A stretch of 64,000 bases of DNA, taken from positions 174,315,896-174,379,895 of the forward strand of contig OY992540.1 in the NCBI GenBank assembly GCA_963921195.1, read 5' to 3'. The stretch comes from Pegoplata infirma (lineage: Eukaryota; Arthropoda; Insecta; Diptera; Anthomyiidae). Positions within the stretch are counted from its first letter, which is position 1. Every line of letters begins with the position of its first letter. Position numbers and translations under genes: made by a program. The notes below the pieces were generated by a model. It was not told the origin of the DNA. It did not search any database and saw nothing but the letters and a program-made list of their open reading frames with translations. Below, in pieces: positions 1 to 64,000 of this stretch.

Positions 1-414
1 ATTTTTTTTTTGCTATTTATTTTCGAAGAATTTTACCTCTATGGAAAATATATTCTTTAATTTTTTTTCGCTACAACGGTCATTGTTACCAGTTCTCGGT
101 TAGGTTGAATTTATTAAAAATTAGTTGTAAATAAATAGAAATAATAAATAGAAATAATTGATCATGTGATCAAAACTATCATAATTGTCAATTTGGGATT
201 TTTAGCCGAAATTTCTAAACTTTGAGCCCATTCCCGAAAATTTAAAAATGCACATTTCTCAGCAAATATTTCCGACACAACAAAAAGTCCAAAGGCATTT
301 TTCTAGCTCCTTACATGACCATTTTAAGTCCCCATGTAATAATTTTTAAGTTATCCCGTTTTTAAGATTATCAAGACCCTTAAATTCCCGTATCTTAATA
401 ATTAAGCAAGGCAG
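1..414. other. AT-rich non-coding sequence
   Basis: No gene, long inverted repeat or recognisable element end is seen here. The stretch has short homopolymers and unique-looking AT-rich sequence. Confidence 0.5.
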
Positions 415-690
415 AGCAAATAAGTAAAAAAGTTAAATTCGTTCTTGCCGAATGTATGATACCCTCCACAATGTAAAAAAGATTATTCGCAAAAAAAATC
501 TTTTAAATAAAAAAAAAAATACCCAGAAAAAAATTTTTGGTGAAAAAAAATCCGCGAAATTTTTTTTTTTTTTTTGTTAAAAAAATAGATTTGTACTTGT
601 TAAAAATTTAAAGCATTTGTATTTTCATGTTATTTGGAATGTAGCAACATTTTCTAGGTGTTCCTACGTTTTCGTTTATAACAATAAAAA
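415..690 (-). mobile_element. mini-me/Helitron-like fragment
   Basis: The segment begins with the family's terminal block in reverse (AAGTAAAAAAGTTAAATTCG, then a TTCG..CGAA-type hairpin and ATACCCTCCACA). It continues with the poly-A/T stretch and the ATTTTCTAGGTGTTCCTACG block also seen near 52720 and 53630. The GTCY microsatellite end is missing, so this is a truncated copy. The right edge is approximate. Confidence 0.6.
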
Positions 691-886
691 ACAGTACATT
701 TGCAAACTGTTTAAGGTGGTGTGCATAAAACAGTACGTGTACTGTTTAAAACAGCACGAATGGCAACCCTTGTTTGTACTCACGCTGTACAATTTTGGAA
801 GGTTGGACAACAAATAAGCCAGTATATTTTTTTTATTTGCAGGCAATGTAAAAATCAACCATATACAGGGTGATTCAGCCACGACG

Positions 887-3043
887 CACAGTGGTTTCCA
901 TTATATGGACAAGCGGTCAAAAATCAATATATCCAAAACTAAAAAAACTAGGGTCTTCAAAATTGTTTAGCTCATAGTATGCCCGAAGAACTTAAATTTT
1001 GCAAATTTGTAGGAAAAAATATTAACAACTGTAGCCACAGTAGCCATTTGATCCTTGTAGGGTTAATTGGCTTAAAGATCTGTTTTAATAATTTTTTAAA
1101 TTATGTATTTTAATATGAAAATTTGTTTGTTTTAATTTCAATATTGATATTTTCGAAACTTCTAATACTATCGCGAAAACAATTAATTACAAGAATTAAA
1201 GTTTGACCTTTGTTTTGACACTTTTCAAATGGAGTGAGTAAGCTACACTTAACCCTTTAATGACCACAGGCGAGTGCACTTACCAAAGCGTTTTTGGCGA
1301 TTATTTTCATTCAAGTAAAAGATACGGTAAATGTATTAAAAGATGAATTGTTGAGTATGTTTTCCGCAACAAAATTCTAGTTTACAGTAAGTCTCCAATT
1401 TGATCAACTTACTCACTGTAAGCCCTCAAAATTTGTAAAATTGTTTTCTCTATTTTAGGGCCAAATGGATTTTTACTTGCTGAGCAAAATCGGGGGCAAG
1501 AAAGGGGTAGAGTTCCAAATTCTTGTAGGGAACTATTAGTGTCCAACCGAATATTCTGCTTCGGCCACAAAGCACTATTCGGTTTCGGTCACATTTTTGG
1601 CCGAATGCCGAATAATTGCATTAAATTTGTAATCACGTGTTGAAAAACACAATAAAGACACTTTGAATCACATTAGTAAGCCACAAAAACATTTTACTAT
1701 GCGTTTTTGCAACTAAAACAAGACTTTACACTCAAAAAATCCGATCTAAAAAAATGTACACTCAGTTTTTTACTTAAAATAAATCATTTAATACAAAATT
1801 CGTATACACTCAAAATAATTCTACAGTAAAAGATTTAGTAAGTGATTTTGTACTTAAATCTACTAATAAACAAATTACCATTAGTACAGTAGTTTTTTAG
1901 TATCTTCAAAGTACTAAAATAAGTAATAAGTTTTGAATAATATTATTAAAAAATTTTAGTATTGATTACCAATTCCTGCACTAGGTCCTTTTGGACTAAA
2001 ACATTAGTACTTTAATTAAATTTTTAGTAATGAATACCAACTTTTTTTTGAGTGTAATTTTGTGTATTCCACCAAGTCAAGTTTTACTTTTTTTCTTGCT
2101 TTTACTACAAAAATATTTTTTTTTTTAATATTCGGCTTCGGCTTTGGTTTCGGTCGAAAAGTGAAAATTTGGCCAAATATTCGGCTTCGGTCAAAAAACG
2201 TATATTCTGTCGGAGACTAGTAACTATTATTGGTTGCAGATCTTAAAAATCACAGCTAGTAGCAAATAGCTTTGCCCAGAAATGCGGAATCGTCAAAGGG
2301 CAAATTTTTTCACCAAAAAAAATAAGGGGGAAGGACAATTTCTTTAAAAAAAAGTGTTTTCTCTTCAGAACTGTAAGACAAAAACCATAAAATTGCAATA
2401 TTAAGTTTAAAATAACAACAATTTAAAAAAAAATATTTCTCTTTACTTATATAAAGAAATAGTACAAAAAAATGCAATTTTTCACCATTTTTCGTTGGAT
2501 GACTATGTAAATCACATCCATATGCGAAAATATGCAAAAACCCGCGGCCACAATATTTTTTAATTTAAAGAGGGGTAAAAAATCTTCAATTTGATGTATA
2601 AAAAGTGGTGGGCAGATGAGGGCCAAATAACTAAAAGTCTATGGGAAAAAGTAGTTTAAAAAAAACGTGTGTTTTGAAAAGGTCAAAAAAGTGTTCTTCA
2701 AGGATTTTTTAATGGGCTTATATTTTTGCAGTTTTTATTATTTAATTTGGTACAAAATAGTTTAAAATTTAATGTTTGTAGCGTTTTTGGAAACTTCTGC
2801 CACAATATCGCGAATAACTTTTTAGATAAACTTAAGTATTATTTTATGACTATGCAACGACAATATATGCAATATAAACATTCCCCCACTTTCAACGAAC
2901 ACAAACATTAAATCTACTAAAAAAAATCAGAAAATTGAATAGATTCATAAAATTTAGAGTGTTATCTATAAATTTAGTGCAATAGAGCTTAGAAAAAAAA
3001 ACATAAATTTTTTGATTTTTGACCAATGGGGGAAACCACTGTG
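887..3043. mobile_element. Transib-like non-autonomous DNA transposon
   Basis: The ends are inverted repeats CACAGTGGTTTCC at 887 and its complement ending at 3043. Both are flanked by the 5-bp duplication CGACG (882-886 and 3044-3048). A terminal CACAGTG heptamer and a GC-rich 5-bp duplication of the form CGNCG are hallmarks of the Transib superfamily, the relatives of RAG1. Further in, both ends carry TCAAAAATC. No transposase frame is present, so it would depend on a partner. A TA-flanked MITE (1729-2054) is nested inside. The superfamily call rests on ends and duplication only. Confidence 0.65.
1729..2054. mobile_element. TA-flanked MITE, CACTCAAAAAA ends
   Basis: Inverted termini CACTCAAAAAA (left) and TTTTTTTTGAGTG (right) are flanked by TA on both sides. 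This fits a Tc1/mariner-type MITE of about 326 bp. The interior is AT-rich with repeated TTAGTA/TACTAA motifs and no coding potential. It sits inside the Transib-like element. Similar CACTCA ends occur at 44513, 51014 and 63700. Confidence 0.6.
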
Positions 3044-3442
3044 CGACGCGTCGAATTTCACCAGCGTATTCCTTGGCTCATTTCATGAAAATATATCCAC
3101 TACGACAATCACCGAAAATGCAAGCGTGCGAAATGGCAGCAGTTTGAAAATGTTCGGATTGGTGGTCGGAGGGTACACAGAAAAAAATACTAAGAAAATC
3201 AATTTGAGTAATCCGTTGTTTAAATATTAAAAAAAAAAATTTGACCAATTTTTTAATTGACGCAATTAAAAATTTACTCAAAAAGTAAAAAAAAATTGAA
3301 TAACTAATTTAGTAAAAATTTAATATTTTCTTTTAGTTTTTTTTTTCTTTCTATAGCATTTTGTATATGTATATGAAAGTTTCGCGTAAAGTGTAACGCC
3401 CAATAATTTTTATTTTATACAATTCAAATGTGAGGTACGAAC

Positions 3443-5682
3443 TAGGGTGGCTCGTTTTTGGGCTTTTCTCTCTGATCAAATTCTAATACCCGCCAAAAGT
3501 GTCGGTCCCTTAAGGGTAACTCACATGCAAAATATCACTCCGATCGGAGTTTATCTTCTGTCTCCACTTTGAGCCTCAAAATTGGGGTTTTCGTAAAAAA
3601 GGACTTTTTAAAAAAAATAAAAAAAAATTTAAGTTTTTTTACTAAAATAATTAAAAAACTATTTTTGTATAATATATGATCGTAAATACTTAAATATGAA
3701 ATTTATAGATTTTACGGTATCATTAACCCGTTCAAACTTGATACCAAAAAAATGGCATGATTTTGGGGGCGTTCTCAAAACACCTTTTTTCAAAATTTGA
3801 AAATTTTATTAAAAAAAATTTTTAAATATACCATTTTTTCTTTCTGAATTCATTAAGAACACATTGGAGAAGAAAAATGTGAAATATGGCGGATATCCGT
3901 CAAGCCACTTTTCGGGAATCGCGAGGGGAAGTTAGCGGATTTCAAGGAAATGTTGGTTTTATCAATAATTTGGATTAATAACATCTTATAAATTTATTTT
4001 TTGTGCAAATTAACGGTATTTTGGTGTAGTGGCATTCTATTATATAACTTTAAGTCTGTCATGAAATCTTACAGATCTAGGACGTCTTAAACCCACATTG
4101 GCTGGGGGTCAAAAGTGACCCCCGCGGAAAATTTGAAGTTTAGAGCTTAAATTTTGTGCTATAAACAAGTATAAAACGGCTTTTGTGTTTTTTACCCCAA
4201 CTATTATTTCGTATTAATATATTATCTTTTAAAAAATCGTTAACCCTTCCTGGTAGGGGGTCAAAAATGACCCATTCAATAAAAAGTTGGGGTCATTTTT
4301 GACCCCTGGCCAATGTAGGTTAAAGATATCTTAAATATGAGAGATTTAAGGGCTGATTTAAAGTTATCTAATAGATTGCCACAAATTAATTTTATATGAA
4401 AAAATATATATATACAAAGATGGGCTAACGATTTTTTTAAAGATAATATATTAATACGAAATAATAGTTGGGGTAAAAAACATAAAAGCCGTTTTATACT
4501 TGTTTATAGCACAAAATTTAAGCTCTAAACTTCAAATTTTCCGCGGGGGTCATTTTTGACCCCCAGCCAATGTGGGTTTAAGACGTCCTAGATCTGTAAG
4601 ATTTCATGACAGACTTAAAGTTATATAATAGAATGCCACGACACCAAAAACCGTTAATTTGCCAAAAAATAAATTTATAAGATTTTATTAATCCAAATTA
4701 TTGATAAAACCAACACCTAGAAAAGTTTTACAGTAACTATTTACGGTTATCCAAAAAGTTTTTAGGTAAAGTTATTTTAAACGTTTAATCGTTTGTTTTT
4801 CAAAAAAACTAAATTATTGAAAGATTTATACAGTTGTTAAAACAATAAACTACAAAAATTTACGGAAAAATGTTTTTATCAGTTAAGTAATTTTTGACTG
4901 ATTATTCCGTATAATTTTACAGAAGTACGGTTTTTGTAGTTTGTTATTAAAAAAAAAAATATTTTTACTCCACAAAATAAAAAATTGTAAACAGTTAAAA
5001 TAACTGAAATATCATTTGTTTTTACGGAATGTCTAGTCATTTATTAACGTTTAAAAATAACTGAAAAAGTATGTTGTTTCAAGTGAAATATAAGTAGTCC
5101 GTTTTTTAAAAGGAAAAACGATTGTTTTAAATGTTTTTTCAGTTGAATTTACTTACAAAATATTTTAAGTGAACATTTCCTTGAAATCCGCTAACTTCCC
5201 CCCGCGATTCCCGAAAAGTGGCTTGACGGATATCCGCCATATTTCACACTTTTCTTCTCCAAGGTGTTCTTAATGAATTCAGAAAAAAAATGGTATATTT
5301 AAACATTTATTTTAATAAAATTTTCAAATTTTGAAAAAAGGTGTTTTGAGAACGCCCCCAAAATCATGCCATTTTTTTGGTATCAAGTTTGAACGGGTTA
5401 ATGATACCGTAAAATCTTTAAATTTCATATTTAAGTATTTACGATCAAATATTATACAAAAATAATTTTTTAATTATTTTAGTAAAAAAACTTAAATTTT
5501 TTTTTTATTTTTTTTTAAAAGTCCTTTTTTGCGAAAACCCCAATTTTGAGGCTCAAAGTGGAGACAGAAGATAAACTCCGATCGGAGTGATATTTTGCAT
5601 GTGAGTTACCCTTAGGGCACCGACACTTTTGGCGGGTATTAGAATTTGATCAGAGAGAAAAGCCCAAAAACGAGCCACCCTA
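3443..5682. mobile_element. hAT-like fold-back element
   Basis: The termini are TAGGGTGGCTCG (3443) and CGAGCCACCCTA (5682). They are flanked by near-identical 8-bp duplications, GTACGAAC (3435-3442) and GTACGTAC (5683-5690), which fit the hAT pattern nTnnnnAn. The element is almost entirely palindromic: 3443-4260 pairs with 4265-4716 plus 5174-5682. The right arm is interrupted at about 4717-5173 by a relic of another repeat. No transposase is encoded. A transcript would form a very long hairpin. Confidence 0.75.
4717..5173 (+). repeat. Diverged copy of a 0.4-kb MITE inside the fold-back arm
   Basis: This block is absent from the left arm, where the matching sequence runs straight from TTTCAAGGAAATG to TTGGTTTTATC. 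It is therefore an insertion in the right arm. Its order of motifs (AAAGTTATTTTAAA, TTTTTGACTG, TTTTCAGTTGAATTTACTTAC, AAGTGAACATT) resembles the elements at 15947-16345 and 44626-45009. It is much more diverged than they are. The edges are uncertain by a few bases. Confidence 0.5.
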
Positions 5683-6227
5683 GTACGTACCTAAATCAAA
5701 CGGACGTAAAAGTTTCAAATTTGATGTGTTTGTTTTTGGTTGTTTTACGTCTTGCGCTACGCAATTTGATTCTGGTTCGACACTAAAAAACTCCAAAAAA
5801 TTGACACAATTAAAAATTTCTTAAATTTTTTGGTATGCATTTAATAATTTTTTATTAAAAGTATTAAAAATTTACTAATTATTTTTTTCTGTGTATTAGG
5901 GTAAAATTGCTAACTTCTGAACCAGTGATGGTATTTTTTTTGTTTTTCGGTTTTTCGCTTTAAAAAAATGGGGGAAAAAGGCATTTGAATATAGATTTTT
6001 TTTTCCTAACGATAATATTTGTTTATGTCACGAAAAATTTCAAATATTGAAAAGGGGAAGTGAAGCAAAAGTTAGTGAGGAGCCCTGCTCTAAATAGAGA
6101 GGAATGAAATGGGACTACCCGATTCTGTCACAATTTTTGCAAAACCTAAATTTACTTGGATTGGGGTGTGATGATAAACGAAATAAGTCTTTCAAAGAGT
6201 ATCTTATTTTTTATATGTACTATATAA

Positions 6228-6897
6228 TAGGGTTATAACTTTTTCAATTTTTCGCAAATATCAAAAAGTCCATCTCATAGTCGTATAGGCCATGAAAAAA
6301 TATTCAGAAATCATGTCATACTTTTTCGCGATCGTTAAAAAAGTTCACGCACCAAACGCGATGAAGTTTTAAATATTAGTTTTTCTTTTAAGTATAAACA
6401 AATTTAATTTAATTTAAAAATATTTAAGATTTTCTTGTAATTTCATAGATAGAAACAAAATCTCATCAATTGAATGGAGGGCGCGAAAAAATCGCGATAT
6501 TATGACGCTATTTCGCGGATTTTTTAAATTAGCTAAATTTTAGTGTCAAGTGATAGGTGTTTTGAGGCAGTAATTCTTTTCAGCAACTAAAGATTATAAT
6601 CGCGGAATTTTGGTGCTTTTTCGCGGTTGTTATAAATAAGTTAAATGTTCGGTTCCTTCTGATATGTAGTCATGAGTGTATGATAATTTTCAGATAATTA
6701 AGATATGACGTCATAATATAAAATTTTTATAACAAAAAAATAAAAAAAAATCATTCTTGGGAAAGTTTTAGAAATTGCATTTGGTGCGTGAACTTTTTTC
6801 ACCGAAATGACCGAAAAAATTGATTTTTGTTATCTGTACAACATTGCCCATAGCGTGGTGGGATGGACTTTTTTTTCCAAAAAAAGTTATAACCCTA
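6228..6897. mobile_element. hAT-like MITE, TAGGGTTATAACTTTTT ends
   Basis: TAGGGTTATAACTTTTT at 6228 pairs with AAAAAGTTATAACCCTA ending at 6897. The flanks CTATATAA (6220-6227) and ATGTATAA (6898-6905) agree at six of eight bases and fit nTnnnnAn, so they look like an aged 8-bp target duplication. The interior has no coding capacity. The inverted similarity runs inward beyond the termini (AAAAAGTCCATC and GATGGACTTTTTT). Confidence 0.65.
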
Positions 6898-7040
6898 ATG
6901 TATAAGCTAAAATGACAACACTTGTCTTTTTCCTCAATTTTTCTTTTTAAACATTTAAATCACTGATAAAATGATCTTGGTATATATTTATATCTAGGTA
7001 TATGCACTATTCCATTTCTGATAAACAACATCCTCCTGTA

Positions 7041-8004
7041 CACAGAAAAAAAATAAAAAAATGAGTAAATTTGTAGTACCTATTATTGAGTTAAAAATTA
7101 CTCAATTTTGCACCAGTAAACAATTTAATAGTATTGAGTAAACTTTTAATAAAAATGTATTAAATGTATGCCAACAAATTTTAGTAAATTTTTAATTGAC
7201 ACAATTAAAACTTTACTCAACATTTTTGGTTCTATTTAATAAAGTATTTAATTGTGTTAAGTAAAAATTTAATCAAAATTTATTAATTTATTTTTTTTTA
7301 AAAGTTTCAAAAAAGTTACCAAATATATTTATGTCTTAAAGAAATCGAAAAATTGCATTAAGATGTGCTGATTTTTTCAATAAGTGGATTTATTTTCAGA
7401 TTAATCTTATTTAGCTTGAAATAAATATTTTAACATGTCAAAAGAAAGTTGAAATATTTTTTCCGTAATCTACGATAAGTAAACAATTATAATCCGAAAA
7501 ATAATAAAAAAAAAATCTGGAAAATGAAAAAAGTTAGAAATAAATCAAAATTAATCCAACTAATTTTTAATAAGCCCATTTTGGATTAATTTTGTTTTAT
7601 TTATAACTTTTATCATTTTCCAAATGTTTTTATTATTTTTTCGGATTATAATTGCAAATTAATCGTAGATTACGGAAAAAAATATTCCAAATTTGTTTTA
7701 GTATGTTGAAATATTTTTTTAAACAAAATAAGATTTATCAGAAAATAAATCCATTTATTGAAAAACACAGCAATATGTAGTTTTAAACTTTTATATACAT
7801 ATACAAAAAACTATAAACTAAATGAGAATTTTAAAAAGTAAGAAAATAAAAAAATTTAAAAAAAACTATTAAATTATTTACTTAAAATTTTTTAAAAACT
7901 TTTAAGTAAATTTTTAATTGTGTCAATTAAAAAATTTCTGATTTTTTTTTTTTAATTTAAACAAGTGATTAATTAAAATTTTTTCTCCCATATCTTTTTC
8001 TGTG
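7041..8004. mobile_element. TA-flanked MITE (CACAGAAAAA family)
   Basis: CACAGAAAAAAAATAAA (7041) and TATCTTTTTCTGTG (8004) are inverted ends flanked by TA. The interior is itself palindromic: blocks such as AAATAAATCCATTTATTG near 7740 mirror 7370-7410. Shared subterminal sequence with 9279-9766 and 3176-5893 defines the family. It is non-coding. Confidence 0.65.
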
Positions 8005-8471
8005 TATATTGAAAATAGTTGTTTATTTATTTTTTAACAATTACAAACAGATGTACGTATAAAGTTTTAAGTCTTATATTTCGACCTTTCCCAAGATTAG
8101 AAGTCTTAAAACAAAATTGAATTCTATTAATACTTTTATGTACAGATGCATGTTGTTCATTGAATTCAGCATCTCAAGTAGGCACATTACATATCTTGTC
8201 TATGTGTAAACAAAGAAAAATTAACCCCATTCGTTTTACCAAAATTCTTTTGAAGAAAAGATGATAAAAAATAATGTACGCATAACCTCAGTGAAATTGC
8301 AATTTTGCAAATTTTTAAAAAATTTCAACTTTGTTACACAAGTATATTTCGATCGTTATTGTTTTAAAACATCTGCGAAAGAACGCAACGATTGTTGTTC
8401 TACTACTTACAAAAAGAGTTAAAGAAAAGGGTTGTAAATTTAAAATCTTGTGTATTATTCGGCATTTAATA

Positions 8472-8992
8472 CCCTGTTCTCACGAGCATCTAAAAACGGT
8501 TTTAAACGACATTTGTTTTAATTAAAAAAAAAGTGTTCACACGTAATTTCACTCGTTTTATTTTGGTTTTTATGTTTCTATTTTGACATTTGCATTATCA
8601 GCTGATAAACATGTACACATTTTAACAACAAACGATATTAAAATATTGAAATTATATTCATTAATTATACATATAAATGTTTATAATGTTCAAGAATTGT
8701 TTAAAGATAAAAATAGTACGATTTTTTTTGTATTATTTACATTTTAGTAATAAACAATGTTGCCAATATTAATAAAATGCTTTAAAAACGCTGAACATTC
8801 AAAAATACTCAATTCAACCCCTGGAATTCCGCTCGTTTTAAATCGTTTTAATTTTAAAACGAGCTAAAAACATTTTTATTTTGACATATTACAACAAAAA
8901 TATGTATGGTAAAACGAGTCATAAAAATGGTTTTTAAGCATAAAACGGAAAATGTTGCTAAAAATGGTTTTTAAGTGTAAGTGAGAACAGGG
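8472..8992. mobile_element. TA-flanked MITE, CCCTGTTCTCAC ends
   Basis: CCCTGTTCTCAC (8472) and GTGAGAACAGGG (8992) form inverted ends, each bordered by TA. Inner repeats of AAAACGAG/CTCGTTTT and of AAAAATGGTTTTTAAG occur on both sides. The element is about 521 bp and non-coding. A three-base TAA/TTA reading of the flanks is also possible, so the superfamily is unsettled. Confidence 0.6.
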
Positions 8993-9278
8993 TATTACAT
9001 TGTTCGATAAACCTTTTCACTATTTTTCAATGAGGATATAACCATTTTGGAGTCTGATCAAATATTCAGTACGGTCAAAAATTAATTATGTATTAGGCTT
9101 AATTTTGACCGAAACGAGTTCCTGTTTTATTTATATAATATATTTCTCTATTAAAAACTATATTCTGATTTTGTTTTATTTTTTTAAATTTATTATTAAA
9201 ACGGACAGAGAATTTATTTATTTTAATTGCCAGATAATTACACATCATATGCTAATTTAACTTAAAAATTATTTCGTA
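8993..9278. other. AT-rich non-coding sequence
   Basis: Nothing recognisable: no inverted ends, no coding frame and no tandem repeat. Confidence 0.5.
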
Positions 9279-9766
9279 CACAGAAAAAAATATTTGAGTA
9301 AATTTTTTATACTATTGAGTAAAAAATTACTCAATTTTGCACCAGCAAACGATTTAATAGTATTAAGTAAATTTTAAATAAAACTTTATTAAATGTTTTA
9401 AAAAAAATTTGAGTAAATTTTTAATTGACACAATTAAAAATTTACTCAACATTTATCTATATTTTTTTTTAAATTAAACTTTACCAAACATTTTTATGTC
9501 TCAAAAATATAGGAACATTTTATAAAGACGGTTACAAATTTTCATATACATATACAAGAAACTATAAACTAAACGAGAATCAAAAAACTGTGAGAGTTTT
9601 AAAAAAATTAAAAAAAACTATTAAATTTTTATTAAATTATTTACTTAAATTGTTGTTAAAACTAAAGTAAATTTTTAATTGCGTCAATTAAAAAATTACT
9701 CAATTTTTGTTTTTAAATTTAAACAAGTGATTACTCAAATTTGTTTCCTCAATATTTTTTTCTGTT
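9279..9766. mobile_element. TA-flanked MITE (CACAGAAAAA family), short copy
   Basis: The left end is CACAGAAAAAAATATTTGAG after TA. The right end is TATTTTTTTCTGT, with the last bases mutated (TTTAG instead of GTGTA). Internal blocks are nearly the same as in 7041-8004: a TACTCAATTTTGCACCAG block and the AATTTTTAATTGNGTCAATT block. This copy is about half as long, suggesting an internal deletion. Confidence 0.65.
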
Positions 9767-9831
9767 TAGAATCAACACTGATAGACTAGCTCAATAGCAA
9801 ATATTCACAGAGAGTTTTGGTTGTGTTGTCA

Positions 9832-10170
9832 TTAGGTTAGGTTAAGAGGTTGACATATTGTTCATTAGCCCAGATCCTGATCCAAAGTGATACCTCGTTG
9901 AAAGAAGCGTTGTGAATCTTTTTACATAAATCCGAGTTCTTCTGTCTTCCTGTCCAATGGCATGACGATGTAAGTCCTCACATATGCTTCATCAAATTTA
10001 CTCAGTCTAATATGTTTTAATATCTTCCACGTTCTGAACTCCTCCATAGTCTGAAAGAAGTTAGAACCAAAACAATTAACTCGAGTGCGAGATAATGCAG
10101 GTCACTGACAAAGATAGTGGAATGCAAGGACCATAGAGCTATATAGGATGTGCAGAAACACAAAGTGGGT
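9832..10170 (-). pseudogene. Probable non-LTR retrotransposon 3' fragment
   Basis: Read on the minus strand, the segment ends in AACCTAACCTAATGAC just after a GGTATCACTTTGG block. This resembles the 3' ends of the LOA-like LINE (39600-39678) and the scrap at 45702. The base composition is clearly richer in G+C than the neighbours. No convincing protein block was recovered, so the upstream limit is a guess. Confidence 0.4.
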
Positions 10171-10220
10171 ATATGAAATGATTATGTTGCAAAATAAATT
10201 ATTCCGCATTTTTTTTTTTA

Positions 10221-12760
10221 TTATGCTGCATTTGAAAATTTATGATTAGGGCAAGTACTTTCATGAAAATGCATGTTTTTACTCGGCACTCTAAATTAAA
10301 TTAAATATCTATCCGAATCAATAAATTTGCAATAAAATGACATCGATTTGTAGTTGCATATTTTTGCATATTTTGGTATAAAAGCATATTTTTGCAAATT
10401 TTCATATAAATTGGGCTTTTTTTAATTTTCATGCACATTTTTTCAAAAAATCATTTCAAAAACCTTAACATAATTCAAAACCGATCCACTATTTCTTGTA
10501 AAAAAATATTATTTTCTTAGAGAAATGATATTCTGAGACATTTTTTAAGAAAATTAGTTATTGAAAATAAAATTCTTAGATTTTTAAAAAAATTTTAAAT
10601 TTTCCTTTTCTGAAACATTTTATTTGTCAAGAAAAACTATTTCGAATTTAAAATTTTCTTACAGGAAAATTGACTCAGAAATGCCTATACAACAACTTTT
10701 GTTATTCCTCTGAATTTTAGCGAAATTGGCACAGTAGTTAGGAAGTTATGGACAAAACGCTTAACACGTTTTTAAAGAGATTTGTAGCCACAAAAATATT
10801 TTACAAAGTATTTTGTGCCTCAAATAGTTTTTAAACTCAAAAAATAAAATTACACTCATAAAATATTTTTTTTTTCAAGAACTATTAAAGAAGTATTTGA
10901 CTGGAAATTAAACATTTTTAGTAAAAAATGTTTATACATTTTTTACGTCAAAATCGATATTTAATTTTCTACCCGTTTAATTTTTTTGTTCAATAAAATT
11001 TTTTTATAACAAAATGTGTCAATAAAAAATATATTTTCTAATTAAAAGCTGTGTTCACTCACAAAAACATGTGTTTAATATTGTAGAGGACTTTAAAGTA
11101 TTTGAAAAAATCTAATTTATGTTACCAAAGCTCTTTTTTAATAAAATCAATTCATTTTGAATACATATTTTTAAATTTTAAGTGCATATTTTTTAAATTT
11201 TAAGTGCATAATTTTGATTTTTAGAAGCATATTATAGGCACATATTTTCGATTTTAAGATGCATGAAAGTACTTGCCCTATTCGTGATTATGCTGCATTT
11301 TTTGAGGGTTAATATGGGACAAATAACACAGGTTGCCAAAAGTTGAACTTTTTAAATTTGCGTCAACTTTGACAACTGATTTATATGGACTTTGGTATGC
11401 TAATTCCGAATCTGTTTTCCAATTTGTTTCATCAGCTCTCGTTCGCGAGCAAACCGCTGGTAAAGTGTCAAAAACTAGCGTTTTTTACCAACTTTACAAG
11501 GCTATAACTGCTAACACTAATTTTAGAGATTCAGGTTTAAACACGAACTTAACTATATTGGATGCGATGATTCCAAAACTGTTATTAACTTATTTCTGAC
11601 AGATTTAGTTTTCGAGTTATAACTCGAGTAAATTTCGAAAAATCGTTCTCATCATTCTATCCAAACCACTTGTCTGATTGACTTCATATTTATGTCATGT
11701 TTTAATTTGTTTTCGAGAATTGTTCTTAGTAAGGTCAAAATGAGTTGACAAACCCTTTGCAAATGTCTGAGGTTGCTTAGTAAATGCTAATAAAAAGATA
11801 AAATTTTTCAATTATTAGATTAAAAAAAATATGTTATTTCGTTGCTTCATAACTCGAAAACTTAAGCCTGCAAGAGAAAACTAATAGCATTTTGAAATCC
11901 GCGTGCCCTATTTAGTCTAAATCGTGTCCCCAAACTCTGGCACAGTGATAAACTTGCTTAGATTTAAAAAGGGCATGAATGAAAATGTTTTAAATTTTAT
12001 TTTAGATAAATCTCAAAAACTAAAGATGACTCAAAAAAAGGAAGAGCATTTTTGGAATCAGCATAGTCAACTTACCTCAAATTGTCATACACTTTGTTGA
12101 TGCAAGACCAGTGTTGGTAAATATGGACTCACAAATATGCCGAAAATAGCCTATTTTCAAAGTTTCCGTAGGCTATATCTCGAAAACTAGAGCTGACCCA
12201 AAAAAACGGTAGCCAGATTTAAAATCAGCGTACCCCAAGCTATCAGAACCCGGACAAAAAAAGTGTTGCCCTGTGTAATTCATAAAAAGTTAAATAAATG
12301 AAGAATTCCTTAAAAAATCCCAAAAGTAGGAAATATTAAAGAATCTTGAAAAAAGAAAATACAAAAATAATTCCTCAAAGGGAATTAAAATAATTATGAT
12401 GAAAAAAAAATATTCTGCATTTTTTTACTATGCTGCATTTTAAAATTCATGATTATGCTGCATTTTTTGAGGGTTGCTATTAGACAAATAATTCACAAAA
12501 AGTTAAATTAATGCAAAATGGCTTAAAAAATTACAAAAAAATAGGAAAAATTAATGAATCTTGAAAAAATACAATAATAATTCCTTAAAAGTTAAATTAT
12601 TGTAAAATGTTTAAAAAAAAATTCCAAAAATTTTAAAATTTGTCAAAAAAAAAAATATTCTCGCTTTCAGAAATATTTATTGGTACTGAAAAGCACCGAT
12701 TTATTAAAAATATGTGCTTGTACCCTGAGTAAAATATCCCATAGTAACCCTAAAAAATGC
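10221..12760. repeat. Dispersed TATGCTGCATTTTTTGAGGG motif
   Basis: TATGCTGCATTT-type blocks recur near 10221, 11289, 12430 and 12465. A complement (AACCCTAAAAAATGCAG) lies near 12746. The 12465 and 12746 copies face each other, with GGGTTGCTATTAGACA against TATCCCATAGTAACCC. This suggests a small old inverted-repeat element at about 12425-12760. The remaining sequence between 11281 and 12420 shows nothing recognisable. Confidence 0.4.
10247..11280. mobile_element. hAT-like MITE, TAGGGCAAGTACTTTCATG ends
   Basis: TAGGGCAAGTACTTTCATG at 10247 is matched by CATGAAAGTACTTGCCCTA ending at 11280. The flanks TTTATGAT and TTCGTGAT agree at six of eight positions and fit the hAT pattern. The interior contains several TGCATATTTT motifs, shared with the element at 27344-27878. 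It is non-coding. Confidence 0.7.
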
Positions 12761-13019
12761 AGAATAATCAAAAAAATGAAGCAACTGTTACTACAATGTA
12801 GTAATTTTTTTGTATTTATTTTTTAAAACGACTACAAAAAATAGTTGTTTGAGATTTTTCATACAAGAAAAACTGAAGTTGTAGTTGAAAACAACAACTA
12901 CTACTTGCTACACAAATGACCGGCATGTAGTAACTGCAATAATTTTCTAAGTGTCTGCACAAGTCATCTCTAATTAATTTCAACATTGTAAAATTACCTT
13001 CCAAGGCAATATGGTCTGA

Positions 13020-13165
13020 TTTCCATATACTTAAATAGCATCCAGGCCCGGAGGCACGTCGGTCATAATTACATTTGATGGTAGAATTGCGCCCATACGA
13101 ACTAGCTCGTCCGCTTTTTCATTTCCTGGAATATTTTGATGACACGAAACCCAGCACAGTCTTAA
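13020..13165 (-). pseudogene. LINE RNase H fragment
   Basis: Translated on the minus strand, this piece reads LCWVSCHQNIPGNEKADELV and onward. That matches the last RNase H block of non-LTR retrotransposons (WVPGHxxIxGNEKADELA), including the catalytic Asp of ADE. The expected PG of WVPGH is replaced by SC. Only about 45 codons remain and no other part of the LINE is adjacent. The clade cannot be told. Confidence 0.6.
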
Positions 13166-13469
13166 GGCGTGATTAGACGAGAGAGAATTCCCATAGATTT
13201 AAAGTAAAAAAAAAACAATTCTGTTGTAACTTTTAAAATTGGAATGTCAAATAACATTTTATTATATATTTTTTATTTACTTTAATTCGGTTTCCAATCT
13301 TCAAATTATTGAATAAATGTGCGAAAACAAATAATAATATAATTAAAATGGTAAGCAAAAACAAGTATTAAAGAAATGAGATTTGACACAACAATTTTTA
13401 AAGTCAAAAGTATATTACCACAGAGTTGTGTTTTACTTTAGGGGTTTTCTTTCCCGTCTAAACGCGCCT

Positions 13470-13850
13470 TTAAAGAGTGTTGTTCGATGAGAGCCCGAAG
13501 CTTTTGGCGACAACGGCCTATTTCCCAATGCCTTTCTCATCGAAATGAACTGACACTGCATACAGTTCCGTATGAAAAATATTACAGCCATCCTCTAGCC
13601 TTAAACCATAGACGAAAAAATTGCCCAGAGTTTGACAATTTTTCTACACGAAAAGCGTCTCATCCTATACGAAAAATGTCACAGAATCTAAAAATTTTTC
13701 TGTACGAAAAAAAATTCTTAGAGTCTGAGAAAAGAGTTTGAGACATTTTGCGTAAAGAAAAATTCTCAGACATTTTCTATGTCTCAGAATTAAAGAGTTT
13801 TTCTGAACGAAAAATGTCTTTTTTTTTAAACCCTATCATTTTCAACAAAT
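13470..13850. other. Region with ACGAAAAATGTCTCAGA-type short repeats
   Basis: Several imperfect direct and inverted repeats of ACGAAAAA and TCTCAGA occur here. An open frame of 84 codons spans them but has no recognisable domain. It looks like degraded repeat DNA. Confidence 0.35.
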
Positions 13851-15043
13851 ATGATCGAATTTAAAAATGTTTTTATTATAAAACCAGAAGATGTTGGTGT
13901 ACAATCGTCAGTCAGTGAATTTAGGTATATATTTTCAAATTTGTCCTCAAGAACAAAATTCGATAAATAAAATGCAACCCGTTTTAGTGTACATGTTCTA
14001 TATTTAAACTATAATTTGTGTATGAATTTTATTTAGGGTGATACTTATATTTTGATTAAAATATGTAAGGAGAAACAATTTTCTTTCTTTATTTTCTTCA
14101 TTTTATTTTGGGAAAACTATAAAAAGGACTATTTTTTTTAAATACATGACCATTATAAATAATTATTTTTCTTTATACTTATCTTCCAAAATTTTCTTTT
14201 GAAATAAAACAATTAAAATTTTTTTGATATATATTTTTTTATTTTACTGCTAATACTAGGTAAATTTTTTTAATATTTTTTGTTTTTAATGCAATTAAAA
14301 AAAACTTATTAAGGCAAAAAATTAAAAGAACACAATAAAATCAGTATTTAAAAAAATAAACCTTAAAGAGAAAAAAATATTTTTTTTTTAAGAATAAGCC
14401 TATATATAGTGTTTCCAAACCGGTTAACCGTTAAACCGGCTTATCCCAAAATTTCGGGTTTTTAAGTCCGGTTTGACTGAGAATGTTTTTCATAAACTTA
14501 TACAGACCGATTTTTTACAAACTCCATGCATTAAAATTACACTTTCGGATGAAAAATTTGATTTGGGTATCCGGGGATTTCATGGGGATGACAATGATTT
14601 TTTGGGGATTTTTAGGGAATGAAATATTTTAGATAAACAAGTCTTTTTTAAATACATCAATCATGAAATGATACTAAAAGCGGTAAAATGAACTCTACTT
14701 TTTTTTTGATCAATCGTGGACATTAAAGCATTAAAAAAAACCGCAAAAAGAGGAATTATGTGAGATTTATAAAGAAAAAACTAAAATTTGTTATGGTGCC
14801 TGTCAAAACCTGGATCGTAGTGGTATCATGTTATCATGCTTTTCTTTTTCTTTAAACCAAATTGTAGATTTTCATACATTTTCTATAGTGTATCCTTTAA
14901 ATCTATTATGGAAAATTTCCTAAATTCACTAGTTTTTTCTGTAGAAAAAAGTCTAAAAGTACATCAATTGAAATAAATGGTCTTTTACGACTTCTTAAAA
15001 TCTTAAGAAGCAATAACACGTTTTGGATACCTATTCCGGAGTA

Positions 15044-15130
15044 TGTAGGTTAGGTTATGGTGGATGGCATTTACAAAAAACCAATGCCCATATCATGTTT
15101 CCCATATATCTTTATGTCCAGGTACCCAGC
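15044..15130 (-). pseudogene. Tiny LINE 3'-end insertion with 11-bp duplication
   Basis: On the minus strand this 87-bp piece ends in CCACCATAACCTAACCTACA. It is flanked by a perfect direct repeat ATTCCGGAGTA (15033-15043 and 15131-15141). A severely 5'-truncated, oriented insert with an 11-bp duplication is the classic product of target-primed reverse transcription. The CCTAACCTA terminus links it to the LOA-like LINE family in this window. Confidence 0.65.
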
Positions 15131-15376
15131 ATTCCGGAGTAAGTATTTATAAAAAGTTAAGGGTTTTAACCAAAGAGTAAAAGAATTTTCGTTGTTGTTT
15201 TTATGGGGTACAAACAATGTCTTAGGGCCGATGACTTATGTTTGCTGAGAAAACTTTTGGGGGAAATCAAGATATAAAACAAGAAAGATTAAACCAAATT
15301 TCAATCCCTGATAAAACATTTCCGTTGGTTTTTAAATTTTATCATAATACTTATCGAAACATTGGCGGTTTCAAAT

Positions 15377-16773
15377 TAGAGTTTGCAAAACGATTAAAAT
15401 CGTAATCGCGATTAATCGCGCCAATTAATCGTAATCGACAAAAAAATCATGTGATTACGATTAAAAATTTTCTATGAAATACACTGTTTTTATAACGAAT
15501 TTAAAACAGTTCCAAAATTTTTTTTAACCCATTTTGAGGTTTCTATTAAAATTATTTTTCAAAAAAACTAAATTCGTGTTAAAAACGATAACTTTCGGGA
15601 CAATTTCAAACAAAAATCATTGATTCTTGAGTGTTAAGTAGACTGGAAAGTTTCTATGGGTTGGTCTATGATTCATTTTTAGTTTGCGATTTTTCTTTCC
15701 TTTTCTCGTAAAAGTCACTCAAATTTAAAGTAAAATTTAAATTCTGATCTGAGTAAATTCTAAAAAATTTGGATTTTAAAATATACTCAAAAGGCTTTGG
15801 TCCAAAAATTTGGACTGGAAGCAGCTTTTGGAAAGAAAACATGATCCAAAGAGCGAATCCAAATCAGTCACAGTTTAGAGTACTCTTTAGTAGCAAAGAT
15901 AAAAAGATATTAAGACCCAGTAAAATCATGTATCTTTTCAGCGCTGCACTAAGAAAATTATGTCATTAACTGTTTGTAGGTTATTTAAAAATGTAATCAG
16001 TAAAGTTATTTTAAAAGAAAAATCATTAATTTTATTATGGACTTCTTATTTTTTACTGTTTCTGTAGATAAAAAAAAATAATTTACTGTATTAAAAACGA
16101 ATTTTCTGTTACATTTAATTTCGGCAGTAAAAAATTTCTTCTATAGTTTTACTGTTTTTCAATACAAAATAACTGAATATTCACTAGTTTTTTAATGTTT
16201 TGGTTAGTCATTAAATTAACATTTAAAATTGACTGTATTGTGTTTTTATTTTAAAAGAAAAAACACTGGAATGGTTTTTAAATAAAAGTTCATTTGTTTT
16301 AAGTGAATATTCACTGGAATTTACCTACATAATTTTTTGAGTGTGATTAAAGCACACTTTGTAGAGTTTATTTAAGCGCAATAAAGATGTAAAAAAATCT
16401 TGTATTTTTCTCCAAAAATCTTTTTGATCATATAAAAAGTGTTGAAGATGTCAAAAATTAAAGTATATGTGAAATTTTACCAACAAAGAATTTTAATTAT
16501 AAGTTTAAAAAAAAAAATCTTAACAAAAAATTCTCATGGTCGATCGAGCGCAATGGTATACTAAAAAAAGAGACTGTGGTGCCAAAATCTCGAATAATTT
16601 TTACTGAGAAATTTCGAAAGCTTTTAATTTTATTTCTTAAAAATAATAGTTTTTGTTCTTAAAAATATAAATTTCAAGTTTTTTTTTAAAGATATTGTAA
16701 CTCAAATTATTTTAAAAAAAATCGATTAATCGTAATCGCGATTATGAAATATCTCGATTATTTGCAAACTCTA
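15377..16773. mobile_element. hAT-like element, TAGAGTTTGCAAA ends
   Basis: TAGAGTTTGCAAAACG (15377) and TTTGCAAACTCTA (16773) are inverted termini. They are flanked by the perfect 8-bp duplication TTTCAAAT (15369-15376 and 16774-16781). Subterminal repeats of AATCGTAATCGCGATTA occur at both ends, as is usual for hAT transposase binding regions. There is no transposase frame. The 0.4-kb MITE at 15947-16345 is nested inside. Confidence 0.8.
15947..16345 (+). mobile_element. 0.4-kb MITE nested in a hAT-like element
   Basis: Inverted termini CACTAAGAAAATTATG (left) and CATAATTTTTTGAGTGTG (right) enclose about 400 bp of AT-rich DNA. The copy at 44626-45009 aligns well in reverse orientation over blocks such as ACAGTAAAAAATTTCTT and GTGAATATTCACTGGAATTT. 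The CACTCA-type ends place it with the TA-flanked MITEs. Confidence 0.6.
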
Positions 16774-16781
16774 TTTCAAAT

Positions 16782-17334
16782 GATGTGCTAATCGCTCAAC
16801 ACGAAAAATACACTTACACTTTTTAGCCAAGTTTCTGTGTAAAATACAACCCACCAAGTGTTTGTGCGTAAGTTAACCAATTTTTTGTTCTAAAAAATTG
16901 GCTAAATTACTCAAAAGCACTTGATGGATGGCAAGTGTTTTTTGCGTGTAGTAAATTTTGAGAAAATATTTTTTTGGGGGTTTTTGGGGATGAGAAATTT
17001 TAAGTTGGGGATGGTATCCAAAAAAAAATCTGGCGAATCTGCCCATACAAACGGTCCCTTTAAATTTGGCTCTAAAGACTATAACAACTGTACTTTAGTA
17101 GGTATCCTTTCGAAATTTGTCAGATAACCGTAATGCGGTTCCACAACCGTATGGAGGTTGTGACAATCGCATGACCGGTAACAACAACAACCTCCAATAT
17201 GAGGTTGAAATATTAACGGTTATGGCAACCGGATTTATTATGTGAGTCTTCATATGTATAAAACTACAACTTAATTATTAATAATTTTTACAACAAAAAA
17301 AAAAATAATCAAGCAAAAAGTTCTTGTTCTCCTT
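16782..17334. other. Non-coding, with small GGTTGTGACAATCG / GGTTNNGGCAACCGG repeats
   Basis: The 17120-17240 part has short G+C-richer repeats of CCGGTAAC, AACCTCCA and AACGGTTA type, resembling a degraded hAT-like terminus. No gene is seen. Confidence 0.35.
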
Positions 17335-17847
17335 AAATTTTGAAATCAAAATATAAGAGTGACCCTAAGTAAAATACTTACACACATGTGTAGTAAATAT
17401 AGAACATGCACGCTAGAGTGGGTTGCATTTTCATTTATTGAATTTTGTACTTGAGGACGAATGTGATAATAACTTTGTTCACAACATTATTTGGTTTTAT
17501 GATAAAGCCAATTTTAAAATTGTTCTTTAAAAATTATTTGCGAATGCCTCATAAACATGAAACAAAATTTTTAATTTAGATTTCAAATCAATTCCTAATC
17601 AAACGCGATTAGTTTTTGCTGTTTTATTAAAATAAATTAATTATTTTATATATCAATTCCTTACTTTATTCATTTCGGTTACCAACCCTGATAAAAACCA
17701 CAAGCAAGCAAAAAAAATTGAATTACAACCGTAGATGATGATTATAGATGTACGGATTGTACGAAAAACAAAACAGTCAATATTGTTATTGTACAGCATA
17801 AATTCTAGTCACACAATTTTACCAAGATAACGAATCGCCCCTTGAGC

Positions 17848-18298
17848 CTAGTACTCTGTTTTTCATAGCAAAAATTTTAATTGAACCAAATCGTAATAAA
17901 AAATTTTGAAATCAACAACCTTTGATAATTTTAAGAAAGAAACTATCAAAATAAAACTAAAATGTCACTCATTTCTGATAGTTTCTTTCAAAGAATTGTC
18001 AAAAGTTGTTCATTTATAAATTTTTTATTGCGATTTGAGGTTTTCAAATCTTAAAGCCTAGTACTCTGTTTTTATGGTAAAAATTTCACTAAAACTTTAC
18101 ACGCCTCAAATCGCAATAAAACATTTAAAAATCAACAAGTTTTGACAATTATAAGAAAGAAACGATCATAACAAAACTGAAATGTCACTTTTGTCTTTGC
18201 ATAATAAAAATGCGTAAAAACTTTTAAACAATTTCCCTAAAACTCCTCGCGTTGCCAATTTTTTTTTTATTATTAAGTACTAGGCTTTAAGTACAAAA
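17848..18298. mobile_element. Palindromic MITE cluster, AGCCTAGTACTCTG ends
   Basis: GAGCCTAGTACTCTG at about 17848 and AAGCCTAGTACTCTG at about 18056 start two related units. AGTACTAGGCTTTAAG near 18283 closes the second. Within each unit the same CAAATCGCAATAAA and GACAATTNTAAGAAAGAAAC blocks occur in opposite orientations. This looks like a palindromic MITE with a tandem partial duplication. No coding potential is seen. Confidence 0.5.
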
Positions 18299-18837
18299 AT
18301 AAAAAATGATCGCGGACAAAACTAATGTTTACATATAAGGTTTTTATTGATTACAACTTTTGCCCATTATCGCGTTCGTTAATTCGACAGTTTTTTTTTT
18401 CAATTTCAGGCTACCTTAATGTTTACTCATTGTTGAATTAAAATTTGACATGAGAAAACATATGTGAAACCGTTAAAACCCCTAATGATGTTTCGTTGTA
18501 TGCAACTTTAAAACTCTGGACGACAGAATTCTCAATGTTTTTTAATTCAAAAAAATACCAAGGTCTTCCCTCTTGAAGTCGACCACTAATAACTGTAACT
18601 TGAATAACTTTAATAACATACTGGAATGGCATACTTTAAGCCTGTTACAAACTGAACTGAATTTAAAAATATTTTTATACACCCAGAGAAGTGATTAATT
18701 GTGGTAACCATAATTTAAGAGCGTCATATTAAGATTGAAAATTGTATCATAATATATTTATAGGCGCAGCGTTGCATGCATTGGTAAAATTAGTTTTTAA
18801 TCTTGCCCACATGTCATTTACGGTTACGTCCCGGGAT
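18299..18837. other. Non-coding sequence, nothing recognised
   Basis: Moderately AT-rich unique-looking sequence. A 64-codon minus-strand open frame at 18438-18632 has no recognisable domain. Confidence 0.4.
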
Positions 18838-19225
18838 GTTAATGTATTAGTGTTATTTCGAAGATGTCTACAAATTCTTCTTTAGTGCCCAGTATCTTCA
18901 GATTGTTTACGATGTAGTTGATCCTTGCCGATTGATAACCTTTTGGTATATCCATTACTCGCATTCGGAGCTTTGCTATGCAAAGAAAGTGATCAGAGCC
19001 CACAGCAGCGCTGTTAAATGATTTTACATCCATTACGCTGTTTCTCCACGTTCTGCTAATGAAGAAGTGGTCGATCTGATTTTAATCTTCCTTGTCTGAT
19101 TTGTGATCGCCAAGTAGTTTTGTGACAAAGTTTGTGCGGAAACATTGAACTTGATATCACAAGTCTCTGAGTGTTGTAAAGTCTATTAACATTTCCCCAT
19201 TTTCGTTCAGTTGTCCTACACCGTC
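18838..19225 (-). pseudogene. LINE endonuclease fragment (RTE/BovB-like)
   Basis: On the minus strand, frames with stops read in order TNFVTKLLGDH, QIDHFFISRTWRNS and VMDVKSFNSAAVGSDHFLC followed by IAKLRMRV. The IDHxxIS..WRxS..DVxxxxxADxGSDHxL pattern is the C-terminal part of the AP-type endonuclease of RTE-like LINEs, with the catalytic SDH present. In-frame stops and a frame change show it is dead. The 64-codon open frame at 18839-19033 is only part of it. Confidence 0.6.
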
Positions 19226-19348
19226 ATTGGAGGTAACCACATTTTCCTTTTTCGGCGTAATGTAATGCTAATGGTAATTAGTATTATTCAAAGCCATTAA
19301 TACGTAAGCGAGGCAGGAAGGGGTACCCATTACCAAGTTTTTGCCGGG
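19205..19348 (-). repeat. Half copy of the CCCAGCAAA palindromic MITE
   Basis: Reads as the reverse complement of the left half of the MITE at 63077-63278, sharing TTGGAGGTAACCACATTTT, GTAATGTAATGC and TATTATTCAAAGCCATTA. It ends in TTTTTGCCGGG, a variant of TTTTTGCTGGG. A right-half fragment lies at 20206-20326. Confidence 0.55.
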
Positions 19349-19381
19349 TTACAATGTAACTAGATTTACAATCTGAATTTT

Positions 19382-20036
19382 AACAAGTAAGAGTGTTAAA
19401 TTCGGCTGTGCCGAATCTTTTATACCCTCAAACATGCACATAAATAAAAAAAAAATTGCAGGGGCGTCTTCTTTTTTTGGAGGGGGGGGTCGGTAGTGGT
19501 AATTAGGGGGGCACAATTCCTCTCCAATAAGTGTTAAAAAAAAAATAATTCTTATGATTTTTGCACTAAAGAAATACAAATTTATCATTAAATTAAATTA
19601 AATTAGCGGACCGTAAAACCATATTTTTTAATTGTGAGTCCAAATACAGGACCTTGAACTTCTTGTAGCATAAAAATGTTGGATTTGGTAAACAAAAACA
19701 CAAAAAATCATGTAAAAATATGGTATTTTTCAGAGGTTGGTTTAGTTCTTCAAGGGTTCTTTTCCCCCCAGGTCCGATTTTGCCCATCTCCGAACTTAAC
19801 CAGCCTGTAAACATAAGACATATATGTACCAAATTTCAGGAGTCTATCACTTTTATTTTGGACTGTATCGTGTCTTCCACAGACGGACGGACAGACGGAC
19901 ATCGCTAGAATGTCTTAGAATCGATCACTGACCAATAATATATACACTTTATGGGGTCCTAGACCGATATTTCGATGCGTTACACACGGAATGACAAAGT
20001 GAGTATACCCCCATACTGTAGTTGGAGGGTATAAAA
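19382..20036 (-). mobile_element. mini-me/Helitron-like element
   Basis: Read in reverse it starts with TTTTTATACCCTCCAAC and continues with GTCATTCCGTGTGTAACGCA, CCCATAAAGTGTATATATTA and the GTCCGTCCGTCTG microsatellite (short here). It ends with the hairpin ATTCGGCACAGCCGAAT and CTCTTACTTG. The arrangement of a (TA)n block, a core of about 33 bp and GTCY repeats is the described layout of dipteran mini-me elements. The hairpin terminus suggests a Helitron-like origin, which is an inference. It is non-coding. Confidence 0.7.
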
Positions 20037-20205
20037 ATTAGTTAAGTTTCATAAAAATATATTGAGAACCATTTTACAATTAACTATTTTTCTCTATTTA
20101 ATAACAGCAACTAAACAAACAATACAGTTACTTTTGTAAGTTTTCGTTAGCGAGCTAGGAATGGGCTATTATTTGTTAACGTTTTAATAAGGAACAAAGA
20201 AGGCC

Positions 20206-20326
20206 TTGCCTCCAATGACATCGCTTTTTAAAGTAATTAACAATGACATTGGGACGTAACTAGTAGTTCCACATTTTCGTTATAAACCCTAAAGTTAATT
20301 ACTTGGTAATGGAAGTTTTTGCAGGG
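20206..20326 (+). repeat. Right half of a CCCAGCAAA palindromic MITE
   Basis: CTCCAATGACATCGC through TTAATTACTTGGTAATGGAA and TTTTTGCAGGG match 63163-63278 closely. The left half is absent or lies at 19205-19348 in the other orientation. Confidence 0.5.
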
Positions 20327-20392
20327 TAGCTTAAGTAGTTAGGCGGCGGTTTACAAATCATGAGTGTTCAAATAATCAATTTAATCTAATTA

Positions 20393-20435
20393 CCTACTGA
20401 TGACGTAGAAGTGCCTACAGAAACTATGGTCTAGG
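20393..20435 (+). ncRNA. Hammerhead ribozyme motif (single copy)
   Basis: All core positions of a type I hammerhead are present in order. Stem I 5' strand CCTA (20393-20396) is followed by CTGATGA (20397-20403). Stem II is GTAG/CTAC with a 6-base loop (20405-20418), then GAAA (20420-20423). Stem III is AC/GT closed by TATG (20422-20430 region). The triplet GTC ends at 20431 and stem I 3' strand TAGG at 20432-20435. Pair 10.1-11.1 is C-A rather than the usual G-C. Cleavage would follow C20431. A stem III of two pairs is as reported for hammerheads of Penelope-like elements and animal retrozymes, which act best as dimers. Activity is not shown. Confidence 0.6.
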
Positions 20436-20436
20436 G

Positions 20437-21283
20437 CAGCAGTTACCAACCTTTTTGTTACCAACCCCCTAACGAGTTTTTTGTTTTCGTTAAAAAACTT
20501 GACATATTAATATTAGAGTTAATTTTGAAATTTTTGATCTGCGGGTATATAATTTTTTTTGAAGGGTTTAGCGAGATCAAAACAATGGTGGTATTTTTTT
20601 GGAAAAATGTTCGCTCCTTAAGGGTGCATCTGAAAACGCGGATTTGAGCCGATTTTTTTTTCAGGGCAAAAACGGCTGAAAATATTGCAAATCTGATTTC
20701 ACCAGTCGATTCTACATTAAAAATTAAAACAACGGACGTTTTTTGAACTCGTAAAAAAAGTTCCAAAAACCCATCACAGGTGCGGAAATATAATGTTTTT
20801 ATTTTTTTTTTTTTAATACGAGGGCAGATCAATAATTCCGTGACTTTTTGAATGAAAAACCCTCGCATATACAATAAAAGGGCATTTGGAGCTAAACAAA
20901 ATGGTACCAAAATTTCCATACTATCACAATCCGTCTCAAAAATGCCCAAAAACACGCTTTTAAGAACTTTGTCATAAATTTTCTCATAAACCTGACATCA
21001 TAGAACAATTTGGAAACCATAGTCGGAATCAGCATCGAAAGGTTAATCGAAAACAAGTCGTCAGATCTCAAAATATTATAAAAGAATATCGAAAAAAAGG
21101 CTCTCTAAATTTCAAACCTAAACCTAAAACCCTGATGTTATGAAAAACTTTCGAAGCCAGATGCGGAACCAGCATTGAAAGGTTATTTGAAATCGAATGT
21201 CCAAATTACTAAAATTTTGCGTACCACCGCGGACAGTTTCGCGTACCCCTAGTGGTACGCGTACCATAGGTTGGTAACCGCTA
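20437..21283. mobile_element. hAT-like MITE, CAGCAGTTACCAACC ends
   Basis: CAGCAGTTACCAACC (20437) and GGTTGGTAACCGCTA (21283) are inverted ends of the hAT type (CAGNGGTTNCCAACC). They are flanked by a perfect 8-bp duplication GTCTAGGG (20429-20436 and 21284-21291), close to the hAT target consensus nTCTAGAn. A 165-codon minus-strand open frame inside (20458-20955) lacks any transposase motif I can recognise. The insertion lies immediately 3' of the hammerhead motif and duplicated its last bases. Confidence 0.85.
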
Positions 21284-21291
21284 GTCTAGGG

Positions 21292-21690
21292 TTAAACCAC
21301 ATTCAATTTAATCTTTAGAAAACACAATTTTCTTTTTCAATCAAAAACACAAACAAAGTTTTAATTGTTTTTTAATTTAATATCAATTAAATTTTTAATT
21401 AATATAATTAATTGTTTAATCAAATTTTTAAATTTATTTTAGTTAACATTTTAATTGTTGTTATATTTATTATTAATTAGATATTTAATTAATTGTTTAA
21501 TTAAATTTTTAGCTTACCTTTTTTTCGTTTTATTTTCCGTGTGTGAGTGTGTGGTTTTCTCTTGCATTGTATTACATACAAAAAAATACATAATTATAAA
21601 CAGTTTATTGAAAGTTTTTTATTTTTCATATTGTTTTTTGAATTCTCATTTTGTTTATAGTTTTATGTATATGTGTATAAAAGTTTTATA
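21292..21690. other. Low-complexity TTAATTAAATTTTT sequence
   Basis: Strongly AT-rich with recurring TTTAATTAAATTTTTAATT strings. No gene or element end is seen, apart from the TCAATTTAATCT repeat at 21303-21314, which also occurs at 20376-20387. Confidence 0.5.
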
Positions 21691-21691
21691 A

Positions 21692-22217
21692 CCCAGTTGG
21701 AAAATGTGTCACTAAGGAAATTTCCACATTGATTCCTTGAGGAAATGTCTTCAGGTTCTGACAAATCATAGGTAATTCTTGATGACATGTCCTAACATTG
21801 TCAGCACTGAATGTTTGCTTTAAGAGTGTGGACAATTCCTCTAAGTTAGGTGTGGGACTAATAAACTGGAGGTTACAGGTTCAAATCCAGTTGGGACTAA
21901 AAAAGGCGAAAAGTTTTTTCTAAATATGAGAAATATAATTTATAAAGGAAAATTTATAAAAGTAGAAACAAAGGGAAATACGAAATTTTTTTGTATTTTC
22001 GCATGACCTACGTCAGACATTTCCCCAAAGAAGTCTTAGGAGATATGTCCCCAGAAGGTCAGCCCTGACCACTGCTGACTTTGAGTGAGGACATTGTGAA
22101 AATTTGTATGAAAATGTCCTCAACCCAGTGCAAAGAGATGTCTTGTGGATGTCAGCAGTGACTCTGACATGTCACCGCTCCGTCACTAAGAATGGGTTGA
22201 GGACGTTGCCAACTGGG
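21692..22217. mobile_element. Inverted-repeat element, CCCAGTTGG ends, with tRNA-like B box
   Basis: CCCAGTTGGAAAATGTG (21692) and CCAACTGGG ending at 22217 are inverted ends. Both halves share blocks such as GAAATGTCTTC/GAGGACATT. Near the middle (about 21862-21900) is GGTTCAAATCC, a perfect match to the Pol III B-box consensus, inside a T-arm-like fold with four of five pairs. The body otherwise does not look like a tRNA. No target duplication is clear. Confidence 0.5.
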
Positions 22218-22560
22218 AATCAATTTTATAAAATTGTCTCACTGATTATCCTTCAAATTTATAAAAGTTAAAAGAGGCTTATAAGAGGTTTATAAAACAC
22301 ATTTTTTGTTTAGTAAACCTGTTATAAACGCTTTTTTTGTTTTTGAATTTGGACGTATGTCTTTACGGCATAAATATATTTGGTAAAGTTTGAAGAAATA
22401 TTTTTTTTTATTAAAAAAATTTTTTTTTTAATTATTTATTTTTTGAAAAATGTTGTATTTTTTATTAATTTTAAAGTTATTACTTTTTTAATTTATACAA
22501 TTAAAAATTTTAATTGGTTTCCAAATTTTTTTTAATTAAATTTTTAATTTATATAATTAT
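22218..22560. other. AT-rich non-coding sequence
   Basis: Short direct repeats of TTATAAAA and AATTTTTTTT occur. Nothing else is recognised. Confidence 0.45.
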
Positions 22561-23206
22561 TTTTATACCCTCCACTTAGTGATAGAGGGTATATATAAGT
22601 TTGTCATTCCGTTTGTAACTCATCGAAATATCGGTCTGGGACCCCATAAAGTATATATATTCATGATGCCCGATCGATTTTAAGACATTCTAGCGATGTC
22701 CGTCTGTCCGTCTGTCCGTCTGTCCGTCTGTCCGTCTGTCTGTCTGTCTGTGGAAAATGCTGTAGCGGACAAAATATTGCACAGATATGACTGAAACTTA
22801 ACATATTTATTGGAAGTTCTCCCGAGAAGTTTGGTATTGCATTTGAGCAATATCGGTTCAGCGGTTCAAAAGTTATGAACGAAAATGTAAGCACACCTCA
22901 AAAATTTCAGTGCATTCAACATAACCTAAAAATACAAAATGCTTTAATTCGGTTTCTGGTTGACATATGTGAACATAATTGAACACCAAATGGTATCTAA
23001 ACAAGTACGAACATATTTTTTACAAAAAAAAAAAAATCGCGGATTTTTTTTTTACCAAAATTTTTTTTCGCGGAAATTTTTTTTTTAAATTTTTTTTTTT
23101 TTCAAAAGTAATTTCCTTTTAAATAAAGTTTTTTGCAATAATCTTTTTGAAATTGTGGAGGGTATCACTACATTCGGCAAGGCCGAATTTAACTTTTTTA
23201 CTTGTT
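22561..23206 (+). mobile_element. mini-me/Helitron-like element, complete-looking
   Basis: The start is TTTTATACCCTCCACTTAGT, whose CCCTC..GAGGG arms make a hairpin. GTCATTCCGTTTGTAACTCA, CCCATAAAGTATATATATTC, a short core and a GTCC/GTCT microsatellite at about 22697-22752 follow. The end has GTGGAGGGTATCACTACA, the hairpin ATTCGGCAAGGCCGAAT and TTTTTTACTTG. The minus-strand copy at 52405-53014 matches nearly base for base, so both are fairly young. Confidence 0.75.
22697..22752 (+). repeat. GTCC/GTCT (GTCY) microsatellite
   Basis: About thirteen consecutive GTCY tetramers lie directly downstream of the mini-me core, the expected place for this family's proto-microsatellite. Confidence 0.85.
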
Positions 23207-24537
23207 TTTTTTTAATTTTAATTAATTTTTTTAATTAATAGTATAAAGTTTTTAATTAAATAAGATTAAATATAATCTGAAGATTATTATAACTGGATAA
23301 TATGAAACTAGTAAGAAACAAACCAGGATGTCTAAATTTTTAGAAAAATTAAAGTTTTTCTTTCACACTTTTCTCAATTCAAAACCATATATAATAAATA
23401 AATATCCATTTATTCATAATTAATGACATACAAATACTTTTAATTTATATGCACATTTTAGTGATTGGTCCGGACTTAATTAATTTTTTAATTAAATCTA
23501 CGAATTTTTTAATTAAACATTTTTTTATTTTTTTTTTCTGTGTGGAGATAGTAAGTGAATAGAAAGAGAGAATTAATTCAATTACTTTAATTCAGAATTA
23601 ATAAATTGAATTAAGGAATTAAATCTTCAAAGATCTGTAATATACAAATTTGATGCTAACTTTTGCTTTTGTTTCTTTTTAGCATTTCCAGTTATCAGTT
23701 AAGGACTGTACTAAATTTTTGAATCCATATGCGTTACTATCCATGATTTTGTGATTTATTTTTATAAACGACAGTGTGTGTGTGTTAGTGTTTTTTTTTA
23801 CAGTCTCCACGCATATGGATCCCATAAAGTCCGCAGCATCGTTTTATTATGTTGTTTTAACAAACACATCTCTTACTAAAGATTCCCCTTGGCGGCCGAA
23901 TGAACCACCACTACTTCTTCTGGTGGTACTACTGCAGCAAGTGTGAGTGTTGTTGGCATTGACATTGACATGGTTGCTGCTTGCTTGTCTATTCTGTTTA
24001 CTTTTCCTTAGCATGTCAGCTTCTTTATTTATCCCCGGACAACATATTAAAAATAAAGATCTTCTACATACAACATACATTTTATGGATGTATGTAGTAA
24101 GTAGAACTGTTTCAGAATATGTATCATCAATTCATGCATTTTAAAACATGCATATGAATGTAGAATCTTACGTCCATCCAGCCATTTCGAGCACATTAAT
24201 ATTGTTGTATGATTGTCATTGCAGAGGGTGGCTATTTTTAGTGTCCGCTTTTATGTTTTGTCCCTGCAAAGAAATTGTTTTATTTCATATTTTTATTTTT
24301 TTTTTGTATTTTAAAATGTAAATTTTTGTTTGAGAACTTTTAGTATTTTAAAAATAACGGAAATTTTATGTACACTGTGGTAGCAACGAAGTTTCTGCTT
24401 AGGATTTTTATCATCTCACAGGCGGAATATTGTACTACATGGTCTTGAACTGATGTGGAAAAATTTGAGTCAAACCGGATATCATTATCCCGTGCACCTT
24501 TGCTGTCAAAGTTTTCATACATGCAATTTTTAATCGA
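23207..24537. other. AT-rich, then unique-looking host sequence
   Basis: 23207-23680 is low-complexity TTAATT. From about 23700 to 24340 the base composition is more even and no repeat is recognised. The part at 23860-24000 has CACCACTACTTCTTCTGGTG-type sequence with an open minus-strand frame of 77 codons (23847-24080) lacking any domain. This may be genuine host non-coding or exon-edge sequence. I see no splice or codon evidence strong enough to call a gene. Confidence 0.3.
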
Positions 24538-24622
24538 ACAAGGAAGTATTCCAACCGTTATGAACCGATTTGCCTGAAACTTATAAAATACATATAAAAG
24601 AGAAAGTTTTAAGGTTGGGGTG

Positions 24623-25978
24623 GGAAAGTTGTTACAAGGGGAACTCCACAAGGGGGAGTGATCCTCCTCTTCTGTGGGTGTAATCCAGGTTGGTAATTAT
24701 GTAACTTGATAGTCGTCAATCGTATCGTTTCCATCGTTATTCCATTACCATATAGTGTCATTTTATAGTAATAGAATAATGAACTAATGATGACGATTAT
24801 CAAGTTTCATAATTAGCGCCCTGGACTCAAAGCTTTCCTGGAAATGAAGTACAGAGGAAGGATGAAAATTTGTTACGTGCTTTTTAAACCTGCAGAAGAA
24901 CTTTCGGAAGAAGGTGGAGTCTAAAACCGTATATTATCCACTGGATATATTGTGCGATAATTAGACCAATACTTACCTATGGTGCCCTTGTATGGTGGAG
25001 AGCAGTGGTTTAGAATTCATATATCTGCAATCTCCAGAAGTGATATTAAGCATTTAGCCAGCGGTTATTTATGTCAAGTGCGCAGCAGCAAAGCCGGCTC
25101 TCAGGTTAAGAAAGTCGCAAATACTTAAGCAACGCTGTCCCCAAAAGCGTCGACCATATTAAGTACGGATAAGCGTAGTGTTTTCTGGCTGAGGTACTTG
25201 CAGTTGATAAGGCCGCGCAGATTATTGTGAACAGGGACCTTCGTCCTTGCGTCATTAACATTTTCGTGGATAGTCTTGCAGGTCTGGAAGCCTAAGAATT
25301 AAACACTGTAAAATCGGGAATAGTTAGGAATTGTATACAATCAGTCAGCATACAATCAAGGGGTTGCTGGGAACGAGTTGGCTTATGGTTGTGCGAGAAA
25401 TTGACTTTGAATCGGTGGGGGAACATGTAGAACCTGGCATCTCGGTTCCTATAGTGGAATTGATAAACAAAATTTATGGGATATCTGAGAATAGAATGAA
25501 GGATAGGTGGATATCACTGACTACGTGCAGGATATCGCGAACCCTGTGGCCACTGCCAAATCCTAAGAGAATAAAAAGTCTTGTTACTTTTGGAAAAGGT
25601 GAGCCTATTAGTAAGAGTACTTACAGAATACTGTATATTTGCCCAGTTGGCCGTGTGTATGGGAATTTCTGATAGGGACTATTACAGAAGTTGTGGGGAA
25701 GTGGAGGAGGAGGAATCATTGAAGCACTTGTTATGTGAATATCCGGTTCTAATCAAAAGCCGCTTTAAGCATTTTGGGTAAAGATTTTTCTATGACCTGG
25801 ATTGCCTAAATGGTGTCTCATTGACGTCTATAGCAGAATACCTTAGAGAATCGAGGTGGTTTAAGAAGTAGAACTTTGTATCAGAGGGGAAGTAGGAAAA
25901 TAAAATAAAGGGAATCACAATGGGTCTTATTACCTCCGAGTGAATTCGACAAATGTCGAACGCCAATCCAACCTAACC
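24623..25978 (+). pseudogene. Decayed LOA-like LINE copy (partial RT, RNase H, 3' end)
   Basis: This is a second copy of the LINE at 34292-39678. It opens in the RT block that encodes GTPQGG (24632 onward, as at 37830) and loses the sequence up to the LDSKLSW block. It resumes with CTGGACTCAAAGCTTTCCTG near 24820. It passes through degraded RNase H and the zinc-like C-terminal block (CRSCGEVEEEESLKHLLCEY in one frame near 25690) and ends in the family's AATCCAACCTAACCTAA tail at about 25978. Many frameshifts and deletions, plus a nested palindromic MITE (24693-24818), show it is dead. Open frames at 25331-25672 and 25581-25781 are fragments of it. Confidence 0.8.
24693..24818. mobile_element. 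Small palindromic MITE inside the LINE copy
   Basis: TAATTATGTAACTTGATAGT at about 24694 pairs with ATTATCAAGTTTCATAATTA at about 24816, with the GTCGTCA/TGACGA block continuing the arms. The intact LINE lacks it. It is a hairpin of about 125 bp. The flanks CCAGG.. and ..CCTGG are not enough to define a target duplication. Confidence 0.55.
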
Positions 25979-26349
25979 TAAAGGTAGGGCTGTCTCGGTT
26001 TATCAGCCATATCAGTGTTTAAAAATTTCGTTGCCCTTATGAAACAATGTGGACCTTCGGAAAAATTCCGATAACTCCCAACTAACAGAAATATCACCTA
26101 GAGCAGCAGTGCCCAACAAGAGAATTTTTTTTGTTTTTTACGCTCTCTGTTGTTAGTTTCGTTGTCGTTCATATTGTGTGTGTGTGTCTTCATTGATCTT
26201 TAACAAGTGTTTGGACACCATTGACCTAGAGTAAAAAAACGTGTCGACTTAAATCGTAGGTCTATCTATGTCTTCACATAAAAAATATTTAACGAAGTCA
26301 AATTTTCACAAGTTAAACTATGTAAACTGGGATTAATTCAGAAAAGCCC

Positions 26350-26660
26350 TTTCCCAATAAACCAAACGATACCGTTATGATATCGAAGCAATATCGTTTA
26401 GGTGATATTCATTATTATAAGTGATATTCGTCTCTTATACGAAAACGATAGTGTTTTCGTTCTAAAGTGTACCTTTCCTTATGATATCGTTTTCCAATGA
26501 AGAAGTGATACCGTTTTCGCTATCGGTAAAACGATAGTAAAGTCCCTTACACCAGTTTAGTATCGAAAATATATCGTTATTCCAGGCGATTACGATATCA
26601 TTAGCGATAGCGTTATTGATATTGTTAGCGATTTTTTTAGTGATATCGTTATTAATTATA
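26350..26660. repeat. Cluster of GATATCGTT / ACGATATC motifs
   Basis: More than a dozen ATCGTT, GATATC and CGATA motifs occur in both orientations within about 300 bp. The layout resembles the subterminal repeat fields of hAT-like elements and the CGGTATCGGTA fields at 29640-29815 and 40290-40440. Clear terminal inverted repeats were not found. Confidence 0.4.
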
Positions 26661-27343
26661 TTATTATTATTTTTTGCAAAAAAAATAATACAAATTTTTT
26701 ATTTTAATTAAAATTTTATTAAAATTTTATTTTATATTCATATTTTTTTTTACATATGTATATGTACTTAAAATCTACATTTATTTATAAAAAATTCACA
26801 CATAACGTAACACTAATATCTTTTTCTTCCAACCTGACAAAAAAAGAACTTACAAATTCTCAACTCCATTGAAATTAGGTCCAAACATATACTCCCTTTA
26901 TCACCAATTGGTCTTCGATTGTAAATACATACATAGGTTTTTTTTCAATTTATTGGCATCATTTGTATTCAAAATGTAATTGCGTTGCACGGTGCGTTTG
27001 ATACAATTTGCTGTCCATTCTGCATTAACGTTGTTTATCACAAAATATTTAGCTTCACGAAATTGGTGATGCTTGTTTGTCTTTTTAATTTGTTTATTTA
27101 TTTAAAATAAATTATTCTTGATTTTTCTTGACAATTTAGTGGGAAATGGTCTAAAATTTAATTTTAGCTTGACAAATGACATTTTGGCTTGATTCTTGAC
27201 ACATACTAAAAAAGCTTGACAATCAAGACAAATCAAGCCCGTCTGGCAACCCTAATTAGCATAGTTACTACTGTGAAACTGCAGTGATAAAGGACGAAAG
27301 TAACGAGTTAGACGTTGAGGAACATTGAATGTTATGTTATTAA
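26661..27343. other. Non-coding sequence, nothing recognised
   Basis: AT-rich and unique-looking, with short repeats of CTTGACAAATGACA/CTTGATTCTTGACA near 27120-27230 only. Confidence 0.4.
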
Positions 27344-27878
27344 TAGGGATGAGATTTCCATGCAAATGTATGTTTTTTGTAGATAGCCTAAAAGCGGTAT
27401 CGACCAATTATCTTTCCGAATCAAGACATTTCCGTTAAAATGGCATCGATTTGTTTTTGCATATTTTGGTAAAAATGCATATTTTTGCATATTTTGATTT
27501 TAAATGCATATTTTGTGCATATTTGTAACTTTTAAGTGCATATTTTGACATAAATTAGCAAAAACACAAATTGAAATTTATTTTTTTCAAAAACTATTTT
27601 AAATTTTAAAAATTTATTTTGAAAATAAAAATAAATATTTTTTTTCCCCTTTTTTTATAGATTTTCCTTAGTTTCTAAAAAAATCTTGCGGTTTTAAGTA
27701 AATGTTACTATTTAAAGCCGGCGTTATTTTTTGCTTTTTAAAAAGTTTTTCTTATGAAAACATTTTTTTTTTTGTGCACATTTTATTTTTTAGAGCGTAT
27801 TTTAAGGTTTTTTAGTGCATATTTTGAATTTTTTAGCGCATATTTTCGATTTTTTAGTGCATGAAAATCTCATCCCTA
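27344..27878. mobile_element. hAT-like MITE, TAGGGATGAGATTTCCATGC ends
   Basis: TAGGGATGAGATTTCCATGC (27344) and GCATGAAAATCTCATCCCTA (27878) are inverted ends. The 8-bp duplication GTTATTAA (27336-27343 and 27879-27886) is perfect and fits nTnnnnAn. Many TGCATATTTT motifs fill the subterminal regions, as in the element at 10247-11280. The two are probably driven by the same kind of transposase. It is 535 bp and non-coding. Confidence 0.85.
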
Positions 27879-28489
27879 GTTATTAATGTATTAATATGAT
27901 AAGTATTTTTCATATTGTGTTTTGCTAACTTGTTTTAAATTAATGCTAAAATGGTCCGAGTTTTTTTTTAACACTGTTTTCAAATTTCCAACTTCAACAC
28001 AGAACAAAAAGTTTTTAATAACTGCTTTTTTTTTTTATTATAAAAATCAAAAAATAAAAGTTATTGCAAATTTTAACACGGGACATCTCTAGAAGTCATT
28101 TCATATATAAAATACTTAGTTTTGACAACATTCGTTTAATGATTTTTTTTAAACAAAAAGACACATACTTATAACTGCTATATTTGATCTTTGGTTTTAT
28201 GCGCCTAAAAAATCATTAAAAACTATAAAATTATGCACTAAAATGTATTAAAATTAATATAAAAATATCTAATTTTTATTATTAAAAAAATTTTCAGACA
28301 TTTAAAATATTTTTTTGGATTTTTTTTTAATATTTTTTTTAATATTTTTTACTTTGTTAGCTTATTAACAAAAAAAATATCATTTTGGTCAGACGAATAT
28401 TACGGTTTGAAAGTTGACATTGAAAAATAACACCGCTCTACAAATCTGAGGTTTGTCGCTGCGTTTTGGATGAAACCAAAAAAAGTTGA

Positions 28490-29515
28490 TAGAGTTTGGT
28501 GCCCCGATTCCAAAACGGTCACTCAAATTTTTCTATCACGTCACAATTTTGAGAAAATCGCGGTTAAAGTGTCAAAAAATGCACATTTTGACCATTTTTG
28601 AACGCCTATAAAATAAGATCCTGACATGCAAATGACTTGGTATCTAGCTCATTCGAAAGTGTGTAATTTTCTCTTTCAGACAAGATCAAAACTTCTTGGA
28701 ATTTAATTTTCTAAAATGGTAAAAAAATCATAACCCTCAAATGCTTTAAATATAAAATTTACGTATGAATTTGTATGGAAATTTGTCAAAAAACAATTGC
28801 GGTTTTCACAGTAACGATTAAATTTGACTTTTTTAGTTGGGTATTTTGCAAATTTGCCATTTTACTAAACGTCAAGTATTTGCCACCATTTTTTTCTTTA
28901 TATATCGTGAGCGCACTTTTCGTTAATAATTTGCACAAAATAACTTTAATTAACTTTTTACATTCACAATTTTAAAATAAACACAAAAAATGTGTATGTT
29001 TCTTTTTGTATAAATGTTTTTGTTGCCGTGTTCGAAATTTCAGCACTAACAATCAAAGCTGTTGTCATGTTTATGTTTTTTTTATTTGCACATTGGCATT
29101 TTGTTTTTAGACACGGTTTGAGTTGGGCATTTTAAGAAAAATATGCCACATTCAAATTGGCACTTTTTTTGACGTTTGGCACATTTGCCAAATACCAAAC
29201 TAAAAAAGGCAAATTTAATCGTCACTGTGAAAACCCTAACTGTGTAAATAAAGTAAATATTGAAAAAATGGAAGGTTTTTTGCTAATGATTTTTTTACCA
29301 TTTTAGAAAATTAAATTTTTAGAAAATTTTATCTTATCTTTAAGAGAAAATTACAGGCTTTCGAATGAGCTTGATACCAAGTCATTTGCATGTCAGGATA
29401 TTATTTTATAAGCTTTTAAAAAGGGTCAAAAATTTAATTTTTCGGCACTTTAATCGCGAATTACTCAAAATCCTGACGTGATAGACAAATTTGGGCTCCG
29501 GATTTGGAATCAGCC
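28490..29515. repeat. Palindromic fold-back with a nested MITE at its centre
   Basis: The left arm (about 28490-28780) and right arm (about 29245-29515) are complementary over GATCCTGACATGCAAATGAC / CATTTGCATGTCAGGAT, CATTCGAAAG / CTTTCGAATG and ACCATTTTAGAAAATTAAAT. A smaller palindrome (28801-29231) occupies the centre. The outer termini are not sharp, so no duplication could be identified. Confidence 0.55.
28801..29231. mobile_element. MITE, GGTTTTCACAGTNACGATTA ends
   Basis: CGGTTTTCACAGTAACGATT at 28800 and AATCGTCACTGTGAAAACC ending at 29231 are inverted ends. They continue inward as TAAATTTG and CAAATTTA, then TTTGCAAATTTGCC and GGCACATTTGCC. The flanks resemble each other weakly (AACAATTG and TAACTGTG). 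A 66-codon frame at 28775-28975 is not a gene. Confidence 0.6.
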
Positions 29516-29519
29516 CAAC

Positions 29520-30690
29520 AGACACTATCTAAATTACTAACCAGAATCCAATACACATTTTCTTGTTGAGCTGTGTAATTTGAGTCCTGTTGGGCAGCAA
29601 ATTAAAGGTAAAACCAGAGACTAAACTGTTGAGATGAAATTTATCAATGTTGGCAATCGATACCTTTTCAATACTGGTATCCGTTTCAAAAACCCTTTAA
29701 ATTGAATATCGGTACCAATACCGAAGCCCAGTTTTGGTATCGGATACCGGTATCCAAAAACCTTTTCCTTCGGTACCGGTACCGGTATTGAAACGGGTTT
29801 TCTTAAAAAACCATGTTTAAAAAAAAATATATATATTTTTTATAAAAATGAAAAATCGCTTGATTAATAGATTTTAATTTGCGTCGAAAGCACAGTTTTT
29901 TTCTTTGGTTTTCGTAAAAGTATTCATTTATTAACTTAAAAAGGGCTTTCTACTCAAATTAATTTTGGGCACTATTCATTGTAGAGTAGGCCGTATCGAT
30001 TTTTACTTTTATTTTTTGTTTCTATTGGATGTCAAAATGACTCCATAAAACTTTCGTGAAAATCAAAAGTTTCCTACCCCCAAAAATCACATATTTCATT
30101 TGGAAAAATAGGTCTTCCCTGTCTAGACAATATCACAAGCAAAAATATTGCAGAATTTTTTTTTTGCGAATTATGAGACTTTTAAACATAGTACTCATAT
30201 CGATTTCCCGGGAAAAATCTGTCAAATTCCATATAAAAAAACATTGGCAACGCGAAATCGTAACTTCATTAGCGATTTCTCCGAGTTAAGCCACTTTAAT
30301 AAATTATGCTATGGTGAAAAACCTATCGCTGGAACTCCAAATGCCTCCTCCGAAGTCTCGTAAAAATTAACAAATAAAATTTGGGCACCCACATCGCGGA
30401 TATAGTAAAAATGTCCAAAAAATCCATACTTCAACAGCGATGCAGTAGTATAAGGAAATTATTGTCTCTCACGAAATCTCTATGGAGTCATTTTGACTCC
30501 CAATAGAAACTTTCTTCTAACTATGGAGGCGAATTTGGTTAAACAAAAATTTTTATTTTAAAAAATAAGCATCTGTGGACCAAAATCGCTGTTTTGAAAT
30601 TGTTTCAAATTTTAATTGCTGGTTGCCGAATGAAGATGCTCTTGCAAAAAATTTTCTTAATTTTTCCCACAATCAGCTTTTCTGTGGCCA
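29520..30690. other. Non-coding; CGGTATCGGTA motif field at 29640-29815
   Basis: The first part has GGTATCGG/CCGGTATC repeats like those at 40290-40440. GTTGGCAATCGATACC (29648) and GTTTCGATTGACAAC (40426) could be opposite ends of one old element that later received the 30692-40157 fold-back, but no target duplication supports this. The remainder shows no recognisable content. Confidence 0.35.
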
Positions 30691-31235
30691 TTAGGGTGCA
30701 CCAAAAAAACGAAGTTGTTAGATATTGACCGGGCCCCCCATAGAAATGTGCATTTAGGGGTAAAAACATGTCTTACAAAATTTTAGGAAAATCGGATATG
30801 GGTAAGACCTGCCGCATCGGCCCTGAAGTTTGAAAATCGAATTACAAGGGGAAAATATGACTTTTTATCCATTTTCTCAATTTTTTCGATATTTTGAGTT
30901 AAGTTTGAATTCAAATGGGATTTGGAGTAAAATTTCTATCGAATAAGGTATTAAAAACAAAAATCGGTTGAAAATCAGCCAAGTTATTACAACTTCCCCA
31001 GGCAACTAACGTGTTTCAGACCATTTAATCAAGGGATTCGAGCCCCATTTTTGAAATTTATTGAAATTATCTACTGTAACAACATTTTTTTATTCTTCAA
31101 GTCCCAATGTACTAAGAAGATAAATATTTTTCATATTGCGTTTTGCTAACTTGTTTAAAATAAATGCTAAAGTGGTCTGAATTATTCAACACTATTTTCA
31201 AATCTCCAATTTTAAATTTTTATTTTTTTTGTTAA

Positions 31236-32199
31236 AGAAATTTAAAAAAATCGACTATTGGAGTTTGAGGATTTGTTAAGCACATATAAAAGAATAAAAA
31301 CCCCAAAAATTGTAGGCTTTGCTGTTTTCATTTGGTTATTACAGTGATGTAATTTCGGCGGATTTCGGGAAAGTAGTGATTTTTGGCACTTTTTTTGCTT
31401 TTATTTATTTTTTTTTTTGGTTTTTTTTACAAACTTCATATGTTTTGGACCGAATTATATCAACACGAGATAGAATACTTCAATTCGCAATTTAAGACCA
31501 AAATTGAGAAATTAAAAATTGCCCCTACTAAAGGTCAAATTTTAGAAGATTTTGAGTTTTAAAACATTAACAGATTTTCTGAGTGGAAATATATGAAACT
31601 ACTTGATATCATTTTAAAAGGTTTTAACATATGTCTTTTTATTAAAATTAAGAATATTAACCCTTTAGTGCTGATGGGGCCTATTCGACCCTTTGAACAA
31701 AGTACACTTACATTATCTCCATTAAATGAAAAAAATTATGGGCCCCAACAGCACTTAAGGGTTAAATTTCTAAATTTTAATTATTTGCCATTTAGTTTAG
31801 ACCAATTAAAATAACATCAAGTAGATTCAGCAAAATCCGCCCAGCAAATCTGTTAATGTTTAAAAATTCAAAATTTTCTAAAATTTGACCTTTGACCCTT
31901 AACAGGGGCAATTTTTTATACCTCAATTTTGCCCTAATTTTTCGAATTGAAGTATTCTATCTCGTGTTGATATAATTCGGTCCAAAACATATGAAGTTTG
32001 TAAAAAAAACCAAAAAAAATAAATAAAAGCAAAAAAAGTGAAAAATCACTACTTTCCCGAAATCCGCCGAAATTACATTACTGTAATAGCCAAATGAAAA
32101 CAGCAAACCCTACAATTTTTGGGGGTTTTATTCCTTTATATGTGTTTAACAAATCCTTAAACTCCAATAGCCGATTTTTTAAAATTTCTTTCCCGAGTA
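31236..32199. mobile_element. Palindromic MITE nested in the hAT fold-back
   Basis: Arms of about 330 bp, 31236-31570 and 31860-32199, are complementary. Shared blocks include GACTATTGGAGTTT / AAACTCCAATAGCC, GGCGGATTTCGGGAAAGTAG and TCTATCTCGTGTTGATATAA. Comparison with the outer fold-back's right arm (GGGTTAAC near 34200) shows the uninterrupted site and fixes the insertion. A 73-codon frame in the loop is not a recognisable gene. Confidence 0.65.
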
Positions 32200-32213
32200 A
32201 AAATGTTTATATG

Positions 32214-34183
32214 ATGCAATATATAATGATATATGACACAATATATATTAATACGCAATTTGATCCGAATAATGGTGGATGTTTTTGCATTAAAAAAGAT
32301 CTACTTGTATAAAATATGATTTGATTTCATCCGAGTTTTGACCAGACATTGCCTTATATTGGTGGATCTAATTAGATCTAATTGCACAAAAACATATAAA
32401 ATCCTGGTGTTTTTTGGTTTGGGTTGAGATACACCACAGGTCAACGATACATTCACCAAACATATGATTTTCAAAAACAAAAAAATGTTTGGGTACGCTT
32501 CGAACCAGATAGGTGATATACATAACCCTAAGAAGGAAATGTTTAGGAACATTTCAAAAAAATTTTTATAGTTTGCCTAAAAAACTTAGAAAATTTTTTG
32601 TTAATTGGAAACATATATAGTTTTATATGGAACAGAATAAACTATATATAATGTTAAGTTAAATTATACAGAAAAACAAATTTTGTATTGACCCTCATAT
32701 AATTTTATATAATTATATACATATGACTGCATTAAAAAAATTTAGAAAATATCTCAGGGATGTATAATTATATGTAATTTATTATGTTTGTATCAAGTTA
32801 TATATTGTAATATATGTTTATTTCAAGGGTCCGGAATAACAGTTATGGTCATTTTTGAGAGTCGAAAAAATTGGCCATTTTTAAGAAATATTTTTAAAAA
32901 TTGGTTTTAATTATTTTAAGCTAAGAGGAAAAATTTTTGTTACATATAATTATTATTTTTAATTAATATTATTTTCATTGTTTCATAACTTTTATTTTTA
33001 ACTTTTATTTTTTTCGTTGTTTCATAATTATTATTTTTTAATTTTTATTTTTTTATTTTTTGGTAAATAATTATTTTCAATTTTTTTCTAATATAAATTG
33101 GAATTTTGCAACTTTTAAGAAATATTTATATATATGGTAACTGTTATTAATTATGTCTCAAAAATAACTCTAGATATCTATATCTATGTTTTTTTTTTAA
33201 TAGCTTAATAAAATTAGTGTTAAAAAAATAGAGTAAAAATATTTGTTTTTCTAAAACATTGTTTTAAAAACATATATTGTTTACTTGATTTAAAAAAATA
33301 TACATTGATTGCCGCTTCTTGGGAGTAACAAAAATAGAATTTGTGTTACTTAAACTCTAAATAGAAACTCATAAATGCTTTTAAAATACGAGGTATACAA
33401 ATTACTGTCGAACTCGGTTATAACGAACTCGGTTATAAAGAATTCTCGGTTATAATGAACTAATTCTAAAGTCCCGACGTTTTGGTAACAATTTTCACAC
33501 AAAATACCTCTTTTATAACGAACTCGGTTATAACGAATCCTCGGTTAAAACGAACTACTTGCGTGTTATTTTAGACGACCAAAGGTGCAATCTTTCGGAA
33601 GATAACTTAGCAAGGATAATGTTCGTGAAGCTCAACCATGACTGCGTGGTATAAAATTATAAAATTGTTGTTTCAATTTAAATCTGTTCTAGACTTTGAT
33701 TGTTTTAAACAATAAAAAACAAAAAGTTTTTAAGTGAAAAACGGTCGAGCAAAGACTTTTCATTTATTCCAATGGGGGGAAAAAATTTAGCAAAAAAAAT
33801 TAATAAAACAAAAAATTGAATTGAGCCGAGTTCTGAGAAAAAAAAAATTGTGGGAGAAGGTGGGTTGGTTGTGAAAACAATATATGAACAACCTAACATT
33901 CACATTTGATAAATTTTTTTGAAATGATTTTTAAAAATATTTATTGAGTTATAACTATTATCATCTTTTCGAAATCATAATAATTAAAAAAAAAATAAAA
34001 AATATTAATCAAAGAGTAATAGTTATGGAGTAATAATTATTTTTTTTGTTGTTAAAAATAGTTATTTTTCTACAAAAAAATATAAATTTTAAAATAATTA
34101 TTACGGCTAAGAAATAAAATAAAAATCGGCTTATATATATTATTTTTTATTTTTATCGAATAGACGTTATAACGATAACATGC
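32214..34183. other. Loop of the hAT fold-back, AT-rich non-coding
   Basis: This part between the arms has no recognisable gene. Two short facing blocks, GGAATAACAGTTATGGTCAT near 32832 and GGTAACTGTTATTAATTATG near 33136, may be remains of another small inverted repeat. Confidence 0.4.
33405..33580 (+). repeat. TCGGTTATAACGAAC repeats (pogo/Tigger-like end fragment?)
   Basis: CGAACTCGGTTATAACGAAC and variants recur at least five times in 170 bp. Such repeats resemble the terminal regions of pogo/Tigger-type elements. No opposite end was found, so the assignment is tentative. Confidence 0.35.
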
Positions 34184-34535
34184 TTGGTTTATTTTTACTC
34201 GGGTTAACAAAAAAAATAAAAATTTTAAATTGGAGATTTGAAAATAGTGTTAAAAAATTCAGACCACTTTAGCATTTATTTAAAACAAGTTCTTCCGCCA
34301 CTGGTAACAATCTTGACGCGATGCGGGAGCTTACGTGTACATTAGTTGAGTTTCAGTCTGGGTCGTTAAAAGAAATTCTCTTTTAACGTCAAAGGCAGAA
34401 AATCGCGAATGGCATAACCAAAGGTTACCAACCCCCCCCCCCCCTATGATGAGTGCACCTATTGAATTAATATCTGCAAGTGGTACGCGGACTTAGTCCG
34501 TAAATCCACCCATAAAACCCTCTCACGAGGATTCT

Positions 34536-35852
34536 GTGGCCGGGGCGCAATATTTGGATGTCCCACACTCGTCAGCCCCAACTACTGTCCAGGTGGCTAC
34601 CTCAGGCCTGGACGGCGGACATGCTACTGGGGTAGAAAAACCAAAACCGTCATCGATCACCAGGCAGGCGAACATGGATGTGACTTCAGATTGTGACACC
34701 AATGACCAACTGTCGGGCTTGGATGACCTTGCTTTATATGATACCGACGAGGAGGATATCTTGCTGCTATCCCCCAGACCGGTTCAGGAAGCAAGTGTTA
34801 TCTCTAAGCCCGAAAAAGGGGTCAAGGGTGATGCAGGTGAAGCCATCGCCACGGAAGCCCGCCTGGTGAAAGATGACACAAAACGTTTGGCAGGCTACAG
34901 GCGCTCTCTCAGGTACTTGAGGAAGCTGGCTCTACGCGATCCAGCTACCCTAAGTACAAGGGATAAGCGTCTAAGGCGGAAGCATGAATTCCATGTCAAA
35001 ATGTATGAGAGAATGAATACACCAGACATGGAAGATCGGTGCCAAGCCATGGCGATCTCAGATCAATCTGGGCGCCATGACAACTCCGATGTGCGAAAAC
35101 CGGATTCCGTAGTTCCTAGCGGATCCGGACTGATCACGTCCGCCAAATCAAACGCACTGGACACACGCCCCTCCACATCACGTGGAGCGGCTGTGGGCGG
35201 TACCAAGATTTGCGGGGGTCTAACCGCCAAAGCCAGAAATGGAGACGGTAAACCGAAGGGGCAAGCCGTACACACCTCGAATAAAGGTGGTACTGCAGGC
35301 TGCAAGGTTGACGCCTCCAAATCTGGTGGAAAGCGGCAAAGATCCGGTGAAACGCAGGTGTCTGAGGAAAAGAGGTTGAAACCATCAACTAGCTTGACAT
35401 CAGCACCTGAGCTACAAGTAGCCATTATCGACCGAAGCCATCCAGAAGGCAGGATGGCTACGGACAGGTGGCTGCTTATAGAGGAACGGATCCTTAGGTC
35501 ACTAGTTGACGCGCTCAAGGACAGTGATGATGATTCATTCACTGAATTTGACCACGCCAAATGGAATAAGGGCATCAAGATCGTGGGCTGCAGCAATGAT
35601 AAAGCGCTAAACTTTCTCAAAACCTGCATCCACGGTCTTGATGACCTTTGGCCTGGGATGGAGGTAGAGGTCGTCCCTGTTGACCAGGTTCCTTACCAGG
35701 CTACAGTGAAGGTGTGGATTCCTCCTCCAGTTATAGAGGATGAATCCATACTTACGCTGCTTAAACGCCAAAATAAGGGGCTTGGTTCTGATGATTGGAG
35801 AATCATCAGGGGACGTGGGGGGACAAGGGAGACGGTAAGGATCTCTGGCTAA
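34536..35852 (+). CDS. LINE ORF1 protein (DUF4780-like, RNA-binding/chaperone role expected)
   Basis: The open frame encodes about 438 codons. The N-terminal two thirds is low-complexity, Ser/Thr/Lys/Gly-rich and probably disordered. The last 140 residues or so (from LQVAIIDRSHPEGRM to VKVWIPPP and the C-terminus) resemble the DUF4780 domain of dipteran LINE ORF1 proteins. No CCHC knuckle is seen. ORF1 proteins of this class bind element RNA. Position 34536 is GTG, so it is not a normal start; the first in-frame ATG is 34674. Upstream in the same frame an ATG at 34446 is followed by a TAG at 34494, so the ancestral start was probably 34446 and the reading frame is now cut by one stop. ORF2 starts 103 bases after its end. 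Confidence 0.75.
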   Translation: MAGAQYLDVPHSSAPTTVQVATSGLDGGHATGVEKPKPSSITRQANMDVTSDCDTNDQLSGLDDLALYDTDEEDILLLSPRPVQEASVISKPEKGVKGDAGEAIATEARLVKDDTKRLAGYRRSLRYLRKLALRDPATLSTRDKRLRRKHEFHVKMYERMNTPDMEDRCQAMAISDQSGRHDNSDVRKPDSVVPSGSGLITSAKSNALDTRPSTSRGAAVGGTKICGGLTAKARNGDGKPKGQAVHTSNKGGTAGCKVDASKSGGKRQRSGETQVSEEKRLKPSTSLTSAPELQVAIIDRSHPEGRMATDRWLLIEERILRSLVDALKDSDDDSFTEFDHAKWNKGIKIVGCSNDKALNFLKTCIHGLDDLWPGMEVEVVPVDQVPYQATVKVWIPPPVIEDESILTLLKRQNKGLGSDDWRIIRGRGGTRETVRISG

Positions 35853-35955
35853 AAATCAGCTCGGAGTCCTTGCGCCTTCTGCGCCTCTCCAAAGGCGAAG
35901 TAAAATTCGGGTTGAATCATCTGAAGATGATTCTTCCCAAAGAAGAAGCGCAAAA

Positions 35956-36462
35956 ATGAATCCCGGCTGCATCAAGGTGGTACAGATTAATCTGCATCAC
36001 TGCGAAGCAGCTACGGATGAATTGCTGCGCTTCATGGAGAGGGACGGAATTGACGTGGCTTTGATCCAAGAACCCTGGTTGCGTGCAAACAGGGTTCGGG
36101 GACTGAAGTCGCAAAAATTCATGCTCATCTCTCCACCTGGTGAAGGTAGGTTGCGAAGCTGCATTTTGTATAGGAAAAGTATTAATTTATTTCATCTGTC
36201 TCATTACAGTCATGGCGATCTAACGGTGGCTGCGCTCGAACGCAAGGGGTTGCCAACATTAATCCTTGCGTCCATGTACCTGTCATATGAGGAGGAAGAC
36301 CCCCCAGGACAACATCTACGAACCCTAATCGAAGTTGGCATGATCAAGGGCCTGGATATTGTGGTAGGTGGGGATGCCAATGCTCACCATACATTATGGG
36401 GAGCACTGATATCAACAGGCGAGGTGAGTCCATCTTTGATTACCTTTTATCCACTAATTTAG
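35956..36462 (+). pseudogene. LINE ORF2, 5' part: AP-type endonuclease
   Basis: Starts at ATG 35956 (MNPGCIKVVQINLHH). The order VQINLHH (residues 9-15), LIQEP (about 36-40) and VVGGDANAHHTLWG (about 136-149) is the apurinic-like endonuclease that nicks the target site. QEP holds the metal-binding Glu and GDANAHH the catalytic Asp/Asn. After LWG the frame is wrong. The protein continues correctly in the frame beginning GSTDINRRGES at 36399. One base is missing in the G run at about 36398-36401. The tail of this frame to 36462 is therefore nonsense. Confidence 0.85.
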
Positions 36463-39400
36463 TTATATGCAATAAAGGCAATAGGCCGACTTTCTATAAC
36501 AGAATTAGGGAACAGGTTATCGATATAACCTTGGACTCAGTTAGAATTTCAGACTGGAGAGTATCGAATGAATGCTCTTTCTCGGACCATTACTGGATAC
36601 TCTTTGGCATTGACCTCTCAATCGAGAATAGGATCCCGTATAGGAACCCCAAGAGAACAAACTGGGCTAAATTCCGTAATCTTGTTAGAGCACTACCGGC
36701 CCCTGAAATGGATAAACCGGTCAGCATATTAGATGTGGAAAACTCGGTTAGTTTAGTGACGAACACCCTTAGGGAAGCGTATCTTAAATCATGTCCAGAG
36801 CGCTTGCCTCCGAAAAAGATCCATCAACCATGGTGGACACCGGAACTCAAGCTTCTAAGGACGGAAAGTAGGAGACTCTTCAACAAGGCAAATAAAGATG
36901 ACACGACGGAAGACTGGGAGAACTATCGTCTCAGTTTTAATGCTTTCAAAAGGAAAACCAGGAAGGCGAAAAGAGAATCCTGGTCCATTTTCTGTGGGGA
37001 ATTGGAGGGAACTACGGAAGCGGCGAGACTCCGTAAGGTTCTCTCCAAAGCTCCCAGTGTACCGGAATTTCTTTATAAGCCAGACGGATCCTTTGCAGAA
37101 AGCAGTCAGGAAACCATTGAACTTCTGATGGACACCCATTTTCCGGGTTGCAGTGACGAGGTGAAAAGAAATATTCCTTCGGGTACACTTTCACCGACTA
37201 CAATTCCGGTAAATGAATTCATCAAGACAGTGGTGGACGAACGCAAGATAACGTGGGCGGTCCACTCCTTCAAGCCCTACAAATCGGCAGGGCCTGATGG
37301 TATTTTTCCGGCACTCTTGCAGGAGTCCCTCGGGATAATCATGCCATGGCTACTACGTATTTTTATGGGTAGCTTGGCATCGGGGTATATACCCTCCGAA
37401 TGGAGGGAGGTAAGGGTGGTCTTTATCCCCAAAGCGGGAAAGATAAACCACAGTACCGCAAAGGACTACAGACCTATCAGTCTGTCATCGCTTTTATTGA
37501 AAACACTGGAAAGACTGGTAGATGTCTATGTGAAAAGTACCCTCACATCAGAAAATTTCAGCGTGGCCCAACACGCCTATCTTAAAGGTAGGTCTGTTGA
37601 AACGGCTTTAAGCGACGTTGTCGGGCTGATTGAGGACACTCTTCACAGAAAAGAGTATGTTTTGGCATCATTTTTGGACGTGGAAGGTGCGTTCAACAAT
37701 GTCAAAATATCATCTATTCTTAATGCCCTACAGAATACGGGTACGGACACACAGATTACCTCATGGACGGGCAACATGCTGAAAAGCAGGGCAATTAACT
37801 CGAAGATAGGTGATGGTGAGGCGAGGAAAATAGTTACAAGGGGCACTCCACAAGGAGGAGTCATCTCTCCTCTTCTGTGGAATCTTGTAATAAATGAAAT
37901 CCTCGAGTCACTTAACGAAATGGGTATCAAGGCGGTTGCTTACGCTGATGACGTTGTGATCCTAATAAGAGGTAAGTTTTTACCAACGATTAGTGAACTC
38001 ATGGAATCAGCGCTTAAGATACTCTCAAAGTGGGCAAGGGACAACGGTCTGGGAGTCAATCCCGCCAAAACCGAACTCGTCTTGTTCACGAAGAGGACTA
38101 AGATAGACAGGTTTGTCCTTCCCAAATTAGATGGAATCACCCTGGAGTTATCCAATGAGGCGAAATACCTGGGTGTGATCCTGGACTCAAAGCTTTCTTG
38201 GAAAAGAAACACCGAGGAAAGGATGAAAAAGTCGTTATGCGCTTTTTACACCTGCAGAAGAACTTTCGGGAGAAGGTGGGGTTTAAAACCGTATATCATA
38301 CACTGGATGTATGGTGCGATAATTAGACCAATACTTACCTATGGTGCCCTTGTGTGGTGGAAAGCAGTGGATAATAAATCATATCTCTGCAATCTACAGA
38401 ACGTACAACGACTGGCGTGTGTGGGTATCACTGGTACTATTAGATCAGCACCCCAGGCCGGTTTGGAAGTGATACTAAACATTCAGCCCGTGGATATTTA
38501 CGTCAAGAGCACAGCAGCAAAATCGGCTCTCAGGTTAAGAGAGTCGCAAATGCTTGAGCAACGCTCTTGGGGACACTCGACTATATTAAGTACGGTGGGC
38601 GGGACGGAACTGGAACAGAGAACCGACTATATCTCACCACAGACGAACTTTGACAGAACCTTCGAAGTCCAAATACCGACTAGAGAAGACTGGGCGGAAA
38701 ACTCTGTTATTACAGAGAATGCGATCTCAATCTTTACGGACGGATCGAAAATGGAGATGGGTACGGGTTCGGGAGTCTACTCTGAATGCCTCGAAATCGG
38801 GGTCTCATTGAGGCTTCCGGATAAGTGTAGTGTTTTCCAGGCTGAGGTGCTTGCAATTGACAAAGCCGCGCAGTTAATTATGGCAAGGGATCTTCGTCCT
38901 TGCGTCATTAACATTTTCGTGGATAGTCTCACAGCTCTGAAGGCCTTAGAGTCAAATACTGTAAAATCGGGAATAGTTTTGAATTGTATACAATCGCTTC
39001 GTCGAATCGGTCAGCACACAGTCAAGCTAATCTGGGTCCCAGGCCACAGTGGGGTCGCTGGGAACGAATTGGCTGATGAGTGTGCGAGGAAGGGCTCTGA
39101 ATCGGTGGGGGAACGTGTAGAACCTGACATCTCGGTTCCTATAGTAGAATTGATGAACGAAATTGATAGGATATCTGAAAATAGTATGAAGGATAGGTGG
39201 ACATCACTGACTACGTGCAGGATATCTAGAACCCTGTGGCCACTGCCGAATCCTAAGAGGACAAAAAGTCTTCTTACTTTTGGCAAACGGACGGTTAGCC
39301 TATTAGTTGGAGTACTTACAGGACACTGTATGATTGGCCAAATGGCCGTGCGTATGGGAATTTCTGATAGGGACTATTGTAGGAGCTGTGGGGAAGTGGA

Positions 39401-39566
39401 GGAAGAGGAGTCAGTGAAGCACTTGCTATGCGAATGTCCGGGTCTGAGGAGGAGCCGCCTTAAGCATTTAGGGCAAAGATTTTTCGATGACCTAGACTGC
39501 CTAAGCGGTGTCTCATTGACGTCTCTAGCGGAATACCTCAGGGAAACGGGGTGGTTTAAAAGGTAG
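36396..39566 (+). CDS. LINE ORF2, main part: reverse transcriptase and RNase H
   Basis: This is an open frame of 1056 codons that continues the endonuclease after the one-base deletion, so the ATG at 36396 is incidental. It holds the last endonuclease block SDHYWILFG (about 65). The reverse transcriptase has FIPKAGK (about 342), YRPISLSS (about 357), FLDVEGAFNN (about 426), GTPQGGVISPLL (about 481), AYADDVVIL with the catalytic DD (about 514) and YLGVILDSKLSW (about 590). RNase H I has FTDGS (about 779), QAEVLAID (about 815), FVDSLTAL (about 840) and WVPGHSGVAGNELADE (about 879), with D-E-D-D residues all present. The C-terminus has a CX2CX10HX4C knuckle (about 993). Function: target-primed reverse transcription of the element RNA. 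Confidence 0.9.
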   Translation: MGSTDINRRGESIFDYLLSTNLVICNKGNRPTFYNRIREQVIDITLDSVRISDWRVSNECSFSDHYWILFGIDLSIENRIPYRNPKRTNWAKFRNLVRALPAPEMDKPVSILDVENSVSLVTNTLREAYLKSCPERLPPKKIHQPWWTPELKLLRTESRRLFNKANKDDTTEDWENYRLSFNAFKRKTRKAKRESWSIFCGELEGTTEAARLRKVLSKAPSVPEFLYKPDGSFAESSQETIELLMDTHFPGCSDEVKRNIPSGTLSPTTIPVNEFIKTVVDERKITWAVHSFKPYKSAGPDGIFPALLQESLGIIMPWLLRIFMGSLASGYIPSEWREVRVVFIPKAGKINHSTAKDYRPISLSSLLLKTLERLVDVYVKSTLTSENFSVAQHAYLKGRSVETALSDVVGLIEDTLHRKEYVLASFLDVEGAFNNVKISSILNALQNTGTDTQITSWTGNMLKSRAINSKIGDGEARKIVTRGTPQGGVISPLLWNLVINEILESLNEMGIKAVAYADDVVILIRGKFLPTISELMESALKILSKWARDNGLGVNPAKTELVLFTKRTKIDRFVLPKLDGITLELSNEAKYLGVILDSKLSWKRNTEERMKKSLCAFYTCRRTFGRRWGLKPYIIHWMYGAIIRPILTYGALVWWKAVDNKSYLCNLQNVQRLACVGITGTIRSAPQAGLEVILNIQPVDIYVKSTAAKSALRLRESQMLEQRSWGHSTILSTVGGTELEQRTDYISPQTNFDRTFEVQIPTREDWAENSVITENAISIFTDGSKMEMGTGSGVYSECLEIGVSLRLPDKCSVFQAEVLAIDKAAQLIMARDLRPCVINIFVDSLTALKALESNTVKSGIVLNCIQSLRRIGQHTVKLIWVPGHSGVAGNELADECARKGSESVGERVEPDISVPIVELMNEIDRISENSMKDRWTSLTTCRISRTLWPLPNPKRTKSLLTFGKRTVSLLVGVLTGHCMIGQMAVRMGISDRDYCRSCGEVEEEESVKHLLCECPGLRRSRLKHLGQRFFDDLDCLSGVSLTSLAEYLRETGWFKR

Positions 39567-39678
39567 AATTTTATATTAGGGAGAGAGAGGGGAAATATGA
39601 TAAGGGGAATCACAATGGGCCTTATGGCCTCCGAGTTAATTCGCCAAATGGCGAGCGCCCATCCAACCTAACCTAAAC
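39567..39678 (+). other. LINE 3' UTR and terminus
   Basis: The sequence after the ORF2 stop is short and ends with GGGAATCACAATGGGCC.., the CGCCAAATGGCG inverted repeat and CCAACCTAACCTAAAC. The same arrangement ends the copy at 25978 and, reversed, the scraps at 45702 and 15044. It is probably the region recognised by the reverse transcriptase when priming starts. Confidence 0.65.
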
Positions 39679-40157
39679 TAAAACAAGTTAGAAAAACGCA
39701 ATATAGAAAATATGTATCTTCTTAGTACATTGGGACTTGAAGAATAAAAAAATGTTTTTACAGTAGATAATTTCAATAAATTTCAAAAATAGGGCTCGAA
39801 TTACTTGATTAAGTGGACTGACTCACGTTAGTTGCCTGGGGAAGTTGTAATAACTTGGCTGATTTTCAACCGATTTTAATTTTTAATACCTTATTAGATA
39901 GGCAATTAGCTCTAAATCACAATTCAGTAATCATTTGAATTCAAACCTAACTCAAAATATCGAAAAAATTTAGAAAATGGATAAAAAGTCATATTTTCCC
40001 CTTGTAATTCGATTTTCAAACTTCAGGCCCGATGCGGCAGGTCTTGCCCATATCCGATTTTCCTAAAATTTTGTAAGACATGTTTTTACCCCTAAATGCA
40101 CATTTTTAGGGGGGGACCGGTCAATATCTAACAACTTCGTTTTTTTGGTGCACCCTA

Positions 40158-42359
40158 GTGGCCATCGTTAGGCAGGTATTACGAAACGAAATTCGAAAGT
40201 TTAGATTTGACGGGACGCCCTAGTGCTTAGTATTAAAATTAAAAAAAAATTGTTTTTAAGTTTTTATATGTTTTTTATCTTTTTTCGATAATACCGGTAC
40301 GTACCGGTACTGACGTTTCAGTATCGGTATTACCGTAATCGATTCCACTCAAATACCGTAACCGATATCGATACCGAAATAAAATAAAAAACGATACCAA
40401 TACCGATATCAATAGCGTTATTCGTTTCGATTGACAACCTTGAGAATTATTGAAAAAAGTCAAATTTAACTGTTCAAAATATCAAATAAAAATTAAAAAT
40501 AACAGTTTTAAATTATTTATATCTATATCTGTTTAAAATAACAGAAATAAAAAACTTTTATTTTTTATAACTGTTATCAAAAACTTTGAGTTATTAAAAT
40601 AAAAATAGCTGTTATTTATTATTAAACTTATTTAAAAAAAATTTATTAAACAAAAGTTATTAAACTTTAATAACTTTTGAACGGGTAATTACAAAATTAA
40701 AATTGTTATACCATTTTTCTCAGATATAAGTATTTCATTGTATATTAACAAAAAAAATATTTATTTTTTTTTTTTTAAATATTTTTTTGGACCACTCTAA
40801 TTATGCATGCATTCCAAAAACTAAAAAAAAAGCTTATGGGCCTAAGTTTTCCCGTAGAATCGAATACTGAAGTCAGATTTGACATATATTTAACCTTTTT
40901 TGTTGTGTGGGAAAAGGGACCCAAAATCCGCGATTTGAGTCGCCTATAGGCACGGGAAGGAGTTGGAGTTAAAAAAAAAAAATACGCCATTATTTTTATT
41001 GATACCAAAACCTTCTAAAAAGTGTTAAATCCAGAAAACAAAATCAAAAAAAAAAAAATTGAAAACGAACTCTAATACTTATAGGTAATGAAAAATTAAT
41101 TAAAAAAAAAAAAAAAATATTTAATTTGTATTCAAAATAATGTACAGTGAGTCAAAAATGAAAATCTAGTTTTGATATTTTTTTATTTTATTATAATGAC
41201 TTATGTAAGTCATTATTAATAAGTCCTTATTTTACATTTTAAAATAATGCTAAAGGTAATTTTCTGTCATTACTAAGTAATTCGAATGGTAATGATGTTT
41301 CTGCTGGGATTATTGTTTATTTTTTTGGCTTTGACCAACATTTTGGGGAAAATAACTAAAGTTCAATTGAATATTGTTCCCATTGACCTTTATTACACAG
41401 TTTTGAAATTTTACTAGTCCAGGACGTTTTTAACCCATGTTGACCGACGGCCAATAATAAAACAAAAAATTATTGAAAGTAATTAATGCAAAGTTTTATT
41501 TAGTCATAAAAGCTTAGTATTGAATTATTTTTACACAGGTAAATCAAAATCAAAAAATTAAGCAATAAAACTTGGAGATTTTTAAATTTATGGGAATAAC
41601 ATTTTTAAAACCATGAAATTGTGTTTTTGGGCATTATCTTAAAAAAGGGCATTTTTTGACCTTACGTAGTAAAGGGTTATGTTCGAAAAATCTATAAATA
41701 TTTAATTAAATACATACTAAGGGTCAATTGTTAAACAAAACCAGTTTCATAATGATTTATTTAATTTTTTTTACAATTTTTTTTTTAAGTCTATTTTGCT
41801 CCAGAGCCCGACTTCAAGAGCCCGGTGCGACCTTAAGAACCTTTTCGAAAATGTTGAAAAAATGTTGGTATAACTTTTTTATGAATCTTAATAAACTGAG
41901 GGGCGTCCCGTGCAGAAATCCAACGTAGTATTTTTGGTATTTCAGTACTGACCCGGTAACTCAAAAGATAATACCAGTACTTCAAATATAACAAAATCTG
42001 TATTTTCACAGTATATTATCCAAAAACTATTACAAAAATTTTGTGTCCATGACAAAATTTTTTCGGAATTTAGATAACTTTTCAAAAAATAATTTAATTT
42101 TTTTACATTTTTACTCCACAACGCAAAAAAAGTTTGTGAACTTAAAAATTAAAAAAAAATCGAAAAGTATTTTTAATGATTTTTTTAACTCCTTAAAACT
42201 TCTTTAACTCCTTAACTCGCTTTAAAAAAGTATTCTCCAAAAAGGTTATTTTTAATAAAATTCTTAACTCCAAAACGACAAAAACAAATTACGTCTGGAA
42301 TTTTAAATTTTTTTTGGATTCCTATTTAAAGACATTTTAGTTATATGTTCCTTCATCAC
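40158..42359. other. Non-coding; CGATACCG motif field at 40290-40440
   Basis: Apart from the CGGTATCGGTATTACCG-type field next to the fold-back, this is AT-rich sequence with homopolymers. Short open frames near 40775-41008 and 41728-41928 have no recognisable domain. Confidence 0.4.
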
Positions 42360-42364
42360 CAGTG

Positions 42365-43355
42365 CACTGTGGCCGAAATCACTGATCTAGCCGCGTTTTA
42401 GTCAAAATTAAAAAATTAAAACTGATAAATGTTTTGCACTGTATCGATTACCTATACTTTACAGAGAAAATTACCGTTTTCACTTTTGTTTTTCTCTTAA
42501 TTTTCGTACAGCTGTAAGCTATCAAATATACATTTTCTGCAGCAAGTGTATTAAAGGAATTTGGGGCCTAATTACTCAGTGAGATTTTCTTGACACTTTT
42601 AAGTCAATTGTTTACACATTTTGAGCCAAAAAGTTTCAATTAAAAGTAAAAGGTATGTTTTAACTAAAAAATAAATGTTTGTGGCCTGTGTGTATCTCTA
42701 GTTTATTATTAGTTCATTATAGGAGTTTACATTTGTGATATTAACTATAGTTTCATGGACTGCAACTTTTGAAATTCGATCGTATTCGGTCCAATTCCTG
42801 TTTTGTTTATTATTTTGGGTTATTTTTGTTGTGACGTTTCAGTATGGCGTGCTAGTTCGCGCAAGTTGTTGGTTTTTTAGGGTCCATCTGCTGTCCAAAT
42901 AAACAGTATAAACGCGATACAGACCACAATTTTAAATCGATTTGGCTGAAATTTTAAATTTAAGTTTCTTTTATTGCAAGAACAAAACCAATTAAATTTT
43001 GACAAAATCAATCCATGTTAACCCATAGCCCCCATGTAAATGTCCCCTTCAAGTTTTACTTAAATACCCCTAACAATAGTATTCAAGATATCCTCTTGCA
43101 ATTCGACCAATAAATGTTTTTGATATTCATAAACAATCGCTCTAAATTTTAATGGAATGGGACCATTTTAATTTCTATGCCTCATACAAACCACCCTCCC
43201 AATATTCACATAAATTTCCCAAAATACATAAAAATAAATAAATATTGTTTAAAAATTAATTCTTTTTAAATTTTATAATCGCAAATAAGCATTAGTCTTT
43301 ATTATTTTACATTTCCGAATTAAGCGGCGCTAGATTGGCCATTTCGGCCACTGTG
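42365..43355. mobile_element. Transib-like non-autonomous element
   Basis: The left end CACTGTGGCCGAAAT (42365) and right end ATTTCGGCCACTGTG (43355) are inverted repeats. Read inward, the right one starts CACAGTGGCCGAAAT. A perfect 5-bp duplication CAGTG flanks them (42360-42364 and 43356-43360). Ends of the CACWRTG type with a 5-bp, GC-containing duplication indicate Transib. The interior (991 bp total) has no transposase. Confidence 0.65.
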
Positions 43356-43589
43356 CAGTGGTGAGATAAAGATGTCGGATTGACCGAAAACAATATAATT
43401 TTCACACAAAAAATTGTAAAAAATTAAATAAAAAAATAATAATAAACGGTAATATTTTTTGTAAAAAAGCACTGGTAAAGCAAATTTAGGGTTGTTATTT
43501 CCAGAACTGGATAAGTACTTTATTTTCCAAAAAAAAAAAAGTATTTTGCCAGTACTATATTTTTTGTACCGCTGGCAATTTCTGACTGA

Positions 43590-44108
43590 CAAGGAAGGTC
43601 TTTCACAGGGCACCCACCGATTGTCCTGAAATTTGAATATGGAAATGAGCTACCTGTTTTTTTAGCTGCCTAATCTCAAATTTAAAAAAGGGTTGCCACC
43701 TTATGAAAAAATAAGGGCTTTCGGGAAAATTCGTATAAAAGCCGAACTAACAGGAACTTCGCCAAACGAAAAAATACGGGTCTGTTTAATTTTGAAAGAG
43801 ATTATTAAAAATGATTTTGGCGGTCGTACGTATATACATCTCCATATAAACTACCCCAACGATTATTCATTTTTTACAATAACGAACTTAACAAAGCCGA
43901 ATTTGCTCACGACCAATACACCTTGTATTTTGAAAAAATGGGAAAAATCCTCAAAAAACGAAAAAAATCCCATTTTTCTCCCTCCCCTTTGACCCGCTAA
44001 ATGTGTGATGGGGAAGCTAAAAAAACAGGTAACTCTTATTTTGCTCCCCTCTTTCCAATGTGCAAGTTTCAGGACAATCGGTGGGTGCCCTGTGAAAGAC
44101 CTTCCTTA
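43590..44108. mobile_element. Harbinger-like MITE, CAAGGAAGGTCTTTCACAGG ends
   Basis: CAAGGAAGGTCTTTCACAGG (43590) and CCTGTGAAAGACCTTCCTTA (44108) form inverted ends with arms of more than 60 bp, including CCCACCGATTGTCCTGAAA. They are flanked by TGA on both sides. Inner blocks (GAACTAACAGGAA, AAAATACGGGTCTG) resemble the element at 45010-45596, so the two belong to one superfamily. The 99-codon frame 43693-43992 crosses the interior and has no recognisable domain. Confidence 0.6.
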
Positions 44109-44155
44109 TGAGTGATTTTAAGATTTAAAGACTTACTGTTAGACTTAAGCAAACC

Positions 44156-44331
44156 TGTAAAAACTTGTATTTTACAGTCTTTGCCACCGTTACCCTTTCA
44201 ATACCGTTACCGTTATTGATCGACCAAAAATCTTTTTCTAGTAATTTGACAAGGTTTTTTTAGTGTAAAAATACCAGGGCTGGCTACCGAAACGAATAAC
44301 GGTATTGGTAACGGTATTGGTATTACATATT
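44156..44331. repeat. GGTAACGGTATTGG motif field
   Basis: TACCGTTACCGTTATTGATC and CGAATAACGGTATTGGTAAC face each other with AGGGCTGGCTACC close by. This resembles subterminal repeats of a hAT-like element and the fields at 29640 and 40290. Termini are not resolved. Confidence 0.4.
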
Positions 44332-44332
44332 T

Positions 44333-44510
44333 ATACCCTACACCACTCTGTGGTACAGGGTATAATGACTTTGTGCTGGTGTTTGTAACTACACGAAATA
44401 TTGGTCCAAGACCAACCTTTAATCAAGTATACCGATCGACTCAGAATCACTTTTTGATTCGATTTAGCGATGTCCGTCCCTCGGTCTGTCCATGTAAACG
44501 TTGATACAAG
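44333..44510 (+). mobile_element. mini-me/Helitron-like fragment, diverged subfamily
   Basis: ATACCCTACACCACTCTGTG, an AGGGTATAATGACTTTGTGC block, TGTAACTACACGAAATATTG and the GATGTCCGTCCCTCGGTCTG stretch follow the mini-me order with a different sequence, shared with 62868-63050. The copy ends where the palindromic element at 44513 begins. Confidence 0.55.
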
Positions 44511-44625
44511 TACACTCAGAAAAAACCTAACTAAAAAATGGGAAAATTAACTAAATCCAAGAAAAATTGATATTGATTTAGCTCCATTTCCATGTATTCC
44601 TACTTTTTAGTCCATACACTCAAAG

Positions 44626-45606
44626 AATTATGTAGGTAAATTCCAGTGAATATTCACTTAAAACAAATGAAATTTTATTTAAAAACCATTCCACTGTTTT
44701 TTCATTAAAAATAAAATCATATTACAGTCAATTTTGAATGTTAATTTAATGACTAACCAAAACATTAAAAAACTAATGAATATTCACTTATTTTGTATTG
44801 AAAAACAGTAAAACTATTTAAGAAATTTTTTACTGCCGAAATTGAATGTAACAGAAAATTCATTTTTAAAACAGTAAATTATTATTTTTAAACTGCATAA
44901 AAAGTAGAAAACAAGAAATCCTTTATAAAATTAATGATTTTTCTTTTAAAATAACTTTACTGATTACATTTAAAATAACCTACAAACAGTTAATGACATA
45001 ATTTTCTTACAAGGGAAGTATCTCAACCCTTATGAACCGATTTGCCTGAAACTTAAAATATATATAAATGAGACGATTTTAAGGTTGGGGTGTCTCGGCT
45101 TTTCGGCCATATCAGTGTTTCAAAATTTCGTTGTCCCTTATGAAACCATATGGACCTCCGGGAAAATTTCGATATCTCACGAACTAACAGGAATATCCTC
45201 TAGAGCAAAAATACGTGTCGACTTAAATTTAATAAAGATTATTTCGTATTCATATGGACATCGTAGCTCTATGTCTTCATATAAATACCCCCCAAAATTT
45301 ACATATTTTCATGAAAAAAGTATTTAACGAAGCCAAACTTTTACAAGGTTATGCCACCGTTAGATAGGCATTAAAAAAACCTTTCTTCTCATATGTAAAC
45401 ATCATATAGTTTCTTAGAAAGAAATGGGTGAAAAATCCTAAAAACGATTTTTTCGCCATTTTTTGACCCATGTTTTGAACCCCTAAATCCCAGATATGGC
45501 CGATAAGCCGAGACACCCCAACCTTAGAATTGTCTCTTTTATATATATTTTACGTTTCATGCAAATCGGTTCATAAGGGTTGAGATACTTCCCTTGTTAG
45601 TGTATT
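44626..45606 (-). mobile_element. 0.4-kb MITE, copy split by a Harbinger-like MITE
   Basis: CACTCAAAGAATTATGTAGG (about 44626) through TTAATGACATAATTTTCTTA (45009) is the reverse complement of 15947-16345 with few differences. Its last bases reappear after 45597 as TTAGTG, because the element at 45010-45596 inserted there and duplicated TTA. It lies in the left arm of the 44513-51014 palindrome. Confidence 0.65.
45010..45596. mobile_element. Harbinger-like MITE, CAAGGGAAGTATCTCAACCC ends
   Basis: CAAGGGAAGTATCTCAACCC (45010) and GGGTTGAGATACTTCCCTTG (45596) are perfect inverted ends. The pairing continues through TTATGAACCGATTTGC. A TTA duplication flanks the element (45007-45009 and 45597-45599), the PIF/Harbinger target. 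The empty site is known from the split MITE around it. A truncated relative, broken by a LINE, is at 24538-26330. An 80-codon frame inside is not a recognisable gene. Confidence 0.75.
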
Positions 45607-45701
45607 TTTCTCAAAAATAAGGACTAATTTAAACTAAAAAATGCGAAAAAATTTCCCATATTTTAGTTAAAAAAACATTTCTGATGAGTTAATTTTTCCT
45701 A

Positions 45702-45776
45702 GGTTAGGTTGGTTGTAAGTGGCTGCTGACGTTTTACGTCAACACACGTAGACTCTGAGGTCCATTGTGATACCAC
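45702..45776 (-). pseudogene. LINE 3'-end scrap
   Basis: On the minus strand the piece reads GGTATCACAATGGACC... and ends ACAACCAACCTAACC, as do LOA/R1-type LINE ends. The opposite palindrome arm (50805-50815, AATTTTTAGGAAAT) lacks it. TCCTA borders both sides and may be the short target duplication. Confidence 0.6.
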
Positions 45777-47034
45777 TCCTAAAAAGTAGTTAATTTCATA
45801 TTTTTTATTGGTTTATTTATAGAATAGCATGTTCCTATAAACAGAATTCTCATTATGTACATTTTTTATAGTCAAGTAATAAATTTCATTAGTCTTTAAA
45901 GTTAAATTACAACAAAGTCTTAGTATTTGACGTTTGTTCCCAGACTATGGAAAACACGCCAAAACCAAGGCCTTTATTGCGTTATACAAGATCAAACTCT
46001 TTTTTTTATATACATACATTAAATAATAAACAAAATGTGAACTACATAAGCAAGCATGAAAGAAAAACAAATCAACAAATCAATTTCAAGTTATGAAAAA
46101 TTTACTAAACTTGTGAAAAAAACTTCCTCAAATTAAAGAAGATATGTAAATATGATGAACTAACTGGTAGTAAATAACGTCCTAAAACTGCATTTTTTGA
46201 ACTAAATTTTGTTTTGAGAAATATGTCTTAAAAATAAAGATTTTTTTTCAATTATTCAGCGAAAATTTCTTTGGTGGTAAGAATTTGTTCCATGTATTAG
46301 GGAATTCCATTTAAGAAAAATTATGGCCTATTTAACAGTACATGAACTAAAATTTATTCCTAGCAGTTAAGAAAATTTCCCAACTTTCAGTTAAATTTAA
46401 CTAAATTGTGGGAAAATTTATAAACTATTTTGAAGAAAATTTTTTCCAAAGTTTAAGTTAATTCATTTTTTTGAGTGTACGAATTATAGAGTTGTCAACT
46501 ATTCGGCATATTTTAAAAACCGGTTTTCGAATAGTTAAAAAAACCGCCGTTTTTTTAAAACCGGTTTTCGGTTTTTTTATTTGAAAACCGGTTCGAATAA
46601 CCGGTTTTTTCGGTTTTTTTAATAAAAATTGTTAAAAACATTAAATAAATAGGTTTTAATTTGTTTAAAAAAAAAAAACAATTGTACACAATTCATTCTT
46701 ATTAAATAAATCAAATTTAAAGCTTAAAACACCAAAATATACATATTTTTTATGTAAGTAAATAAAATGTTTTTAATTTATAGTAATAGAAATTATAGGG
46801 TCAGTCACTATAAAATGGAACTATGTACTTTTAATCAGTATAATAAGGACTTAAATACATTTAAAAAATACATTTAAAACATTTTTCTTGTTAGTGTTTC
46901 TTCACAACCGCGTCTTTTAACCAGAGTAAGGAATCTACAAAAGATCTGACATCACCAAAACTAATTGGAAAAATCTGTTAATACCACACTAAAGTTTAAA
47001 CGTAAAGCAAAGAGAGACAAAAAGCAATCTGCAT

Positions 47035-47910
47035 CAGTGAAGCAAGCCGATGCTAAATTTTCGGCGGCGGCTGAAGAGCAAAAATTTTCGGCGGCGTTTC
47101 GGCTGCGCGCCGCGTTTTTTTTAGAACAGCGCGGCTGATAAAAAAATTCGGCTGCGCCGCTATTGTATAGTAATGAATGGTTTAAATCAAGGCATATTAA
47201 TTAGAGTTGTCAAATATTCGTCTATTTTAAAAACCGGTTTTCGAATACTTCGAAAAACCGTCTTTTAAAAAAATCGGTTTTCGGTTTTGTAACTAAAAAC
47301 CGCTTTCGAATAATCGGTTTTCGGTTTTTTTTTTTTTAAATTATTTATTGAATAAAAAAGTTAAACAAAACTAGTAAGTCCGTCTGCATAAAACACAATT
47401 CAGTCCAAAATAAAAAGCTAGACCCCTGAAATTTGGCACAGGGGGAAAAAAGATACCCCTTGAAAAACTAAACCAACATCTGATAAACGACACCTTTTAA
47501 CATGTTTTTTTTTTTATTTTTGTAAAACAAAAGAAACATTTTTGTAATTTTACAATTTTTATTTGAATTTTACAAATTTATAAGGTTTTTTTACAAAAAA
47601 AAAAAATTGTAAATTCACGAGATTTCCTTGTAGTAAGTTTTTCTGCGCCAAAAAAGTTGTAAATTTACAATTTTATTGGTAAAAATCTTATAAAATTACG
47701 AAGAGCTCGTAATTTTGTATAGGAATTCTCATAAAAAAGGAGGTAACAAAAAATTTAGTAAAATCAAGAAACCTCCTTTAAGTTTAATCACGTCAAAAAA
47801 TTTGTAAATTTACGATTTTATTGGTGATGATATCGGCGGCGGCGCGGCTCGTGGAAAAAAATCGGCTTAGCGACTCAGCCGTCAGCCGCGCCGACCGGCT
47901 TGCTTCACTG
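47035..47910. mobile_element. hAT-like element, CAGTGAAGCAAGCCG ends, GC-rich subtermini
   Basis: CAGTGAAGCAAGCCG (47035) and CGGCTTGCTTCACTG (47910) are inverted ends with a perfect 8-bp duplication ATCTGCAT (47027-47034 and 47911-47918) fitting nTnnnnAn. The first and last 120 bp are unusually G+C-rich, full of GGCGGCGGC and GCCGCGCC, in sharp contrast to the AT-rich surroundings. From about 47202 the middle is a truncated copy of the TAGAGTTGTCAA family. No transposase is seen. Confidence 0.8.
47202..47830 (+). mobile_element. Truncated TAGAGTTGTCAA-family copy inside a hAT-like element
   Basis: TAGAGTTGTCAAATATTCG through the AAAAACCGGTTTTCGAATAC region, the AGTCCGTCTG..TAAAACACAATTCAGTCC block and the TTTACGATTTTATTGGT stretch match 55580-56040. 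The right terminus is missing. Confidence 0.6.
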
Positions 47911-48867
47911 ATCTGCATTCTTACTGTATAACTGGTATCTTTCATTTCGCTCAGATTTCGATTTGTGATAAAATTTCTTAAACAATACCATATGATTTTT
48001 GTTTACTACTTTTTCAAACGCCATTTGTTACCCTACTCTATAACTCTGCTTTTAACCTTCTTATTTATTACTGAATTAAGAAACAAAATTTCATATACAG
48101 AGTTGTATTTTACAAAATTTGTAACAAATGATGACAAAAAAATTAAGTATTATATATTCGAAAATGTCGAATAATTTGACACAAAAAAACCGGTTTTTCG
48201 AATAACTAGAAAACAACCGGTTTTAAAAAACCGGCTTGGAAAAACCGTGAAAAAGCGAAAAAACCGGTTTTTCGGATAATTCGGAAACCGGTTTTGACAA
48301 CTCTAACGAATTAATTCATCATATTTGTCTTCTTTAATTTGAGGAAGTTTTTCTACAAGTTTAGTAAATTTTTCATAACTTGAAATAGATTTATTTTTTT
48401 GTTTCATGCTTGCTTATGTAGTTCACATTTTGTTTATTATTTAATGTATAAAAAAGGGTTTGATCTTGTATAACAAGTTATAAGTTTACATTTTTTCTAC
48501 ACATGTATGTGTTAGAGAGAAAATAATATTTTAATCAAAATAAAGGGCTTTGTTTTTGACGTGTTTTCCATAGTCTGGGAATAAACGTCAAAGGCTAAGA
48601 CTTTGTTGTAATTTAACTTTAAAGACTAACGGAATTTATTACTTGTCTATAAAAAAATAACGTTTTTTTATATTAAATGTTGTTTTTTTATTTTTAGTAC
48701 CAAAAGGTACATAAAAATAAAATGTATTTATTCGGCCTTTATATATGTATATATATTCGATTAGAGTTTTATTCTAGTTCGAGGCCCAAAAATATTTCTA
48801 TTTATGATATTGTCATAATAGAGTATTTTTAATTTATTGCTTTAAAAAAGTTACTATCTCATAGTAT

Positions 48868-48914
48868 GTCTGTACTGATCAGTTTCATCCCCACTAAAGG
48901 AATCTTCAGCAGAC
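48868..48914 (-). ncRNA. Hammerhead ribozyme motif, inverted unit
   Basis: Exact reverse complement of the 47-base motif described at 49561-49607, including core, stems and loops. Confidence 0.7.
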
Positions 48915-49560
48915 TTTAGAGAATCATCGTTGGTCAATCAAACATCAAACCAGACATAATATTTGATATATTTCCCAAGTTATATGAGAAGTACTATTAT
49001 GAAGGTCCGAAATCTGTTTTCCAACAAAAATAACTCTTTTAAAGCAAAAATTGTATATATTAAATCACCGTCGGTAACTATTAATATATGTGTTGCTGTT
49101 ATTTTACAATAACAACAGTGCCTAACCAAACAATAGTGTTGGTAGGATAAGTCGTACTAAACTTTGTGTTAAATGTTGTTTTTTTATTTTTAGTACTAGA
49201 ACTAGAATAAAACTCTAATCGAATATATATACATATATAAAGGCCGAATAAATACATTTTATTTTTATGTACCTTTTGGTACTAAAAATAAAAAAACAAC
49301 ATTTAACACAAAGTTTAGTACGACTTATCCTACCAACACTATTGTTTGGTTAGGCACTGTTGTTATTGTAAAATAACAGCAACACATATATTAATAGTTA
49401 CCGACGGTGATTTAATATATACAATTTTTGCTTTAAAAGAGTTATTTTTGTTGGAAAACAGATTTCGGACCTTCATAATAGTACTTCTCATATAACTTGG
49501 GAAATATATCAAATATTATGTCTGGTTTGATGTTTGATTGACCAACGATGATTCTCTAAA

Positions 49561-49607
49561 GTCTGCTGAAGATTCCTTTAGTGGGGATGAAACTGATCAG
49601 TACAGAC
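49561..49607 (+). ncRNA. Hammerhead ribozyme motif, tandem unit 1
   Basis: Stem I GTCTG (49561-49565) pairs perfectly with CAGAC (49603-49607). The core CTGAAGA (49566-49572, consensus CTGANGA) comes next. Stem II TCC/GGA (inside 49573-49588) with an extra T-G pair possible, then GAAA (49589-49592). Stem III ACT/AGT has the four-base loop GATC (49592-49601). The cleavage triplet GTA ends at 49602. Pair 10.1-11.1 is T-T, the one departure from consensus. Farther out, TCTC and GAGA could extend stem I beyond an internal loop. Tandem cleavage would yield 496-nt monomers. It is type I, as in metazoan satellites and Penelope-like elements. Self-cleavage is untested. Confidence 0.75.
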
Positions 49608-50056
49608 ATACTATGAGATAGTAACTTTTTTAAAGCAATAAATTAAAAATACTCTATTATGACAATATCATAAATAGAAATATTTTTGGGCCTCGAACTA
49701 GAATAAAACTCTAATCGAATATATATACATATATAAAGGCCGAATAAATACATTTTATTTTTATGTACCTTTTGGTACTAAAAATAAAAAAACAACATTT
49801 AACACAAAGTTTAGTACGACTTATCCTACCAACACTATTGTTTGGTTAGGCACTGTTGTTATTGTAAAATAACAGCAACACATATATTAATAGTTACCGA
49901 CGGTGATTTAATATATACAATTTTTGCTTTAAAAGAGTTATTTTTGTTGGAAAACAGATTTCGGACCTTCATAATAGTACTTCTCATATAACTTGGGAAA
50001 TATATCAAATATTATGTCTGGTTTGATGTTTGATTGACCAACGATGATTCTCTAAA

Positions 50057-50103
50057 GTCTGCTGAAGATTCCTTTAGTGGGGATGAAACTGATCAGTACA
50101 GAC
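50057..50103 (+). ncRNA. Hammerhead ribozyme motif, tandem unit 2
   Basis: Same 47-base sequence as unit 1, 496 bases downstream. Confidence 0.75.
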
Positions 50104-50552
50104 ATACTATGAGATAGTAACTTTTTTAAAGCAATAAATTAAAAATACTCTATTATGACAATATCATAAATAGAAATATTTTTGGGCCTCGAACTAGAAT
50201 AAAACTCTAATCGAATATATATACATATATAAAGGCCGAATAAATACATTTTATTTTTATGTACCTTTTGGTACTAAAAATAAAAAAACAACATTTAACA
50301 CAAAGTTTAGTACGACTTATCCTACCAACACTATTGTTTGGTTAGGCACTGTTGTTATTGTAAAATAACAGCAACACATATATTAATAGTTACCGACGGT
50401 GATTTAATATATACAATTTTTGCTTTAAAAGAGTTATTTTTGTTGGAAAACAGATTTCGGACCTTCATAATAGTACTTCTCATATAACTTGGGAAATATA
50501 TCAAATATTATGTCTGGTTTGATGTTTGATTGACCAACGATGATTCTCTAAA

Positions 50553-50599
50553 GTCTGCTGAAGATTCCTTTAGTGGGGATGAAACTGATCAGTACAGAC
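50553..50599 (+). ncRNA. Hammerhead ribozyme motif, tandem unit 3
   Basis: Same 47-base sequence again, exactly 496 bases after unit 2. Confidence 0.75.
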
Positions 50600-51016
50600 A
50601 TACTATGAGATAGTAACTTTTTTAAAGCAATAAATTAAAAATACTCTATTATGACAATATCATAAATAGAAATATTTTTGGGCCTCGAACTAGAATAAAA
50701 CTCTAATCGTTTTTTTATATTTATAATAAAAAATGTACATAATGAGAATTATGTGTGTATTCACATGATATTCTATAAATAAACCAATAAAAAATATGAA
50801 ATTACCTAATTTTTAGGAAATATGTCCTCATCAAAAATGTTTTTTTAAACTAAAAAATGGGAATTTTTTTCCATTTTCTAGTTCAAATTGGTCCTTATTT
50901 TTAAGAAAAATATGGACTAAATAGTAGGAATACGTGGCAATGGAGCTAAATAATTATCAATTTTCCTTGGATTCAGTTAATTTTCCTATTTTTTAGTTAG
51001 TTTTTTTCTGAGTGTG

Positions 51017-51917
51017 CCATGTTTTCGCATGTGCTGACGACGTCGCGATAGTGGTAAAGGGAAATCATCTGTCAAAATTGAGGGACATTCTTCAGGGTTT
51101 TCTGAAAGATCTGTCTAAATGGGCTGTGGTCTGGGAGTTAATCCAAGTAAAACAGAGCTTCTTGTGTTTACAAGGAAAAATAAGCTTCCTGTTTTTGATT
51201 CTATTTCTCTGGACGGCACTGAAATCGCCTTATCAGATATAGCCAAGTATCTCGGGGTATTTCTAAATACTTAGGAAGTTGAACTTCAGGCGTTATATTG
51301 AGGAACGGATGAGAAAATCATTGATTGCCTAATATTCCTGTAAAAGGGCCGTTAGAAAACTATAGGGTTCTAGCCCTAAAGTCGTTCATTGGATTTATAC
51401 TGTATGGAATCATTGCCTGGTGGCCAAAAGGTAACTGTGTCTTTATTACGAAGGTACAGAGAATGGCGTCGGAGTTTGGAGTCTATTCGGAAGAGCTTGG
51501 ATTGAGCCTGGTTCAAAGATTGCCAGATCATTGCAGTGTTTACCAGGCAGAAATGCTGGCAATAAAGAAAGACGCTGACTGGTTGAGTTGCAACGTCTTG
51601 TCTACAACCGTAGTCAACATCTATTCTGACAGTCAAGCAGCGGTCAAGTCCCTGAAGTCTATGTTTCTGAAAACAAAATCTGCCCTTAACTGCCGCACGT
51701 CTTTAAATAAGATGGCCAAGCAGTTTGACATACGAATGATATGAGTCCCAGGGCACAGAGGAATTTCAGGGGATTGCAAAGCCGATGAGCTTGAAAGACT
51801 GGTAACTACCATTAATTTTAACATGGATGGATCAAGGCTGCACGGACAAGTGGGCTATGGACAAGTGGGCTATTCGGAAGAGCTTGAATTGAGCCTGGCT
51901 CGAAGATTGACAGATTA
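51017..51917 (+). pseudogene. LINE fragment: RT and RNase H of a second family
   Basis: The translation gives FACADDVAIVVKGNHLSKLR (YADD box with Cys for Tyr), then after a frame change NPSKTELLVFTRK-like and YLGVFLNT-like blocks. RNase H blocks FGVYSEELGLSL, CSVYQAEMLAIK, NIYSDSQAAVKSL and VPGHRGISGDCKADELE follow. A TGA precedes VPGH and several frame changes occur, so it is dead. The RNase H start is partly repeated near 51860 (AAGAGCTTGAATTGAGCCTG). The family differs clearly from the LOA-like LINE here. It is cut at 51917 by the fold-back 51918-54903 and continues at 54904. Confidence 0.8.
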
Positions 51918-52404
51918 CACTGTGCAACAAGAAAAATGAGCCTCAATGGCTTCAACGCCATATGAAAGTAGACCATCAAATGGACAAAATCACCAAAGGG
52001 TTTTGCAAGTCAGTTCGGATTTCTTTTTTATAGCCCACTGAAGTTTTTATTTTTTTATCAAAGGCGTTTGGAAAACGTCAAAAATACTATAATAAGAACA
52101 CATCTGAGCTCCAAAATATGATTTGATGTCTACAGTGAAGTTTTATGGCGGTTCTTTTCTTAGAACATTTTAACCCTCTAACTGCCATTTTAAGGGGTCA
52201 TTTTAGTCCTTTTTCAAAAACTAAACACAGAAGTCTAATAATACGTCCATTTAGAGGGTTAATATGTTCTACAAATATTTTCCTCATAAAATTTCACTAG
52301 GGGTTGTCAAATGTTGAAAGTTTGTGCGACATGGGCAAAGTGCTTAAAAAGGATCAAGTATAAATAATCCATGTTTGTTATTTTTTTTTACCAAAGCAGT
52401 GTTA

Positions 52405-53014
52405 AACAAGTAAAAAAGTTAAATTCGGCCTTGCCGAATGTAGTGATACCCTCCACAATTTCAAAAAGATTATTGCAAACAACTTTATTTAAAAGGAAAT
52501 AACTTTTGAAAAAAAAAAAAAAAATTGAAAAAAAATTCCGCGAAAAAAAATTTTGGTAAAAAAAAAAATCCGCGATTTTTTTCTTTTTTTGTCAAAAAAT
52601 ATGTTCACACTTGTTTAAATACCATTTGGTGTTCAATTATGGTAACATATGTCAACCAGAAGCCGAATTAAAGCATTTTGTATTTTTAGGTTATGTTGAA
52701 TGTACTGAAATTTTTGAGGTGTGCTTACATTTTCGTTCACAACTTTTGAACCGCTGAACCGATATCGCTCAAATGCAATACCAAACTTCTCGGGAGAACT
52801 TCCAATATATATGTTAAGTTTCAGTCATCTCTGTGCAATATTTTGTCCGCGAGAGCATTTTCCACAGACAGACGGACATCGCTAGAATGTCTTAAAATCG
52901 ATCGGGCATCATGAATATATATACTTTATGGGGTCCCAGACCGATATTTCGATGAGTTACAAACAGAATGACAAACTTATATATACCCTCTATCACTAAG
53001 TGGAGGGTATAAAA
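52405..53014 (-). mobile_element. mini-me/Helitron-like element in the fold-back arm
   Basis: Nearly identical in reverse to 22561-23206, with the same hairpin ATTCGGCCTTGCCGAAT, the AACCGCTGAACCGATATCGC block, a shortened GTCY tract and CTATCACTAAGTGGAGGGTA at the end. The opposite arm (near 54400, TCGATATTTTCTAACTCTGC) lacks it, which locates the empty site between GTTA and ATATCG. No target duplication is seen, as expected for Helitron-type insertion. Confidence 0.75.
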
Positions 53015-53350
53015 ATATCGACAAAAAACAGTGAAAATATACTTTTGAGCTAAAAATTATGTTCTGATGTGTTTTATAAAATTTCATGATGATTCTTTTC
53101 TTTGACCAAATTAACCCTCTAGATCCCGTTTTACAGGGTAATTTTTGACCTTTTTTTAAAAGAAATACCAAAAAGTCTATAAAAATGGCAGTTAAAGGGT
53201 TAAAATGTTTTACAAATATTTTCTGCATCAAATTTTACTAGGGCACGTCTAAGACAGAAAGTTTGTCCAGCTTCTAGAAAATGCTTAAAAATTTTAAAGT
53301 ATTTAAATTTTTTTTTATATTTTTTTTGGACCGAAATATAAAAAAAAAAA

Positions 53351-54080
53351 AACAAGTAACAAAGTTAAATTCGACTTTGTCGAATGTATTAATACCCTCC
53401 ACAATGTAAAAACGTTTATTTGCAAAAAAACAAAAAAAAAATAAATAAAAAAAAATCCGCGAAAAATATTTTTTGGTAAAAAAAATTCGACGAAAATGTT
53501 TTTTTTTTAATATGTTTGTATTTGTTTAAATACCATTCGGTGATCAATTCTGTTCACATGTGTCAAGCAACAGCCGAATTAAAGCATTTTGTGTTTTTAG
53601 GTTATGTTGAATGTACCACAATTTTCGAGGTGTTCTTAAATTTTCGTTCATAACTTTTGAACCGCTGAACCGATTTCGCTCAAATGCAATACCAAACTAC
53701 AGTCTTATTGTTAGTAAAATTATCATTAACCGACGTATATTTTTTGACTTTTTAAATTTTTTCATGATATTGTCATACTTTTTACACTTGGTCAGTTTTC
53801 CTATAAATATATATTTGCACTGTTCTTCTAAACAGAAAAAATACAAAAAAAAGCAAATGTAATTATACCTGTATGTAAAATCAATATTGAAAATTTAATT
53901 AAGATAAACGTTTTTTTATGTAAAATGGTTTATTTTATAAAATTCCCGGATTTCCCGGGAAAAATTAAAAAAAATCCCGGGAATTCCCGTCAGTCTTTTC
54001 CCGGGAAATCCGACCCGGGAATTCACGGACCCCAAACACTAGCATAAATACATTCGACAAGAATTTAACTTTGTAACTTG
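53351..54080 (-). repeat. Broken mini-me copy at the fold-back centre, with CCCGGGA block
   Basis: AACAAGTAACAAAGTTAAAT with an ATTCGACTTTGTCGAAT hairpin starts a reversed mini-me that runs to about 53695. At 54045-54080 the same terminal block occurs in plus orientation, closing the palindrome. Between them, 53935-54035 holds five or more CCCGGGA/TCCCGGG repeats and AATTCACGGACCCCAAACAC. This looks like one end of a different DNA transposon whose other end I cannot find. Confidence 0.5.
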
Positions 54081-54903
54081 TTTTTTTTTTATATTTCGGC
54101 CCAAAAAAATATAAAAAAGAAAATTTTAATACTTTAAAATTTTAAAGCATTTTCTATATGCTGGACGAACTTTGTCTTAGACGTGCCCTAGTAAAATTTG
54201 ACGCAGAAAATATTTGTTAAACATTTTAACCCTTTATAGACTTTTTTGTATTTCTTTTAAAAAAGTACAAAAATGACCCTTTAAAACGGGAGCTAGAGGG
54301 TTAATGTGGTCAAAGAAAAGAATCACCATAAAATTTAAAAATACACATCAGAACATCATTTTTAGCTCAAAAGTATATTTGCACTGTTTTTTGTCGATAT
54401 TTTCTAACTCTGCTTTGGTAAATAAAAATAACAAACATGGATTATTTATACTTGACCCTTTTTAAGCACTTTGCGGATGTCGCACAAACTTTGAACATTT
54501 GACAACCCCTAGTGAAATTTTATGAGGAAAATATTTGTAGAACATTTTAACCCTCTAAATGGACGTTTTATTAGACTTCTGTGTTTAGTTTTTGAAAAAG
54601 GACTAAAATGACCCCTTAAAATGGCAGTTAGAGGGTTAAAATGTTCTAAGAAAAGAACCGCCATAAAATTTCACTGCAGACATCAAATCATATTTTGGAG
54701 CTCAGATGTGTTCTTATTATAGTATTTTTGACGTTTTCCAAACGCCTTTGATAAAAAAATAAAAACTTCAGTGGGCTATAAAAAAGAAATCCGAACTGAC
54801 TTTGCAAAACCCTTTGGTGATTTTGTCCATTTGATGGTCTACTTTCATATGGCGTTGAAGGCATTGAGGCTCAATGCGATGACCCAAAATTTGTTGCACA
54901 GTG

Positions 54904-54972
54904 TTATTGCCGTATTTACCAGGCAGAAATGCTGGCAATAAAGGAAGTCGCTGACTGGTTGAGTTACAACAC
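54904..54972 (+). pseudogene. Continuation of the interrupted LINE RNase H
   Basis: TTATTGCCGTATTTACCAGG and on encodes YCRIYQAEMLAIKEVADWLS, directly continuing the LINE sequence that stops at 51917 (compare CSVYQAEMLAIKKDADWLSC upstream). It ends at about 54972, after which no LINE sequence is recognised. Confidence 0.75.
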
Positions 54973-55570
54973 ACAAAAAAATATTGGTTAACAATTTTCA
55001 ATTAAATCTATTGATCAACAAAATTTAAATAAGTCAATTAATGTTTTGATTAACATTTTTGTTATTTTCTTTAACTGTCGAATTACAAATTTTCAACTTA
55101 CCATTTTTTTCGCTTTAAATTATTTGAATGAATTAGGTCTGTTTGTTTACCCAAATTTCTTACTATTTTTACTACAACTGGAAAGTTTTGTTTACTTTTT
55201 GTATTGTAAATTTCCAGCTGTATTAAAAGTAGTAAAAATGAGTAGATTGTAGTAAGGTATACGAACAGGCATATTATTTAAAAAATATACAAAATATTCA
55301 GGTTTTACTTTTTTTATTGTTGGCAACATATTGGAAAGCAAAAAGATGATTTTCCCATAATTTTTTCATAAGCTTACAATTCATTCGGTAAATCAATCAT
55401 TATTTTGATTGACTTTAAATAAAAAATTGTTCAAATTTGTGATCAAAATCGAAAAAATTATTGATTGAAAAAATATTCAATTAATCACCTACAATTTGAT
55501 GATTGGTATAACAATTTTCTTTATTAGTGGAATTTCAATCAAAAAATTTATTAAATTCGCGTTTTTGTTG
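54973..55570. other. AT-rich sequence with ATTGATTGAAAAAATT repeats
   Basis: Short inverted blocks such as ATTGGTTAACAATTTTCAAT near 54980 and ATTGGTATAACAATTTTC near 55503 suggest an unrecognised small inverted-repeat element (about 54980-55580). No gene is seen. Confidence 0.4.
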
Positions 55571-55579
55571 ATTAAAATG

Positions 55580-56523
55580 TAGAGTTGTCAAATATTCGTC
55601 TATTTTAAAAACCGGTTTTCGAATACTTCGAGAAACCGCCTTTTAAAAAAATCGGTTTTTCGGCTTTGTAACTAAAAACCGGTTTCGAATAATCGGTTTT
55701 TCGGTTTTTGTTAAATTATTTATTTAATAAAAAAGAAAAACAAAACTATTAGGTCCGTCTGAATAAAACACGATTCAGTCCAAAATAAAAATGCTAGCCT
55801 CCTGAAATTTAGCACAAATATGTCAAAATCGGAACCAAGTGAACCAGGGGGGAAAAAGTTACCCCTTGAAAAACTAAACCAACATCTGAAAAACGACACT
55901 TTTTACCATGTTTTTTTTTTTTGTGTTTTTGTAATTTTACAAATTTTTTTTTTTGTAATTTTACAAATTTCTAAGGGTTTTTTTACAAAAAAAAATTAAA
56001 TTCACGAGATTTCCTCCTCAAAAAATTTGTAAATCTACGATTTTATTAATAAAAAGCTTGAAAAATTACAAGGAATTGTTGACAAATAGGAAGTAGCAAA
56101 AAAAAAGTTACAAACTTTTCTTGCCGTTTTACAAGTTTTTTTTTTTTTAGTGTTGTTACTTGAAAAAAACAAGTATCATTACGCCCATTACTTTTCAATA
56201 ATGCCTTGTAAAGGAGATCTAATTTTCTTTTAGATAATTTATCTATGCAGTATCTAGTCAAAACCCTCTTTTCAATTCAGGATTTTGAATTTCTTTTAAG
56301 GTATAATTAAAAAGTTCTTTAAAGTTTTGAGGTGGCTACTAAAAAGCGATATTGAATGCAAAATAATAAAAAACAAATTAAATATAAAAAAGTTCGAGAC
56401 CAAAAAATCGGTTTCTCGAATACTTCGAAAACCGGCCTTTTAAAAAAAAAGGTTTTAAAAACCGGAAATATAGAAAAAAAATCGATTTTTCGAATACTTC
56501 GGAAATCGGTTTTGACAACTCTA
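55580..56523. mobile_element. TAGAGTTGTCAA-family element, second full copy
   Basis: TAGAGTTGTCAAATATTCG (55580) and CGGTTTTGACAACTCTA (56523) are inverted ends flanked by ATTAAAATG (55571-55579 and 56524-56532), a 9-bp or 8-bp duplication. It has subterminal AACCGGTTTTCGAA repeats as in 46487-48305. Small open frames (56046-56261, 56319-56615) show no transposase motif. Confidence 0.75.
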
Positions 56524-56585
56524 ATTAAAATGCATTTCAAATTCTTTCTGTTGATGTCTACAATCGCAGTCAACCAACTGACAGT

Positions 56586-57160
56586 CACAGTGGGGAAAAT
56601 GGACTTTTTTTTCAAATTTTGCCTACAGGCTGCAATTTTAACCGATTTTAGTTTTTTTTCTTTTGAATTTTAGCTAATAAAATTCCTCAGCGCTCTGTCA
56701 TTGCGGATTTCCGAAAATCGTTTAAGTTTTATTAAAATATTATTTTTTTTTCTCTCTAAAAAATGTATTACATTTAAAATGTGTACAGATGACCTTTTTT
56801 TTAATACAGCGTATTCGTCCCCTGCCTATAACATTTTTGAAAGCAAAAATTCTAAAAAAAATAATATTTCCTGAAATTTTAAAAAAATATTTAAATAAAA
56901 CTAAAACAATTATCAGAAATTGACCATGACAGAGCGATGAGGAATTTTATTAGTTAAAATTCAAAAGAAGAAAAACTAAAATCGGTTAAGAATTGCGACC
57001 TGTAGGCGAAATTGGACAAAAAAAAGTATATTTTTCCCCACTGTGCTACAGATCGATGTGGAATTTTATTAGCTAATATACAAAAAAGGAAAACTAAAAT
57101 CGTTTAAGAATTGCGACCTGTAGATAAAATTGGACAAAAAAATCCGTTTTCCCCACTGTG
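56586..57160. mobile_element. Inverted-repeat element, CACAGTGGGGAAAA ends
   Basis: CACAGTGGGGAAAATGGACT (56586) pairs with CCGTTTTCCCCACTGTG ending at 57160. An internal near-copy of the right end (TTTTTCCCCACTGTG) stops at 57045. The last 115 bp therefore look like a tandem duplication of the right end (both contain AAACTAAAATCGNTTAAGAA and GCGACCTGTAG). The heptamer CACAGTG suggests Transib, but no 5-bp duplication is visible, so the superfamily is open. Confidence 0.5.
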
Positions 57161-57316
57161 TGGTGTACATAGGTAGTTGCTATTTTGGTTGGCTTTGATT
57201 TTTTTTAGTAATTTTGTTTACAGTTCGTGCTCTTGCTTCAACCAACAATAATAAATTGTTTTTTGTGCGGAAATAGCTTTTAAGAAAAACGCATCTTTGT
57301 AATGGAGTGCTCCATA

Positions 57317-58611
57317 CACGCAAAAAAAAACTTGTGTCGGAGTGAGCAAAAATCTGGCATAATTTTACCAAAAATATGCTAAAACTACAACCGACGAAGT
57401 AGTTTTCGCAATTTAGCCAAAACGCTTATGTAAAAAATTTTGAAGAAAATGCTAATGCTATTTAAGTAAAAACTTGGTAAAATATGCCAAAAGAGATATG
57501 GTAAAATATACCAAAATTATTAGAAAAGATGACTAAAAATAATGCTAAAAATTACTACATTTATGCTAAAATAAATTTTCAATAAATTTTTGTAAAAATT
57601 TGTATATTTGTTGAATTTAAAATTTTCACAGAATAAATCCATATTAATATAATAAATGTTGTGTAGGATTTAATTTATCACCGACCAACTGACCCTTTTT
57701 GTACAATTTTCTCGAGTGACTGCTGCCTACGCTTCTTCTTCAAGTAAAGGATCCGCTATAGCTTCACGAATTTATTTAAAAGCATCCTGTAAAAATAGAA
57801 AATTATTACAAAACATAAATTTTTAATTTAAAAAATTGGTAAACCCCATTGGTCTCTTGGTAAGGAGGAACACTTACTTTGTTATTCCATTTGTAACTCA
57901 TCAAAACAGTTTTTGGACTCCCTTGGCTTTGGGTTTTTAGGTTTTAATTTTATAACTAAAGGCAGGATTGGTGTCCACGCTCTTTATTGTAGTGAAGGAT
58001 TCCCATAGCTTCAAACATTTATTTAGAAGTACCCTGTAAAAATAGAAAATTATTACCAAACACTAATTTTTAACTAAAAATCTATTAAACCTTATTGGTG
58101 TCTTCGGAATGCGGGTATACTCACTTTATCATTCGATTTGTTATTCATCGAAACATACGTCTGGGACTCCATTGGTTTTTCTCAATGAATGGTGTTTTAA
58201 GTTATGACAGCAAAATTAACTTTAGCTTTTTTTATCTTACATTTATTTATCTTTTAAAAACCTAATTATTTATATTTATTTATTAATTTATTTAAATTTT
58301 ATTTATTAATTCCCTTTTTAAGTTTTATAACACAAAAAATAAACGAAGCACGCACACAAAAATACAAAATGAATATGGCGGTCTGTATTTGTTTCTTTTT
58401 TTTTGTTGTTGTTTTCTTTCGATAAATTTTTGTGCAAGTAATTTGCGTTATTGTGCAAGCTACTTGGTTATTTTACATAAAAAATGAATTATGTTACTTT
58501 AACATCGACAAGCATAATTTTAGCAAAAATTTGTTAAAAAAATTTTTTTCGTATGAAAAAAGTTTTACCAAGTAGGTTTGCTCAATCTTACACAGATTTT
58601 TTTTTTGCGTG
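57317..58611. mobile_element. TA-flanked element, CACGCAAAAAAAAA ends, with internal duplication
   Basis: CACGCAAAAAAAAACTTGTG (57317) and TTTTTTTTTTGCGTG (58611) are inverted ends flanked by TA. The interior has two units of about 250 bp, 57730-57975 and 57980-58230. They share GTAAAGGATCCGCTATAGCTTC-like sequence, ATCCTGTAAAAATAGAAAATTATTA and CTTTNTNATTCNATTTGTNA. The non-coding interior resembles mini-me-type sequence in its GGACTCCNTTGG part. Confidence 0.6.
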
Positions 58612-58612
58612 T

Positions 58613-60616
58613 ACATTCAATGTGATACTTTGACTGATATGATTATTGCCTATTTCTGTATAAGAATTTGCTATCGAATTTGAAAAGAACGCATGACCAA
58701 CAATACTACAAGATGGAAATTTACCAATTGTGTATGTGTGTACGTAACGTACTACATATGTGAGCGATAACATACGTACGTGTATTCATATGTGAATACA
58801 AAAACTACCCCAATTTATGAAAACATTTCCAATAAGAATACAAAAACAACAACAACAACAACACATGTCCAATAATAGACAGGATATGTGTAAGTACAGT
58901 AGTGTCATCTATGAGATAATACCTAAACTGAATGATTTAGTTTAATTGGCAATAGATGCCGTTATATGTACTTGAAATTTAATTTAGTTACAATGTCACA
59001 TGCACACATGCACAAATATTATTGTACATGTACGCACGGAAATTAATTAAATAGCTTTAGCCCCCTTCACTGTATTGCTAAATTCAATTTACAAAAAAAA
59101 TAAGGCCCCGATAGTTCCGTGTAACAGTTTCCTTCTTTGTTATCTCTCATAAGTCTGCTGCATTGCACTATGGTCCCAAATGGATTTTTTTTGGCATAAA
59201 TTCAAAAAATGAAGAAAGGTCACTTGGATTAATTCTGGGATGATTTTTATCTATATCTCTTAGCGCAATCAAAAAAAAAATTTTTTTTTGGAAAATTTTT
59301 TTTTTTTTAAATTTTTTTTTTAATTTTTTTTTTTTTTTTTGGAAAAAATTTTTTTTAAAAAAAAAAAATATATTTTTCTTAATTAATTAGCTTTACGGAA
59401 GGCAAAACAGTTATAAAATAAAACAATTTGAAACCGTGTCACGCAAAAAACAGCAAATTTGGCCGAAATTTGTGCTACTCTAAAATGGAAATTTTGGGAG
59501 TTTGCCAAAAAATGCTGGCAAGATGTAAATTTTAATATTAAATATACAATATTGAAAACACTTTCACGTTTAAAGACTCATGCAAGTTCGTGCCCAAACA
59601 CAACATTTTGTCCACGAAAAATATAGGCTATTTTGGCTCCAAAATCCTCATAATCAAAACATCCAAGGATAACGCCAAGGATGCATTAACTGTAAAATAG
59701 GAATTTTAAATAAGAACTAGTATCCTTAGGTTTCAATTTGTCCCTTTAGCCTCTTTATAATTTTATTTTTTCCCATTTGCCGTTTGTATAAGTGTAATAT
59801 TGATTTCACTCCGGTTTTCTTATACGTCTTAAAACTTTCAAATTTGAAAGCCTAGCAAACTGAAAGTATTGGCACCAAATTTTTTTCATTATACTTTCTT
59901 GATAGCTTATAGTGTTGACATTAAGGAAATGTATAAGCTTTTCAAAATTTGTTAAATTTTATTTTTTTAATTTCTGCCAAAAAAAATGGATTTTGAACCA
60001 TAGTGCATTGTTACAAATTACATTTACCAATATTAAATGAGAGAATTTTATGTGTTTATATATTTGACAACTCTCCTCTCCGAGTACACTACTTTACAAA
60101 AAATCAACTTTTGTTGCAAAGACTTCTAGAATCATTTTATAACTTATTTTGACCTCCTAAATACAAATTTGTCATCAGAAAATTGTAATTAAATCGCCTT
60201 CACTGTATGTAAAACCAAGGTAGATTTATATAAGGTAATATTTTAGTGGCGTAAATGAAAACAGTTTTCATTCAAAATAATTTTAGTCGGCAAAAACGAC
60301 TTAAATGTTCAGTGCACACATTAACCAATTTAAAGGCTTTTAAGACTTTAAAATTTTAGAAAACAACTAAATTATTTTAAAAAAAAATAATTCAAACGAA
60401 ATTCTTTTATTTTCCACGACAAAAATTTAACAAAAATTAAAATTTTAACAAAAAGTGTAGTGTAAACTCTAGTCATTTATGCCGAACAAAGTATTTTTAT
60501 TTCGTTTTGAAAATTCGTAATAATTATTGTTTTTAAATGTGTCAAAAAACTTACTATGGATGAAAAGTGAGGTTATTGGATCTTACCTTGAATTTATCTA
60601 CCTTTTGTAAAACATA
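58613..60616. other. Mixed non-coding sequence; possible host DNA
   Basis: 58620-59160 has even composition with short palindromes (CGTACGTACGTG, CATATGTGAATAC) and a CAACAA microsatellite at about 58845-58862. 59270-59370 is almost pure A/T homopolymer. The rest is AT-rich. No exon, RNA gene or transposon end is recognised. Confidence 0.4.
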
Positions 60617-60756
60617 TTTTTATACCCTCCACTCTGGTGATAGAGGGTATATATAAGTTTGTCATTCCGTATGTAACACATTGAAATATTGGTTTAGGAC
60701 CCCATAAAGTATATATATTCATGATCCTTGATCGATTTTAAGTCGATCTAGCGATG

Positions 60757-60758
60757 TC

Positions 60759-60790
<32 letters not shown>

Positions 60791-60813
60791 CGTCTGTCTG
60801 TCTGTCTGTCTGT
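60757..60813 (+). repeat. GTCT/GTCC (GTCY) microsatellite
   Basis: About fourteen GTCY tetramers, placed just after the mini-me core as in the other copies. Confidence 0.85.
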
Positions 60814-61423
60814 TGAAATCACGTTTTTGGCAATACTCCGAAACCGATTTAAACGCTTGGGGTACCAAAAGTTGCGTAATTTTCCCAGGCAAAAACTCAT
60901 GTATTTTTTTTCTAAATTCATTATTTTTTTCCAACATAACCCTAAATTAACTCATATTTTGTGTAGATACATAACAAAGAAAACGGAAATGAAAAAAAAA
61001 AATAACAAAAAGGAAAAAAAGAAAAAATCTTTACAAAAAAACTTTAAAATATGTAAAACAAAATCTAAATTTAATTAAAAAAAAGTTAGTTAAGTAATAA
61101 TAAAAAAATTAATAGTTATTTTTATATAGCATGTGTGTGTGTGTGTCTATTTTTTGCTTCGTCATATTAACGGGGTTGCCAGACTTTTTTTGGCTTTGTC
61201 GCCAAGTCGGATGTAAAATTTCGCCAAAATTCAACTTTGTTCAGATTTCTTAAAAAAAAAAAATAATTTCATTTAAAAAAATAAATTTTGTTAAATAATA
61301 AAAGGCAGAAATAAACTTTATGGAAAAAATCGCCCAAATCCGGAAAATCTAAATATATAAAAGAGTAATGTGACTCACTGACATACTCATTCATCATCGC
61401 CCAGCTCAAACCGCTGAAGTTAG

Positions 61424-62215
61424 AGACTTGAAATTTAGACTGTAGGTTAACCTCCCGGAATAAAGATCCACTAAGGCTGGATTTTTGCCAATGTTGATTC
61501 TAAGGGGGTAAAAAGGGTAAAAAACTGTACTTTTGGTACTTTTTATAACTCCCGATATAATGGTCGTAGAGACTTGAAATTTGGACTGTATGTTACCCTC
61601 CCGCAATTTAGATCCACTATGGCTGGAGTTTTGCCAATGTTGATTCTAAGGGGGTAAAAAGGGTAAACAACTGTACTTTTGGTACTTTTTAAATCTCCTG
61701 ATATAATGATCATAGAGACTTGAAATTTGAAATATGTGTGTTCAACTCCCGGAATATATTTCCATTAAGGCTGGATTTTTGCCAGTGTTGATTCTAAGGG
61801 GGTCAAAAGGGTAAAAAACTGTACTTTTGGTGCTTTTTATATCTAATGAAATAATGGACATAGAAACTTGAAATTTGGACGTATGTTTACATCCTAGAAT
61901 ATAGATCCAGTTCGGTTGGATTATTGCCAATGTTGATTCTAAGGGGGTAAAAAGGGAAAAAATCTGTACTTTTGGTACTTTTTATATTTCCTTAAAAAAT
62001 TGTCACATAGACTTGAAATTTGGACTGTATGTTCACCTCCCGGAATATAGATCCCCTAAGGCTGCTTTTTTGCCAATGGACTGTATGTTCACCTCTCGAA
62101 ATATAGATCCCCTAAGGCTGCTTTTTTGCCAATGATGTTTCTAATAGGGTAAAAAGGGTAAAAATATGTACTTTTGTTACATTTTATATTTCCTTAAATA
62201 AAGACACTAGAAAAT
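61424..62215 (+). repeat. Minisatellite, unit about 143-150 bp, five to six copies
   Basis: GAGACTTGAAATTTGGACTG or a close variant begins at about 61424, 61568, 61711, 61861 and 62010, with a partial duplication at 62079 and a last variant at 62211. Every unit also has TTTTTGCCAATGTTGATTCT, AAGGGGGTAAAAAGGGTAAA and CTGTACTTTTGGTACTTTTT. Minus-strand open frames of 62-66 codons here are by-products of the repeat. Confidence 0.85.
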
Positions 62216-62249
62216 TGAAATTTGCAATGTCGGTTCACCTTCCGGAAAA

Positions 62250-62740
62250 AAAGTACCTTTTATAAAAAGTACCTTTTATAAAAAGTACCTTTTATAAAAA
62301 GTAACTTTTGTAAAAAGTACCTTTTATAAAAAGTACCTTTTATACAAAGTACCTTTTATAAAAAGTATCTTTTATAAAAAGTACCTTTTACAAAAAGTAC
62401 CTTTTATAAAAAGTAATTTTATAAAAAGTACCTTTTACAAAAAGTACCTTTTATAAAAAATACCTTTTATGAAAAGTACCTTTTATAAAAAGTACCTTTT
62501 ATAAAAAGTACCTTTTATAAAAAGTACCTTTTATAAAAAGTACCTTTTATAAAAAGTACCTTTTATAAAAAGTACCTTTTATAAAAAGTACCTTTTATAA
62601 AAAGTACCTTTTATAAAAAGTACCTTTTATAAAAAGTACCTATTATAAAAAGTACCTTTTATAAAAAGTACCTCTCAAAAAAAGTACCTTTTATAAAAAG
62701 TACCTTTATAAAAAGTACCTTTTATTAAAAGTACCGAAAG
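62250..62740 (+). repeat. AAAAAGTACCTTTTAT tandem repeat
   Basis: About thirty copies of a 16-bp unit with a few point variants (AACTTT, ATCTTT, TACAAAA). It follows directly on the 145-bp array, whose GTACTTTTGGTACTTTTTAT motif is a likely precursor. Each unit is nearly self-complementary (AAAAGTACCTTTT). Confidence 0.9.
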
Positions 62741-62867
62741 TACACTTTTTGTACTTTTTTATTTCCTGAGGTATAAATAAAACAAACTTTTTTGTTTTTT
62801 AAATCATTACATGGGTGGAGGGTATTTAAAGATTCGGCACAGCCGAATATAACTTTCTTACTTGTTT

Positions 62868-63076
62868 ATACCTTACACCACTCTGCAGTAAAGGGATTAT
62901 TAGTTTGTGCTGATGTTTGTAACTACCCGAAATATTGGTCTTAGACCTACCTTTAAGTATACCGATCGACTAAAATTAGCTTTTGAGTCGATTAAGCGAT
63001 GTACCTCCGTCCGTTTATCCAAGTCAACGGTTTAAGCACGATACAGGTCAATCAGTTGACTTGAAATTTGAAACTT
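62868..63076 (+). mobile_element. mini-me/Helitron-like fragment, diverged subfamily
   Basis: ATACCTTACACCACTCTGCA, TTTGTAACTACCCGAAATAT and GATGTACCTCCGTCCGTTTA match the subfamily at 44333-44510. It ends where the CCCAGCAAA MITE starts at 63077. A reversed scrap (TACTTTATGGGATCCTCGAC) of a related copy lies at 63650-63700. Confidence 0.5.
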
Positions 63077-63278
63077 CCCAGCAAAGCTTACGTGGTAATG
63101 GCTTTGAATAATATTAATTACCATTTGCATTACATTACGCAAAAAATGGCAAAATGTGGTTACCTCCAATGACATCACCGTGTTAAAGTAATTAACATTG
63201 AAATTGGGTGGTAACTAGTTACTCATGTTTTGGCTAACCCCTTAAGTTAATTACTTGGTAAGCGAAATTTTTGCTGGG
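63077..63278. mobile_element. Palindromic MITE, CCCAGCAAA ends
   Basis: CCCAGCAAAGCTTACGTGGT (63077) and ACTTGGTAAGCGAAATTTTT..GCTGGG (63278) are inverted ends. The whole 202 bp folds back, with GGTAATGG and TTAATTAC blocks on both sides. Fragments of the same family are at 19205-19348 and 20206-20326. No clear target duplication is seen beyond TT. Confidence 0.65.
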
Positions 63279-64000
63279 TTAATCATCTTTTGGATCAAGC
63301 CTTTTGTAATTAAAAGCAATCGTACGATGTCCCCATACAAACGCCCCCTTTTGGTCATTGGTAGGTTTAGTTCGTAAAGGGGCAAACTCGGATGAGGGGG
63401 GGGGGGGGAAATTACCCGCTTGAAGAGCTAAACTAAAGTTATTTGGACCATTATTAAAGAATTTATGAGTAAAAGAAGTTTGAGTAAAGGAACAAACTAC
63501 AATTTTTTAAAAATTCGATATCTTTTGAACGGGTCATCAAAAAAATCTGAAAATTTGCCACGAAGGAGTTTTCGAAGGGTACTAAAAACTGTAAACAAAT
63601 TGGGAAAATCTAAAAAAAAATTTTCAAAGTGTCCGATTTGACATGGAATGCCCCATATACTTTATGGGATCCTCGACCTTTATTTTAATGCGTTGCACAC
63701 ACTCAAAAAAAGTGAACTAAAAAATAGGAAAATTAACTAAATTTGGAGAAAAAATGGTAATGATTTAGCGCCAAAGATTTTTTCAGTCGTTTTTGTTCAT
63801 ATTTTTCTTCAAAATAGGGAAAACAAAATAGTATAATAATATGCCAATTTTAACTAGAAAAAAGGAAAATTTGTATTATACTTTATTTCATAAACTTTTT
63901 AGGACTTGAGTGGACCAGACCCCATTGGGTTCGGACCCGTTGAATTCTTTAAGATTCGCTGTAGATTTCGATACAAACTTTTGTCCGTTTCGCTCTACCT
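63279..64000. other. Non-coding; G run and start of a CACTCAAAAAA element
   Basis: A run of about twelve G lies near 63397. From 63700 (CACACTCAAAAAAAGTGAAC, AAATAGGAAAATTAACTAAA) begins a relative of the arm of the 44513-51014 palindrome; its other end is outside the window. Confidence 0.45.

Follow-up and report, generated by a model that had tools for sequence, protein, structure and literature searches.

The array at 48661-50721 of the window, i.e., of the whole 64,000-nucleotide stretch of DNA analysed here, is best explained as an insertion of a young, high-copy, non-autonomous metazoan non-LTR retrozyme that was copied into both strands of its target by a Penelope-like element (PLE). 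We assign this reading a probability of roughly 85%; within it, we infer self-cleavage of the RNA, a circular template and PLE action in trans. The positions at which the copies start and end suggest that the retrozyme moves with Penelope-like machinery. The initial annotation of the locus had proposed a complete mobile retrozyme-like insertion with Penelope-like behaviour, and this proposal is now supported by the copies, the target duplications, the short arrays and the related PLE ends reported below.

Between the two copies of the target duplication CGTTTTTTTATATT, the insertion consists of 3.05 direct and 1.05 inverted copies of a 496-bp unit with a GC content of 28% (Table 1). The direct arm has 1511 bases (3 x 496 + 23), with a period of exactly 496 and no mismatches, and the inverted arm has 522 bases, or 524 exact matches to the unit if the two bases shared with the duplication are counted. 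Both arms are perfect copies of one unit, and the earlier description of three direct and one inverted exact units meeting head to head is confirmed, with a 2-base filler at the junction. The enclosing 14-bp direct repeat (12 bp at minimum) is confirmed as well: 12 bases are unambiguous, while its CG and its TT also belong to the unit. The array contains no ORF of at least 120 aa, and in particular none encoding the RT and GIY-YIG domains of an autonomous PLE. The insert had also been described as absent from the opposite palindrome arm. A minus-strand paralogue of both flanks (46163-45777) indeed lacks it, but this sequence is diverged and additionally 30 bases short at the site, and is therefore no exact pre-insertion allele.

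Table 1. Features of the insertion and of its flank paralogue, in positions of the window.
Feature	Position	Strand	Remark
Left target-site duplication CGTTTTTTTATATT	48661..48674	.	12 bases unambiguous; TT common to unit
Inverted arm: unit 81-496, then 1-106	48675..49196	-	outer end at the '106' site
'Tail' segment (unit 33-106), outer end of inverted arm	48675..48748	-	derived coordinates
End motif GGCCTCGAACT, inverted arm	48776..48786	-	
Hammerhead-like ribozyme motif, type I, inverted arm	48868..48914	-	
Two filler bases, head-to-head junction	49197..49198	.	
Direct arm: three identical 496-bp units + 23 bases	49199..50709	+	outer end at unit 21-23 ('32' type)
Hammerhead-like motif, direct unit 1	49561..49607	+	predicted cut after 49602
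Hammerhead-like motif, direct unit 2	50057..50103	+	predicted cut after 50098
Hammerhead-like motif, direct unit 3	50553..50599	+	predicted cut after 50594
End motif GGCCTCGAACT, direct copies	49689..49699, 50185..50195, 50681..50691	+	one base off PLE 3'-end motif
'Tail' segment (unit 33-106), direct copies	49231..49304, 49727..49800, 50223..50296	+	between the two putative RT start sites; made up of AAAGGCCGAATAAATACA, 42 extra bases and ACATTTAA
Right target-site duplication CGTTTTTTTATATT	50708..50721	.	CG common to unit
Diverged flank paralogue without insert	45777..46163	-	30 bases missing at site

Each unit carries one hammerhead-like ribozyme motif, which is absent from the initial annotation and was found since; its core and stems I-III are present in all four units of the window. 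The motif reads GTCTG-CTGAAGA-TTCCTTTAGTGGGGAT-GAAACTGATCAGTA^CAGAC (^, predicted cut), and its core is that of a type I hammerhead. Stem I has 5 bp and continues beyond an internal loop as a second helix; stem II begins with a U-U mismatch, and the short stem III is part of a palindrome. Among 20,000 dinucleotide-shuffled versions of the unit, 9 match the hammerhead descriptor. The motif is probably self-cutting. In the axolotl retrozyme hammerhead HHR_Amex2, helix II likewise begins with a U-U mismatch; its cleavage is slow in the monomer and improved in the dimer (excerpts of PMC7229834). Rfam reports no hammerhead in the unit; as a control, the hammerhead-like motifs of 17 PLE 3' ends (see below) are likewise missed, and the silence of Rfam on the unit therefore says little. 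Two Rfam miRNA hits at the array span the inverted junction and were set aside as apparent long-hairpin matches. Exact hammerhead pieces of the unit were not found in the viral contig and genome contig collections. Elsewhere in the window, a second hammerhead-like match lies at about 20392 (+), with 0.13 such matches expected per shuffled window.

Folding of the unit as a circle yields an unusually stable structure on the ribozyme strand (MFE z -8.2, 0 of 200 shuffles as low), the other strand reaching z -4.0. Counting against the hammerhead, the 71-nt segment alone is of ordinary stability (z -0.49). Moreover, a circle constrained to form the hammerhead is 4.6 kcal/mol less stable than the best circle fold, which pairs differently, under nearest-neighbour rules that leave tertiary contacts out of account.

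A genome search for the ribozyme motif of the unit, in line with the copy count recommended in the initial annotation, revealed 3,097 occurrences (1,555 + 1,542) in the 1.38-Gb genome to which the window belongs, using a 47-nt ribozyme pattern with at most 3 mismatches; a reversed-pattern control gave 0. The 100 matches listed of these 3,097, all on contig C1, fall into 46 separate clusters, and the strand switches among them are minus-then-plus (head to head) in 20 of 20 cases and plus-then-minus in none. All of these clusters were retrieved. Insertions were thus sampled from the first 74 Mb of one contig and from the window, with only copies having a hammerhead within 3 mismatches being taken. 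The arrays are short, variable in length and dispersed, their arms reaching up to 3.4 units, and the unit measures 494-511 among insertions.

Target duplications were counted in 43 insertions, namely 42 fetched sequences and the window (L050 and L051 were left out and L070 came later). Direct repeats of at least 9 bases flank 35 of the 43, with modal lengths of 13 and 14 (22/35). Repeats of at least 12 bases flank 29/43, versus 0.9% of 1,806 mismatched flank pairs, and the duplications are therefore not due to chance. Their GC content is 11%, compared with 16% for their flanks and 31% for the window. Eight insertions have no direct repeat of at least 9 bases; a duplication is visible by eye in two of these (C1_13530956 and L056). 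L040, counted among the 35, is doubtful: the repeat counted there is unit sequence, and visual inspection shows a different duplication together with a very short second arm. L050 and L051 are one insertion split by another element, with a 10-bp duplication by eye, and L038 and L049, which have 1.3 kb of flank in common, are probably one event counted twice.

These duplications bear on a possible satellite origin of the units, by way of DNA circles or unequal exchange. Such an origin would account for head-to-tail tandem units and homogeneous arrays, but not for dispersed short arrays, separate 13-14 bp duplications, fixed ends (see below) and head-to-head polarity. Since duplications occur at separate sites, this explanation is refuted and we give it next to no weight; the initial claim that the array is not ordinary satellite thus stands, given the 35/43 separate duplicated sites and the 46 clusters among the 100 matches listed. 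Nor would an error of assembly produce fixed ends and duplications over and over at dozens of sites.

The ends of the arms were placed on the unit for 73 arms, counted after joining two split alignments and leaving out L038, L050, L051 and L070. Outer ends fall into two narrow bins (unit 8-38 or 95-116) for 68 of the 73 arms, and define two sites at unit ~32 and ~106, 74 nt apart; one of the five misses (43) shifts to 32 once its duplication is removed. Inner ends scatter, and only 5/73 lie in those bins, near the 8 expected. The two sites are paired. Among the two-arm events with a duplication (n=25), 23 combine a '32' end with a '106' end, two have {106,484} and none has two alike. Ends are less clean in events without a duplication, i.e., {106,465} in L036, {29,69} in L052 and {108,18} in L039, and same-kind pairs of the '32' type, again without duplication, are seen in L038/L049 ({36,36} and {36,30}) and in L070 ({32,30}). 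The split event L050/L051 has ends {105,337}, as read by eye. One-arm events with a duplication (n=10) end at 106 in seven cases and at 32 in three, L040 being one of the three. The 30 inner junctions comprise 17 overlaps of 1-12 bases, 4 flush joins and 9 with filler. The 12-base overlap is that of the window and arises from the alignment, as the true junction there has two filler bases. The window's overhangs (23 and 26 nt) could be taken for a stop rule of the enzyme, but they follow from the two fixed end sites.

Twin priming by a LINE is compatible with duplications of such length and with inverted arms, and would be expected to fix the 3' end while leaving the other end random. The RNA could in principle be moved in this manner, for example by the RNase H-bearing LINE of the window, which would produce an inverted arm and 13-bp duplications, and a nearly open LINE is present at 34497-39563. 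However, both outer ends are fixed, 74 nt apart, where a single fixed end is expected, and the unit end resembles PLE 3' ends. We consider LINE mobilisation very unlikely.

Five places in the genome were detected by a search for GIY-YIG, one of which (L062) resembles a host gene of the SLX1 kind. L064 encodes RVT_1 and GIY-YIG in one frame and L065 the same domains in two frames, while L066 and L063 are related to L064/L065 at 97% and 86% in DNA. Among named proteins, the best relatives of L064 come from Haematobia irritans and Musca domestica. With the PLE protein P0121 (a relative of 827 aa) as query, 55 places were scored of 2,136 candidates; their frames span 695-865 aa and 47 of the 55 have no internal stop, i.e., the genome holds many open PLEs. 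Their arrangement has the same polarity as the retrozyme arms: 11 hand-picked PLE pairs at most 10 kb apart include 7 '-+', 2 '++', 2 '--' and 0 '+-'. Individual copies exhibit the corresponding insertion features. Copy s65 is flanked by a 13-bp duplication and includes a 57-nt inverted arm as well as a tail end, s66 has an 11-bp duplication and a tail-less end, and s64 has a tail end, a duplication having been looked for there and not found.

A Penelope-like RT with matching ends had been suggested as a target for searching, and PLEs are indeed present with 3' ends related to that of the unit. We read 17 PLE 3' regions out of the 55 scored places and drew up the end patterns after reading them; each pattern is one base off the unit. 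The end motif [AG][AG]CCT[CT]GAGCT, whose version in the unit is GGCCTCGAACT, occurs in 17/17 PLE 3' ends and in 0/17 on the reverse strand. In the 64-kb window, a widened form of this pattern matches the four array copies and one other place. A minimal hammerhead is found in 16/17 PLE 3' ends with a strict pattern and in 17/17 with a loose one; a scan of four PLE loci with a strict CTGANGA core gave no hammerhead, their copies having CAGATGA or CAGAAGA where visible. The PLE tail start AAAGGTCGAA, with AAAGGCCGAA as its counterpart in the unit, is present in 10/17 ends and absent from 7/17. The order of elements in the unit is that of the PLE ends: hammerhead, GGCCTCGAACT, TATATATA (end 1), AAAGGCCGAATAAATACA, 42 hairpin-bearing bases and ACATTTAA (end 2).

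Alignment scores give a graded picture. Over ~120 nt, none of 2,000 shuffles matches the unit end as well as s64 does. Over 78 nt, seven of the 17 PLE ends are equalled by at most 10 of 1,000 shuffles (0 for L072, L075, L080, L083 and L087, 2 for L074 and 6 for L079) and four more by at most 50 (12 for L081, 18 for L073, 21 for L085 and 45 for L076). The remaining six (L077, L071, L082, L078, L084 and L086) are not significant, with 88 to 419 of 1,000 shuffles. The resemblance between unit and PLE ends is thus mixed: some PLE subfamilies show it clearly, whereas in others it is weak.

This shared end raises another reading, namely that the unit is the pseudo-LTR (pLTR) of a PLE family and the arrays are body-less PLE copies, with no separate retrozyme. 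The PLE-like end motif and tail, the hammerhead-like motif and the PLE-like insertion mode of the unit would all fit. Yet among the 61 fetched retrozyme loci, L035 alone has a match to P0121, a 41.7% fragment at a distance of over 3 kb from the unit (the 10-kb stretch that separates L050 from L051 lay outside this comparison). Moreover, the hammerhead of the 17 PLE 3' regions read (of 55 scored places and 2,136 candidates) is different and shorter, and these regions are unit-like only near the end. We therefore find the pLTR reading improbable, though less so than LINE mobilisation, and retain that of a retrozyme moved by PLEs.

Comparison of 38 complete units from 22 insertions provides clues to the template. 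Unit pairs are identical in 9/13 comparisons within an arm and in 7/11 between opposite arms, the latter with no substitution in any of the 11, whereas units of different insertions differ by a mean of 2.16 substitutions and 1.62 gaps and are identical in 15/231. Unit length also varies mostly between insertions and not within them, L053 (497-501) being an exception. The units of one insertion thus look like copies of one template. Consequently, unit identity within an insertion does not date that insertion, and the initial argument from near-perfect identity to recent insertion fails; low divergence between insertions is a better sign of youth. Of the 73 arms, 42 are longer than one unit and 62 extend across the predicted cut, which would be expected if the template were a circle or a multimer. 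We rejected a linear hammerhead-cut monomer as the sole template because so many arms cross the cut and because inner ends lie at 403-406 in only 3/73 arms.

The choice between a circle and a multimer is less clear-cut. The same PLE machinery might have used a multimeric linear read-through transcript, with no role for the hammerhead. For an anole PLE, unprocessed RNA is the dominant substrate in vitro, a linear template of this sort has been proposed, and hammerhead mutants leave insertion in vitro unchanged (excerpts of PMC11167929). The arms crossing the predicted cut are also in favour of such a template, and the homogeneous parent arrays would give a homogeneous transcript, which could explain the tandem units as well. 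Arms of up to 3.4 units, near-identical units in both arms and the unusual self-pairing of the unit as a circle suit one circle, although a multimer is compatible with each of them. We regard the linear multimer as possible but doubtful. By analogy with published retrozymes, the retrozyme RNA is probably circular, and we infer that a single RNA serves both target strands.

Work on the anole PLE provides a framework for the ends. In vitro, this element cleaves and extends both strands and prefers AT-rich DNA; its RT starts at two neighbouring sites inside the RNA, and the stretch that separates these sites is the genomic 'tail', with no apparent start-site difference between strands (PMC11167929, in the parts available). 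The two end sites of the unit, the AT-rich duplications and the polarity are what these results predict for an RNA carrying the PLE signal. In the cycle that we propose, a retrozyme array would be transcribed, the hammerhead in each unit would cut the RNA into 496-nt monomers and a host ligase would close these into circles, as reasoned from published retrozymes. A PLE protein of the same genome would then bind the RNA at the end signal GGCCTCGAACT ... AAAGGCCGAATAAA ... ACATTTAA, related to the PLE 3' end, and cut both strands of AT-rich DNA ~13 bp apart. DNA synthesis would be primed inside the RNA at unit ~106 and ~32 (74 nt apart), as a rule one per target strand. Synthesis round the circle would generate tandem units, and with both strands copying RNA of the same sense the arms would lie head to head with variable inner ends. 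Repair would finally join the arms and leave the 13-14 bp target duplication.

SINEs that share their 3' end with a partner LINE are non-autonomous RNAs carrying the RT start signal of their helper; the retrozyme differs from them in that its proposed helper is a PLE and its signal has two start sites. Retrozymes of this kind are already known (PMC7229834, PMC7761336, both in part). Like the unit, the metazoan non-LTR retrozymes described in the available portions of PMC7229834 are non-coding and AT-rich, contain a type I hammerhead with stem III and occur as dimers to multimers, with target duplications of more than 4 bp and co-existing PLEs as in the fly family. The unit is longer, with 496 bp versus ~170-400 nt, and those portions contain no description of metazoan retrozymes with two-armed head-to-head insertions, two fixed ends and a 3' end of PLE type. 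Penelope/Poseidon-type PLEs share with the unit the head-to-head inverted and direct copies, the optional tail at one end, the short duplication, the AT-rich targets, the hammerhead before the end and the two internal starts; they differ from it by their ORF, their hammerhead and a tail of ~31 instead of 74 nt (excerpts of PMC3846280 and PMC11167929). Plant LTR retrozymes are also non-coding hammerhead retroelements thought to use circular RNA, but they are characterised by LTRs, a PBS and a PPT, by hammerheads of type III and by duplications of 4 bp (PMC7761336, in part).

PLEs were named a strong candidate mover of animal retrozymes by Cervera and de la Pena in 2020 (PMC7229834, in part), and in the available text of a December 2024 review the choice between LINEs and Penelope-like retroelements is still left open. 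We found no demonstration of retrozyme mobilisation by a PLE in the CC-licensed PMC literature, preprints excluded. The novel point is that a single insertion in the fly generally uses one start site per strand. This pairing of unlike ends, seen in 23 of the 25 events that have two arms and a duplication, is a new constraint on how PLEs may copy both target strands. On balance, we favour the view that the retrozyme carries the two-site start signal of PLEs and that one RNA circle feeds both broken strands, the first DNA strand starting from one site and the second from the other. If true, this would account for both the optional 'tail' of PLEs and their inverted copy in living animals, and animal retrozymes would then be moved by PLEs. 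With thousands of young copies that have a PLE-type footprint and a PLE-like end, the question of the mover becomes directly testable in one fly.

Foreign DNA lies inside two copies of the retrozyme-like repeat on contig C1, amounting to about 1.4 kb, palindromic in part, in L038 and to about 5.1 kb in L070. Each copy has two '32'-type ends (outer arm ends near unit position 32), and a search for target-site duplications at these two insertions found none. Within the window, an isolated second hammerhead-like match with a CTGATGA core was found at about 20392-20434 (+), the chance expectation for such matches being 0.13 per shuffled window. The widened end motif derived from Penelope-like element (PLE) 3' ends has a single match in the window outside the array, at 19650 (+), which is possibly an old end of a PLE or retrozyme.

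Repeats and interrupted retrozyme copies
Feature	Location	Strand	Details
Inverted repeat pair	window 3578-3839 / 5285-5546
Inverted repeat pair	window 51995-52409 / 54400-54814
LINE, second copy	window near 24865-25897		partial
LINE	window 34497-39563	+	nearly open; ORF1 + ORF2
Tandem array, 146-bp	window 61421-62078		adjoins 16-bp array
Tandem array, 16-bp unit	window 62248-62735		AAAAAGTACCTTTTAT, about 30 copies
L038, interrupted retrozyme	C1:21334400-21338900
L070, interrupted retrozyme	C1:58446900-58454900

Both inverted repeat pairs show 92-96% identity and are likely foldback elements or paired element copies. Besides its place in the 16-bp tandem array, GTACCTTTT is present in the tail hairpin of the 496-bp unit. 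In the nearly open LINE, ORF1 contains DUF4780, and ORF2 encodes, in overlapping frames, endonuclease, RT and RNase H. Named relatives in the matches listed include Musca domestica and Bactrocera tryoni.

Contigs C1-C5 and the small contigs of the genome containing the window carry many open PLEs, often arranged in tandem or head-to-head. A single fly genome with many open PLEs is a good system for PLE biology.
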